From Fictibacillus sp. FJAT-27399 (lineage in GTDB: Bacteria > Bacillota > Bacilli > Bacillales > Fictibacillaceae): DNA of 51,890 nucleotides. A program made the position numbers and the translations under genes. The notes beneath the pieces were generated by a model that saw only the letters and a list, made by a program, of their open reading frames with translations, was not told the origin of the DNA and ran no database searches. Below are positions 1-51,890 of the stretch, in pieces (the stretch's first letter is position 1; every line of letters begins with the position of its first letter). Where the stretch lies: the NCBI RefSeq assembly GCF_001510655.1, contig NZ_LMVC01000002.1:666499-718388 (forward strand), in the 5' to 3' direction.

Positions 1-199
1 CACCGACGGGAGTCTCACCTGTCACGCTAGTCCCGCAGGACAAGGAAGGCTCCGGCAGCTTTTTATCGCACGAAGAAAATGTGAAGTTCATTTTCGAGGA
101 GTCTCGCATCTTCCACTTCAATTCACTTTTCATTGAAGATTTTTCAAGCCAAAAAGGGGCTGCCTGAAGGTCAATTTTCGACTTTCTAGCCAGCCCCTT
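1..199 (-). repeat. Dispersed repeat family A, copy 1 (truncated by window edge)
   Basis: Read on the minus strand this begins at 199 with AAGGGGCTGGC, contains the GAAAGTCGAAAATTGACCTTC hairpin head, and continues into a segment matching the copy at the right end of the window. It carries a 60-bp cassette at 37-96 that is absent from the copy at 15340. The spoVB stop codon lies only 3 bases away, so the GC-rich hairpin probably ends spoVB transcription. The rest of the element lies beyond the window edge. Confidence 0.85.
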
Positions 200-202
200 G
201 TT

Positions 203-1756
203 TTATGCGATCCATCTTTTAATAAGCGGAAGGTGAGCGAGGTCTTCTCTCTTCACCAAGCGGAAAAACAACAGAGCAAGAAGATAAACGATACTAGTTA
301 AGACGAGGCAGAGGCACATTCCTGCCACCCTTGAGAACTGAGGGAAGATATACGTATAGATGAGCTGTGAAACAAATCCGGTGATCATGATGGAAAAGAA
401 ACCGTAGATGAAATCCTTGGCTTTGATCGTATAGCTGATCGCTTTGGCCACACTTGCAAAATGAAGGAGAGTGACTACGACGATGCCTAGAACGATGGCC
501 ATAGCCACGCCCATGATGCCGAATTCAGGCCTTGTAGCAAGAGCAAAGACAGCAGCAAGTTTGACGGCTGATCCGATCAGGCTGTTCATCATAGCCGCTC
601 TGGCAAGATTCATGGCCTGTAACACTGCCTGAAGAGGCCCCTGAAAATATAAAAAGAAAAACAGCGGTGTCATGACCTTTAAATAAGAAGCAGAAGCAGG
701 AGAGTTATACATAAGGTCCATGATTGGAACGGCATACACGTAGGTAATTACCGCGGCGATGCCTCCAGACAGCATGGAAAGCCGCAAAGACTGATTCAGC
801 CGGTGTTCAATCAAGGAATACTTTTTATTGGCGTTTGCTTCACTGATGGCAGGGACGAGTGAAACAGATAACGAATAGGTAATAAATGTAGGCAAGTAAA
901 GCAAGGGAATGACATAACCTGCCAGTTCCCCGTACTGTCTTGTTGCGGCAATGGTGCTCACCCCGGCAATCGCCAGACTCCGAACAACCACAATCGGTTC
1001 AAAAAAGTAAGAAACAGAACCAATCAGCTGGCTTCCGGTGGTCGGAAGAGCGATTCCGAGCAGTTCGTTTAATGTGGAGCGACCGCCTTTTAGCTGTCCG
1101 AAAAATCCTTTTCGGACCTTCATGTTTTTTTTTAACTTAAACATGGAGAACATATATAAAAGGGAAGCGAGCTCTCCGATGATAACTGAGATCATCGCTC
1201 CGGCCGCTGCATACTCGACACCATAAGGAAGAAAGAGTCCGGTAAGAAGTGCTACAAGAGTAATCCGCACAATCTGCTCAATGACCTGGGAATAGGCGGA
1301 AGGACGCATATTCTGAAGTCCTTGAAAGTATCCTCTCAGCACAGAAGATGCAGCGATGACGGGCACTACCGGTGCAATTGCGATTAAAGGGTAAAAGGTT
1401 CTTTTGTCTGTAAAGAAATAATGAGACAATATAGGAGCAGCCGCGATCATGGCAGTTGTAAAAATGATGCTGAGCACACCAGTTACGGCCAGGGAGACGA
1501 TCAGTATCTTTTTGATCTTTTGGCGGTCGCCTTTCGCATCGGCCTCGGCCACTAGTTTAGAGATGGCGATGGGAAGCCCCATTCGTGTCAAGGTGATGGC
1601 TAATAGCATCGTCGGCACAGCCATCATATAAAGGCCGACGCCTTCCTGTCCCATCACCCGGGCGACAACGATGCGATTGATAAACCCAAGGATCCGTGTG
1701 ATCAATCCGGCGAGAATGAGCAGCAGTGTTCCCTGGATAAGGGTTTGTTTTGACAT
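203..1756 (-). CDS. spoVB: SpoVB, stage V sporulation polysaccharide/lipid flippase
   Basis: Multi-pass membrane protein of the MOP/MurJ-type exporter superfamily, 517 residues, close to the usual SpoVB length of about 518. In B. subtilis it is needed for spore cortex synthesis, probably by moving a lipid-linked precursor across the outer forespore membrane. The frame stays open 115 codons further upstream. I start at ATG 1756 (MSKQTLIQGT) because the family begins there with the first membrane helix (LLLILAGLITRILGF), and the upstream residues look non-coding and contain a duplicated segment. Its neighbour comN is divergent, as in B. subtilis. A candidate sigma-E promoter lies at 1831-1861. 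The stop codon abuts a repeat that can act as terminator. Function is assigned from the family and gene order. Confidence 0.9.
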   Translation of the reverse strand: MSKQTLIQGTLLLILAGLITRILGFINRIVVARVMGQEGVGLYMMAVPTMLLAITLTRMGLPIAISKLVAEADAKGDRQKIKKILIVSLAVTGVLSIIFTTAMIAAAPILSHYFFTDKRTFYPLIAIAPVVPVIAASSVLRGYFQGLQNMRPSAYSQVIEQIVRITLVALLTGLFLPYGVEYAAAGAMISVIIGELASLLYMFSMFKLKKNMKVRKGFFGQLKGGRSTLNELLGIALPTTGSQLIGSVSYFFEPIVVVRSLAIAGVSTIAATRQYGELAGYVIPLLYLPTFITYSLSVSLVPAISEANANKKYSLIEHRLNQSLRLSMLSGGIAAVITYVYAVPIMDLMYNSPASASYLKVMTPLFFFLYFQGPLQAVLQAMNLARAAMMNSLIGSAVKLAAVFALATRPEFGIMGVAMAIVLGIVVVTLLHFASVAKAISYTIKAKDFIYGFFSIMITGFVSQLIYTYIFPQFSRVAGMCLCLVLTSIVYLLALLFFRLVKREDLAHLPLIKRWIA

Positions 1757-1792
1757 ATCGGGCCCTACTTTCTTATCAGAAATGAGTTTGCC

Positions 1793-1828
1793 ATCGGTTT
1801 TCCGTGTAACATCGGTTTTCCGTGTAAC
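1793..1828. repeat. Perfect 18-bp tandem duplication upstream of spoVB
   Basis: The unit ATCGGTTTTCCGTGTAAC occurs twice back to back, at 1793-1810 and 1811-1828. It lies 37-72 bases upstream of the spoVB start and downstream of the candidate sigma-E promoter, so it would be in the 5' leader. No function is recognised. Confidence 0.9.
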
Positions 1829-1830
1829 CC

Positions 1831-1861
1831 ATTTATATGGAGAAAATGGACAAAGCATGAC
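1831..1861 (-). promoter_or_regulatory. Candidate sigma-E promoter for spoVB
   Basis: On the minus strand a GTCATGCT -35-like element (1854-1861) is followed after 14 bases by CATATAAAT (1831-1839). This resembles the mother-cell sigma-E pattern TCATATT / CATACAnT. B. subtilis spoVB belongs to the sigma-E regulon. The match is imperfect. Confidence 0.4.
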
Positions 1862-1905
1862 AAGTTGTTTTTTATCCGCAAAACGCAGGAGAGGTGAACG
1901 AATCA

Positions 1906-2157
1906 TTGGATGTGATGAGTTTTGAAGACATGAAAACAGAGGTTGAACCAGCTCTGCAATGCAAAGCCGAGGAGTTTCATTTTCTTGGGTACGAGAGTGT
2001 TTCGAATGAAGAAGTATGGAATTGTGTGATGCGTAAGGCTCAAAAGAAAAAAGAGGAAGCAAAATTGCATGTTCTTGTTGGTCTGATACTTGGTTTATCA
2101 TTGACCGATTTTATGAACTGGCTGACACTCGAAGCGTTTAAGAGGGATGTGGAATAA
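1906..2157 (+). CDS. comN: ComN-like post-transcriptional regulator
   Basis: Small soluble protein of about 83 residues. The core (GYESVSNEEVWNCVMRKAQK, then LHVLVGLILGLSLTDFMNWL) resembles ComN/YrzD, which in B. subtilis sits between spoVB and secDF and is linked to post-transcriptional control of the comE competence operon. The start is not certain. TTG 1906 is 8 bases behind an AGGTGA site at 1892-1897, whereas GTG 1894 would overlap that site and ATG 1915 is 17 bases away. The gene is divergent from spoVB, and their 5' regions overlap. Family assignment rests on remembered sequence and position, not a search. Confidence 0.7.
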   Translation: MDVMSFEDMKTEVEPALQCKAEEFHFLGYESVSNEEVWNCVMRKAQKKKEEAKLHVLVGLILGLSLTDFMNWLTLEAFKRDVE

Positions 2158-2253
2158 AAGGGCCATCCCCGGCGGGGTACCCTTCTTTGCTGTTTATCAA
2201 AGAAACGCAAAAGATAGGATTATGTAAAGTTTTACAAAGTTTTCGGAATGAAA

Positions 2254-2283
2254 TTGACAGAAAAAAACAACTGTCGCTATAAT
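2254..2283 (+). promoter_or_regulatory. Sigma-A promoter for secD-secF
   Basis: TTGACA at 2254-2259 and TATAAT at 2278-2283, both consensus, separated by 18 bases. The leader of about 70 bases ends in an AGGAGGAAAG ribosome site before secD. Confidence 0.85.
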
Positions 2284-2361
2284 GGGGAAGATTGCACTTT
2301 TCTATACATATTCATTATCGTGCTTAAAAGTGTGTCGGCAGCATGAAGGAGGAAAGAAGGA

Positions 2362-3666
2362 ATGGTGAAGAAGAGCAAGATCCTTACATTTTTTATAATC
2401 CTTGCCGTAATTGTTGGTCTGATCGGCATGACAACAAAGGGGATTGTAAATAATATTAAGCTCGGTCTGGATTTACAAGGGGGATTTGAAGTACTTTACG
2501 ATGTAAAACCAGCCAAAGAAGGCCAAAAGATTACAAACGATGTTCTAAAAAGTGCGGTAGAAGCACTCGATCGACGGGTAAACGTACTTGGTGTTTCGGA
2601 GCCGAACATCACAATCGAAGGGAAAAATCGGATCCGGGTTCAGCTTGCAGGAATCAAGGATCAGAACAAAGCAAGAAAACTCCTTTCTACACAGGCTCAG
2701 TTGACCTTCAGAGATGTCAATGACAAGGTATTGCTTGATGGATCGGACCTTAAAGGCGGCGGTTCAAAAGTAACCTTTGACCAGAACAATCCGAACCAGC
2801 CGATCGTTCAGCTGACTCTGAAAGATCCGAATAAGTTTGCTAAAGTAACGAGAAAAGTCATGAACATGGGGCCTGGACAAAATCAGCTCGTCATCTGGCT
2901 TGATTATAAAAAAGGCGATTCATATAAAGAAGAGGCGACAAAGAAAAAACCTAAATTTATCTCTGCGCCATCTGTCACTAAAGAATTGGATCAGAAAACT
3001 GTTGTTATTACTGGACATTTTTCCCAGGAAGAAGCGAATAACCTGTCTTCTATCCTGAATGCCGGGGCACTTCCTGTGAAATTGGATGAAAACTATTCGA
3101 ATTCTGTTGGTGCTAAATTCGGGAAACAGGCTTTGGATGAAACGGTCACTGCCGGAATTATCGGTATTGCTCTCGTCTTCCTTTTTATGGCGTTTTACTA
3201 CCGGTTCCCAGGCCTTATCGCTATTGTCACACTCAGTTTTTATATTTATTTAAACCTTCTCATTTTTGATTGGATGGATGCGGTACTGACACTTCCGGGA
3301 ATCGCTGCCTTTATCCTTGGAGTAGGTATGGCTGTAGATGCAAATATTATAACCTCTGAAAGAATTAAAGAAGAAATTCGTTCCGGAAAATCAATCGCTT
3401 CCGCTTATAAGTCGGGGTCAAAGCGCTCGTTTGCTCCGATCTTTGATGCGAATTTAACCTCCATCATCACAGCAGCAGTTCTATTTGCATATGGTACAAG
3501 TTCAGTTAAGGGATTCGCTCTCGTACTAATTGTGAGTGTTGTAACCAGCTTCTTTACCAATGTGTACGTCTCCCGAATTTTGCTGGGCCTCTGGGTAAAC
3601 AGCAAGTTCTTGAACAAAAAACCGGGTTACTTCGGAGTGAAAGAGAGTGATATACATGAGCTTTAG
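2362..3666 (+). CDS. secD: SecD, protein translocase accessory subunit
   Basis: Membrane protein of 434 residues that works with SecF and the SecYEG channel, using proton motive force to pull secreted proteins outward. Features: an N-terminal membrane helix at about residues 7-27, the family motif GLDLQGGFEVLYDV at about 35-48, a large external P1-type domain, then a C-terminal helix bundle with GMAVDANIITSERIKEE. ATG 2362 follows a strong AGGAGGAAAG site. In B. subtilis SecD and SecF are one polypeptide of about 737 residues. Here a TAG stop ends SecD and SecF begins in the +1 frame 11 bases earlier, so the two are separate but probably translationally coupled. Confidence 0.93.
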   Translation: MVKKSKILTFFIILAVIVGLIGMTTKGIVNNIKLGLDLQGGFEVLYDVKPAKEGQKITNDVLKSAVEALDRRVNVLGVSEPNITIEGKNRIRVQLAGIKDQNKARKLLSTQAQLTFRDVNDKVLLDGSDLKGGGSKVTFDQNNPNQPIVQLTLKDPNKFAKVTRKVMNMGPGQNQLVIWLDYKKGDSYKEEATKKKPKFISAPSVTKELDQKTVVITGHFSQEEANNLSSILNAGALPVKLDENYSNSVGAKFGKQALDETVTAGIIGIALVFLFMAFYYRFPGLIAIVTLSFYIYLNLLIFDWMDAVLTLPGIAAFILGVGMAVDANIITSERIKEEIRSGKSIASAYKSGSKRSFAPIFDANLTSIITAAVLFAYGTSSVKGFALVLIVSVVTSFFTNVYVSRILLGLWVNSKFLNKKPGYFGVKESDIHEL

Positions 3667-4576
3667 AAACCCGAATTTTCATTTTGATGTTGTAAAACAG
3701 CGGAAGAAATTTTTTATTTTCTCCTCTCTTTTAACCATCGTAGGGCTCATTTGCCTTTTAACCATAGGTTTGAAATTAAGTATCGATTTTGAAAGCGGAA
3801 CGAGGGTTGAAATCAGCGGGAACCATTTAAAAGCTGCTGAGCTCAAGAAAGATTTTGAAGACTTAGGTCTTAAACCGGATGGCCAGCCGCTGATCTCTGG
3901 TAAAAATAGTGACAGAGCGACAGTATCCTTTGTTGGTATGCTCTCACGTGAAGAAGTGGCAAAAGTGAATACGGCCATTAAACAGAAATACGGAGATGAG
4001 CCGAACATCAATACAGTATCACCAACGGTTGGCCGGGAAATGGCCAGGAATGCGATCATTTCTGTACTGATTGCCTCCATCGGAATCATCATCTACATCA
4101 GCCTGCGTTTTGAATGGCTTATGTCATTGGCAGCGGTTGTTGGATTATTGCACAACGCATTTTTGATTGTAGCCGTGTTCAGCATTCTGCGGCTTGAAGT
4201 GGATCTTACGTTTATAGCAGCCGTATTAACCATCGTAGGTTACTCGGTACATGATACGATCATCACGTTTGACCGAATCCGCGAAAACATGAAGTTTACG
4301 AAGGTGAAAAATGTTGAGACCCTCTACAAGGTGATCAACGACAGTATTATGCAGACTCTTACCCGTTCCATTAATACGGTATTTGCCGTAGTGCTCACGG
4401 TAGTTGCATTGCTGATCTTCGGAAACGCGTCCATCATGAACTTCTCGATCGCCCTGTTGATCGGACTGGTTTTTGGAACGTATGCATCTATTTGTATTGC
4501 TTCTCAGCTCTGGTTTGTACTTAAATCCAGACAGTTGAAAAAACTTAAATTCAGTTCTGCCAATAATCAGGCATAG
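3656..4576 (+). CDS. secF: SecF, protein translocase accessory subunit
   Basis: 306-residue partner of SecD. Features: N-terminal membrane helix, the DFESGTRVEI P4-type domain, and the C-terminal bundle with TIVGYSVHDTIITFDRIREN, the conserved SecF motif. The ATG at 3656 (MSFRNPNFHF) overlaps the last 11 bases of secD. A GTG at 3647 in the same frame is an alternative start. SecD plus SecF add up to the length of the fused SecDF of B. subtilis. The separate arrangement is unlikely to be damage, because both halves are full length and keep their own start and stop. Confidence 0.92.
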   Translation: MSFRNPNFHFDVVKQRKKFFIFSSLLTIVGLICLLTIGLKLSIDFESGTRVEISGNHLKAAELKKDFEDLGLKPDGQPLISGKNSDRATVSFVGMLSREEVAKVNTAIKQKYGDEPNINTVSPTVGREMARNAIISVLIASIGIIIYISLRFEWLMSLAAVVGLLHNAFLIVAVFSILRLEVDLTFIAAVLTIVGYSVHDTIITFDRIRENMKFTKVKNVETLYKVINDSIMQTLTRSINTVFAVVLTVVALLIFGNASIMNFSIALLIGLVFGTYASICIASQLWFVLKSRQLKKLKFSSANNQA

Positions 4577-4583
4577 GAATTCA

Positions 4584-4612
4584 TTGTCACCTCGTAACCC
4601 ATTTTGTATAAT
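4584..4612 (+). promoter_or_regulatory. Sigma-A promoter for recJ
   Basis: TTGTCA at 4584-4589, 17-base spacer, TATAAT at 4607-4612. The leader is short and the ribosome site AGGTGA (4625-4630) lies 7 bases before the recJ start. Confidence 0.8.
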
Positions 4613-4637
4613 AAATAGGTTATGAGGTGATTTTTTT

Positions 4638-6968
4638 ATGTTGAAAGCACGAACGAGGTGGAATGTCCGAACTTTAGATGAAGATAAAGTAAAGGAATTA
4701 GCCTCTTCTTTAAAAATCCCAAAGTTAGTAGCCAACCTATTAGTTGCAAGGGGAATGGAAACAAAAACTAGTGCTGAACAGTTTTTGTCCAGTGGAACGG
4801 AGGCTTTTTATGATCCCTTCTTAATGGATGGGATGAGAGAAGCTGTTGATCGGATCCAACAGGCTGTTGCCAGCCAAGAAAAGATTCTTATTTTTGGTGA
4901 TTATGATGCAGATGGAGTAAGCAGTACATCTGTTATGGTATATACATTAAAGGCGTTAGACGCCAATTTTGGTTTTTACATACCAAATCGTTTTACAGAA
5001 GGCTATGGACCAAATGAACCCGCGTTAAGATGGGCGAAGGAACAAGGTTTCAGTCTTGTTATTACAGTCGATACGGGGATTTCAGCTGTGAATGAAGCAC
5101 GTGCGGCGAAAGAGATGGGACTGGATTTTATCATCACTGACCATCATGAGCCTCCGCCTGTTCTGCCTGATGCTTATAGTATTATCAATCCCAAAAAACC
5201 TGGATGCCCATATCCTTTTAAAGGGCTGGCGGGAGTAGGTGTCGCGTTCAAAGTTGCGCATGCTCTGCTTGGCAAAGCTCCGCTTCACTTATTGGATATT
5301 GCCTCCATTGGCACGATTGCTGATCTGGTTCCTCTTGTGGATGAAAACCGCATCATTGCAAAAGAAGGAATAAAGGCACTAGAGAGAACCACTAAGACAG
5401 GATTAAAAGCACTTCTCGAAGTTGCTGGTTTAAAAGATACGGTGCTGAATGCAGAGCATGTAGGGTTTGCGATTGGCCCCCGTGTTAATGCGGTTGGAAG
5501 ACTGGATTCTGCAGTTCCTGCGGTTGAGCTTTTTACGACTGATGACAAGGAAGAAGCTGCCATGCTTGCCGCTGAAATTGATCAATTGAACAAAACACGT
5601 CAAACCATTGTATCTGAGATCACAAAGGAAGCCATTGAATTGGTGGAACAAAAGTATCCACCTGATAAAAACAATGTTCTTGTTGTCGCAAAGGAAGGAT
5701 GGAACGCAGGAGTCATCGGTATCGTAGCTTCCCGGCTAGTCGAACAATTTTACCGTCCGACAATCGTTTTAAGCATCGATGAAGAGAAGGGCCTTGCCAA
5801 AGGATCGGCAAGGAGCATTGAGGGCTTTGATATGTTTGAGAACTTATCGCTGAGCCGTGATATACTTCCACACTTTGGAGGGCATCCTATGGCGGCAGGC
5901 ATGACTTTGGCCGTAAGTGATCTGGATGAACTGAGAAGCCGGCTTAACCGCCAGGCTGGTGAACAATTAACAGAAGAAGATTTTAAACCCGTGACTTCTA
6001 TTGATTTGGAATGCTCACTTGATGAAGTATCCATTGAAACCATTGAACAAATGAACAAATTGGCTCCTTTTGGTGTCAGTAACCCTACTCCGCGCGTACT
6101 GATACCTGATGTTAGAATCAGCGAGATCAAGAAGATCGGCAGCCAGTCCAACCATTTGAAAATACAATTCTCAGATGGCAAATCCAAGCTGGATGCGATT
6201 GGTTTTCATAAAGGCCCGCTAATGGATGAGCTAAGCTATCATTCCCCGCTCTCAGCGGTAGGAGAGCTATCAATCAATGAATGGAACGGGTTCCGGAAAC
6301 CGCAGCTTATGCTTAGTGATCTGGCCGTAAAAGAATGGCAATTATTTGATCTGAGAGGGATAAGGGACGCTCAGAAAAAACTGTCCGGCCTCCCTAAGGA
6401 CAAGGTTCTTCTCATCGCTTTTGAGGCAGATACGAAGGAACATCCTGCGTTTTCAGACTTGAAAGAGCAGATCCGGCTTTATCCGCAGGAAAAAGAAAGC
6501 CTGAATTTTGAAGAAAAGTATGTTGTTTTTCTCGATGTTCCAAAAACAAGGGAAGAATTCTTTTATCTGCTGGAAAGCAATCCAGAACCGGAAAGAACAT
6601 ATGTCATCTTCCACCAGGAAAATGATCAGTTCTTTTCCACTGTTCCGACAAGAGAGCAGTTCAGATGGTTTTATGCGTTCTTAACCAAACGTAAAACATT
6701 TGATGCCAGCAAGCACGGGGAGGAACTGGCTAGACTTAAGGGCTGGTCGCGTGAAGCAGTGCCATTTATGTCAAAAGTGTTTTTTGAGCTGGATTTTGTT
6801 ACAATAGAAGATGGTGTTATTTCGATTAATGATCGTCCTGACAAAAAAGACCTGAAGCATTCATATACATATAGGAGTAAATTAGAACAAGCGGAGATTG
6901 AAAATCAACTTGTCTATTCTTCCTATCAGGATTTGAAGAACTGCTTTGATCAGTATAAAGGGAAATAA
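4638..6968 (+). CDS. recJ: RecJ, single-strand-specific 5'-3' exonuclease
   Basis: 776 residues, the long Bacillus-type RecJ. It trims 5' single-stranded DNA in recombination and mismatch and base repair. DHH-family motifs are visible: GDYDADGVSS (about residues 90-99), ITVDTGIS, TDHHEPPP, the NAVGRLDSA region, then the DHHA1 motif HFGGHPMAAG. An OB-fold follows, and a long C-terminal domain (from about residue 560) typical of Gram-positive RecJ. Start ATG 4638 follows AGGTGA. apt begins 30 bases after the stop, so recJ and apt are likely co-transcribed. Confidence 0.95.
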   Translation: MLKARTRWNVRTLDEDKVKELASSLKIPKLVANLLVARGMETKTSAEQFLSSGTEAFYDPFLMDGMREAVDRIQQAVASQEKILIFGDYDADGVSSTSVMVYTLKALDANFGFYIPNRFTEGYGPNEPALRWAKEQGFSLVITVDTGISAVNEARAAKEMGLDFIITDHHEPPPVLPDAYSIINPKKPGCPYPFKGLAGVGVAFKVAHALLGKAPLHLLDIASIGTIADLVPLVDENRIIAKEGIKALERTTKTGLKALLEVAGLKDTVLNAEHVGFAIGPRVNAVGRLDSAVPAVELFTTDDKEEAAMLAAEIDQLNKTRQTIVSEITKEAIELVEQKYPPDKNNVLVVAKEGWNAGVIGIVASRLVEQFYRPTIVLSIDEEKGLAKGSARSIEGFDMFENLSLSRDILPHFGGHPMAAGMTLAVSDLDELRSRLNRQAGEQLTEEDFKPVTSIDLECSLDEVSIETIEQMNKLAPFGVSNPTPRVLIPDVRISEIKKIGSQSNHLKIQFSDGKSKLDAIGFHKGPLMDELSYHSPLSAVGELSINEWNGFRKPQLMLSDLAVKEWQLFDLRGIRDAQKKLSGLPKDKVLLIAFEADTKEHPAFSDLKEQIRLYPQEKESLNFEEKYVVFLDVPKTREEFFYLLESNPEPERTYVIFHQENDQFFSTVPTREQFRWFYAFLTKRKTFDASKHGEELARLKGWSREAVPFMSKVFFELDFVTIEDGVISINDRPDKKDLKHSYTYRSKLEQAEIENQLVYSSYQDLKNCFDQYKGK

Positions 6969-6998
6969 TCAGGCGTTGATACAGGAGGAAAATAGAAG

Positions 6999-7511
6999 AT
7001 GGATTACAAAAAATATATATCTGTAGTGGAAGATTTTCCGCTTAAGGGTATTCGGTTTAAAGATATTACCACACTTATGCAAGATGGCGAAGCTTACGCT
7101 AAAGCTGTAGATGATATTGCAGACTATGCAAAGGATCTAAACATAGATGTAATCGTAGGTCCCGAAGCGAGGGGCTTTATTGTTGGCTGCCCGGTTGCTT
7201 ATAAATTGGGGCATGGTTTTGTGCCGGTTCGAAAAGATGGAAAACTTCCTCGTGAAGTGGTAAAAGTAAGCTACGGCCTTGAATACGGCAAAGACGTGCT
7301 GACAATGCACAAGGATTCTATTAAACCGGGACAAAGAGTCCTGATTACGGATGACCTGCTGGCGACAGGTGGAACAATCGGTGCGACCATTCAACTTGTA
7401 GAAGAACTTGGTGGAGTTGTCGCAGGGATAGCTTTCATGATTGAACTTACGTATTTGGACGGACGAAAAAAGTTATCCGGATATGATATTTTTACGTTAA
7501 CGCAATATTAA
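6999..7511 (+). CDS. apt: Adenine phosphoribosyltransferase
   Basis: 170 residues. Converts adenine and PRPP to AMP in cytoplasmic purine salvage. The type I PRTase PRPP-binding loop [13 protein letters not shown] is at about residues 115-127, and the fold start VGPEARGFI at about 53-61. An AGGAGG site precedes ATG 6999. A hairpin with a T-rich tail follows at 7519-7555. The recJ-apt-relA order is conserved in Bacillus and links nucleotide salvage to (p)ppGpp metabolism. Confidence 0.96.
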
Positions 7512-7518
7512 AAGATCG

Positions 7519-7555
7519 AAAGGGTGCTCTCTGAAAACAGAGTACTCTTTCTTTT
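7519..7555 (+). terminator. Probable intrinsic terminator after apt
   Basis: Arms AAAGGGTGCTCT and AGAGTACTCTTT (two G-T pairs) with an 8-base loop, followed by CTTTTT. Some read-through into relA is possible. Confidence 0.6.
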
Positions 7556-7603
7556 TCATATGGAATTGTAAATAAAGGAAATTCGACATTTTTCGTTTTT
7601 TAC

Positions 7604-7632
7604 TTTACAGCTTCACTTTTTTTCATGATAAT
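7604..7632 (+). promoter_or_regulatory. Candidate sigma-A promoter for relA
   Basis: TTTACA at 7604-7609, 17-base spacer, GATAAT at 7627-7632. relA starts 38 bases later behind AGGTGA. Confidence 0.55.
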
Positions 7633-7670
7633 AGAAGCAATATACAATTTTTGACGTTAGGTGATTTTCA

Positions 7671-9851
7671 ATGACCATAGATGAAGTGTTACAAAACGCG
7701 GAAAGCTATCTTTCCCATGACGATATACAGCTTTTACGAAAAGCGTATGAATACGCTAAAGAAGCGCATGAAGGCCAGTTTCGAAAATCGGGTGAACCAT
7801 ACATTCAGCATCCGGTTGAAGTAGCTGGTATTTTGGTCGATCTTCAAATGGATCCGGTAACTGTTGCAGCCGGGTTTCTTCATGATGTAGTGGAAGACAC
7901 GCCGATTACGCTGAAAGATATCAGCGACCGGTTCAATGAAGAAGTGGCCATGCTTGTTGATGGCGTCACGAAGCTGAAGAAGATCAAGTTTAAGTCAAAA
8001 GAAGAGCAGCAAGCCGAAAATCACCGTAAAATGTTCGTAGCAATGGCCCAGGATATCCGCTGTATTTTGATTAAACTCGCAGACCGTCTTCATAATATGC
8101 GGACACTTAAGCATATGCCAAAAGAAAAACAGATTCAGAAAGCTAATGAAACACTTGAAATATTCGCTCCATTGGCACACAGGCTCGGAATTTCTACTAT
8201 TAAATGGGAACTAGAGGATGTTTCTTTAAGGTATCTTAATCCACAGCAATACTATCGAATTGTAAATTTAATGAAGCAAAAGCGCGCAGAGCGTGAGCAA
8301 TACGTCCAGGAAGTAATGGGAGAGATCAGCAGCCGGCTTTCCGAGGTTCAGATCAAGGCGGATATCTCCGGACGTCCGAAGCATATTTACAGCATCTACC
8401 GAAAAATGGTGAAGCAGAACAAACAGTTTAATGAAATCTATGATCTGCTTGCAGTGAGGGTTATCGTTCATAACATTAAAGACTGCTATGCCGCGTTAGG
8501 CATCATTCATACTGCATGGAAGCCGATGCCGGGACGGTTCAAAGATTATATCGCTATGCCGAAAGCCAATATGTATCAGTCTCTTCATACGACAGTAATC
8601 GGCCCTAAAGGAGATCCTCTCGAAGTGCAGATCCGTACAAGCGAGATGCACAGAGTAGCCGAGTACGGGATCGCGGCTCACTGGGCGTATAAAGATGGTT
8701 CCAAGAAGGCTCCGGTCAACACGTTTGAAAATAAGTTAACGTGGTTCAGGGAGATCCTTGAGTGGCAGAACGATGTGGCAGATGCCGAAGAATTCATGGA
8801 ATCTCTAAAAGTGGATTTGTTTTCAGACATGGTGTTCGTGTTCACGCCAAAAGGTGATGTAATCGAACTTCCTGCCGGTTCGGTTCCTCTTGATTTTGCT
8901 TATCGCATCCATACAGAGATCGGCAACCGCTGCATCGGTGCCAAAGTGAATGGCAAGATGGTAACCCTTGATTATACGCTGAAGACCGGTGACATTATTG
9001 AGATCATGACGAGCAAGCATTCCTACGGGCCGAGCCAGGACTGGCTGAAGATCACGCAAAGCTCTCATGCCAAAAATAAAATCCGCCAGTTCTTCAAGCG
9101 GGAACGCCGTGAAGAGAACGTCGCCAAAGGGAAAGAAATGATCGAAAAAGAAGTTACCGGACGGGGCTTCGAACTGAAGGATGTCTTCACACAGGAAAAT
9201 CTTCAGACGGTTATTAGAAAATATAATTTTGCGAACGAAGAAGATATGTATGCTGCTGTCGGTTATAACGGAATTACCGGTGCACAGATCGCGACACGCC
9301 TGACGGACAAACTCCGCCGCAAAAAAGATCAGGAACAGGACAACAAAGAAATCCTTGATGCCATTTCAGAATCGAAGAGCTTGCCATCAACCAAAAAAAC
9401 TGATTCAGGAATCGTTGTGAAAGGGATAGACAACCTTCTGATCCGTCTTTCCAAATGCTGCAATCCTGTACCTGGGGATGACATCGTCGGTTATATTACT
9501 AAAGGGCGCGGAGTTTCGGTACACCGCAAAGACTGTGTTAACGTCAACACAGATGATGCACAGGTTAGGCTACTGCCGGTAGAATGGGAGGGCAGCATCG
9601 AAAAACCGAAGAGCTACAATGTGGATATTGAAATCAGCGGCTTTGATCGAAGAGGCCTGCTCAATGAGGTTCTTCATGCTGTAGGCGAAACCAAGACGAA
9701 CATTACAGCCGTATCAGGCCGTTCAGACCGCAACAAGATGGCGACGATTAGTATGTCCATTTCCATTCACAATGTAAACCACCTGCAAAAAGTGGTGGAA
9801 CGGATTAAACAGATACCGGACATTTATGCGGTCCGCCGAGTGATGCAATAA
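7671..9851 (+). CDS. relA: RelA/SpoT-type bifunctional (p)ppGpp synthetase/hydrolase
   Basis: 726 residues, the full-length Rel of Firmicutes. It makes and degrades (p)ppGpp in the stringent response. Domains in order: HD hydrolase with HDVVEDTP (about 65-72) and [11 protein letters not shown], so hydrolysis should be intact; the synthetase domain with [10 protein letters not shown] and [17 protein letters not shown] (about 385-450, [14 protein letters not shown]); a helical region; a zinc-finger region [10 protein letters not shown]; and a C-terminal ACT domain ending VRRVMQ. The ribosome site is AGGTGA and dtd follows 23 bases downstream, an operon arrangement as in B. subtilis. Confidence 0.96.
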
Positions 9852-9874
9852 AGATACAATTAAAGGAGTGCAAC

Positions 9875-10318
9875 ATGCGAATAGTATTGCAGCGCGTCAC
9901 AGATGCTGCCGTTACGGTAGAGGGAAAAGTGGTCGGCCAGATCGGCCACGGCTTGATGCTCCTTGTCGGAGTGACGCATGAAGATACAGAAAAAGATGCG
10001 GCTTTTCTTGCTGAAAAAGCAGTAAATCTCCGCATCTTTGAAGATGATCAGCAAAAAATGAACCTGTCACTCATAGACGTGGGAGGTTCCATATTATCGG
10101 TTTCACAGTTTACGCTATATGGTGACTGCAGAAAAGGCCGCCGCCCAAATTTCATGGGTGCTGCCAAACCTGATCATGCTTTTGATTTGTATGATAAATT
10201 CAACGATATGCTCCGTGAAAAGGGCATTGAGGTCAAAACCGGAATCTTTGGAGCGATGATGGATGTTGCATTCACCAATAACGGTCCAGTAACGCTCATT
10301 CTCGACAGCAGGGAATAA
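9875..10318 (+). CDS. dtd: D-aminoacyl-tRNA deacylase
   Basis: 147 residues. Removes D-amino acids (and glycine from mischarged tRNA) to keep translation homochiral. The family motifs SQFTLYGD (about 78-85) and TNNGPVTL near the C-terminus, which carries the cross-subunit Gly-cisPro motif, are both present. The start ATG 9875 lies 23 bases after relA behind AAAGGAG. The B. subtilis gene is yrvI. Confidence 0.95.
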
Positions 10319-10323
10319 GTCCT

Positions 10324-10369
10324 GTTAAAACCTTTACCTTTTGGAAAAACTATAGCAAAAGGTGAAAGG
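10324..10369 (+). promoter_or_regulatory. Candidate forespore promoter inside a ribosome-site-masking hairpin
   Basis: CCTTTACCTTTTG (10331-10343) pairs with CAAAAGGTGAAAGG (10356-10369) apart from one bulged base. The right arm contains the ribosome site of the small HTH gene. Between the arms, GGAAAAACTA at 10343-10352 fits the sigma-F/G -10 pattern GGnrAnAnTW in every position; upstream GTTAA (10324-10328) is a 4/5 match to GYWTA, 14 bases away. A transcript starting near 10359 would lack the masking arm. Confidence 0.45.
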
Positions 10370-10372
10370 AAG

Positions 10373-10552
10373 ATGATGATGCGGCACGGAGAAAAGAGTG
10401 AACATGTCAATTCGCATATAAACCAGCTGATGGGGATTGACTTTCATGACTTTATACAGAAAGAGGCGTCTTCGAGCACGATGGAACTCGCTGAGGAATT
10501 TGGAGTCCCTCTACGCAGTGTGATCAGCCTTCGCAAAAAAATGAAACGCTGA
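10373..10552 (+). CDS. Small HTH-like protein (59 residues)
   Basis: Begins with three ATG codons (10373, 10376, 10379) 3-10 bases behind AAGGTGAAAGGAAG. The C-terminal half STMELAEEFGVPLRSVISLR reads as a helix-turn-helix, followed by the basic tail KKMKR. Similar short proteins are found between dtd and hisS in Bacillus (possibly YrzK) and are sometimes labelled sigma-70-like; I am not sure of the name. The ribosome site lies in a hairpin arm with a candidate forespore promoter in between, suggesting expression during sporulation. It could regulate transcription, but no target is visible. The hisS promoter starts 24 bases after the stop. Confidence 0.6.
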   Translation: MMMRHGEKSEHVNSHINQLMGIDFHDFIQKEASSSTMELAEEFGVPLRSVISLRKKMKR

Positions 10553-10575
10553 CTGCAACTTTTTTGCAAAAGGGA

Positions 10576-10604
10576 TTGACATAGCTCTTTTTGATGAGTA
10601 AGAT
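10576..10604 (+). promoter_or_regulatory. Sigma-A promoter for hisS-aspS
   Basis: Consensus TTGACA at 10576-10581, 17-base spacer, TAAGAT at 10599-10604. Drives the T-box leader. Confidence 0.8.
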
Positions 10605-10611
10605 AAATAAC

Positions 10612-10897
10612 AATTCAATGAAATCACCAGTGACGGAGAAAAGTAGGTAAACTCCACATGCCAAGAGAGGAAATGCCAGAGGCTGCAAGCATTTCTGCAT
10701 GATGATTTAGTGAAAGACACTCCCGAGGTTTCAATTCGAACGGAAAATGGACAATGCCCAGTAGAGTTGGACGCATGCAGGCGTTACGTGCAATTATGAG
10801 CGGAAGCATGAGCTTCAACCAGGGTGGCACCGCGGGTATATAACTCCCGTCCCTATTATTATTCAGATAATAATAGGGACGGGAGTTTTTTATTTTT
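10612..10897 (+). ncRNA. T-box leader of hisS-aspS with overlapping Asp/His specifier codons
   Basis: The T-box sequence AACCAGGGTGGCACCGCGG is at 10817-10835, followed by a strong terminator (arms at about 10842-10862 and 10866-10887, then T-rich). Uncharged tRNA binding would favour the antiterminator. In Stem I, the specifier-loop signature GTGAAA is followed at 10716-10720 by GACAC. This reads GAC (Asp) at 10716-10718 and CAC (His) at 10718-10720, fitting an operon that encodes both the His and Asp synthetases. Confidence 0.93.
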
Positions 10898-10940
10898 CAC
10901 GAAAGATTATTGGTTAACCAGGATGCAAGGAGGATGAAGG

Positions 10941-12209
10941 ATGGGTTATCAAATCCCGAGAGGAACCCAGGATATTTTACCGGGTACAGTTGAAAAATGG
11001 CAGTTTATAGAAGAGAAAGCACGAGAAATCTGCAGCAGATACAATTACAAGGAAATCAGAACACCGATTTTTGAACATACAGAACTGTTTTTAAGAAGTG
11101 TCGGTGATACAACTGACATCGTTCAAAAGGAAATGTACACGTTCACGGACCGCGGCGATAGGAGCCTGACACTGCGTCCGGAAGGAACGGCAAGCACAGT
11201 CAGGGCTTACGTCGAGAACAAATTATTTGGCCTGGCTCAGCAGCCTACTAAATTATATTACATCGGCCCAATGTTCCGTTATGAAAGGCCACAGGCTGGA
11301 AGATACCGTCAGTTTGTACAGTTTGGCATTGAAGCCATGGGCAGCGATGACCCATCCATCGATGCGGAAGTCATGGCACTGGCGATGGACGTCTACAAGG
11401 AACTTGGATTAAAAAGTCTTCGTCTCGTCTTAAATACTTTAGGAGACAAAGAAAGCCGAAAAGCGCATAGAGAAGCGCTTGTGGCGCACTTTGAACCGCG
11501 GATCGGAGAGTTCTGCCATGACTGCCAGAACCGTCTTCAAACCAATCCGCTCAGAATCTTGGATTGTAAAAAGGACCGGGATCATGAACTGATGAAAACA
11601 GCTCCATCGATTCATGATTATTTGAACGAAGAGTCACGGGAATATTTCGAAACAGTCAAGTCGACATTGACGGCAATGGGAATCGAATATGTGATCGATC
11701 CTAAACTCGTACGGGGCTTGGATTACTACAACCATACCGCTTTTGAAATCATGAGCGATGCGGAAGGCTTTGGAGCTATCACAACGTTAAGCGGAGGCGG
11801 CAGATACAACGGCCTTGCAGAAGAAGTTGGCGGCCCAGCCACACCAGGGATTGGATTTGCAATGAGCCTTGAACGATTATTACTCGCTTTAGATGCAGAG
11901 GGTGTTAAGCTGCCGATCGAAGATTCTCTTGACTGTTACCTCATTACCATGGGCGATCAGGCGAAAGAGCAAGCACCGTCTCTTCTCTATCGATTCCGTA
12001 AAGCCGGATTAAAAGCAGATAAAGATTATCTGGATAAAAAGATGAAAGCTCAGTTCAAAGCTGCAGACAGGACAAATGCCAAATTTGTTGCGGTCCTTGG
12101 CGATGATGAACTTGCGAATGGCGTCATCTCTGTTAAGGATATGGAGTCTGGTGAACAAACGGAAGTCGCACTCGACCAAGTCACAGAATATATACTGAAG
12201 CAAATTTGA
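10941..12209 (+). CDS. hisS: Histidyl-tRNA synthetase
   Basis: 422 residues, class II synthetase charging tRNA-His. Visible: GTQDILPG at the N-terminus, motif 2 [14 protein letters not shown] (about 112-125), the histidine-specific [15 protein letters not shown] (about 256-270), motif 3 [12 protein letters not shown], and a C-terminal anticodon-binding domain. The ribosome site AAGGAGGATGAAGG precedes ATG 10941. aspS starts 14 bases after the stop, so the two are translated from one mRNA under the T-box. Confidence 0.97.
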
Positions 12210-12223
12210 GGAGGAATAACATC

Positions 12224-14011
12224 ATGTCGGAAAGAACGCATCAATGCGGAACATTAACTGAGAAGCATGTCGGAGAAGAAGTAAAGCTTACCGGCTGGGT
12301 ACAGAAGCGAAGAGATCTTGGAGGATTGATATTCATCGACCTTCGCGACCGTTCAGGACAGGTTCAGGTTGTTTTTAACCCCGAAGTATCCAGTGAAGCA
12401 TTAGATATTGCTGAAAAAGTAAGAAGTGAATTTGTTCTCTCTGTTAAAGGAACTGTAATTGCACGTGAGGAAGGTACTATTAATGAAAATGTACCGACCG
12501 GCCGAATTGAGATTCAAGGTAAAGAACTTGAAATCATCAACAGTTCAAAAACACCTCCTTTTTCCATTTCGGATGATAATGAAATTAACGAAGATGTCCG
12601 TTTAAAATATCGTTATCTGGATTTGAGAAGGCCGGTCATGCAGGAGACGATGAAACTGCGTTACCGTGTGACAAAAATGATTCGTGATTTTCTAGATAAG
12701 CAGGAGTTTATGGAAATTGAAACACCAATGCTGACAAAAAGTACTCCAGAAGGAGCCAGAGACTATTTGGTGCCAAGCCGGGTGCACCCAGGACAATTCT
12801 ATGCCCTGCCGCAGTCTCCTCAGCTCTTTAAGCAGCTCTTGATGGTATCTGGATTTGAACGCTATTTCCAAGTCGTCCGCTGCTTCCGTGATGAAGACTT
12901 ACGGGCGGACCGCCAGCCTGAGTTTACACAGATCGATATCGAGACTTCATTCCTTGGTCAAGAAGGCTTGATGAGCATGATGGAAGACCTTATGGTTCAA
13001 ATGGCAAGTGAAGTCCGCGGATTCTCCGTACAGACTCCTCTGCCTCGCCTTACTTATGCAGAAGCAATGGAGCGCTACGGATCTGACAAACCGGATACAC
13101 GTTTTGGGATGGAACTGATTAACGTTTCTGAAATTGTAAAAGAATCAGGGTTTAAGGTATTTGCTTCTACCGTTTTGGATGGTGGAGAAGTCAAAGCCAT
13201 CAACGTAAAAGGGCAAGCGGGCAATTACTCTCGAAAAGACATTGATCTGCTTACTGAATTCGTGAAACGGTATGGCGCAAAAGGATTGGCATGGCTCAAG
13301 TTTGAAGAGAATGAATTAAAAGGGCCGATCGCGAAATTCTTTACTGATGAAGAAAAACAAGGCCTTCTTGCTGCTTTAGAAGGTGAAGAGGGAGATTTAT
13401 TCCTGTTCGTCGCTGACAGCAAAAAAGTAGTTGCCGATGCTCTTGGAGCACTTCGCCTAAAGCTGGGTAAAGACCTTGATCTTATCGACGAAAGTGTGTT
13501 GAACTTCCTTTGGGTCGTTGATTTCCCGCTTGTTGAATATGATGAAGATGCAAACCGTTACGTTGCTCTTCACCATCCGTTCACGATGCCGAAAGAAGAA
13601 GATCTTGATCAGCTTGAGAGCAATCCCGGAGCTGTTCGTGCAAAAGCGTACGACCTTGTATTAAATGGGTATGAACTTGGCGGAGGATCTCAGCGTATTT
13701 ATCAGCGTGATCTTCAGGAAAAAATGTTCAAGACGCTCGGATTTACTGAAGAGGCAGCAAAGGAAGAGTTCGGTTTCTTAATGGATGCTTTTGAATATGG
13801 TACGCCACCGCATGGCGGTATTGCTTTAGGCCTAGACAGACTCGTGATGATTCTTGCCGGCAGAAACAACTTGAGAGATACGATCGCATTCCCGAAAACA
13901 GCCAGCGCAAGCTGTCTGTTAACGAATGCTCCATCACATGTTAGTGAAAAACAGCTCAATGAACTTCACCTCGCCGTAAAAGTGGAAAAAGAGAACGGAC
14001 AAAAGGCATAG
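12224..14011 (+). CDS. aspS: Aspartyl-tRNA synthetase
   Basis: 595 residues, class IIb bacterial-type AspRS. N-terminal OB anticodon-binding domain ([19 protein letters not shown]), motif 2 [20 protein letters not shown], the bacterial GAD insertion domain (about 290-420), and motif 3 [15 protein letters not shown]. The start ATG 12224 (MSERTHQCG) is behind GAGGAGG; the frame extends 6 codons further upstream without a better site. The cluster of the two synthetases is typical of Bacillus. Confidence 0.97.
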
Positions 14012-14060
14012 GTAAGAAGTTTGAACTGTTAGAAAATTTAAATAATACGCTCCGATTCGC

Positions 14061-14089
14061 TTGTTTTCAATAAAACGATGTGGTATGAT
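14061..14089 (+). promoter_or_regulatory. Sigma-A promoter for 6S RNA
   Basis: TTGTTT at 14061-14066, 17-base spacer, extended -10 TGGTATGAT with TATGAT at 14084-14089. Places the RNA start near 14096-14098. Confidence 0.7.
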
Positions 14090-14096
14090 TTATACC

Positions 14097-14297
14097 AATA
14101 AGAGTCCTGATGTGTTCGTTAATACCGAATGTTTTGAGCCAACACTTTTTATTCGGGAGTCAGTGTTTCTGCAAGGCGTGCATGCCTCCGCGAAGAGGAC
14201 GCATAAATTGCGGAACAGGGCACCCACCTGCGAGAGCAGGTTCAAAACTTAGGAACTGACGGCACAGTTGGGACTCTCATCCAACACTTAATCTAAT
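14097..14297 (+). ncRNA. ssrS: 6S RNA (BsrA/SsrS type)
   Basis: This gene-free stretch between aspS and tcdA matches the position of bsrA in B. subtilis. It shares its recognisable segments: AGTCCTGATGTGTT at the 5' end, AACACTTTTTATT, the conserved GCCTCCGCGAAGAGGACGC / GCGGAACAGGGCACC arms around the central bulge, and GGGACTC near the 3' end. 6S RNA mimics an open promoter and binds the sigma-A RNA polymerase holoenzyme. Ends are estimated from the promoter and the terminator. A 63-codon open frame across it is a shadow. Confidence 0.9.
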
Positions 14298-14313
14298 ACA
14301 AGAATATAGAGGA

Positions 14314-14346
14314 AACCCGGACGGTTTGTCCGGGTTTTTGTTGTTT
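14314..14346 (+). terminator. Intrinsic terminator after 6S RNA
   Basis: AAACCCGGAC / GTCCGGGTTT arms with a short loop, followed by TTGTTGTTTTTT. Confidence 0.85.
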
Positions 14347-14424
14347 TTTGCTGCAGGATTTGAGTAAAGGTTGTACATGACAGGGAAATAGTATATTCTT
14401 TTTAGGAAGTAAGCTAAGAAGGTA

Positions 14425-14546
14425 CTATGAAGTAATGTCTAGCTTCAGCGCCTAGGGATGAAAATGAATTTCAGTTTTCAGTGTTGCTGAGTAAGAGTTC
14501 CAGCACTTGTCGGACCTTAGCAAGTCGCTTGCGCTTTTCTAGACTT
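14425..14546. repeat. Dispersed repeat family B, copy 1
   Basis: Begins TGTCTAGCTTCAGCGCCTAG and ends GTCGCTTGCGCTTTTCTAGAC. It is related to segments at 17811-17864 (opposite orientation, short) and 30785-30904. Such TCTAGCTTCAGCGC...GCGCTTTTCT elements are common between genes in Bacillaceae. It lies just upstream of the tcdA ribosome site. Confidence 0.75.
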
Positions 14547-14561
14547 GAAAGGAGAAGGTTC

Positions 14562-15329
14562 ATGTTACATCAGTTTTCAAGAAATGAGCTCGCCATTGGC
14601 GAAGATGGATTAGCCGCTTTAAAAGGAAGCACTGTCGGAATTCTTGGTATTGGAGGAGTCGGTTCTTTTTCAGCTGAAGCGCTTGCTCGAGCTGGAATCG
14701 GCAAACTTATCCTTGTGGATAAGGATGTTGTGGATATCACGAATGTCAACCGGCAGATCCATGCTTTATTGTCCACGGTAGGCCAGTCCAAAGTAGAACT
14801 TATGAAACAGCGCATTGCGGATATTAATCCCGAATGCGAAGTGATAGCATTACAGATGTTTTATACAGAAGAGACGTATGAACAGTTTTTTGCGTACGGC
14901 CTTGATTTTGTTGTGGATGCATCGGATACGATCACCTATAAAGTGCATCTTGCAAAGGAGTGCCTGACAAGAAAGATTCCGATCATTGCCAGCATGGGAG
15001 TGGCGAATAAGCTGGATCCGACTAGACTTCGCATTGCGGATATTTCAAAAACGTCGTATGATCCGATTGCCAGGGTAATGAGGCAGCGTCTTCGGAAGGA
15101 AGGCATCCATAAAGGAGTAACAGTAGTTTTCTCCGATGAAAAACCCGTTCAGATCAGAGAAGACATCCGGGAGAAAATTGTTCCTGAAAATGCTCCAGGA
15201 ATCAGAAAAGCTAAAATGCCGCCGTCCTCCAATTCTTTTGTTCCATCCGTTTCGGGACTGTTTATGGCTGGCCACGTGGTAAACAAACTGCTTGAAATTC
15301 ATAACATTACCATTAATAGAATGAATTGA
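14562..15329 (+). CDS. tcdA: tRNA threonylcarbamoyladenosine dehydratase
   Basis: 255 residues of the E1-like ThiF/MoeB superfamily. TcdA uses ATP to cyclise t6A37 in tRNA to ct6A. The ATP-binding GIGGVGSFSAEALARAG is at about residues 29-45, the adenylation-site D..NRQ as VVDITNVNRQI, and the C-terminal GLFMAGHVVNKLL ends the fold. ATG 14562 (MLHQFSRNEL) has a clear AAAGGAGAAGG site; longer reading upstream would run through repeat B. The B. subtilis orthologue is yrvM. Transcription ends in repeat A, shared with convergent rsfA. Confidence 0.92.
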   Translation: MLHQFSRNELAIGEDGLAALKGSTVGILGIGGVGSFSAEALARAGIGKLILVDKDVVDITNVNRQIHALLSTVGQSKVELMKQRIADINPECEVIALQMFYTEETYEQFFAYGLDFVVDASDTITYKVHLAKECLTRKIPIIASMGVANKLDPTRLRIADISKTSYDPIARVMRQRLRKEGIHKGVTVVFSDEKPVQIREDIREKIVPENAPGIRKAKMPPSSNSFVPSVSGLFMAGHVVNKLLEIHNITINRMN

Positions 15330-15339
15330 TTCATGCAAA

Positions 15340-15589
15340 AAAGGGGCTGTCCTGAAAGTCGAAAATTGACCTTCAGCAGCTCCTTTTTGGCTTGAAAATC
15401 TTCAATGAAAAGTTGATTGAAGTGGAAGGTGCGAGACTCCTGCGGGACTAGCGTGACAGGTGAGACTCCCGCAGGCGCTAGCGCCAAAAAGTAGGCGTTC
15501 ACGCCGGTAAGGCTCACCGCACGCCCCGCGGAAAGCGAGCACCCTGGAACGGAAATCAACAGCTTACAGACTTCTTGGACAGCCCCTTT
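15340..15589. repeat. Dispersed repeat family A, copy 2, complete with 13-bp terminal inverted repeats
   Basis: A 250-bp element bounded by perfect inverted ends AAAGGGGCTGTCC (15340-15352) and GGACAGCCCCTTT (15577-15589). Inside are a head hairpin (15342-15390), an inverted pair CCTGCGGGA / TCCCGCAGG and the palindrome GGCGCTAGCGCC. It has no coding potential of its own and looks like a MITE-type element. It sits between convergent tcdA and rsfA and probably acts as a two-way terminator. It lacks the 60-bp cassette found in copies 1 and 3. Confidence 0.85.
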
Positions 15590-16346
15590 ATTTTGCAAGT
15601 TTTTCGAGGTTTCCATTTTTGTCCATTCTGAAACTTTGGTTATCTGCGGCATCATCCTGCAGCAGCACCATTCTTCTTGCACGGTCCATAATCTGCAGCA
15701 GTGCCTGGTAATCTTCTTTCATGGCCGCAAAGTCTTTTTCCACCTTGTTCAGCTGCTCAGTAAGCTTCTGGTTTTGATGGAAAAGTTCTTCATTTTGCCG
15801 TTTTAGTGAGGCATTCTCGCCTTCTATTCGCCCATTTGCGAGACCGTTTCTATTGATTTCCGATAAGTAATCAATCACGTCATTAAGGCATATATTCTCT
15901 GTCTGATAGGTCTGGTAGGATGCCTGAGCAGGCTGAATGCTTGGAACAGGCACTGCTGCTGTATAGGCAGGTTCAGCCAGCTCCTGCAGAGGGGCAGTAG
16001 AGGTGAACGGTGTTCTGAAAAATTCTTCAGGATGATATACTTCATCATCTGCTGGTACCGCCTGTTTAACCGGAGGTTTTACTGGTTTGCTTTGCTGCTG
16101 GCCTTTAGCGATCGCCCGCTGCCGTTCTTTTCGCTGTTTTTTGGCAATCTTCAATGCTTGTTCGTATTTCTTCCTTACGATCGCATTCCACCGGAAGCCT
16201 ACAGCTGCGCTCGTGCGCTCCAGTTTATCGCCGACTTCCTCAAAGGCATGGAGCTGCGTACTGCCTTCGCGCACATGACGCAATACAGTTTCCGCAAGAA
16301 GCAGATCATCTTCTTCAGACCAGGCATCCTGTCTTACTTTTATCAT
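15588..16346 (-). CDS. rsfA: RsfA-family prespore transcriptional regulator
   Basis: 252 residues, near the 258 of B. subtilis RsfA. The N-terminus has a Myb/SANT-like DNA-binding domain (about residues 6-60, AWSEEDDLLLAETVLRHV ... VGFRWNAIVRKKY). A basic linker, a Pro/Gln-rich stretch and a C-terminal coiled coil (about 160-235, heptads of L/N/E) follow. RsfA fine-tunes sigma-F genes in the forespore. An AAGGAGAGG ribosome site precedes ATG 16346, but it lies in one arm of an 11-bp inverted repeat. The stop codon overlaps the last two bases of repeat A by position, so the C-terminus may have been trimmed by the insertion. RsfA or its paralogue YlbO cannot be separated by eye. Confidence 0.8.
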   Translation of the reverse strand: MIKVRQDAWSEEDDLLLAETVLRHVREGSTQLHAFEEVGDKLERTSAAVGFRWNAIVRKKYEQALKIAKKQRKERQRAIAKGQQQSKPVKPPVKQAVPADDEVYHPEEFFRTPFTSTAPLQELAEPAYTAAVPVPSIQPAQASYQTYQTENICLNDVIDYLSEINRNGLANGRIEGENASLKRQNEELFHQNQKLTEQLNKVEKDFAAMKEDYQALLQIMDRARRMVLLQDDAADNQSFRMDKNGNLEKLAK

Positions 16347-16350
16347 ATAT

Positions 16351-16418
16351 ATCCTCTCCTTGATTCATAATGTACGAGTTTATGTTCTCATTTTGAGCAA
16401 AAGGAGAGGATTCTATAC
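16351..16418 (-). promoter_or_regulatory. Candidate sigma-F promoter with ribosome-site-masking inverted repeat for rsfA
   Basis: AAGGAGAGGAT (16401-16411) and ATCCTCTCCTT (16351-16361) form a perfect 11-bp inverted repeat with a 39-base loop. The gene-proximal arm is the rsfA ribosome site. On the minus strand GTATA (16414-16418) is followed after 15 bases by GCTCAAAATG (16389-16398), a partial match to the sigma-F -10. The distal arm lies within the promoter spacer, so RNA from this promoter would lack it. Confidence 0.45.
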
Positions 16419-16462
16419 GTGCTCAGCAAAAATTGATAGTTTTTTATTAGCAGAGTGCTAGA

Positions 16463-17797
16463 TTACGTTTCACTTCGTTTTCTTTCGTTAAAGTACTCAA
16501 GCCTTTTCTGTATGCTTTTTTCAAAACCTCTGCCAGTCGGCTCGTAAAAGGTTTTGTTCTTCAAGTGGTCTGGCAAGTATTGCTGAACGACATACCCATC
16601 CTGGAAGTTATGAGGATATTGATAATCTTTGCCATGCTCTAGCTGGCTAGCCCCTTTATAATGCGCATCACGTAAATGGATGGGAACCTGTCCGCTTTTT
16701 TCTTTCTTTACAGCCTGAAGTGCATTATCGATGCCCATGATAACTGCATTGCTCTTTGGAGCGGTAGCGAGATAAACTACCGCTTCGGCCAGAGGAATCC
16801 TAGCTTCAGGCATTCCGACGAAATCCACCGCGTAAGCTGCAGCTTGCGCAACGAGAAGGGCGTTCGGATCAGCGAGGCCGATGTCCTCAGCTGCGTGGAC
16901 ATAAATCCTCCGGGCGATGAACCTTGGATCTTCACCGGCATAGATCATCTTAGCCAGCCAATATAGGGCGGCATCTGGATCAGAGCCTCTAATGCTTTTT
17001 ATAAAAGCAGAGATCGTATCATAATGGTTGTCCCCTTTTTTGTCGTACTGCAGCACCCGCTGCTGAATGCTTTCTTCTGCAATTTCCAGGTTTATGCGAA
17101 TCTGCCCAGAAGCATCTGGTTTTGTCGTCAGAACAGCGAGCTCCAAAGCGTTCAATGCAGTCCTGGCATCTCCGTTGGCTACAGACACGAGGTGGCTGAG
17201 TGCATCATCATCCATTGTAATATTGTATTTTCCGTAGCCTCTCTCTTTATCTTCAAGTGTATGAAGGATTACAGAGCGTGTGTGTTCATCTGTTAAATGT
17301 TCAAAACGGAACAAGCGTGATCGAGAAAGCAAGGCGGGGTTGATTTCAAACATTGGACTTTCCGTAGTTGCACCGATTAAAATTACCGTTCCATCTTCAA
17401 CGAAAGGCAGGAGGGCGTCCTGCTGGCTTTTATTGAAGCGGTGTATTTCATCTATAAAAAGAACCGTTTTCTTTTCATCCATCAACAGCCGTTCTTTCGC
17501 TTCACTCGTCACCCTTTTGATGTCAGCAACTCCGGAAGTGACGGCGTTTAATTGCTCAAAGTAGGCAGATGTGGAATTGGCGATGATTTTCGCAAGCGTC
17601 GTTTTTCCTGTTCCGGGCGGCCCAAAAAAAATCATCGGTGTGAGCTGATCCGCTTCGATAGCTCTCCTTAAAAGCTTTCCTTCACCTACAATATGGGATT
17701 GGCCGATAAATTCTTTTATTGACCGGGGCCTCATTCGGCTTGCGAGCGGTCCCATCGCTTTTTTTTCATGAGATTGGTGATCACTGAACAAATCCAT
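16463..17797 (-). CDS. rarA: RarA (MgsA), replication-associated recombination AAA+ ATPase
   Basis: 444 residues. A clamp-loader-like AAA+ protein acting at stalled replication forks. Walker A GPPGTGKTT at about residues 51-59, Walker B FIDEIHRFNK, then a MgsA C-terminal domain with DPDAALYWLAKMIYAGED and the conserved HLRDAHYKG near the end. ATG 17797 (MDLFSDHQ) follows AGGAGGATTC; upstream codons in the frame have no ribosome site and enter repeat B. The B. subtilis orthologue is yrvN. The gene lies opposite to its neighbours tcdA and cymR. Confidence 0.93.
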   Translation of the reverse strand: MDLFSDHQSHEKKAMGPLASRMRPRSIKEFIGQSHIVGEGKLLRRAIEADQLTPMIFFGPPGTGKTTLAKIIANSTSAYFEQLNAVTSGVADIKRVTSEAKERLLMDEKKTVLFIDEIHRFNKSQQDALLPFVEDGTVILIGATTESPMFEINPALLSRSRLFRFEHLTDEHTRSVILHTLEDKERGYGKYNITMDDDALSHLVSVANGDARTALNALELAVLTTKPDASGQIRINLEIAEESIQQRVLQYDKKGDNHYDTISAFIKSIRGSDPDAALYWLAKMIYAGEDPRFIARRIYVHAAEDIGLADPNALLVAQAAAYAVDFVGMPEARIPLAEAVVYLATAPKSNAVIMGIDNALQAVKKEKSGQVPIHLRDAHYKGASQLEHGKDYQYPHNFQDGYVVQQYLPDHLKNKTFYEPTGRGFEKSIQKRLEYFNERKRSET

Positions 17798-17810
17798 TTG
17801 AATCCTCCTA

Positions 17811-17864
17811 ATAAGAAAAGCGCAAGCGCCCTGATAAGGCCCTGCAAGCGCTGAAGCTAGACAT
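17811..17864. repeat. Dispersed repeat family B, copy 2 (short)
   Basis: AAGAAAAGCGCAAGCGCC ... GCGCTGAAGCTAGACA holds only the two ends of the element seen at 14425 and 30785, with the centre missing. It lies between divergent rarA and the YczE-like gene. Confidence 0.65.
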
Positions 17865-17935
17865 TCCTGCATCTCATTCTTTTGTAATCAAAAGGTACTA
17901 TACCGTTCATTTGAATGCAAGAATAAGCTGTTTCA

Positions 17936-17944
17936 TGCTATAAT
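17936..17944 (+). promoter_or_regulatory. Extended -10 promoter for the YczE-like gene/cymR
   Basis: TGCTATAAT with consensus TATAAT at 17939-17944. The base run at the expected -35 position (17916-17921, TGCAAG) is poor, so the TGn extension would matter. Confidence 0.5.
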
Positions 17945-17989
17945 AGTTTGGGTTTATATGCAAAAACAGGCACAGGGAAGGAAATACTA

Positions 17990-18697
17990 ATGAAAATAGT
18001 AAACCGCTTCGCAAGGCCCTTCTTTGTCAAATTGCTTGTTTTATTTATGGGTCTGCTGATCATGTCATTTGGAATCTCTCTCATGATTAAAGCCAATTTA
18101 GGCAGTGCCCCGTGGGATGTTTTACATATCGGTTTGTATTATCAGTTTGGTTTATCAATCGGTACTTGGTCAATTATTATTGGATTTCTTATCATTGGTG
18201 CGACCTCTTGGCTTACTAAAAAACGGCCGCAGGCCGTAGCCTTTCTGAACATGCTGTTTGTAGGGATATTTATAGATGGTTACTTGATGCTGCCGTTTTT
18301 TAAAACACCTGATTCAACTGCTGCGGCAATTATTATGTTAGCAGCCGAGCTAGTCATTAACGGTTTTGGAATCGGGCTATACATTGCAAGTGACTGCGGC
18401 GCCGGTCCGCGGGACAGCTTAATGCTGGCATTGACAGAGAAAACCGGCAAAAAGGTTGCCCACATCAGGCTGTTCATGGAACTTTTTGTTTTGGCAGGAG
18501 GGTGGCTGCTAAAGGGACCCGTTTCCCTCGGTACCATCCTGTTTTGTGTATCCATTGGCAGTATTGTGGGATATACCTTGTTTTTTTGTAAAAAAATCGT
18601 TAACTATTGGATAGAACGGAGCGTGTATGATGAAGATCTCAACAAAAGGACGATATGGCTTGACCATCATGATGGCCTTGGCAAAAAAGTTCGGTGA
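17990..18697 (+). CDS. YczE/YitT-like integral membrane protein
   Basis: 235 residues with about five or six membrane helices. The first region LLVLFMGLLIMSFGISLMIK is followed by LGSAPWDVLHIGL and later SDCGAGPRDSLMLALTEKTG, signatures of the YczE/YyaS/YitT family. Function is unknown; in B. subtilis YczE influences bacillaene/surfactin-related processes. ATG 17990 follows GGGAAGGAAA. The last 22 or so codons overlap the start of cymR by 68 bases in another frame, so the C-terminal tail (VYDEDLNKRTIWLDHH) may be a late extension. The gene is not part of the B. subtilis cymR locus. Confidence 0.75.
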   Translation: MKIVNRFARPFFVKLLVLFMGLLIMSFGISLMIKANLGSAPWDVLHIGLYYQFGLSIGTWSIIIGFLIIGATSWLTKKRPQAVAFLNMLFVGIFIDGYLMLPFFKTPDSTAAAIIMLAAELVINGFGIGLYIASDCGAGPRDSLMLALTEKTGKKVAHIRLFMELFVLAGGWLLKGPVSLGTILFCVSIGSIVGYTLFFCKKIVNYWIERSVYDEDLNKRTIWLDHHDGLGKKVR

Positions 18698-19049
18698 AGG
18701 GCCTGTCGCTTTAAAATTGATTGCGAAAGAACACAGTTTGTCTGAGCACTACCTGGAGCAGCTGATCTCTCCGCTAAGGAATGCCGGGCTTGTAAAAAGC
18801 ATCAGGGGTGCCTATGGAGGCTATGTTCTTGCTCAAGACGCGAAAACCATCACTGCCGGGGACATCATTCGGGTTCTCGAGGGGCCGATCAGCCCTGTAG
18901 AGGTTATGGAAGACGAAGAGCCGGCAAAGCGTGATCTTTGGATAAAGATCCGTGATGCAGTAAAAGATGTACTCGATAACACAACATTGGATGATCTTGC
19001 GAACTATCAAGGCGAAGGAGAACAAGACTCTTACATGTTTTACATTTAA
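18630..19049 (+). CDS. cymR: CymR, Rrf2-family repressor of cysteine metabolism
   Basis: 139 residues from ATG 18630; ATG 18627 is also possible. The Rrf2 winged helix reads KISTKGRYGLTIMMALAK, then SEHYLEQLISPLRNAGLVKS and RGAYGGYVL. No cysteine is present, so it cannot carry an iron-sulfur cluster like IscR or NsrR, as expected for CymR. In B. subtilis CymR acts with cysteine synthase CysK to repress sulfur-uptake and cysteine genes, including the yrrT-mtnN-mccAB operon, which also lies in this window. It overlaps the preceding membrane gene by 68 bases, an unusual arrangement. Confidence 0.94.
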   Translation: MKISTKGRYGLTIMMALAKKFGEGPVALKLIAKEHSLSEHYLEQLISPLRNAGLVKSIRGAYGGYVLAQDAKTITAGDIIRVLEGPISPVEVMEDEEPAKRDLWIKIRDAVKDVLDNTTLDDLANYQGEGEQDSYMFYI

Positions 19050-19075
19050 TGAATGAAAAGAAAGCGGGTGATCCT

Positions 19076-20215
19076 ATGGATCGCATCTATGTAGACCATG
19101 CAGCAACGTCCCCGATTCATCCGGACGTTGTGCAGGAAATGCTGCCTTATTTTACAGAACACTTCGGAAATCCTTCCAGCATTCATCAATTTGGCAGAAA
19201 AACACGCCAGCTGCTCGATGAAGCGAGAATTACAGCAGCAAAAAGCATCGGCGCCCATCCCAACCAGATCATGTTTACGAGCGGGGGAACGGAAGCGGAT
19301 AATGCCGCAATTTTTGGCACAGTTTATGCCAATAGCGAACATGGCAAGCACATCATCACCACGCAGATCGAGCATCATGCCGTACTTCATGCTTGCGAGG
19401 AGCTTGAACGTCAAGGGTTTGAGGTAACATACCTGCCTGTAGATGAAACAGGGAGAATTTCTATTCAAGCTCTAAAAAAAGCGTTGAGAGAAGATACGAT
19501 TCTTGTCACGGTCATGTATGGAAACAATGAGGTAGGAACAATCCAGGATATACAGGCGATCGGGGAGATTTTAAAAGATCACCACGCCTATTTCCATACA
19601 GATGCCGTGCAGGCATACGGAGTTCTCTCACTAAACGTTCAAGAATTGCAGGTCGATCTGCTGAGTGTATCTGGCCACAAGATTAACGGACCAAAGGGAA
19701 CGGGATATCTTTATATTGGTGATGGGGTCTCCATTGCACCATCCTTTTTTGGCGGAGAACAAGAGCGGAAACGCCGGGCAGGAACAGAAAATGTTGCTGG
19801 AATTGCGGGTTTCGCGAAGGCCATTTCCATAATGGCTGAAGAAGGTCCTCAAAAAGCAGAAACATATGAAGGTTTTAAAAAGACCATGTTGTCCATATTT
19901 AAGGAAGAAGGCATTGAACACATGGTAAATGGTTCTGCTGAACATGGGCTGCCTCATATCTTAAATGTCAGCTTTCCGGGTGTGAAAACAGAAGTGCTGC
20001 TCGTAAACCTTGATCTGGCAGGAATTGCGGCTTCTAGCGGATCAGCCTGCACAGCAGGATCGATTGAGCCTTCCCATGTACTCACGGCAATGTTCGGAAA
20101 GACAGATCGAACAAAGAATGCGATCCGATTCAGTTTTGGATTGCATAATACAGAGGAACAAATCGAGAAAACGGCACGTGAGACAGCAAAAATAGTGAAA
20201 CGTCTGCAAAAATAA
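19076..20215 (+). CDS. iscS: Cysteine desulfurase (IscS/YrvO type)
   Basis: 379 residues, PLP enzyme taking sulfur from cysteine. Visible: VDHAATSP at the N-terminus, HTDAVQAYG (about 181-189), the PLP lysine in SVSGHKINGPKG (about 199-210), and the persulfide cysteine in SSGSACTAGS (about 322-331). The next gene is mnmA; YrvO supplies sulfur directly to MnmA for tRNA s2U34 in B. subtilis. ATG 19076 (MDRIYVDHAA) follows GCGGGTGAT. The frame is open to 19049, directly after cymR, but this lacks a ribosome site. Confidence 0.94.
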   Translation: MDRIYVDHAATSPIHPDVVQEMLPYFTEHFGNPSSIHQFGRKTRQLLDEARITAAKSIGAHPNQIMFTSGGTEADNAAIFGTVYANSEHGKHIITTQIEHHAVLHACEELERQGFEVTYLPVDETGRISIQALKKALREDTILVTVMYGNNEVGTIQDIQAIGEILKDHHAYFHTDAVQAYGVLSLNVQELQVDLLSVSGHKINGPKGTGYLYIGDGVSIAPSFFGGEQERKRRAGTENVAGIAGFAKAISIMAEEGPQKAETYEGFKKTMLSIFKEEGIEHMVNGSAEHGLPHILNVSFPGVKTEVLLVNLDLAGIAASSGSACTAGSIEPSHVLTAMFGKTDRTKNAIRFSFGLHNTEEQIEKTARETAKIVKRLQK

Positions 20216-20304
20216 GGTAAACTCTAAAATATGCATTTTTTCAAAAAAGCATAAGACATGCTCTCAATAGATTTTACGAGCCATTGAAAATGAAAGGGGG
20301 GTGA

Positions 20305-21435
<1,131 letters not shown>

Positions 21436-21439
21436 GCCG

Positions 21440-21476
21440 ACCAGTCCTTTTGTATATGAAGGACTGGTTTTTTTAT
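21440..21476 (+). terminator. Intrinsic terminator after mnmA
   Basis: ACCAGTCCTT / AAGGACTGGT arms with a 9-base loop followed by TTTTTTATT. Confidence 0.85.
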
Positions 21477-21532
21477 TAAGGTGCTCCATTCTTTGTTATA
21501 CTTTAATCAGAACAGATTTCAGGAGGATGGCA

Positions 21533-22174
21533 GTGGAACAGGATTATTTTAAAAAGGGTAAATTAGAGGAAACGGCAAAAGCACTTGAACAGCAGATTGA
21601 AAAAGAACCGGGCAACCCGGTACCTTATATTAACTATGGGAATTTGTTATCGGCTGTCCACGAGCACGAGAAAGCCCTCGTTTTTTTCGAAAAAGCTCTT
21701 GAGCTTGATTCGGAAGCAGGAGCTGCTCTTTATAGTACGGGCATCGCATTCTATCAGCTTGAAAGGTTTCAAGAAGCAAGAGAATTCTTTCTCAAGGCGA
21801 TGGAAAAAGGGGTGAATGAGGGCGACGTTCATTTTATGCTCGGTATGTGCTTTGTCCAAAAAGGGGAACAAATCAGGGCTCTGCCGCATTTTCTGCGTGC
21901 ATCAGAAATGAACGAAAACGACACAGAGTCTCTTTTTCAATATGGGCTCTGTCTCGCTCAGCTCGAGCAGGTAAAACAGGCAAAAAACGTTTTTTTAACG
22001 GTAACTGAAAAAGATCCGGGTCATGCAGATGCATTTTATAACCTTGGTGTGGCCTGTGTTTACTTCGATGAACTGGACGCTGCCAATCATGCTTTCAGCA
22101 AGGCGCTCAGTATACAGCCCGATCATTATCTCGCTGCAAACGGAAAAAAGAACGTGGAAAATAAAATGCAATAA
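21533..22174 (+). CDS. TPR-repeat protein (YrrB-like)
   Basis: 213 residues made almost wholly of tetratricopeptide repeats, for example PYINYGNLLSAVHEHEKAL, ALYSTGIAFYQLERFQEAR and AFYNLGVACVYFDELDAAN. It should be a cytoplasmic scaffold for protein contacts. I use GTG 21533 because AGGAGG lies 6 bases before it; the frame is open much further upstream only because it overlaps mnmA. In B. subtilis yrrB lies between mnmA and recD2, and its partner is not established. No catalytic residues are expected. Confidence 0.85.
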   Translation: MEQDYFKKGKLEETAKALEQQIEKEPGNPVPYINYGNLLSAVHEHEKALVFFEKALELDSEAGAALYSTGIAFYQLERFQEAREFFLKAMEKGVNEGDVHFMLGMCFVQKGEQIRALPHFLRASEMNENDTESLFQYGLCLAQLEQVKQAKNVFLTVTEKDPGHADAFYNLGVACVYFDELDAANHAFSKALSIQPDHYLAANGKKNVENKMQ

Positions 22175-22231
22175 TGGCTGTGGAGAAAAAAGCTGTGCAG
22201 TCTGAATTATTTTAAAGTCAGGAGACCAAAG

Positions 22232-24532
22232 ATGGATAAACAGTCTTCTTTCGATTTATTCGATGAACAAGCAAAATATTTAAAAGGCACGCTGCTTACC
22301 ACCATTTTCTTTAATCAGGAAAACTTGTACACTGTCGCACGCATCCGCGTGCATGAGACGAATGAATCGTACGATGAGAAGGAGGCAATAATCACAGGTA
22401 CTCTTCCTCCGCTGTATCAGGATGAACGCTATATTTTCTTTGGCCATTTCAAAGAACATCCGAAATACGGAAAACAATATCATGTGGCACAGTTCCGCAA
22501 AGATATGCCGCAGACCAAAGAAGGAATGGTTCAATATCTTTCTGGTGACCTCTTCCATGGAATCGGCAAGAAAACAGCCGAAGCAATCGTCAATCATCTG
22601 GGGAAAAACGCCATTTCTGCGATATTGGAAAATCCGGATGTGTTGAATGGCATCCCGCAGCTGAATGAAGAAAAAGCAAAGAATTTGTATGACGTTCTTA
22701 TTGAGCACCAAGGGCTTGAGCAGGTTATGGTGACGCTGAATCCATTTGGTATCGGTCCTCAGCTCTCCATGAAAATTTATCAAACGTATAAGGAAGAAGC
22801 TCTTCATATCATTCAAAATAATCCATACCAGCTCATCTATGACATTGAAGGAATTGGTTTTCAGCGTGCTGACGAGCTTGGTAAAGGGATTGGGCTGTCT
22901 TACAACCATCCGGAACGGATCAGAGCAGGCTGTTTATATATCCTTCAGGAGAGGGGAACGGACGCCGGCCACGTTTATCTTCCTTCTGAACTTGTGATGG
23001 AAGAAGTGAAAAAACTGCTCACCAATGGAGAAGCTCCGATCAACGATTCAGATATTTTCCGTGAGATTGAGGCCCTAAGAGAGGATCAAAAAATCGTCAT
23101 GGAGGATGACAGGCTCTATCTGCCCTCACTGTATTTTTCTGAAAAAGGGCTTGCAGAATCGGTAACAGGCATTGCCAGCCAGGAGGAGTATCAGGAAGCT
23201 TTTCCTCATTCCGAATTCCTAAAAGCACTGGGTGAACTGGAAGAAAGACTGGGAATCGAGTATGCGCCATCACAAAAGCAGGCGATCGAGACGGCTGTTT
23301 ATTCACCGGTCATGGTGCTTACAGGCGGTCCAGGTACGGGTAAGACTACCGTTATTAAAGGGATTGTCGAAGTATATGCAGAACTGCACGGTGTTTCATT
23401 GGACCCTACATCCTATAAGAAGGATGAACCGTTCCCTGTGCTGCTTGTTGCTCCAACCGGCAGGGCCGCAAAACGGATGTCAGAATCCACGGGTATTCCA
23501 GCATTTACGATCCATCGTCTGTTAGGGTGGAAAGGCGGAGCGGGCTTTGAACATAGTGATGAGAACCCGCTGGAAGGAAAACTCCTTATAGTAGATGAGA
23601 TGTCAATGGTTGACATTTGGCTTGCACATGCCCTCTTTAAAGCAGTTCCAGGCAATATTCAAATCATTATTGTCGGGGACGAAGATCAGCTGCCTTCTGT
23701 TGGTCCTGGCCAAGTGCTGCGGGATCTGATTGCATCAAAAGTGATTCCCACGGTTGAACTTAAAGACATTTACAGGCAGGCAGAAGGCTCTTCCATCATT
23801 GAATTGGCTCATAACATGAAGAACGGCGTACTTCCGAATGATCTGAGAAAAAGAAAAGCGGACCGAAGCTTCTTTTCTTGCCAGCCGCAGCAAGTTCTGG
23901 AAGTGGTGAAACAGGTGTGCCTAAACGCGAGGCAAAAAGGGTATACGCCCAGGGATATTCAAGTCCTGGCTCCCATGTACAAGGGCAATGCAGGTATCGA
24001 TATTCTGAATCAGACGCTGCAGGAACTCTTTAATCCTTCAGGGCCGCAAAAACGCGAGTTGAATATTCAGCAGGTGGCTTTCAGGGTTGGGGATAAGGTT
24101 CTGCAGCTCGTTAATCAACCGGAAGATAACGTGTACAACGGCGATATGGGAGAGATTGTATCCATTATTTATGCAAAAGAAACGACGGATAAGGAAGATC
24201 AGCTCGTGGTTGCGTTTGATGATGTGGAAGTCGTGTATACACGATCAGATTTTCATCATATAACACATGCCTACTGCTGTTCGATCCATAAGTCTCAGGG
24301 AAGTGAATTTCCGATCGTGATCATGCCAGTGGTGAAAAGTTATTTCCGTATGCTGCGAAGAAACTTGATCTATACCGGAATTACAAGAAGCCGAGAATTT
24401 TTAATTCTGTGCGGAGAAGAATCCGCCTTTGAACTTGCTGTTCAGCGTAATGATGAATCTGCCAGGTATTCGAGACTGAAGGAGCGGCTGACTCAGTTTA
24501 ACATGGAAAACGTTTCAAGCATGAACCCTTAG
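22232..24532 (+). CDS. recD2: RecD2-type ATP-dependent DNA helicase
   Basis: 766 residues. SF1B 5'-3' helicase not tied to RecBC. An N-terminal OB-like region, a helix-hairpin-helix region (LFHGIGKKTAEAIVNHLG and IEGIGFQRADELGKGIG), Walker A GGPGTGKTT at about residues 367-375, Walker B LLIVDEMSMVD, motif III GDEDQLPSVGPG, and C-terminal HKSQGSEF and YTGITRSR. It limits recombination at stalled forks in B. subtilis (yrrC). The start at ATG 22232 follows AGGAGACC. Confidence 0.95.
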   Translation: MDKQSSFDLFDEQAKYLKGTLLTTIFFNQENLYTVARIRVHETNESYDEKEAIITGTLPPLYQDERYIFFGHFKEHPKYGKQYHVAQFRKDMPQTKEGMVQYLSGDLFHGIGKKTAEAIVNHLGKNAISAILENPDVLNGIPQLNEEKAKNLYDVLIEHQGLEQVMVTLNPFGIGPQLSMKIYQTYKEEALHIIQNNPYQLIYDIEGIGFQRADELGKGIGLSYNHPERIRAGCLYILQERGTDAGHVYLPSELVMEEVKKLLTNGEAPINDSDIFREIEALREDQKIVMEDDRLYLPSLYFSEKGLAESVTGIASQEEYQEAFPHSEFLKALGELEERLGIEYAPSQKQAIETAVYSPVMVLTGGPGTGKTTVIKGIVEVYAELHGVSLDPTSYKKDEPFPVLLVAPTGRAAKRMSESTGIPAFTIHRLLGWKGGAGFEHSDENPLEGKLLIVDEMSMVDIWLAHALFKAVPGNIQIIIVGDEDQLPSVGPGQVLRDLIASKVIPTVELKDIYRQAEGSSIIELAHNMKNGVLPNDLRKRKADRSFFSCQPQQVLEVVKQVCLNARQKGYTPRDIQVLAPMYKGNAGIDILNQTLQELFNPSGPQKRELNIQQVAFRVGDKVLQLVNQPEDNVYNGDMGEIVSIIYAKETTDKEDQLVVAFDDVEVVYTRSDFHHITHAYCCSIHKSQGSEFPIVIMPVVKSYFRMLRRNLIYTGITRSREFLILCGEESAFELAVQRNDESARYSRLKERLTQFNMENVSSMNP

Positions 24533-24575
24533 AAGTCGTGGAATGATAAGAATGTTCGGAAGGGTGGGGGTTACT

Positions 24576-25052
24576 TTGCGGACATTTTCTTTTTTAAAAG
24601 GACAAAGAGCAATGCATGCCGATAGCCAAAAAATCATCGGACGAGTAGAAGATGTGGTGGCAGATTCTAAAGGAAACGTGCTTGGTTTCATAATTTGTGA
24701 AAAAAGGCTTTCCTTTTCCTTTCGAAAGAAGTATGTGCCTTACACTTCTGTGTCGATGGCTGGCCAGGATTCTGTATTGCTGTGCAGCTGCAGGCCGTAC
24801 AAGATACCCTTCCAAGCTAAGGGGACTTTTACGATGGCAAAACATCCTCGCTGTATTTTAAAGCAGGCTCTCCTTTCAAAAGACGGAGAAACGAATGCCG
24901 TAGTAGAGGATGTATATTTTTCTGATGATTGGGGCAGGATTGTAGCAATTGAAGTGACAAAAGGTTTGTTTTCCGATTGGACGGATGGAAGATCTCTCAT
25001 CTATTCCCACGAGCCGTTAACCATTGGGAAGCAGTCACTTTTTGTACGATAA
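24576..25052 (+). CDS. PRC-barrel protein (YrrD-like)
   Basis: 158 residues with two PRC-barrel-like halves: IIGRVEDVVADSKGNVLGFI near the start, and NAVVEDVYFSDDWGRIVAIE in the second half. PRC-barrel modules bind RNA or protein partners; the role of YrrD is unknown. The start is uncertain. TTG 24576 (then RTFSFLKGQ) lies 5 bases behind GGGTGGGGG. ATG 24543 is in frame but has no ribosome site. Confidence 0.7.
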   Translation: MRTFSFLKGQRAMHADSQKIIGRVEDVVADSKGNVLGFIICEKRLSFSFRKKYVPYTSVSMAGQDSVLLCSCRPYKIPFQAKGTFTMAKHPRCILKQALLSKDGETNAVVEDVYFSDDWGRIVAIEVTKGLFSDWTDGRSLIYSHEPLTIGKQSLFVR

Positions 25053-25076
25053 GTGCTATAAAGGAGGGCCCTCAAT

Positions 25077-25274
25077 TTGAAATGCCCGAACTGCAGCTGC
25101 AAGGATATAGGCAAGATCGGTGTCAATCAGTATTATTGCTGGAATTGTTTTATCGAACTGTCCATTGTAAATGGCATGCTGTCCCTTCACCAAGTGGAAG
25201 AAGACGGCAGTCTGACTTCGCTTGATGATCTTTTTGAAGATCAAGATTTATCCTTTAATGCCGATGCACAATAA
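25077..25274 (+). CDS. Small zinc-ribbon protein (YrzR-like)
   Basis: 65 residues starting at TTG 25077, 8 bases behind a strong AGGAGGG site. CPNCSCKDIGK then YYCWNC gives two CxxC-type pairs, a probable zinc ribbon; an acidic C-terminus follows (VEEDGSLTSLDDLFED). It matches my memory of B. subtilis YrzR in this locus. Function unknown; may bind nucleic acid or protein. Confidence 0.75.
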   Translation: MKCPNCSCKDIGKIGVNQYYCWNCFIELSIVNGMLSLHQVEEDGSLTSLDDLFEDQDLSFNADAQ

Positions 25275-25309
25275 CGTTAAGTGATCTTAATGAATGGGTG
25301 GGTGACAAC

Positions 25310-25474
25310 ATGAATAACATTTTAAAACCATTACTTGCCCTAGGCATCTGGGCAGCTTTCAAAGGAATGAAATCATCCAGAAAAAACGGGATGAATTTTA
25401 TGAGGATGGACGACCTGTTATCTTCTAAAAGAGTAAGAAAAATGCGTAAGAGACTGGCAAAAGCCATTTATTAA
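25310..25474 (+). CDS. Small basic protein (YrzQ/DUF3918-like)
   Basis: 54 residues: a short hydrophobic N-terminus (ILKPLLALGIWAAF) and a strongly basic C-terminus (SKRVRKMRKRLAKAIY). The layout resembles the YrzQ family of small Bacillus proteins found upstream of yrrI. ATG 25310 is preceded by GGGTGGGTGA, a weak site. A terminator follows 8 bases after the stop. Function unknown. Confidence 0.65.
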   Translation: MNNILKPLLALGIWAAFKGMKSSRKNGMNFMRMDDLLSSKRVRKMRKRLAKAIY

Positions 25475-25481
25475 AGAAATG

Positions 25482-25515
25482 AAAGTCCATGCTAAAAAAA
25501 GCATGGACTTTTTTT
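25482..25515 (+). terminator. Intrinsic terminator
   Basis: AAAGTCCATGC / GCATGGACTTT with a 7-base A-rich loop, followed by a T run. Confidence 0.9.
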
Positions 25516-25546
25516 CATGAAATGAGAGGTTGGGGCAACAATATAA

Positions 25547-26644
25547 ATGGAGGTGATTACTATACATCGAGAAAAGTATATGAAGTGGATCATCCGCCTG
25601 TCTCTGTTGGTACTTTTGTTTCTGTGCGGCTGGCTGCTGCTTAAACTTGCCCCTTTCTGGACACCTGTGCTGACAACGGTCAAAGCGGTGTTTATCCCTT
25701 TTTTTATTGCGGTGTTCATCACCTACTTGCTTCATCCCCTCGTAGAAAAACTGCATCATTGGGGCGTTCCGCGGACGCTGGCGATTCTGTTTATCTACGT
25801 TTTGTTTTTTGGCGGTATCGGCTACGGAGTATACAAAGGCATCCCATACATGGTGCTTCAGATACGGGAACTCGTCTCAAATATACCTGCCATATCAAAA
25901 ACGTACCGTAACTGGCTGCTGGAAGTGGACCACCATACCTCCCGGCTGCCTCGTTCCATCCATCTCCGCATTGAAGATTATATCCAATCGGCTGAACAAT
26001 ACTTGGAAAAAAGTGCGGCCAATGTGATCGGATCCATAAAAAAAATTGTCGATTATTTTTTTATCTTGATTATCATTCCGTTCCTTGTCTTTTATTTTTT
26101 AAAGGATATTGATGCAATTAAACGAGCATGCTGGTATATAACCCCGAGAAAATGGCGGAAAGAAGGCATTCACTTATTGAAAGATATTGACCGGTCACTT
26201 GGCGGCTATATACGCGGGCAGCTGTTTGTCGGGAGTCTTCTCGGTGCAGCTGCTGTGCTCGCTCTCTGGCTGGCAGGCATGCCTTATCCGATTATTCTTG
26301 GGATTATTATTGCCATAACCGATGTGATCCCTTATTTTGGACCAATTCTTGGTGCTGTTCCGGTTATATTCATCGCATTCACGATCTCTGTAAAAATGGT
26401 GCTGATTGTTGCAGGAATTATGCTTGTGCTTCAATTTATAGAAGGAAATATTTTAGGGCCTCTGATCGTTGGCAAAAGCCTTCATATCCATCCAGCTCTG
26501 ATTATCCTCGCCCTCCTTGCAGGCGGAGAAATTGGTGGAATTCTTGGCTTGATCCTAGCTGTTCCTGTGTTTTCTATACTTAAAGTGATCGTTGTTCACA
26601 TACGTGATCACAGACTTACGGCAAAGATTGACAAAATGCCCTAG
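25547..26644 (+). CDS. AI-2E family transporter (YrrI-like)
   Basis: Up to 365 residues, about eight membrane helices, with the family's central DVIPYFGPILGAVPVI and C-terminal VGKSLHIHPALIILALLAGGEIGGILG. Members include TqsA and Na+/H+ exchangers; the substrate here is unknown. The start is a puzzle: GGAGGTGA (25550-25557) lies inside the frame, 22 bases before the only good downstream ATG (25580, MKWIIRLS), while ATG 25547 precedes it. The alaS promoter -35 overlaps the end of the gene. Confidence 0.85.
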   Translation: MEVITIHREKYMKWIIRLSLLVLLFLCGWLLLKLAPFWTPVLTTVKAVFIPFFIAVFITYLLHPLVEKLHHWGVPRTLAILFIYVLFFGGIGYGVYKGIPYMVLQIRELVSNIPAISKTYRNWLLEVDHHTSRLPRSIHLRIEDYIQSAEQYLEKSAANVIGSIKKIVDYFFILIIIPFLVFYFLKDIDAIKRACWYITPRKWRKEGIHLLKDIDRSLGGYIRGQLFVGSLLGAAAVLALWLAGMPYPIILGIIIAITDVIPYFGPILGAVPVIFIAFTISVKMVLIVAGIMLVLQFIEGNILGPLIVGKSLHIHPALIILALLAGGEIGGILGLILAVPVFSILKVIVVHIRDHRLTAKIDKMP

Positions 26645-26657
26645 AAGGAATTATACT
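26628..26657 (+). promoter_or_regulatory. Sigma-A promoter for alaS
   Basis: TTGACA at 26628-26633 and TATACT at 26652-26657, 18-base spacer. The -35 lies within the last codons of the AI-2E gene. Confidence 0.75.
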
Positions 26658-26663
26658 TACTGC

Positions 26664-26917
26664 AAGATAAAGCAAAACGATGATGGAGATAAGTACGTTT
26701 CTACCCTTTATAGAGAGGAAACCCTCGGCTGAAAGGTTTCTAAAAGTAAGAGGAACGGAAAGCTACTCCCGAGTGCAATTAATACCTGCCGGTTAAACCC
26801 CGTTAACGTTTATTTAAGGTGATGATCCCCATTGAAAGCGGGTTCATAACCAGGGTGGTACCGCGTGAATAACAACTCTCGTCCCTGATGCAGATCAGGA
26901 ACGGGAGTTTTTTTATT
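26664..26917 (+). ncRNA. T-box leader of alaS (alanine)
   Basis: The T-box AACCAGGGTGGTACCGCG is at 26848-26865 and a terminator (AACTCTCGTCCCTGAT / ATCAGGAACGGGAGTT then T7) at about 26874-26917. In Stem I, GGAAA is followed by GCT at 26762-26764, an alanine codon, which matches the gene downstream. Confidence 0.94.
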
Positions 26918-26954
26918 TGCCTGTCGTTTTTACACCAGAAAGGAGATAGGAAAG

Positions 26955-29591
26955 ATGAAAACTTTAACGTCTGCTCAAGTAAGACAAATGTTTCTGGATT
27001 TTTTCCAGGAGAAGGGCCACAGTGTCGAGCCAAGTGCATCACTCGTCCCCCACGAAGATCCGTCTTTGCTATGGATTAATAGTGGAGTAGCAACGCTGAA
27101 AAAATACTTTGACGGCAGGGTCATCCCTGAAAATCCAAGAATCGTGAATGCGCAGAAATCAATCCGTACAAATGATATTGAAAATGTAGGAATCACAGCA
27201 AGACACCACACATTCTTTGAGATGCTTGGGAACTTTTCTATCGGGGACTATTTTAAAGAAGAAGCCATCATTTGGGCTTGGGAGTTTCTAACAGATCCAA
27301 AATGGATTGGTTTTGATCCTGAAATGCTTTCTGTAACCATTCATCCGGAAGATGATGAAGCATTCGATATCTGGAACAAGACAGTAGGGGTGCCTGCAGA
27401 ACGAATCATCCGTCTGGAAGGAAACTTCTGGGATATCGGAGAAGGGCCGAGTGGGCCAAACACAGAGATCTTCTATGACCGAGGAGAAAAGTACGGTAAT
27501 GACCCAGAAGATCCGGAACTTTACCCGGGTGGAGAAAATGACCGTTATCTTGAAGTATGGAACCTTGTTTTTTCCGAGTTCAACCATAATCCTGATGGAA
27601 CGTATACTCCACTTCCAAAGAAGAATATTGATACAGGAATGGGCCTTGAGCGCATGGTTTCCGTCATCCAGAACGTTCCAACCAACTATGACACAGATCT
27701 CTTCATTCCTGTGATTCGGCTGACTGAACAGCTTTCAGGCAGCAAGTATGGAGTAAGCAAGGAAACGGATACGGCGTTTAAGGTAATTGCTGACCATATT
27801 CGAACGGTTGCTTTTGCGGTTTCAGATAATGCTCTGCCTTCAAATGAAGGACGCGGTTATATTCTTCGCCGCCTGATCAGAAGAGCGACACGCTTCGCTA
27901 AACAGATAGGCTTAGATCGTCCGTTCATGTTTGAACTTGTACCGACTGTTGCTGACATAATGGTTGATTTTTATCCTGAAGTGAAAGAAAAAGTTCCTTT
28001 TATTCAGCGCGTCATCAAGAACGAAGAGGAACGTTTCCATGAAACCATCAATGAAGGATTGGCGATTCTTGAGGATGTCATCCAAAAAGAAAAAGCATCA
28101 GGCAGCAGCACGATTGCAGGAAAAGATGCGTTTAAACTCTATGATACATTCGGTTTTCCTTTTGAACTGACCGAAGAGTACGCTGCTGAACACAATATGG
28201 AAGTCGACCGTGCCGGTTTTGAAAAAGAGATGGAAGCACAGCGTGAACGTGCTCGTTCTGCGCGCCAGGATGTAGATTCCATGCAAGTGCAGGGAGGCGT
28301 ACTCAGCGATATCAAAACCAACAGTGAATTTGTCGGTTATGATAAAGAAAGAAGTACTTCAAAAGTGCTGGAGACTCTTCAAAACGGTGAGCGGGTAGAC
28401 CTGCTAGGCGAAGGAGAAGAGGGGCAGGTCATCTTGGATCTCACTCCGTTTTACGCTGAAAGCGGCGGTCAGGTAGCCGATCAGGGAACTATTATTGGAG
28501 AAGGTGTAGAACTGTACGTGAAGGATGTACAGAAGGCGCCGAACGGTCAGAACCTTCATACTGTAACGGTAGTGAAAGGAAGCTTGCGCAAAGGGATTGA
28601 AGTCGTGGCACAAGTAGATGCTGAAAAGCGTGCTGCCATTGTAAAAAATCATACGGCTACCCACCTTCTGCATCAGGCGCTGAAAGATGTTCTGGGAACC
28701 CATGTTAATCAGGCTGGTTCTCTCGTCGCCCCAGGAAGACTTAGATTTGACTTCTCTCACTTCGGAAGTATTTCTCCTGAGGAACTGGAGCGCATCGAGG
28801 AAATCGTCAATCAGAAAATCTGGAAGACGATCGCAGTGGATAAGATGCTGAAACCAATCGATGAAGCAAAATCTATGGGTGCAATGGCTTTATTCGGTGA
28901 AAAGTACGGAAAAGTGGTCCGTGTCGTTCAGATTGGGGATTACAGCCTTGAGCTTTGCGGTGGATGCCATGTTCATAATACATCTGAGATCGGATTGTTT
29001 AAGATCCTTTCTGAGACAGGAATCGGTGCTGGAACAAGAAGGATTGAAGCTGTAACAGGACAAGAAGCATACCAGGCGATGAAGGAACAGGTTCAGGTTC
29101 TTCGTGACGCTGCTGCTATACTGAAAACCAATACAAAAGAAGTGCCGCACCGCATCGAAACACTTCAAAGCCAAGTTCGCGAACTTCTTCGTGAGAAGGA
29201 AGCTTTGTCTTCTAAATTAGGCAACTTGGAAGCAGGAAGCTTAATCAACGAAAAAGTAGAGGTCAATGGTGTTTCTCTGATCGTTAAAAAAGTAAATGCT
29301 GCAGATATGAATGGCCTGCGGTCCATTGTTGATGATTTAAAAAATAAACTTTCGAGCGGAATTGTAGTACTCGGAGCAGTAAATAATGATAAAGTAAACA
29401 TTGTAGCCGGAGTTACAAAAGATTTGATTTCAAAAGGCTACAATGCCGGCAATCTTGTAAAAGAAGTAGCTTCACGCTGCGGCGGAGGCGGCGGAGGCCG
29501 TCCTGACATGGCGCAAGCTGGAGGAAAAGATCCCGAAAAATTGGAATCTGCATTGGAATCGGTGATTGAAGCAGTTAAATCTGTTTGCTAA
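26955..29591 (+). CDS. alaS: Alanyl-tRNA synthetase
   Basis: 878 residues, full length. Class II catalytic core at the N-terminus ([32 protein letters not shown]), then the editing domain with [11 protein letters not shown] and CGGCHVHNT (zinc ligands), and a C-terminal C-Ala domain with [15 protein letters not shown]. It charges tRNA-Ala and clears Ser/Gly mischarging. ATG 26955 follows AGAAAGGAGAT. Regulated by the alanine T-box. Confidence 0.97.
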
Positions 29592-29674
29592 TCACAGCAT
29601 TAAGGGTACAATGACTGTATAAAGGGAAAATACATTCAGTCAAAAGGGAGAAGTTAGAGAAAGAGGTGTTGGCC

Positions 29675-29947
29675 GTGAGTTCTATGGATAAAACAATGAA
29701 GTTTAATTTTCATGACGATTCAATGGATCCAAATGTACAAAAAGTGCTATTCTCCGTTTATGAAGCACTGCAGGAAAAAGGCTATAACCCGATTAATCAA
29801 ATTGTCGGGTATCTGTTATCAGGAGACCCAGCCTATATTCCACGCCATAAGGATGCCAGAACGATGATTCGTAAAATTGAACGGGATGAACTTATTGAAG
29901 AACTGGTTAAATCCTATCTTGATACGAAGGAAAAGGATTCTCTCTAA
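29675..29947 (+). CDS. ireB: IreB-family regulatory phosphoprotein (YrzL)
   Basis: 90 residues, DUF965. The highly conserved core [20 protein letters not shown] is present. In Enterococcus, IreB is phosphorylated on Thr by the PASTA kinase IreK and affects cephalosporin resistance. I use GTG 29675 (then [11 protein letters not shown]) because the family begins this way and AGAGGTG is 6 bases upstream. It shares one base with ruvX (TAATG), so the two are translationally coupled. Confidence 0.92.
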
Positions 29948-30375
29948 TGACCAGAATTCTAGGACTTGATGTGGGTTCCCACACGGTTGGAGTGGCTGTC
30001 AGCGATGCCATGGGCTGGACTGCTCAGGGAATTGAGACGGTCAGGAGAAAACCGCATCAGCCCGACGAAGTCTTTGAACGTATTGGCGAGTGGGTCAAAC
30101 AGTACGAAGTTGAAGAAATTGTAGTAGGCTTACCCAAAAACATGAACGGATCCATTGGTCCGAGCGGTGAAGCATGCCAGGAATTTGCCCGAGAGGCTGA
30201 AAAGCGGTTTGAACTTCCCGTCGTGTTATGGGACGAGCGGTTAACGACGATGGCTGCAGAAAAAATGCTGATTTCAGCAGATGTCAGCCGCAAGAAGAGG
30301 AAACAAGTGATTGATAAGATGGCAGCGGTTTTGATTCTGCAAGGTTATTTAGACAGCCGCCAATTAAAAGATTGA
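29947..30375 (+). CDS. ruvX: Putative pre-16S rRNA nuclease/Holliday junction resolvase-like YqgF
   Basis: 142 residues with an RNase H-like fold. [16 protein letters not shown] at the N-terminus carries the first catalytic Asp; [11 protein letters not shown] and WDERLTT carry the others. YqgF homologues process the 5' end of 16S rRNA. The start overlaps the ireB stop by one base. A YrzB-like gene follows, as in B. subtilis (yrrK). Confidence 0.94.
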
Positions 30376-30385
30376 GGTGATTCAA

Positions 30386-30685
30386 ATGGCAAATGAAGAA
30401 AAAGAGCACATTATCATTCCAGGAGAAGATGGAGAAGAAAATCTGTTTGAAGTACTAATGACGATTGACGGAAGCACCACTCCGACAGGCCATTCTTACA
30501 TTCTGCTCGTACCAGCTGGTGACGATCAAGAAGATGAGGAGAGCGAAGAGCAGGAAGTTTTTCCTTTCCGTTTTGTAGACAAGGGTGAAGAGGAAGACGA
30601 TATCGAGCTTTTCCCTCTTGAAACAGATGAAGAATGGCAAATGATCGAAGAAACACTAAACGCTTTTCAAGATGAAGAAGAATAA
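30386..30685 (+). CDS. DUF1292 protein (YrzB-like)
   Basis: 99 residues, very acidic: many Asp/Glu, for example DDQEDEESEEQE and DEEE at the end. The family motif IIPGEDGEENLFEVLMTIDG is at the N-terminus. Unknown function. ATG 30386 follows GAGGTGATTC, 10 bases after the ruvX stop. The ireB-ruvX-yrzB trio is conserved in Firmicutes. Confidence 0.9.
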   Translation: MANEEKEHIIIPGEDGEENLFEVLMTIDGSTTPTGHSYILLVPAGDDQEDEESEEQEVFPFRFVDKGEEEDDIELFPLETDEEWQMIEETLNAFQDEEE

Positions 30686-30692
30686 TCGATTG

Positions 30693-30726
30693 GCAGCTAA
30701 AGTCTAACTTTAGCTGCTTTTTTTTA
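30693..30726 (+). terminator. Intrinsic terminator after the ireB-ruvX operon
   Basis: GCAGCTAAAG / CTTTAGCTGC with a 5-base loop and a run of eight T. Confidence 0.92.
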
Positions 30727-30784
30727 TGACATTGGAGCATACTAAAGGTCTTATCACTTTAAATCCCTTTATCTGGGAGTTTTG

Positions 30785-30904
30785 TCTGGCTGCAGCGATA
30801 GTATCCGCAGGGCATAAGTCCGGCATCGATTAATGATGAACTTATTCTATATCGGACTTTAACAGAGACGCTTGCGCTTTTCTTAATTATGGAAGCTAGA
30901 CATG
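30785..30904. repeat. Dispersed repeat family B, copy 3
   Basis: TGTCTGGCTGCAGCGATAG ... GACGCTTGCGCTTTTCTTA and an end GAAGCTAGACAT. Diverged from the copy at 14425, with an internal inverted pair around CCGGCATCG / TATCGGAC. Its final TAGACA is placed as the -35 of the mltG promoter. Confidence 0.6.
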
Positions 30905-30925
30905 ATTTTTACTTATCAGTATAAT
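30897..30925 (+). promoter_or_regulatory. Promoter for mltG using the end of repeat B
   Basis: TAGACA (30897-30902, one mismatch to TTGACA) and consensus TATAAT (30920-30925), exactly 17 bases apart. The -35 is the terminal sequence of repeat B. Confidence 0.65.
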
Positions 30926-30951
30926 TAAGCAGATGAAGGGAGAGAAAAAGG

Positions 30952-32079
30952 GTGTTAATATTAAATACGGTTTCGGGAGGCCCTCTTGATTCCGGCGGGA
31001 AAAACCGAAAAAGAAATACAGCAGTCGTTCTATTTCTGATCTTTGTGATCATTGCCGCAGCTGCTTTATATGGATATACATACATAAAAGATGCGCTTGG
31101 ACCTGTAAACAAACATAACGATAAAAAGATTACGGTAGATATACCGATTGGTTCTTCAGTTTCCACTATCGGAAAAATTTTAGAAGACAAAGGGCTGATC
31201 ACCAGCAGCATGGTCTTTCAGGTGTATGCCAAATCTAAAGAGTCTGGAAATTTGCAGGCTGGCGTCTATGACCTTAAGCCTTCAATGAATGTCGATCAGC
31301 TGATCGCCGCTTTAAAGAACGGTAAAGTATTTCGCCATCCTGAAACCTCCTTCACCATACCTGAAGGGTTTATCATTCCGCAAGTAGCCGAAGTAGTGGC
31401 GAAAAACACCGGCCAAAGCAAAGAACAAGTAATGAAGATTATGAACGACAGAAGATTTGTGAAAGAGCTGCAGGCACAGTTTCCTATTATTGATAATAAA
31501 GTTTATGACAAAAAGGTCTATTATCCTCTTGAAGGATATTTGTTCCCTGCAAAATATGAGTTCGATGAGAAAAAACCTGATGTAAAAGCGGTTATAAAGA
31601 AAATGGTGGAAAAAACGCAAAGGATAATGGATAACTACCAGGCTGAAATTAATAAAAGCAAGAAAAAGCCTTATGAAGTTCTGACTTTAGCATCAATGAT
31701 TGAAGAGGAAGCTCAAAGGCCAGAAGATCGGCCTAAAATATCAGGTGTTTTTTACAACCGGTTAAAAAGGAAAATGACGCTTGATTCCGACCCAACCGTT
31801 AAATATGCACGTAAAAACTTTAAAGTACAAGTTCTCTACAAAGAACTAAAGTATGACTCACCTTATAATACGTATAAATATCCAGGGCTGCCCATTGGCC
31901 CGGTGGCATCTCCAGGAGAAGAATCGATTAAAGCTGCACTGAAGCCAGAACCGTCGGGATATTACTTTTTCTATGCCCGCCCAAACGGTCAAGTGATTTA
32001 TACAAAAACATACAAGGAACATACAAAGGTCGTTCAAAAATACCGGGATGAATGGCAGGCGCACGCAAGGAAAAGCTAA
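30952..32079 (+). CDS. mltG: MltG, endolytic murein transglycosylase
   Basis: 375 residues with one membrane helix (VVLFLIFVIIAAAALYGYTY, about 25-45), so the catalytic part is extracellular. It cleaves nascent glycan strands and sets their length. A LysM-like region (VDIPIGSSVSTIGKIL) precedes the YceG catalytic domain with the active Glu in LASMIEEEAQRPEDRPKI and the family YNRLKRKMTLDSDPTVKYA. Start GTG 30952 follows GGGAGAG about 10 bases upstream. B. subtilis orthologue: yrrL. Confidence 0.93.
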   Translation: MLILNTVSGGPLDSGGKNRKRNTAVVLFLIFVIIAAAALYGYTYIKDALGPVNKHNDKKITVDIPIGSSVSTIGKILEDKGLITSSMVFQVYAKSKESGNLQAGVYDLKPSMNVDQLIAALKNGKVFRHPETSFTIPEGFIIPQVAEVVAKNTGQSKEQVMKIMNDRRFVKELQAQFPIIDNKVYDKKVYYPLEGYLFPAKYEFDEKKPDVKAVIKKMVEKTQRIMDNYQAEINKSKKKPYEVLTLASMIEEEAQRPEDRPKISGVFYNRLKRKMTLDSDPTVKYARKNFKVQVLYKELKYDSPYNTYKYPGLPIGPVASPGEESIKAALKPEPSGYYFFYARPNGQVIYTKTYKEHTKVVQKYRDEWQAHARKS

Positions 32080-32105
32080 AAAGAAAACATAACATTATGC
32101 TTTTA

Positions 32106-32114
32106 TGATATAAT
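32106..32114 (+). promoter_or_regulatory. Extended -10 promoter for trmR-udk
   Basis: TGATATAAT with TATAAT at 32109-32114; no good -35 at the right distance. Just after the mltG stop. Confidence 0.45.
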
Positions 32115-32142
32115 GTTCCGGGTTAAGTAAGGAGGCATCGCC

Positions 32143-32799
32143 TTGATCACAAAAGAAGTACAGGACTATATCGAAGAATTAATTCCTGATCGAGATCCGA
32201 GAATAGTGGAAATTGAGGAGTATGCAAAAGAGCATAGTGTTCCGATCATGGAGCTCGTCGGCATTGAAGCCTTGCTTCAGCACCTCCGAATTATCCAGCC
32301 GAAAAAAATCTTGGAGGTAGGGACAGCCATAGGGTATTCTGCGATTCGTATGGCAGAAGCTGTACCGGATGCTTCGATCGTTACCATTGAGAAAGATCCG
32401 GAACGATACGAGCTGGCTGTGGCCAATATTAAGGAACTAGGATTTACGGACAGAATAACTGTATTGCTGGGTGACGCCAATGAATTAGCAGCAGAGGCAG
32501 AAAAACATGCACCCTTCGATGTTGTATTTATAGATGCCGCAAAAGGACAATACCAGCGTTTTTTTGAGAACTATGGAAGACAACTTCGGCCGAAAGGCAT
32601 CATGATCTCAGATAATATTCTCTTTAAAGGCTATGTTGCCGATGACAGCGAGGTTGGAACGAGACGGCTGGCATCCTTAGTAAGAAAGATTCGTTCTTAC
32701 AATGAGTTTCTCATGAACAACGAAGAGTATACAACTGCCATTCTGCCTGTCGGCGACGGCTTAGCCATCAGCATGAAAAAGGATAAAGAGCAGCGTTAG
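32143..32799 (+). CDS. trmR: TrmR (YrrM), tRNA 5-hydroxyuridine methyltransferase
   Basis: 218 residues, catechol-O-methyltransferase-like fold. SAM-binding [15 protein letters not shown] (about 59-73) and the metal-binding [12 protein letters not shown] (about 128-139) are visible. In B. subtilis TrmR converts ho5U34 to mo5U34 in tRNA. Start TTG 32143 sits behind AAGGAGGCA. In B. subtilis yrrN and yrrO (TrhP1/TrhP2, the U34 hydroxylation peptidase-family proteins) follow it; here udk begins only 22 bases downstream, so the partner genes are missing from the locus. Confidence 0.88.
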
Positions 32800-32821
32800 A
32801 GAGTTTGGAAGGAGAAAGAAC

Positions 32822-33463
32822 ATGGTACAAAAACCGATTGTCATAGGGGTAGCCGGGGGTTCAGGCTCTGGAAAAACTACAGTTGCCAAGGAAATCTACC
32901 GCCAGTTTGCCGATCAGTCGATTCTGATTATAGAGCAGGATTCATATTACAGAGATCAATCCGACAAGACGATGGACGAGCGTCTCAAAACAAATTATGA
33001 TCATCCTCTGGCTTTTGACAATGAATTGCTTATTCGCCAAATAAACGACCTTTTGGAATATAAATCCATAGAAAAGCCGGTTTATGACTATACAGCACAT
33101 ACAAGAAGTGATAAAATTATCCCAGTCGAACCGAAAGATGTAATCATTCTTGAAGGTATTTTAATTTTGGAAGATGAGCGTCTAAGGGACCTAATGGATA
33201 TCAAACTATTTGTCGACACGGATGCCGATGTCCGGATTATCCGGCGTATGGTCAGGGACACCCGTGACAGAGGACGTACGCTCGAATCAGTGATCGATCA
33301 GTATACATCAGTAGTCCGTCCGATGCATAACCAGTTCATTGAACCTACAAAACGGTATGCGGATATCATTATCCCGGAAGGCGGACAAAACCGGGTAGCG
33401 ATCGATTTGATGGTCACCAAAATTCAAACTATCCTTGAAGAAAAAGCAATCCTAAAAAAATGA
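32822..33463 (+). CDS. udk: Uridine kinase
   Basis: 213 residues. Phosphorylates uridine and cytidine in pyrimidine salvage. Walker [10 protein letters not shown] (about 11-19), [18 protein letters not shown], and DTRDRGRT. The ribosome site AAGGAGAAAG precedes ATG 32822. A terminator overlaps the stop. Confidence 0.96.
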
Positions 33464-33483
33464 GGCTGAGTCCTCATTTTTTC
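33454..33483 (+). terminator. Intrinsic terminator overlapping the udk stop
   Basis: AAAAAAATGAGG / CCTCATTTTTT with a 6-base loop; the stop codon TGA lies in the left arm. Confidence 0.85.
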
Positions 33484-33629
33484 CGCATGGTTCGGTTTAA
33501 TACCACCAATAAATTTGGCAAGCGCTTTATTTTTTAGTAAGGTGTAAGAAATCCGATATACATATCAGATCTGTTTGACGACATATATAGTTATCAAGGG
33601 TACTGATTAATTGAAGGAGTGAATTCAGA

Positions 33630-34106
33630 ATGTCAGAAGAGAAAAAACATTATATGACGCTTGAAGGCAAGCAAAAATTAGAGAACGAATTAGAACATTT
33701 AAAGACTGAAAAAAGAAAAGAAGTAGTAGAACGTATAAAAATCGCTCGCAGCTTCGGTGATCTTTCCGAAAACTCGGAGTATGATGCTGCAAAAGACGAA
33801 CAGGCTTTTGTTGAAGCCAGAATCGTTCAATTGGAGAAAATGGTACGCGATGCCGTGATCATTGAAGAAAATAAAGCGGCAGGAGACAGCGTATCCATCG
33901 GAAAATCTGTAAAGTTTCTTGAGCTTCCAGATGGTGACGAAGAAACTTATATGATTGTCGGAAGCGCGGAAGCCGATCCGTTTGAAGGGAAAATCTCAAA
34001 TGATTCTCCGATGGCAAAAAGCCTTTTAGGCAAGAAAGTCGGAGAGCAGGTTTCAGTACAAACTCCAGGCGGAGAAATAAGTGTACGAATTTTAGAAGTA
34101 AAATAA
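33630..34106 (+). CDS. greA: Transcription elongation factor GreA
   Basis: 158 residues. The N-terminal coiled coil (about 8-75) carries the tip acidic pair region ([20 protein letters not shown]); the C-terminal FKBP-like domain follows ([20 protein letters not shown]). It rescues backtracked RNA polymerase by stimulating transcript cleavage. ATG 33630 follows GAAGGAGTG. I could not assign a clear promoter in the preceding 150 bases. Confidence 0.96.
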
Positions 34107-34108
34107 GG

Positions 34109-34143
34109 AAAACAGCGTCTTAGATGACGCTGTTTTTTGTTTT
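34109..34143 (+). terminator. Intrinsic terminator after greA
   Basis: AAAACAGCGTC / GACGCTGTTTT with a 6-base loop and a T-rich tail. Confidence 0.9.
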
Positions 34144-34156
34144 AGGCAGGCAGCAA

Positions 34157-34201
34157 GTTTATTTAAAGCCGGGAGAGACCACAATGAAAATGAGGTGGTC
34201 T
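34157..34201 (+). promoter_or_regulatory. Candidate forespore promoter inside a ribosome-site-masking hairpin for pbpI
   Basis: AGACCAC (34176-34182) pairs perfectly with GTGGTCT (34195-34201), covering part of the GAGGTGG ribosome site. GTTTA (34157-34161) fits the sigma-F -35 GYWTA, and after 15 bases GACCACAATG (34177-34186) fits part of the -10. A start near 34192 would lack the masking arm. B. subtilis pbpI is expressed in the forespore. Confidence 0.4.
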
Positions 34202-34203
34202 TT

Positions 34204-35937
34204 ATGAAAATCATTCATAAACGCATAGTGATTTCCGGCTCGCTATTTCTTTTGGGTTTGTTTCTCCTTGCCGGGCGCCTGATTCAGATACAGCTAGTAT
34301 CTACAGAATCCTTTTCAAAACATAAGGTCAATCTAATTGACGAGAGTGTAAGACAACGCACACATTCCTTTACAATCAATGAAGGAAGAGGGCTGCTGCT
34401 TGACCGAAATGGCGAGATGATCTCCGCGGAATTAAAGCCAGCTGTTATTTTATTCCCTTTTTTGCAGGGTGAAGCGAAGGCCATCGATAAAGTGGCGGAT
34501 GTGCTGGGAAAAAGTCCTTCTGTAATTCGGAGAACGGTTGAAGAGCACGAAGAACCCTTCGTTATCGCTGATGAGAAAGATGATATTACGACCCAGACAA
34601 TGGAAAGAATCAATAAATTAAAGCTTCCAGGAGTTTATGCTCATTATATTGCAAGAAATAAGCACTCGGAGTTTGCCAGTTCCTTGCTCGGCGTAACGGG
34701 ACAAGCCCCGGAAGTGATCAAGAAAAATTATAAAGATAAACTTGATAAAGGGATGATCAATGTTAATACAAAAATTGGAAAAACGGGATTTCAGCAGGCG
34801 TTTGATCCGTTCTTGATCTCTGAAGGAGAGACGAAGCTGATCTATCATGTTGACCGGTCAGGGTCTCCCCTTTTCGGTCTGGACGTTAAATACCTTGCTC
34901 CATCCAATCCCTTTTATCCAGTTAGTGTGAAAACCACGGTAGACAGCAAGCTGCAGGCCATTCTTGAGCGTGCTGTTGACGTAAGCGGCATAAAAAATGG
35001 CGGAGCTGTAATGCTGGATGTTTCGAGCAATGAACTGCTTGGTATGGTAAGCCGGCCATACAAAACAGGCTTAAGCAAAAACCAGATGCTGACTCGGCAT
35101 GCTCCGGGTTCTGTTTTTAAAATCGTGACGGCGGCCGCTGCCATTGATCATAAAGATCTTCAAAAAGAGAGGACGTTTGACTGTGACCTCGGGATTGATG
35201 GGAAGAAGGCCAAGCATCCACTAGGAAATTTGGACTTTAACAGCAGTTTCTCACAAAGCTGCAATCGGACATTCGGCCTGCTGGCTAATGATATGATGAA
35301 AAAAGATCATAGCATGTTGGATGACTATGCCAAGAAGCTTGGCTTGACCGGCAGATCAGGCTGGAACGGGCAAGTTTATCATTATCAAGACTTCAAACAG
35401 TTTCCGGAAGAAGAGTATGCAACGATCTGGGCTGACCGCTACGACAAAAATCAGCCATTAGCCATCTCTCAAACGGCAATCGGCCAAAAAGATGTCCAGG
35501 TTACACCTTTATCCGTTGCAAATATGATAGCTGGCATCGCTCGTGGAGGAAAAGTGGAGGAAGTGAAAGGTGCGACAAAAATCCTGTATAAAAACGGGAA
35601 TACCTTGCTTACTTTTCAAGACCATAAGAAAAAAGCAGAAATACAGCCTTATACTGCACAAAAGCTTCAGATGCTGCTTCGTGGCGTTGTAACCGATCCA
35701 AAGGGAACAGGGAGGGCGTTACAGGGTCTGCCATATGCAGTCGCGGGCAAGTCCGGAACGGCAGAAAAAGGGAAAGCTAATACTTCAAATAAATGGTTTG
35801 CCGGTTATTTTCCTGCCGACCATCCAAAATATGCGCTCGTTGTTATTGATTTAGATTATACAGGTGCACGTACAACTGTTATTTCGACTTATGCCGACAT
35901 TGTGAAAAGGATTTACAATAACGATAAAGAAAAATAA
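34204..35937 (+). CDS. pbpI: PbpI-like class B penicillin-binding protein (YrrR)
   Basis: 577 residues, one N-terminal membrane helix (ISGSLFLLGLFLLAGRLIQI), a dimerisation-type pedestal, and a transpeptidase domain. Active-site motifs: SxxK in HAPGSVFKIVTAAAA (about 302-316), SxN in FSQSCNRTFG, and KSGT in VAGKSGTAEKG (about 517-527), so it should crosslink peptidoglycan. ATG 34204 follows GAGGTGG. yrrS is 90 bases downstream, as in B. subtilis, where the pair is transcribed during sporulation. Confidence 0.9.
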   Translation: MKIIHKRIVISGSLFLLGLFLLAGRLIQIQLVSTESFSKHKVNLIDESVRQRTHSFTINEGRGLLLDRNGEMISAELKPAVILFPFLQGEAKAIDKVADVLGKSPSVIRRTVEEHEEPFVIADEKDDITTQTMERINKLKLPGVYAHYIARNKHSEFASSLLGVTGQAPEVIKKNYKDKLDKGMINVNTKIGKTGFQQAFDPFLISEGETKLIYHVDRSGSPLFGLDVKYLAPSNPFYPVSVKTTVDSKLQAILERAVDVSGIKNGGAVMLDVSSNELLGMVSRPYKTGLSKNQMLTRHAPGSVFKIVTAAAAIDHKDLQKERTFDCDLGIDGKKAKHPLGNLDFNSSFSQSCNRTFGLLANDMMKKDHSMLDDYAKKLGLTGRSGWNGQVYHYQDFKQFPEEEYATIWADRYDKNQPLAISQTAIGQKDVQVTPLSVANMIAGIARGGKVEEVKGATKILYKNGNTLLTFQDHKKKAEIQPYTAQKLQMLLRGVVTDPKGTGRALQGLPYAVAGKSGTAEKGKANTSNKWFAGYFPADHPKYALVVIDLDYTGARTTVISTYADIVKRIYNNDKEK

Positions 35938-36027
35938 TAAGTTCTGCTACATACTCAAAATCTCAAACTTGTCGAATTCGTTTATCGTGGTAAAATTGAT
36001 ATAGCAAAACTTTTTTAGGAGGTTTGT

Positions 36028-36663
36028 ATGAGCAGAAAACAATACCGTTCTCGCTTTGAAAAGCGAAAACAAAATCGAACGTTAAACATTGCAATCGGAG
36101 TAGTTATCCTCTTGATTATAATTGTCGGAGCTAACATATTCATGAACGGAGGCAGCAGCCAGACGTCTTCTTCTCCTGCTCACGGTAATCAGGATAAGAA
36201 AAACCATTCCTCTTCCTCTAAAACCGATACAACAAAGAAAGACGACTCGATCGTCGTAGATGAAGATAAGAACAAAGATTCCTCTGGTACGGATCAGAAT
36301 TCTTCTTCGCAGAAAGATGACAGCGAAGATAAAAATAAAGATGATTCGGCTAAAAAAGAGACCGATAAACCTGAAGGGGGAGGCCCAGATGGTCCATGGG
36401 ATCCTGTGGGAACTTCACAAACAGGCGCACACACCAAATCGTACGATAAAGGAACTCCGGACTGGAACGAACAAACAAAGGCTTTATCCTATGCAACAGG
36501 AATACCCGAGGATCAAATGACATTATTGTGGCTGGGTAATGGAGGGGCACCGGACAAATCGGTAGGACGTGTCCTTTCAAAGGAAGATGGAAGCCGCTAT
36601 GAAGTTCAGCTTCAATGGGAAGACGGCAAAGGCTGGAAACCCACAAGCGTTACAAAAAATTAA
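36028..36663 (+). CDS. yrrS: YrrS, DUF1510 membrane-anchored protein
   Basis: 211 residues. One membrane helix (IAIGVVILLIIIVGANIFM, about 17-35), a long low-complexity Ser/Asp/Lys-rich linker, then a C-terminal DUF1510 domain (about 140-208; PDWNEQTKALSYATGI, VQLQWEDGKGWKPTSV). Probably a cell-surface partner of PbpI in spore peptidoglycan work; this is inferred from linkage. The ribosome site is TTAGGAGGTTTGT. A terminator follows. Confidence 0.87.
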   Translation: MSRKQYRSRFEKRKQNRTLNIAIGVVILLIIIVGANIFMNGGSSQTSSSPAHGNQDKKNHSSSSKTDTTKKDDSIVVDEDKNKDSSGTDQNSSSQKDDSEDKNKDDSAKKETDKPEGGGPDGPWDPVGTSQTGAHTKSYDKGTPDWNEQTKALSYATGIPEDQMTLLWLGNGGAPDKSVGRVLSKEDGSRYEVQLQWEDGKGWKPTSVTKN

Positions 36664-36671
36664 TAAAAGCA

Positions 36672-36706
36672 TAAGCCGTCTGAACATTTGTTCAGACGGC
36701 TTTTTC
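36672..36706 (+). terminator. Intrinsic terminator after yrrS
   Basis: AAGCCGTCTGAAC / GTTCAGACGGCTT with a 4-base loop and TTTTC tail. Confidence 0.92.
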
Positions 36707-36768
36707 GTTAATTTAAGCCCCAAAATGAGAGTGCCGTTTGATTGATTATTCCTGATTTCTGTGATATC

Positions 36769-36815
36769 TTGGAACCTGTAAAGTTTTAATTCATAGTATA
36801 GTGATAGGAATTATA
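36769..36815 (+). promoter_or_regulatory. Promoter and possible CymR site of the yrrT operon
   Basis: TTGGAA (36769-36774), 17-base spacer, CATAGT (36792-36797). Directly downstream, at the likely start of transcription, is ATAGGAATTATA (36804-36815). A TAGGAATT-like half is what I recall from CymR sites, and the B. subtilis operon is CymR-repressed. The site assignment needs a motif scan. Confidence 0.45.
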
Positions 36816-36841
36816 TATTTTAAATAGACGGAGTGGGATAA

Positions 36842-37489
36842 ATGGGCAGAGAATTTATTTCGTTATTTGATGAGTGGGCAGAATCATACGATCAATCAGT
36901 GTCAGGCCAAGATGAAGAATATAAGGAAGTATTTGAACGATATGGAGAAATTCTTGAAGCGGTTGCCTCAAGGACGACAGGAACTGTCGCAGAATTTGGA
37001 GTGGGTACTGGAAACCTGACCGAAAAACTGCTGGATGCCGGGAGAACGGTTTATGGTATTGAACCTTCAAAAGGCATGCGGGAAAAGACAAAAGCCCGTT
37101 TTACAGACCTCCAGCTTTTTGATGGAGACTTTTTGGCATTTCCAGAACTTCCTGGAGAGATTGATGCTATCGTAAGCACCTATGCTTTCCATCACCTTAC
37201 AGATAAAGAAAAAGACTCTGCTATCCAATTATATAGCCAGATTTTAAAGGAAAATGGTAAAATTGTATTTGCGGATACAGCTTTCATTAATGAGGCGGAC
37301 CGGCAGGAAAGGTACCGCATCGTAAAAGAACAAGGTTATTTAAACCTGCTGCAGGATCTTCAGACGGAATATTATACGACGCTTGAAGTGCTGAATGAAA
37401 TTTTTCAGAAACATGGTTTTGAAGTTTCTTTTGAAAAATTAAATACCTATGTCTGGCTGATGGAAGCTGTTAAAACGAAAAAAATTTAA
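36842..37489 (+). CDS. yrrT: YrrT, SAM-dependent methyltransferase
   Basis: 215 residues, class I Rossmann methyltransferase. SAM motif [18 protein letters not shown] (about 46-63) and [13 protein letters not shown]. Heads the methionine-to-cysteine recycling operon, as in B. subtilis; its methyl acceptor is unknown. In context it would generate S-adenosylhomocysteine for MtnN. ATG 36842 follows a GGAGTGGG site. Confidence 0.88.
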
Positions 37490-37512
37490 CAGAATATATT
37501 GGAGTTGTCGCT

Positions 37513-38217
37513 ATGAAAATTGGAATAATCGGTGCTATGGAAGAAGAGGTCATCATTCTTCGGGATAAACTATCACACAGGCAGGACAAAACGCTCGCCG
37601 GCTGTGAATTTTATACTGGGAAGATTGATGGACTTGATATCATTCTCCTGAAATCGGGTATCGGTAAAGTAAATGCCGCTATTGGAACAACGTTGATGAT
37701 TGAGATGTTTCAACCAGACTGCATTATCAATACAGGATCGGCTGGAGGGTTCCACAAAGACCTGAATGTTGGAGATGTCGTCATCTCAACGGAAGTTCGC
37801 CATCATGATGTGGATGCAACCATCTTTGGCTATGAATATGGGCAGGTTCCACAGATGCCGGCCTACTATGTACCGGATGCCGATCTTGTTTCCATCGCTG
37901 TAAAAAGTGCAGAGAAGGTAAGCGGAATACAAGTAGCAAAAGGTCTGATCGCTTCAGGTGACTCGTTCATGAGCGATCATGAACGAGTGGAATTTATCCG
38001 GACAAAGCTTACGGGATTGTATGCAGCAGAAATGGAAGCGGCGGCGATTGCTCAGGTTGCCTATCAGTTCAAGGTGCCGTTTGTCATTATCCGATCTCTT
38101 TCAGATATAGCCGGTAAAGATGCCCGCGTATCTTATGACCAATTTTTAGATACTGCCTCCAAGCACTCGGCAGAATTGATTTTATTAATGATAGAGGAGT
38201 TGAAACATAATGGTTAA
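37513..38217 (+). CDS. mtnN: 5'-methylthioadenosine/S-adenosylhomocysteine nucleosidase
   Basis: 234 residues. Cleaves S-adenosylhomocysteine to adenine and S-ribosylhomocysteine. [10 protein letters not shown] at the N-terminus (catalytic Glu region), NTGSAGGF, the substrate-binding [12 protein letters not shown] and the catalytic Asp in RSLSDIAG. Start ATG 37513 behind GGAGTTG. Ends 8 bases inside luxS, so the two are coupled. Confidence 0.95.
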
Positions 38218-38677
38218 AAAAATGAATGTAGAAAGCTTCAATCTTGATCATACTAAAGTTGCAGCACCTTATGTACGTCTTGCTGGTACAACCCAAGGTA
38301 AAAATGGAGATGTTATCCATAAATATGATATTCGCTTTTGCCAGCCGAACAAAGATCATATGGATATGGCGGGGCTTCATTCAATCGAACATTTAATGGC
38401 GGAAAATATCCGTAACCATCATGATTCAGTGGTGGATATCAGTCCAATGGGCTGCCAAACCGGATTCTATCTTTCAGTCATTAACCATGACAACTATGAT
38501 GAAATCCTTGAGGTCCTAGAAAAAACATTGCATGATGTTCTAAAAGCGGAGGAAGTACCTGCCTGCAACGAAGTTCAATGCGGATGGGCTGCCAATCACA
38601 GCTTGGAAGGCGCAAAAGAGATTGCAGAAAAAATGTTAGCGAAAAAAGATGAGTGGAACAAGGTGTTTGCTGAATAA
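38210..38677 (+). CDS. luxS: S-ribosylhomocysteine lyase LuxS
   Basis: 155 residues. Splits S-ribosylhomocysteine into homocysteine and DPD, the precursor of autoinducer-2. The metal site HxxEH is in [12 protein letters not shown] (about 51-62), and the third ligand Cys in [10 protein letters not shown] (about 120-129). It overlaps the end of mtnN by 8 bases and lies 14 bases before mccA. In B. subtilis luxS is elsewhere, so here MtnN product flows directly to LuxS and then to MccA/MccB. Confidence 0.96.
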
Positions 38678-38691
38678 GAGGAGTTTGTGTG

Positions 38692-40750
<2,059 letters not shown>

Positions 40751-40754
40751 GAGA

Positions 40755-40792
40755 AAAAACTCCCGGCAGATAGAACCGGGAGTTTTTTTATA
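40755..40792 (+). terminator. Intrinsic terminator after mccB
   Basis: AACTCCCGG / CCGGGAGTT with a 9-base loop and T7. Confidence 0.92.
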
Positions 40793-40871
40793 TATTTGTC
40801 AAATATTACGTAGTCGGCAGCCACCTGATATATGTTATTGTAAAATAAGAGGTTAGGAGGCTGATTAAGTA

Positions 40872-41108
40872 ATGGATTCAAAAGTTATTCAAGATATTAA
40901 AGTTAAAATTCAGGATTATCAGCACTACGGGATTATCCTTTTATCATTAAGCTCGTTTCTTTATTTAGGAACTGTGATTCCTTTTGCAGGGAAAGATACA
41001 GCAGATGCGATTGTCTGCGGAGCAACTTCCATGACAGGGCTTGGTTTTACTGCTCTTATGTATTATCAAGCGAAGAGATTAAAGAAACGTTTACAAGAGA
41101 TACAATAA
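40872..41108 (+). CDS. YrhC-like small membrane protein
   Basis: 78 residues with two membrane helices (GIILLSLSSFLYLGTVIPF and AIVCGATSMTGLGFTALMYY) and a basic tail. It follows the mccAB operon just as yrhC does in B. subtilis; function unknown. AGGAGGCTGATTA precedes ATG 40872. Separated from mccB by a terminator and flanked by its own. Confidence 0.75.
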   Translation: MDSKVIQDIKVKIQDYQHYGIILLSLSSFLYLGTVIPFAGKDTADAIVCGATSMTGLGFTALMYYQAKRLKKRLQEIQ

Positions 41109-41111
41109 ATA

Positions 41112-41151
41112 AAAAAATCCGGCAGCCATGATGGGCCGCCGGATTTTTTTA
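41112..41151 (+). terminator. Intrinsic terminator
   Basis: AAATCCGGC / GCCGGATTT around a GC-rich loop, followed by T7. May serve both strands since the next gene is convergent. Confidence 0.9.
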
Positions 41152-41193
41152 TCTGGATTTAGCGCCAGAACAAGGCACTAAAGCTTATAAGTC

Positions 41194-42084
41194 TTATATT
41201 GAAATACCGATGAATGTACCGATGCATAGCAGAAGACCAAAGCCTAAATGAAGCATTGCTGTGAGTCCGAGTGCTTTGTTCAGTTCTTTAGGCTCCCAGG
41301 TGCGGGCTGCTATTCCTACTGCTTTTAATGCAATCGGCAAAGAAACGATGGCGATCAAACTCCATGCAGGAAGCAGTGAAGCAATTACGAGCAGCAACAG
41401 GATAATATACGTACCAAGCATTAAAATATAATACTCGATTCGAGCTCCTTTTTTGCCGATTAATCCTGCAATCGTAATCTTATTGATCAATTTATCCGTA
41501 TCGATGTCCCTCAGGTTATTGGCGTGCAATATGGCCATGATCAAGAATGCATTTGGAAGTGAAATAAGTACCGTTTCCCAGTGAACCGTTAGCGTCTGGA
41601 CGTAGTAGGAGCCAATAACAGCCAAAACTCCAAGTGTCGTTCCTGAAGCAAATTCCCCAAAGCCATTGTATGCTAGCGCATAGCGGGTAGCTGTATAAAA
41701 GTACCCAATCAGGAGAGAAGGAATTCCGATATATAAAATAAAGCTGCCTGTCAGACTGGCCAAAATTAATCCGATAATACTTCCTAAAGCAAAGAAGATG
41801 AGTCCTGTAATATGGACTTGCACAGGTGTCATTTCCTTACGGTCAATCACTCCGGACGGGCTGAGCGAGCCAGGCTGGTCAGCACCTTTTTTATAATCAA
41901 AGTAGTCGTTCACCAAGTTGGTCCCGCACTGCATGAATATAGCGCCTGCGAGTGTTAATAAAAAGATTCCCCAGTTGATCTCCGTCCATTTCATGGCGAG
42001 AATGGTACCGAAAAGCACAGGTATGATAGAAGCCGTCAATGAAAATGGCCGGGTAGAGGCCAATATAGTCTTAGGGCTTATCAT
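41194..42084 (-). CDS. menA: UbiA-family prenyltransferase (MenA-like)
   Basis: 296 residues, about eight membrane helices. The first Asp-rich motif NDYFDYKKGADQPG (about 60-73) and the second HANNLRDIDTD (about 187-197) are intact, so it should transfer a polyprenyl chain. The sequence fits 1,4-dihydroxy-2-naphthoate prenyltransferase (menaquinone synthesis), with ASTRPFS at the start as in that family. It may be the only copy or a paralogue; the men genes are not nearby. A GGGGGA site precedes ATG 42084. Confidence 0.85.
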   Translation of the reverse strand: MISPKTILASTRPFSLTASIIPVLFGTILAMKWTEINWGIFLLTLAGAIFMQCGTNLVNDYFDYKKGADQPGSLSPSGVIDRKEMTPVQVHITGLIFFALGSIIGLILASLTGSFILYIGIPSLLIGYFYTATRYALAYNGFGEFASGTTLGVLAVIGSYYVQTLTVHWETVLISLPNAFLIMAILHANNLRDIDTDKLINKITIAGLIGKKGARIEYYILMLGTYIILLLLVIASLLPAWSLIAIVSLPIALKAVGIAARTWEPKELNKALGLTAMLHLGFGLLLCIGTFIGISI

Positions 42085-42298
42085 AATCGTTCCCCCTATC
42101 TTACGAAATACAAATTATTAGGCATATCCATTATAAAACAAATGTTTGTGAAAAAGTACACATAATGCTTGTGTTTTATACAAAAAATGAAATTTGTGAT
42201 GGTAAGTATGGAATGTTTTTCTTTCTATGAAATTCCGCAAAACAACGGGTATCTTTCATAAGGAGGATGCATATAAATAAATTGTTTGGTAAAAGAGG

Positions 42299-42334
42299 TT
42301 TACAAGTTACCATGATGTGGTTATAATTACCATG
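42299..42334 (+). promoter_or_regulatory. Strong promoter straddled by a direct repeat
   Basis: TTTACA (42299-42304), 17-base spacer, TATAAT (42322-42327). The octamer TTACCATG occurs at 42307-42314 and 42327-42334, exactly 20 bases apart, i.e. on the same DNA face, overlapping the spacer and the region just downstream of the -10. It looks like a repressor site. Transcription would run into the leader ORF and the YrzI locus. The stretch 42085-42298 holds nothing else I can name. Confidence 0.65.
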
Positions 42335-42372
42335 TAAGAAAAATCAGAATTTATTGAAGGAGGTCGAACACC

Positions 42373-42447
42373 ATGATGCAAAGTAAAACAATTTCAACTC
42401 TGAAGCAACTGAATAAATCAAATAGATGTTCGGCCGTTGGACAGTAG
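42373..42447 (+). CDS. 24-codon leader micro-ORF
   Basis: Starts with two ATG codons behind a near-perfect AAGGAGGTC site (42357-42365) and ends with TAG: MMQSKTISTLK, then QLNKSNRCSAVGQ. About 40 bases downstream of the strong promoter, and followed directly by tandem terminators, so it has the layout of an attenuation leader. No run of one codon type points to a sensed amino acid. It could also be a free-standing micropeptide gene. Confidence 0.5.
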   Translation: MMQSKTISTLKQLNKSNRCSAVGQ

Positions 42448-42471
42448 TCTTTTTTAACAATTCATTTGGAT

Positions 42472-42563
42472 AAAAAAGCGCCGCAGGCTGAACGATGCCT
42501 GTGGCTTTTTTGTGCCCATTTTTGGGTTGGCCGCAGGGGATCTTGTACTGCGGCCTTTTTTTA
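42472..42563 (+). terminator. Tandem intrinsic terminators
   Basis: First hairpin 42472-42512: AAAAAAGC with GCAGGC / GCCTGTGGCTTTTTT. Second 42529-42563: GGCCGCAG / CTGCGGCC then T7. Two terminators in 90 bases between the leader ORF and the YrzI modules suggest tight control of read-through. Confidence 0.85.
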
Positions 42564-42592
42564 TAAATATCAACTTGAGGGAGGAGAGAAAA

Positions 42593-42652
42593 ATGATGAT
42601 TAGTATTGCTTTGTTGACTTGGTTCTCTTTGGAGAAGGATATGACCTGTTGA
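42593..42652 (+). CDS. EKD-type micro-ORF A upstream of YrzI-like gene 1
   Basis: 19 residues, MMISIALLTWFSLEKDMTC, behind a strong GGGAGGAGAG site. It ends 25 bases before the YrzI-like gene. Codons Glu-Lys-Asp (42632-42640, GAG AAG GAT) sit near the 3' end, as in micro-ORF B. The B. subtilis yrzI operon has a comparable 17-residue ORF (S1025) cut by Rae1 while translated. Confidence 0.65.
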   Translation: MMISIALLTWFSLEKDMTC

Positions 42653-42677
42653 TTTTAAAATTAAAGGAGGATTTACT

Positions 42678-42827
42678 ATGTTTACACGACAATTATTTTT
42701 TGGCACAATTACTGTTTCTTTCAAACGAAAAATCAGAACGCATCAAGAAGTTGTACATCAGCAAGAGGTGAATGAGAGGTTCGAAGCCAGCCGCGATAAA
42801 GTCGTGAATACGGTCCTAACCTTTTAG
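42678..42827 (+). CDS. YrzI-like small protein 1
   Basis: 49 residues. N-terminus MFTRQLFFGTITVSFKRK resembles the Bac_small_yrzI family (hydrophobic N-terminus, then basic residues and a polar helix HQEVVHQQEVNERF). Strong AAAGGAGGATTT site. Possibly membrane-associated. The family is annotated as probable sporulation protein, but that is weakly founded. Paralogue of the gene at 42959. Confidence 0.7.
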   Translation: MFTRQLFFGTITVSFKRKIRTHQEVVHQQEVNERFEASRDKVVNTVLTF

Positions 42828-42863
42828 TAAAGTTTGACAATAAAAATTAATGGAGGGATAAAT

Positions 42864-42926
42864 ATGATGGTAAAAAGATACCTGGCGTTTCTAAATTGGA
42901 TCATAACGGAGAAAGATACGACCTGA
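42864..42926 (+). CDS. EKD-type micro-ORF B upstream of YrzI-like gene 2
   Basis: 20 residues, MMVKRYLAFLNWIITEKDTT, behind a TGGAGGGATAA site. Only the ending is shared with micro-ORF A: Trp, a few residues, then Glu-Lys-Asp (42909-42917, GAG AAA GAT), Thr and stop. It ends 32 bases before YrzI-like gene 2. Conservation of the ending and not of the start suggests selection on the 3' part. Confidence 0.65.
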   Translation: MMVKRYLAFLNWIITEKDTT

Positions 42927-42958
42927 AAGGATAACCAGGAAGGAAAGGAGGAACCTGT

Positions 42959-43108
42959 ATGTTTACACTAAACCTTTTCTTTGCTACGATTACCATTTCA
43001 TTAAACAAGAATGAAATGACGTACAAAGAATATGTGCACCAGCAAAATGTAAATGACTTGTTCGATGCTGCTCATGCAAAAGCAATCGACGCGAATTACA
43101 TTCGTTAA
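42959..43108 (+). CDS. YrzI-like small protein 2
   Basis: 49 residues, MFTLNLFFATITISLNKN followed by a polar helical part (YKEYVHQQNVNDLFDAAH). About the same length and plan as YrzI-like protein 1, so the modules micro-ORF + yrzI are duplicated in tandem. Strong GGAAAGGAGGAACC site. Function unknown. Confidence 0.72.
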   Translation: MFTLNLFFATITISLNKNEMTYKEYVHQQNVNDLFDAAHAKAIDANYIR

Positions 43109-43116
43109 TAGATAGA

Positions 43117-43162
43117 AAAAAGCCCTGGCTTGCGCAAATTATAGTGCGAGGCAGGGCTTTTG
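43117..43162 (+). terminator. Intrinsic terminator closing the YrzI locus
   Basis: AAAAAGCCCTG / CAGGGCTTTTG outer stem with an inner TGCGC / GTGCG pairing. Confidence 0.8.
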
Positions 43163-43214
43163 CTGTATGATGAAGATATAAATCATAAAGAAGGGTTAAA
43201 AGGGTTGAACGTTC

Positions 43215-43385
43215 ATGAAAAAAGATATTCATTGCTGTGCCACCTGCATCAATTTTAAGGTTTCAAGAACGGAGCAGGGGATGAAATATGAGTGTACAAG
43301 GCTTGGATATGAAACCCAGCCTTCCTATAAATTCAACTGCTGGGAACCAAAGGATCACATCAAAAAGTGGCTGGAAGAAGAATAA
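43215..43385 (+). CDS. Small cysteine-rich protein
   Basis: 56 residues. CCATC at residues 7-11, then C27 and C42 in FNCWEPK, giving a likely zinc site (CxxC + C + C). Aromatic residues and GYETQPSYKFNCW suggest a compact fold. I recall similar short hypothetical proteins in Bacillus but no name. The start ATG 43215 has only a modest GGGTTGAA site. It ends 2 bases before the end of the convergent TPM gene, with no room for a terminator. Confidence 0.65.
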   Translation: MKKDIHCCATCINFKVSRTEQGMKYECTRLGYETQPSYKFNCWEPKDHIKKWLEEE

Positions 43386-43387
43386 CT

Positions 43388-44110
43388 TTACCAGCCTCTT
43401 CCTGCCCCGCCACCGCCGGAAGACCCGCCACCACCACCGCGCCGTCCACCGCCACCGCCTCTGGATATCATGGAGAGGATCATGTAAGTCAGAAACCCAT
43501 TAAAAAATTTTACATCCAAAAAGATAACCACTACGATGATAAGAATGTAAAACCACGAGAAAGGATCTTTTTTCTTTTCGTTAGGAGGAGGGTTATCCTG
43601 TCCCTTGTATTCTTGTGTGATCTCTTTAGCAAGAGCCTGATACGTTTGTGTGACAGCCGAGTCAGGCTTCCCTTGTTTCATATAGGGAATCGCATTTTCG
43701 TCCAGAATCCTTCCAGCTTTTCCGTCTGGAATAGCACCCTCAAGACCATATCCAACTTCAATCCTGATTTTCTTCTGTGACATGGCAACGACGAGCAGTA
43801 CGCCGTTGTCCGCTTTTTTCGTGCCAAGCCCGTACGTCCTATAGGCTTTATTCGCATAGTTCTCAATGGGTTCACTTCCAATAGACTTAACGGTCAGAAC
43901 AGCAAGCTGTGCTGTCGTCTGATCTTCCAGCTGTCTTCCCAATGACAGCAACTCTGCTTCTTGCTGTTGATTTAAGATGTTCGCGAAGTCCTGAACATAA
44001 ATATCTCCCGTTGGAGCAGGTATCTTTGCTGCTGATACCGGTTCTCTGGCTGTTAGTATGGTGAAAAAGAGAAACACCATCAAAAGGAGGGAGAATCTTT
44101 TGGAAAGCAT
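43388..44110 (-). CDS. TPM-domain (YgcG-like) secreted/membrane protein
   Basis: 240 residues. Signal peptide (LLLMVFLFFTILTAREPVSAA), TPM domain at about 35-170 (VQDFANILNQQQEAEL, GVLLVVAMSQKKIRIEVGYG), one C-terminal helix (FSWFYILIIVVVIFLDV) and a Gly-rich end that would be cytoplasmic. TPM proteins are linked to photosystem repair phosphatases in plants; in bacteria they pair with LemA. Start overlaps the lemA stop by one base, indicating coupled translation. Confidence 0.85.
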   Translation of the reverse strand: MLSKRFSLLLMVFLFFTILTAREPVSAAKIPAPTGDIYVQDFANILNQQQEAELLSLGRQLEDQTTAQLAVLTVKSIGSEPIENYANKAYRTYGLGTKKADNGVLLVVAMSQKKIRIEVGYGLEGAIPDGKAGRILDENAIPYMKQGKPDSAVTQTYQALAKEITQEYKGQDNPPPNEKKKDPFSWFYILIIVVVIFLDVKFFNGFLTYMILSMISRGGGGGRRGGGGGSSGGGGAGRGW

Positions 44111-44676
44111 TATCCGTTTCCTCCAAAGTCTACTTTAGGGGGCTCTTTTGCGTTGGCATTGGCCTTAAAGTATTCTTTTTTATCAAATCCTCCTATCCCA
44201 GCAATTAACGCTCCAGGAAATCGTTTTACTTTTTTATTATAGGAAGCGACTTCCTGGTTGTAATCCCTTCTGGCTACGGCGATCCGGTTTTCGGTACCTG
44301 CAAGTTCATCCATAAGTTGAGTAAACTGTTTATCAGCTTTAAGGTTCGGGTACCGCTCCTGAATGACAAGAAGCCTGCTTAAAGCGCCGGTTAATTGGTC
44401 ATTGGCTTGTGCCTTTTCCTGAGTTGATTGTGCACCGGCCAGGCGGGCACGCGCATCGGAAATATCCTTTATGACCTTCTTTTCATGTGAAGCATAGCCT
44501 TTGACGGTATTTACAAGGTTAGGCACCAAATCTACACGTCTTTGCAGCTGAGTCTCAATCTGCGAGTAGGACTGATCAACATCCTCTTCCTTGTTGACAA
44601 AACCGTTGTAGCTTGCTACAAACCAAATAATGATAACACCTATGATGACTACAGGCCATATCCAGCTTTTTTTCAT
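44110..44676 (-). CDS. lemA: LemA family membrane protein
   Basis: 188 residues. N-terminal helix (WPVVIIGVIIIWFVASYNGF), then the LemA signature DLVPNLVNTVKGYASHEK and a helical bundle with ERYPNLKADKQF. It forms a two-gene operon with the TPM gene, lemA first. Role unknown; the pair is widespread. AAGGAGTG precedes ATG 44676. Confidence 0.92.
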   Translation of the reverse strand: MKKSWIWPVVIIGVIIIWFVASYNGFVNKEEDVDQSYSQIETQLQRRVDLVPNLVNTVKGYASHEKKVIKDISDARARLAGAQSTQEKAQANDQLTGALSRLLVIQERYPNLKADKQFTQLMDELAGTENRIAVARRDYNQEVASYNKKVKRFPGALIAGIGGFDKKEYFKANANAKEPPKVDFGGNG

Positions 44677-44833
44677 ATGTACACTCCTTCAGCAAATTTC
44701 CATTAATTTTTAGTTTTCCCCTATCTTATGATTTAAAAACAGAAAATATGGCTTAGGCTTAACAAGATTAAAATGGCTTAATAGAGGGTAAACACTCTAT
44801 GTAGACGGATATAAAATGAAGGAGGAATAGACG

Positions 44834-45037
44834 ATGAATGAAGATCAAACAAAAGGGAAAATGGATCAGGCCAAAGGTGAAGCAAAAAGAGAGCTAGGCA
44901 AGCTCACTGGAGATGAGAGAACAGAAGCAGAAGGCAACAAAGACAAAGCAAAAGGAAACATCCGTGAAGGTTATGGCGATGCCAAAGAAAAAGCAACAGA
45001 TACAGTAAACAGCTTATTTGATAATAAAAGAGATTAA
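44834..45037 (+). CDS. csbD: CsbD-like general stress protein
   Basis: 67 residues, hydrophilic, with the CsbD repeat KGKMDQAKGEAKRELGKLTGD and a second copy-like stretch. In B. subtilis csbD is sigma-B-controlled. No convincing sigma-B promoter (GTTTAA/GGGTAT) could be placed at the right spacing upstream. GAAGGAGGAA precedes ATG 44834. Confidence 0.85.
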   Translation: MNEDQTKGKMDQAKGEAKRELGKLTGDERTEAEGNKDKAKGNIREGYGDAKEKATDTVNSLFDNKRD

Positions 45038-45051
45038 GTAAAAGTGAAACA

Positions 45052-45086
45052 AGGCCAGCTCCGAAAGGGACTGGCCTAGTTTTTTG
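45052..45086 (+). terminator. Intrinsic terminator after csbD
   Basis: AGGCCAG / CTGGCCT with an 11-base loop and TTTTTT. Confidence 0.85.
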
Positions 45087-45087
45087 A

Positions 45088-45192
45088 TTAAATATCCCAA
45101 TGTTGACGGAACCAAGTCACGAAACTGGCAATATTGTTTTGCACAGCCATTTCCACTAATCCCTGCTTGGTGAATAAATAAATTTTAATTAC
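45088..45192 (-). pseudogene. Possible C-terminal gene remnant
   Basis: About 34 codons end at TAA (45088-45090), with protein-like content LVEMAVQNNIASFVTWFR and QHWDI. No start codon or ribosome site exists at its upstream limit, where a stop occurs in frame. It looks like the tail of a lost gene but is too short to name. Confidence 0.3.
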
Positions 45193-45264
45193 CCTTTAAT
45201 TTTTGTCACAAAAAGAGGGAGTTAATTGTCTTATTAGTGATTGCAAATTAAGGAGGAATTGAGT

Positions 45265-45530
45265 ATGGAAACAAGATTTTTAATGGGAAAGGTCAATCCA
45301 GGAGGTTATGAGGCAATGTTGAACCTGCGTTCTTTTCTCCTGAAGAACGAGCAGTGCCAGCGCTGACTGAATCGATCACACTCGTAGCTGACTCCCATGT
45401 TCCAGATGAAGTATATAGGGAAGTAGCTGAACATTTTGAGGAAAAACAAATAGCGGAAATCATCATGCAAATCGTAACCATCAATGCATGGAACCGCATT
45501 GGAGTTTCCACAAGGTTAATGCCGGAATAG
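45265..45530 (+). pseudogene. AhpD/carboxymuconolactone decarboxylase-like gene with internal deletion
   Basis: The gene starts normally (AAGGAGGAATTGAGT then METRFLMGKVNPGGYEAML), as alkylhydroperoxidase-like proteins do, then runs out after 32 codons. A second frame carries the usual C-terminal half: FSPEERAVPALTESI ... HVPDEVYREVAEHF ... QIVTINAWNRIGVS, to TAG 45530. The middle, which in intact members holds the Cys-x-x-Cys-x-x-x-His active site, is missing and the frames differ. So it is a dead gene from one deletion. Confidence 0.85.
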
Positions 45531-45776
45531 ATCAGATTCATTAACTATTAAAATGCAAATGGAGATACGCGTATCTCTATTTTTATTGGAACGTAACAGG
45601 TTTATTGACGAGGGAGCTGCTTTCCAGTAATGATAAAGGGTTCCCCAGCCATCAATAATGAATGCAAGGACCGAAGTGAAGGGGGTGACCAATAACACGA
45701 GTTTACATTTCTTATTTAAAAGTAATACACCTGCCAACCAAGGCAGCACCATATAAAGCAGATAAGAGGCCAACAT
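45516..45776 (-). pseudogene. Possible membrane-protein remnant
   Basis: An 86-codon frame beginning ATG 45776, with a hydrophobic stretch LASYLLYMVLPWLAGVLLL then LVLLVTPFTSVLAFIIDGWG. The frame stays open upstream without a start, while ATG AAA CAT at about 45812 opens a different frame, which suggests a frameshift. The C-terminal end overlaps the AhpD pseudogene. Could be a small real protein, but a fragment is more likely. Confidence 0.35.
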
Positions 45777-45845
45777 GCCATCACCAAATTTATGACTTTG
45801 GAGATAGCATGTTTCATCCTTTCATTCAAAACGAAGGGCACATTT

Positions 45846-46148
45846 CTATTTTACAGGTGCAATAAAAAAGGAACAGTATTTTGAATTAATGAACAGTTGA
45901 TGTAATCGAATATCCAGCTGTTCATCTATAGATTTCGGAATGGTTATCACTCCTTTTTTATTAATCTTTATATATTTGGCTCCCTTTACTTCGTTTATGG
46001 TATTGGCTTGAATGATGATCGAGTCGTCTTTTTTACATACAGTGAGGAGGTCATTTTCTGTTATATTAAATTCCTCTCTCCAAATGGCAGGCAGCAAGAT
46101 GACACGATTTTTACCAGGCATATAGTATTTATCTGTCTCAACTATCAA
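45846..46148 (-). CDS. AbrB/SpoVT-type protein with two swapped-hairpin halves
   Basis: 100 residues. Two similar segments: RVILLPAIWREEFNITENDL ... SIIIQ (about 14-48) and GVITIPKSIDEQLDIRL ... CSFFI (about 66-97). Each resembles an AbrB/MazE looped-hinge DNA-binding hairpin (here 'ILLPAIWREEF', 'ITIPKSIDEQL'), so one chain may form a pseudo-dimer. It could be an orphan antitoxin or a regulator; no toxin gene is adjacent. No strong ribosome site: upstream bases on the minus strand read GGGAGTCTGACAG. Confidence 0.6.
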   Translation of the reverse strand: MIVETDKYYMPGKNRVILLPAIWREEFNITENDLLTVCKKDDSIIIQANTINEVKGAKYIKINKKGVITIPKSIDEQLDIRLHQLFINSKYCSFFIAPVK

Positions 46149-46620
46149 CTGTCAGACTCCCTTAATTAGTAGTTTTTAATAAATATTACCATTCCTAACA
46201 TTTTTTCAAACTGATAAAAACGTTTCAATTTTACTCAGAAGATTTAGGTTAAAAGCTTTTATTTGCTTAATTTCTGTGCGTAAACCGACTATTTACCTGC
46301 GAATATGGTAAATGGAACCAGTGTTTTCAGAAAACCTCTTTAAATACAGGACTAAAATCATCAGGTGAAAATGTAATAAAGGTAGGTGCTGATTGAGAAA
46401 AACAAAAAAAGAAAAAAGTATCTCATCGTTTATCAGAAGAGTTAGCCCTTTTACTAAAGTACGTCCCGTGTTTTAACTTTCGAGTACCTTACCAATACAG
46501 CCGCCAATGTAATAAAGGTTAATTGGAATTTTAAAAAAGCAATATTTTTTGAAATATCTATTGAAACATTCAGAATATTATTGTAGAGTATAAATTACAA
46601 TTTGATACGTGATTTGTTTT
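46149..46620. other. AT-rich intergenic stretch with a possible micro-ORF and a 14-bp direct repeat
   Basis: No standard gene. AATGTAATAAAGGT occurs at 46370-46383 and again at 46506-46519. Between them lies a 27-codon TTG-started frame (46393-46476) behind GGTAGGTG. I see no clear promoter for metI here; TTGAAA (46561-46566) is one candidate -35. Confidence 0.5.
46393..46476 (+). CDS. Possible cationic micropeptide
   Basis: 27 residues from TTG 46393: MRKTKKEKSISSFIRR then VSPFTKVRPVF. Ribosome-like site GGTAGGTG 5 bases upstream. Net charge is strongly positive. Might be noise in an AT-rich gap or a remnant. Confidence 0.25.
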   Translation: MRKTKKEKSISSFIRRVSPFTKVRPVF

Positions 46621-46790
46621 CTTATCAAGAGAGGTAGAGGGAATGGCCCGATGATACCTCAGCAACCTTCAGCCGCGGATGGCTGAAAAGGTGCTAAATC
46701 CATCAAGTTCGTTAATGAACTTGAAAGATAAGAAGAACGACAATTGATATTTCTCAAAAGTCTTCTTCTTAGAAGGCTTTTTTTATTTTA
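46621..46790 (+). ncRNA. SAM-I (S-box) riboswitch upstream of metI-metC
   Basis: S-box core: CTTATCAAGAG (P1, with GATAAG at 46727-46732), AGGGAATGGCCCGATGA, CAGCAACCTTC, and GGTGCTAAATCC, all in the usual order. A terminator hairpin AAGTCTTCT / AGAAGGCTT with T7 follows at about 46758-46790. High SAM would terminate transcription ahead of metI. Confidence 0.95.
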
Positions 46791-46808
46791 TTTATTAGGA
46801 GGATCTCC

Positions 46809-47927
46809 ATGTATAAAACGGAAACAAAGCTTGCTCAGATTGGCAACCGAAGTGAAGACCGGACAGGATCAGTTAATCCGCCCGTTTATTTTTCAACCGC
46901 TTATCGCCATACCGGGATAGGAGAATCAAGCGGGTATGATTACATACGCACCGGCAATCCGACACGCCAGCTGCTTGAACAGGCGATCGCGGACCTGGAG
47001 GGAGCGGACCAAGGCTTTGCTTGCAGTTCGGGAATGGCCGCGATCGCCACCATCCTCTCCCTTTTTCAATCAGGGGATGAATGGATCGTATCCAGCGATT
47101 TATACGGCGGTACTTATCGGTTATTGGAAGAAGGCTATAAAAAATGGGGGCTGTCCTGTAAATACGCAGACACGGCGAATCCTCTTGAAATTAAACAGGC
47201 GATTACTGAGAATACCAAAGCGATTTTTCTGGAGACCCCGACAAATCCTTTAATGGAAACTTGTGATATCCAGGCGATTGCTTCTATTGGAAAGGAACAT
47301 GGTCTCCTCGTGATTGTAGACAATACATTCTACACGCCTTTGCTTCAAAAGCCGATTGAACTTGGGGCAGATATCGTCATCCATAGTGCGACAAAATATC
47401 TTGGTGGACACAACGATGTACTCGCAGGACTCGTTGCTGCAAAAGGAGAAAAATTATGTGAAGAATTGTCCTATCATCATAATGCTACGGGTGCCGTTTT
47501 AAGCCCTTTTGACGCCTGGCTGTTGATGAGAGGCATGAAAACCTTGGCATTAAGGATGAAAAAGCATGAAGAAAACGCAAAGGCGGTCGTCGGTTTTCTC
47601 CAAGAACATGAAGCCGTTGCGGATGTGCTTTACCCGGGAAGAGGAGGAATGATCTCCTTTCGCCTTCGTAAAGAAGAGTGGGTGCCTGGCTTTCTGAAGG
47701 CTGTTTCACTGATCACATTTGCGGAAAGCTTGGGCGGAGTCGAAAGCTTCGTCACCTATCCGGCCACTCAGACCCATGCCGATATTCCGGATGACATTCG
47801 CATCAAGCGAGGGGTGTGCAACCGGCTCCTTCGGCTGTCTGTTGGAATTGAAGATGAAAATGACCTTATAGATGACTTATCGCAAGCACTTCAAATTGTT
47901 CAGAAGGAGGCAATCCCCCATGAGTGA
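46809..47927 (+). CDS. metI: MetI, cystathionine gamma-synthase/O-acetylhomoserine thiolyase
   Basis: 372 residues, Cys/Met PLP family. RTGNPTRQLLEQAI, ACSSGMAAIATILSLF and PLP lysine IHSATKYLGGHNDVLAG (about 195-211). It uses an activated homoserine and cysteine to make cystathionine. Directly behind an S-box riboswitch, so induced when SAM is low. TTAGGAGGATCTCC precedes ATG 46809. It overlaps metC by 8 bases. Confidence 0.93.
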   Translation: MYKTETKLAQIGNRSEDRTGSVNPPVYFSTAYRHTGIGESSGYDYIRTGNPTRQLLEQAIADLEGADQGFACSSGMAAIATILSLFQSGDEWIVSSDLYGGTYRLLEEGYKKWGLSCKYADTANPLEIKQAITENTKAIFLETPTNPLMETCDIQAIASIGKEHGLLVIVDNTFYTPLLQKPIELGADIVIHSATKYLGGHNDVLAGLVAAKGEKLCEELSYHHNATGAVLSPFDAWLLMRGMKTLALRMKKHEENAKAVVGFLQEHEAVADVLYPGRGGMISFRLRKEEWVPGFLKAVSLITFAESLGGVESFVTYPATQTHADIPDDIRIKRGVCNRLLRLSVGIEDENDLIDDLSQALQIVQKEAIPHE

Positions 47928-49098
47928 CTATTCCTGTTATCATTTTCAAACCAAATTGCTGCATCATAAGCATAAGACCGATCCGACAACTGGTGCGGTC
48001 AGTGTACCGATGCACCTTTCTTCAACGTTTCATCAGGAGGATCTCGACAGTTTCGGAAAATATGACTACAGCCGGTCAGCCAACCCGACAAGAGAAGCGT
48101 TGGAGGAGCAGATCGCTCTCTTGGAGGGAGGCTGCCGGGGATTCGCTTTCTCTTCAGGAATGGCCGCTATATCGACAGCTTTTCTGCTCCTTTCTCAGGG
48201 TGATCATGTTGTGATTTCAGAAGATGTTTATGGCGGTACTTTCCGAATGGTAACGGAAGTGCTCACAAGACTGGGGATTACCCATACTTTTGTAGACATG
48301 ACTGATCTGGATGCAGTTGAGAGAGCCATTCGTCCGAATACAAAAGCTTTTTACATCGAGACACCATCCAATCCACTGTTGAAAGTAACGGATATACAGG
48401 CGGTAAGCGAGCTTGCAAAAGAACAAGGAGCACTGACGTTTGTGGATAATACGTTCTTAACACCGGCTCTTCAGCAGCCTTTGCAGCTTGGTGCAGATAT
48501 CGTTCTTCACAGTGCTACGAAGTTTCTTGCCGGCCATAGTGATGTCGTTGCAGGACTTGCGGTTGTAAGGGATGGAGAGCTGGCAGAACGCCTTTATTTT
48601 CTGCAAAATTCCTTCGGAGCCGTGTTAGGGGTACAGGATGCCTGGCTTCTCATGCGCGGTTTGAAAACGTTGTATGTCCGGCTTCGCCATTCCTCAGAGG
48701 CAGCTGGTAAACTCGCTGATTACCTAAATCATCATCCTCTTGTTAAAAAGATACATTACCCGGGGCTGAAAGAGCATTCCGGTTATCAATTGCAGCGCCG
48801 GCAAGCAGAAGGGCCTGGAGCTGTCTTTTCCTTCGAGCTTGAAAGCGAACAGCTGGTAAGGCCGTTCACTTCGCACCTTCAGATTCCGGTATTAGCGGTA
48901 AGCCTTGGAGCAGTAGAGTCCATATTGTCTTATCCGGCAAAAATGTCACATGCTGCAATGCCAGAGCATGAACGAAGGAAGAGAGGAATTACCAATACGC
49001 TTTTCCGTTTTTCAGCAGGGCTTGAAGACCCTGAAGACCTGATTGCTGATTTCGAGTTCGCATTAGCTCAAAGCACGATCCAGGCACTTGCAAAATAG
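47920..49098 (+). CDS. metC: MetC, cystathionine beta-lyase
   Basis: 392 residues, close to B. subtilis MetC (390). YDYSRSANPTREALEEQI, FSSGMAAISTAFLLL and PLP lysine [17 protein letters not shown]. Cleaves cystathionine to homocysteine. ATG 47920 (MSDYSCYHF) follows AGAAGGAGG and overlaps metI by 8 bases. Terminator downstream. Confidence 0.94.
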   Translation: MSDYSCYHFQTKLLHHKHKTDPTTGAVSVPMHLSSTFHQEDLDSFGKYDYSRSANPTREALEEQIALLEGGCRGFAFSSGMAAISTAFLLLSQGDHVVISEDVYGGTFRMVTEVLTRLGITHTFVDMTDLDAVERAIRPNTKAFYIETPSNPLLKVTDIQAVSELAKEQGALTFVDNTFLTPALQQPLQLGADIVLHSATKFLAGHSDVVAGLAVVRDGELAERLYFLQNSFGAVLGVQDAWLLMRGLKTLYVRLRHSSEAAGKLADYLNHHPLVKKIHYPGLKEHSGYQLQRRQAEGPGAVFSFELESEQLVRPFTSHLQIPVLAVSLGAVESILSYPAKMSHAAMPEHERRKRGITNTLFRFSAGLEDPEDLIADFEFALAQSTIQALAK

Positions 49099-49158
49099 AA
49101 GGTCATCGGATTTTGATTGCCGATGGAGCAATGGGGCATAAGGGCCCATGTTTCACAC

Positions 49159-49187
49159 GAGCCATAAAAAGTGGCTCTTTTTTTTGA
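49159..49187 (+). terminator. Intrinsic terminator after metC
   Basis: GAGCCA / TGGCTC with a short loop and eight T. Confidence 0.85.
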
Positions 49188-49217
49188 ATTATGCCTCATC
49201 GTTTTGTTTATAAAGAG

Positions 49218-49260
49218 GGACAGCAAATCAGTGTTTAATGAAACACTGTTTTGCTGTCCT
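49218..49260. other. Long inverted repeat without T run
   Basis: GGGACAGCAAA-T-CAGTGTTT pairs with AAACACTG-TT-TTGCTGTCC around a 4-base loop. No oligo-T on either strand follows closely, so it is not an obvious terminator. It lies between metC and the small genes on the minus strand. Confidence 0.6.
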
Positions 49261-49334
49261 ATATAGATTTTGAAATCAGAACAGGCAAAAAATGTCTTAA
49301 ACCTGATTTTTCGTCCGTTTATATTTATATCCGA

Positions 49335-49484
49335 CTAATCTTCGTTCAGACTGGATATCGTCCCATCTTTCACTAAACCAGTAGTTGAAGTATCATTACT
49401 GGTTATTTTCTCTGGTTCCTCTTGCTTCTGATCAGAGGCAAGAATTCTTATCCGACCATGAGTATCATGTTTAGAGTTCATCAT
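49335..49484 (-). CDS. Small hydrophilic protein
   Basis: 49 residues from ATG 49484, behind a strong AGGAGGGGATAA site. Polar and Ser/Thr/Asp-rich: HGRIRILASDQKQEEPEK and SSLNED at the end. No family recognised. It lies 33 bases after the stop of the small membrane gene at 49518 on the same strand, so the two probably form an operon. Confidence 0.6.
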   Translation of the reverse strand: MMNSKHDTHGRIRILASDQKQEEPEKITSNDTSTTGLVKDGTISSLNED

Positions 49485-49517
49485 TTATCCCCTCCTAATT
49501 TTCCGCTTTATAAAGCA

Positions 49518-49700
49518 TTACTGATTATTGGACTGTTGTTGATTCTGTCCCTGCATATCAGTTCCCAATCCCATCATATTTGAAGCAAGCGGCATCATGT
49601 TTTTCATTTTTCCTCCATTGCCACTCAGCATTTGATACACAGCAATACCCACTCCTACCGAAGCGATAATTGGTAAAATCGTATTTATATTTGTTTTCAT
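49518..49700 (-). CDS. Small membrane protein
   Basis: 60 residues with one N-terminal helix (ILPIIASVGVGIAVYQML) and a Gly/Met/Gln-rich tail (MQGQNQQQSNNQ). Resembles small YrzQ/DUF3918-type proteins in layout. GGGATGATG precedes ATG 49700. Function unknown. Confidence 0.65.
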   Translation of the reverse strand: MKTNINTILPIIASVGVGIAVYQMLSGNGGKMKNMMPLASNMMGLGTDMQGQNQQQSNNQ

Positions 49701-49810
49701 CTACATCATCCCATTTTAGATTTTTGTCCATTGCTGAACCATATTATTTTGTCTAAAACAAACTGAATAAATTAAGTCGATTATTACCAATGAATAATAA
49801 TCGGAGAAAT

Positions 49811-49868
49811 TCTCCTTTGATGCATAATCCGGGGGGAATTCCAAAAGATAACGATAAAAGAAAGGAGA
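49811..49868 (+). promoter_or_regulatory. Candidate sporulation promoter and masked ribosome site
   Basis: TGCATA (49821-49826) matches the forespore -35 pattern, with a weaker -10 (CCAAAAGATA, 49841-49850). TCTCCTTT (49811-49818), just upstream of the -35, is fully complementary to AAAGGAGA (49861-49868), the ribosome site of the lipoprotein gene. Confidence 0.4.
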
Positions 49869-49874
49869 GAACAT

Positions 49875-50378
49875 ATGAATAAAAAACGAAATCTTATTCA
49901 ATTTTTGGTGATCGTTTTCATGGTAGCTGTTTTAACAGCCTGTATGAATAACCGAGATAATAAGCAGGGAATGGATAATCAGAACAGAAATATGAGGAAT
50001 ATCAGTACTGATGAAAATACAGGTGACAATAATAACCAAGACAACCGACTGGATGTTGCAGATGAGGCTGCTGATCAAGTTGTCCAGCTTCCGGAAGTAC
50101 GTCAGGCGAACGTCATCGTTACGGGTAATAATGCCTATGTGGCAGCTGTTTTGGAAGATGGAACAAACGGAAAGCTGACAAAGGAAACCGAGAAAAAAAT
50201 AGCAGACAGAGTAAAAAGCACAGATCCTGATATCAAAGACGTATTTGTGTCCACTAACCCTGACTTTGTGGATCGTGTTCAAAAGTACGTGAACGATGTT
50301 CAGGCCGGAAAACCTGTCAAAGGTTTCTTTGAACAATTCAGCGAGATGGTTCGCAGATTATTCCCAACACAAAGATAA
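49875..50378 (+). CDS. YhcN/YlaJ-family sporulation lipoprotein
   Basis: 167 residues. Lipoprotein signal with lipobox LTAC (Cys at about 23), then an Asn/Asp-rich linker and a YhcN/YlaJ domain (ADEAADQVVQLPEVRQANVI, NAYVAAVLEDG, VFVSTNPDFVDRV). Members are spore membrane or germination-related lipoproteins. AAAGGAGAGAAC precedes ATG 49875. Confidence 0.88.
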   Translation: MNKKRNLIQFLVIVFMVAVLTACMNNRDNKQGMDNQNRNMRNISTDENTGDNNNQDNRLDVADEAADQVVQLPEVRQANVIVTGNNAYVAAVLEDGTNGKLTKETEKKIADRVKSTDPDIKDVFVSTNPDFVDRVQKYVNDVQAGKPVKGFFEQFSEMVRRLFPTQR

Positions 50379-50390
50379 AAATTTCGGACT

Positions 50391-50435
50391 AAAAAATGAG
50401 GAAAAAGAGAAAATCACTCTTTCCTCATTTTTTTA
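50391..50435 (+). terminator. Intrinsic terminator
   Basis: AAAAATGAGGAAA-AGAG / CTCTTTCCTCATTTTT with T-rich tail; may also serve the convergent hydrolase. Confidence 0.85.
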
Positions 50436-50470
50436 TGGCTGGCAATAAGACCTTATTTGAATAGTTTTAT

Positions 50471-51244
50471 TCATTCTGTATAGTTCTCAACAAACTGTAC
50501 AATCAGCCGATTTAGTTCATCCGCTGCTTTTGTAGGGATCTGGTGTTTGACTTTGGGAATGAACTTTAGTTCATTATAAGGCAAATTTTCATGAAGGAGC
50601 TTAGCATAAATGTGAAAGGGCTTATCTTTTTTACCATAGACCAGCAGGATGGGAAGATTAATGTTTGCCAGCTGCTTGGTGCAATTATAGTGCAAACTAG
50701 AAGTGTAATACTCCTTGATATTATGAGAAGATCCTCTCCGGCCAACTTGAAACATCTGTATAAACAGCTCTTTTGTAATCGAATTGGTCCAAGAAGTGGA
50801 CAAAGCCAAAACGGGGACAGCACCTATTTCCGCGAGCTTGACTCCTGCAGAAATCTTATCCTTAAGCTTTCTGTCCTTTACTTCAGAAATCCCTCCAATA
50901 ATTATTCCCCCAAGCGCCCGGCTCGAATTACTTTGCAAATACTCCAAAACGATAGAGCCGCCCGTCGAGTATCCGCAAATAAATGCTTTTTTAATTTCAA
51001 GATGATCCAACAGGCTGATAATATCATCAACAATGAGTGGATAGGTCAGTGGCTGTTTTGAATACTGGCTTCGTCCATGACCTCTAATATCAAAAGTGAT
51101 AATCTTATACTTTGTGGATAGCCCCTCTGCCTGATATGTAAAATTTAAGGAAGTAAGTACGGGAGGATGAATAAAAACAATGGGAATCCCTTCTCCTTGA
51201 ACAGTATAGTACAGTTTAACGTCCCCAACATCCAGTAGTGGCAT
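50471..51244 (-). CDS. Alpha/beta hydrolase
   Basis: 257 residues. Oxyanion HPPV region, FDIRGHGRS, the nucleophile elbow GYSTGGS (about 92-98), Asp in GKKDKPF and the catalytic His in VKHQIP. Substrate unknown; similar to 3-oxoadipate enol-lactonase or peroxidase-type family members. I start at ATG 51244 (MPLLDVGDVKL) because GAGGTGA is 9 bases upstream; ATG 51253 would overlap that site. Confidence 0.85.
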   Translation of the reverse strand: MPLLDVGDVKLYYTVQGEGIPIVFIHPPVLTSLNFTYQAEGLSTKYKIITFDIRGHGRSQYSKQPLTYPLIVDDIISLLDHLEIKKAFICGYSTGGSIVLEYLQSNSSRALGGIIIGGISEVKDRKLKDKISAGVKLAEIGAVPVLALSTSWTNSITKELFIQMFQVGRRGSSHNIKEYYTSSLHYNCTKQLANINLPILLVYGKKDKPFHIYAKLLHENLPYNELKFIPKVKHQIPTKAADELNRLIVQFVENYTE

Positions 51245-51542
51245 GAAAATCATTCACCTCAGCTTGAAATACTATTCATAACGTCTGCTAAGCTTGTTGA
51301 ATTATTCATCAAAATCTAAAATTGCCGAATTTGAAAAGATCAGGACTAACCAATCATATTAGACAGATGAGCTTATATTTGCACAGTTAAGTGGTGATTA
51401 AATTAACAGTTTTAAAGTTAAAAAATTCTTGATATTTGTTGGAATTTTTTCAGTGTCGAAAACGAATTTAAAGAAGTATGAGTAATTTTACTTCCAAATG
51501 GAAAAAGTAACAAAGGAAATAATGAGAGGGGGCTGTGTATCA
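51245..51542. other. AT-rich intergenic stretch
   Basis: Holds the 5' region of the hydrolase gene and a weak GAAGTA ... TACTTC inverted pair at about 51474-51494. No gene, RNA or clear promoter recognised. Confidence 0.4.
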
Positions 51543-51674
51543 GTGGAAAACACAAGTGATTTTGTAGAAAAATTGCACGAAAACCAGGAAAAAGCCGAAA
51601 AAAATAAAAAGCATCAAGGCAAAGGTAATCCAGGGACCAAGCTGCCAAATAAGCAGCACGGTACAAACAAATAG
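51543..51674 (+). CDS. DUF4023-like small protein
   Basis: 43 residues from GTG 51543 behind GAGAGGGGG. ENTSDFVEKLHENQEKAEK then HQGKGNPGTKLPNKQH match the DUF4023 pattern of small Bacillus proteins. Hydrophilic; may be a small spore protein. Repeat A begins 26 bases after its stop. Confidence 0.72.
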   Translation: MENTSDFVEKLHENQEKAEKNKKHQGKGNPGTKLPNKQHGTNK

Positions 51675-51700
51675 CTTTTGGGTACATTTATTTTATAGAA

Positions 51701-51890
51701 AAAGGGGCTGTCCAGAAAGTCGAAAATTGACCTTCAGGCAGTCCCTTTTTGGCTTGAAAAATCTTCAATGAAAAGTTAATTGAAGTGGAAGATGCGAGAC
51801 TCCTCGAAAATGAACTTCACATTTTCTTCGTGCGATAAAAAGCTGCCGGAGCCTTCCTTGTCCTGCGGGACTAGCGTGACAGGTGAGACT
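51701..51890 (+). repeat. Dispersed repeat family A, copy 3 (truncated by window edge)
   Basis: Starts AAAGGGGCTGTCC at 51701, the same terminal sequence as copy 2, with the hairpin head. The 60-bp cassette at 51805-51864 is the reverse complement of the cassette at 37-96. From 51781 to the end it is essentially identical, inverted, to the left end of the window. Confidence 0.85.

Follow-up and report, generated by a model that had tools for sequence, protein, structure and literature searches.

The window, that is the whole stretch of 51,890 nucleotides from Fictibacillus sp. FJAT-27399 which was analyzed, contains at 42593-43108 two successive modules, each made of a micro-ORF (19 codons in the first, 20 in the second) and then a 49-codon YrzI-type gene. 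These modules had been pointed out in an earlier note made from the letters alone, and their coordinates, ORF lengths and gaps of 25 and 32 nt were all reproduced (Table 1). The note had also described both micro-ORF peptides as ending in Glu-Lys-Asp (EKD) and finally Thr; the EKD is indeed present in both peptides, and the final Thr does not hold for peptide a, which ends with EKD-Met-Thr-Cys. The positions 42634 and 42911 named in it are the last base of the GAG codon in micro-ORFs a and b. Ahead of the modules, the region 42362-42562 holds a leader ORF and terminators, by which the operon as a whole is probably controlled; this region went unmentioned in the note. The hairpin and T-run at 43120-43162, absent from the terminator scan, whose loops span 3-8, are probably the end of the operon. 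A cysteine-rich 56-aa ORF (MKKDIHCCATCINF...) at 43215-43385, 3′ of the operon, has no Pfam or NCBIfam match above cut-off and is present in other same-genus loci.

Table 1. Features of the YrzI locus, with positions in the window.
Feature	Position	Strand	Description
Promoter-like TTTACA-17-TATAAT	42299-42327	+	11 of 12 consensus letters; the scan gave 4 sites against 4.1 expected, weak alone
Arm 1	42362-42370	+	GGTCGAACA; extends the leader ribosome site; 9-bp pairing with arm 2
Leader ORF	42373-42447	+	MMQSKTISTLKQLNKSNRCSAVGQ, 24 aa; ribosome site AAGGAGGT
Arm 2	42427-42435	+	TGTTCGGCC; inside the leader ORF near its end; pairs with arm 1 or arm 3
Intrinsic terminator 1	42480-42511	+	GCCGCAGGC...GCCTGTGGC, T6
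Arm 3	42486-42494	+	GGCTGAACG; in the 5′ arm and loop of terminator 1
Second terminator-like hairpin	42529-42562	+	GGCCGCAG/CTGCGGCC, T7; not in the list of the terminator scan
Micro-ORF a	42593-42652	+	MMISIALLTWFSLEKDMTC*, 19 aa; ribosome site GGGAGGAGAG
Expected Rae1 cut, micro-ORF a (putative)	between GAG (end 42634) and AAG (start 42635)	+	
YrzI-a	42678-42827	+	49 aa; ribosome site AAAGGAGG; 25 nt after micro-ORF a
Micro-ORF b	42864-42926	+	MMVKRYLAFLNWIITEKDTT*, 20 aa; ribosome site GGAGGG
Expected Rae1 cut, micro-ORF b (putative)	between GAG (end 42911) and AAA (start 42912)	+	
YrzI-b	42959-43108	+	49 aa; ribosome site AAAGGAGG; 32 nt after micro-ORF b
Hairpin and T-run	43120-43162	+	CCCTGGCTTGC...GGCAGGGCTTTT, read from the sequence

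YrzI-b passes Pfam PF09501 (28.9 bits, cut-off 23) and stays below the cut-off of TIGR02413 (19.1 bits, cut-off 47). YrzI-a is under the PF09501 cut-off with 13.3 bits; an HMM from relatives gives it 42.6 bits (i-E 1.7e-11), and by its sequence it is clearly homologous to the YrzI family. Both genes can hence keep the description as YrzI-like, YrzI-b by Pfam and YrzI-a by the HMM of relatives, not by Pfam alone. At E<=0.05, PF09501 was found in 7/7 genomes of the genus, in 29/34 of the family and in 226 of the 397 genomes sampled from the order, 190 of them above the curated cut-off.

The survey was done on 162 oriented YrzI loci from 52 genera of one order, with one to five YrzI genes per locus; duplicate places are contained in this number (e.g. 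L003/L009, L007/L010, L006/L011 and L049/L083). Beyond the loci from the searches, 100 regions were chosen among the listed order-wide matches (E down to ~9e-9), because of which low-scoring YrzI places outside the family of the window are under-sampled. Genera are given as codes, g1 being the genus of the window and g2 and g4 sister genera. The YrzI tree suggests that the tandem YrzI copies arose by separate duplications in g1 and g4, with the copies of g4 grouping together (support 99/96), but it is built from short rows, and both copies of the g1 locus L008 fall apart from the other g1 copies.

An ORF of 15-25 codons led by a ribosome site stands beside YrzI in 153/162 loci. An ORF in which x-K-D is followed by just one to three last residues was found beside YrzI in 112/162 loci, and 50/162 are without it by the same criteria; the most frequent ending is [V/T/L]-E-K-D-[S/T]-[T/A/G]. 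Among the start-stop pairs of the ribosome-site-led 15-25-codon ORFs beside YrzI, where several in-frame starts of one ORF are counted apart, 162/244 have the x-K-D ending against 0/114 control ORFs of the same loci, so this ending beside YrzI is more than chance. Further Rae1 sites were also looked for in the genome of the window with the strict pattern GAGAARGAYN6TRA, which gave 7 matches (2 with a control pattern); the only match within a small ribosome-site-led ORF is micro-ORF b, and micro-ORF a does not fit the pattern.

The ending bears on Rae1 (YacP), which reportedly cuts S1025, an ORF of 17 codons, between Glu13 and Lys14 in a frame-dependent way. Its cleavage of S1025 and of bmrX, the second known target with 26 aa, has been reported (Leroy in 2017, Deves in 2023, Gilet in 2025). 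To our knowledge the direct targets of Rae1 are few, namely two. One rae1 gene (198.7 bits) is present in the genome of the window, standing between genes which by resemblance we take to be rlmB/yacO and sigH. The homologue on which a decay reading depends is thus there, and its product matches YacP of PDB 5mq8 at 3.2e-66 and is identical to it in 106 of the 163 aligned columns. The presence of rae1 discriminates nothing by itself and was uninformative as a test, because 396/397 sampled genomes of the order have the gene; the sole genome without a Rae1 match (G412) likely has a gap.

A single genome of the sister genus g2 (G020) carries a Rae1 with an in-frame internal deletion (L199, L205). 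Among the 18 g2 genomes, it is also alone in giving no YrzI (16 have YrzI by Pfam, and G024 by protein search), and the block from leader to YrzI is missing beside its gene resembling menA. This co-loss of Rae1 and YrzI is an anecdote of one case.

In the named records of the B. subtilis complex, among which B. subtilis 168 is not included, an ORF of 17 codons, M[LF][RK]MELLMHYTMEKDQV (...MEKDQV), lies 3′ of yrzI in B. halotolerans, B. mojavensis, B. spizizenii, B. inaquosorum and B. tequilensis. This ORF fits the description of S1025, and the S1025-type ORF therefore carries EKD in all five named species, as the earlier note had needed. In B. spizizenii, a GTG-started ORF of 26 codons (L198:715-795) precedes a bmrC-like gene, and we take its length to fit bmrX; it has GCG-AAG and no x-K-D, so the x-K-D signature may not be general to Rae1. 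S1026 is listed upstream of yrzI (PMC3498285), and S1024, S1025, S1026 and yrzI are among the seven Rae1 candidates selected by Leroy (PMC10632193).

A marked regularity of the micro-ORFs was found at the base directly before the expected cut. In the 121 x-K-D micro-ORFs (112 loci, 32 genera, not deduplicated, for which reason genus counts are given as well), the Glu before Lys is GAG in 103/103. For comparison, GAG makes up 224/1023 Glu codons of the YrzI genes of the same loci, 19/93 of their Glu codons before Lys and 10/76 in the leader ORFs, and elsewhere in these micro-ORFs the two Glu codons occur 8 times each. By genus GAG was found in 24/24 with none GAA, which at the YrzI rate has a probability of ~1e-16 under independence of the genera, an assumption that is not entirely true. 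The conservation at codon level of GAG-AAR-GAY that the earlier note had proposed to look for is accordingly strong for GAG, and AAR and GAY vary (Lys AAG 61 and AAA 60; Asp GAT 92 and GAC 29). Where x is other than Glu (18 cases) the codon is G-ending in 14, and where such a residue offers a codon choice (Gln, Arg, Leu, Ser, Val, Lys and one Gly; Met, Trp and Tyr excluded) it is G-ending in 11/12, the exception being GGA.

The same base was followed without use of the motif. The 192 adjacent ORF rows were reduced to 173 distinct ORFs, of which 148 have ATG and a ribosome-site score of >=5; spurious ORFs remain among these and count against the motif. A wobble G five residues before the stop was present in 135/148 distinct ORFs from 49 genera (93% when weighted by genus), and this is the most conserved base of the region except the T of the stop codon. 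Where the residue is not Glu, G was found in 46/58. In 4 rows of the g1 micro-ORF a, the window's own included, the fixed position falls on Lys (AAG) and the G is there by accident; with these 4 rows removed, together with residues that leave no choice (Met, Trp and those with no G-ending codon), G remains in 39/43 from 22 genera. The 13 exceptions among the 148 are TAT (four times in g63, once in g33), CAT (g33), GAT (g118), GGT twice and GAA once in g4, there in first-module ORFs without EKD, and GGA (g70), TTA (g32) and AAC (g25), where the motif is absent; in the GAA exception (L022) the Lys is lost as well.

If EKD matters as a peptide alone, synonymous codons should mix, and GAG in 103/103 therefore indicates a constraint at RNA level. 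As far as the aligned codons tell, what is conserved is a property of the RNA or of the codon immediately 5′ of AAR, where Rae1 is expected to cut.

A constraint on the peptide is present in addition. In micro-ORF a, the six same-genus loci gave pS 0.607, pN 0.025 and pN/pS 0.042; the changes are synonymous save one Thr/Asp difference near the end, and GAGAAGGAT is without any. The ratio is 0.105 in the sister genus g2 (15 loci) and 0.12 in g65 (7 loci), compared with 0.41 and 0.25 for the YrzI genes of g1 and 0.275 for those of g2. For micro-ORF b it is 0.37, obtained from just 3 closely related sequences of equal length (3/6 loci, owing to a length difference). The frames of the micro-ORFs are thus conserved in relatives, and on these ratios micro-ORF a is more than a cut site; a role at protein level, such as an antitoxin, is plausible for it.

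These ratios also favor the alternative in which the micro-ORFs encode functional peptides, for example YrzI antitoxins, and EKD is kept as protein without any part of Rae1. The low pN/pS of the micro-ORFs in g1, g2 and g65, which is below that of YrzI, is what this alternative expects, and the name spyTA, which Gilet et al. use in a 2025 title given in the reference list of PMC12320835, agrees with it; that YrzI is a toxin with the micro-ORF peptide as antitoxin is an analogy suggested by the name alone. A peptide constraint by itself, however, does not fix the wobble of Glu, nor does it keep the wobble G at Gln, Arg, Leu, Ser, Val and Lys in the 11/12 cases (with one Gly counted), and micro-ORF b is less constrained with 0.37 from its 3 sequences. 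We regard this alternative as unlikely.

The G could also belong to a GGAG acting within the micro-ORF as an internal ribosome-binding-like pause site or as a part of an RNA hairpin, and not as a Rae1 site. Most variants do read GGAGAAR, and the V-EKD-ST class can form, by eye, a 5-bp hairpin GTGGA...TCCAC; the variants CAG-AAG, AGG-AAA, TTG-AAG, TCG-AAA and GTG-AAA, however, keep the G and not GGAG, and no such hairpin was seen by eye in the T-EKD-[ST]T class, which includes micro-ORF b. This makes the pause-site or hairpin explanation quite improbable.

The position of the micro-ORF relative to YrzI differs between families. Of the genera having an x-K-D ORF, 25/32 have it exclusively behind the last YrzI; a place ahead of the first YrzI is limited to 3 genera (g1, g2, g3), all from the family of the window, and a place between YrzI genes occurs in g1, g4, g7, g21 and g65, and the first micro-ORF of the sister genus g4 lacks EKD in 5/5 loci. 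The statement of the earlier note that the locus has the same arrangement as in B. subtilis does not hold in detail, as the micro-ORF of Bacillus is downstream of yrzI and that of the window is upstream; judging from these loci, gene order would be a variable and not a defining property of yrzI/S1025 operons. A purely translational role, in which the micro-ORF of the window's family regulates YrzI by delivering ribosomes to it or letting them reinitiate there and decay plays no part, is hardly credible: the micro-ORFs do lie 25 and 32 nt ahead of YrzI, but a strong ribosome site belongs to YrzI itself, and an x-K-D ORF found only behind the last YrzI, as in 25/32 genera, cannot serve as an upstream ORF.

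Leader ORFs, for which a strong ribosome site was demanded, precede the first YrzI in 143/162 loci (19 are without) and give 136 distinct sequences from 47 genera. In the locus of the window, the pairing of arm 1 with arm 2 has a shuffle p of 0.005 and the leader region a fold z of -2.75; at a place equivalent to the promoter-like sequence, the locus L062 has TTTACA-17-TATACT. The helix at the ribosome site beats codon-shuffled controls (p<=0.05) in 102/136 leaders and, by median, in 32/47 genera. Among these 102 leaders, its partner stretch uses each of the three reading frames (44, 40 and 18 cases, encoding IRP, FDL, HST, RST and so on) and is therefore kept as RNA and not as peptide; the leader peptide is nearly unconstrained (pN/pS 0.76, 12 sequences of g2). 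Covariation was analyzed in 126 leaders with GGAGG, of which 118 passed the core score, at the held-out helix positions 7-8, which were not used in choosing the partner; these covary with 63 pairs against 56.8 expected (p 0.0028, 39 genera). A terminator follows the leader in 130/136 cases against 5/136 shuffles. The alternative pairing of arm 2 with arm 3 has p 0.04 in the window's locus, and at p<=0.05 it was found in 2/7 leaders of g1, 12/15 of g2 and 20/136 overall (5/47 genera by median), so that good support for the predicted antiterminator is confined to leaders close to that of the window. Rfam gave no match at E<=1 in 41900-43500, and by this search the leader thus belongs to no RNA family that Rfam lists. 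Leader and terminators together make, by analogy, an apparent bmrB-like attenuator.

From this evidence, we consider it probable that the locus represents the yrzI/S1025 (spyTA) operon of B. subtilis in duplicated form, and that its message for the small YrzI proteins senses translation and destroys itself. The Rae1-type decay proposed in the earlier note is supported, with the cleavage itself predicted from codons. Transcription would start just upstream of the 24-codon leader ORF. With normal translation of the leader, the terminators at 42480-42562 would halt RNA polymerase; a ribosome stalled in the leader would let arm 2 pair with arm 3 and the operon would be read, as proposed for bmrB-bmrCD. 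Conservation shows that the micro-ORF accompanying YrzI keeps the frame NNG-AAR-GAY in its last codons with the wobble G nearly fixed, and Rae1 would enter the A site of a ribosome on the micro-ORF and cut between the NNG and AAR codons. A read-through message which is well translated would then be destroyed, so that YrzI is made only briefly. Less firmly, the product of the micro-ORF may act also as a peptide, perhaps as YrzI antitoxin, in view of the strong selection on micro-ORF a at the protein level. The occurrence of the x-K-D motif on either side of YrzI is what one would expect of a site cut in cis. Cleavage upstream of YrzI, as in the window, or downstream, as in Bacillus, could each start decay, and this would account for a gene order that could change with the cut signature unchanged. 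Duplication of the whole module would keep one site per YrzI.

A wider form of this proposal, which we put forward only tentatively and would sooner doubt than assert, holds that these operons are one hitherto undescribed class of device with two locks across the order. The attenuator would release the message under translation stress, and the NNG/AAR codon pair would let Rae1 remove it on recovery of translation; the micro-ORF would serve as decay tag and protective peptide at once, and the tandem copies would be two independently cut modules. In this form, the NNG/AAR pair would be obligatory, read in frame and independent of the amino acid encoded by NNG, and the wobble G would be the specificity signature of Rae1.

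Antibiotic-responsive leaders of the vmlR and erm type in Firmicutes, to which the leader of the window can be likened, combine a short leader ORF with RNA pairings that exclude one another, ahead of a terminator or of a ribosome site. The locus of the window differs from these in having neither a resistance gene nor a conserved stall peptide, the leader pN/pS being 0.76 from 12 sequences of one genus. The small ORF bmrX before bmrCD can presumably be likened to the micro-ORF before YrzI; the payload is an ABC transporter in bmr and YrzI in the window, and the ORF fitting bmrX is without x-K-D. The terminator of bmrB lies within the coding region of the leader, and that of the window after the leader stop codon. 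The window has the bmrB-type combination of a short leader ORF, its ribosome site and an intrinsic terminator ahead of the genes, and it has in common with bmrB-bmrX-bmrCD (bmrB in PMC4191407) that the payload genes are preceded by a leader ORF and a terminator, with stem-loops that in the window are putative alternatives; according to the same source, translation of the bmrB leader is needed for read-through induced by lincomycin. In B. subtilis the yrzI and bmrCD mRNAs are noted to rise together on depletion of RNase P or Z (PMC10100781) and also in a whiA mutant (PMC10714963).

With yrzI/S1025 (spyTA) of B. subtilis, the locus has in common a YrzI-type protein of 45-49 aa, an adjacent ORF of 17-20 codons which ends with EKD plus two or three residues, an upstream leader ORF with terminator, and rae1 in the genome. 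It differs in its order (leader, micro-ORF and yrzI, the last two given twice, against leader, yrzI and S1025 in the B. subtilis type), in its endings (EKD-MTC and EKD-TT against EKDQV) and in having the module twice. The yrzI attenuator, the signature at codon level and the tandem modules are undescribed in the surveyed portions of the yrzI literature, and the primary Rae1 papers may contain them.

A base which is free in the genetic code is yet fixed beside the expected cut wherever Glu stands (24/24 genera) and is mostly kept when the residue changes. The fixed wobble G reduces the specificity of Rae1 to a single question on synonymous codons in B. subtilis 168, and the leader raises a second one, namely whether translation stress opens the yrzI message as it does for bmrCD. 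If both are true, YrzI operons would be a widespread natural reporter of the translation state, switched at transcription and at decay.

Two other kinds of small ORF were seen at the surveyed loci. In L064, L068, L078, L105, L056 and others, the micro-ORF is followed on its 3′ side by one more short ORF (such as MLSLHVLLLTIFFEKK...), which has a strong ribosome site and by eye is like the start of YrzI. A variant class of micro-ORF upstream of YrzI, ending in WY..VKGLT, is present in L100, L125, L126, L133, L134, L138, L116 and L047; in this class GTG-AAR-GGC replaces GAG-AAR-GAY and the wobble G is retained.
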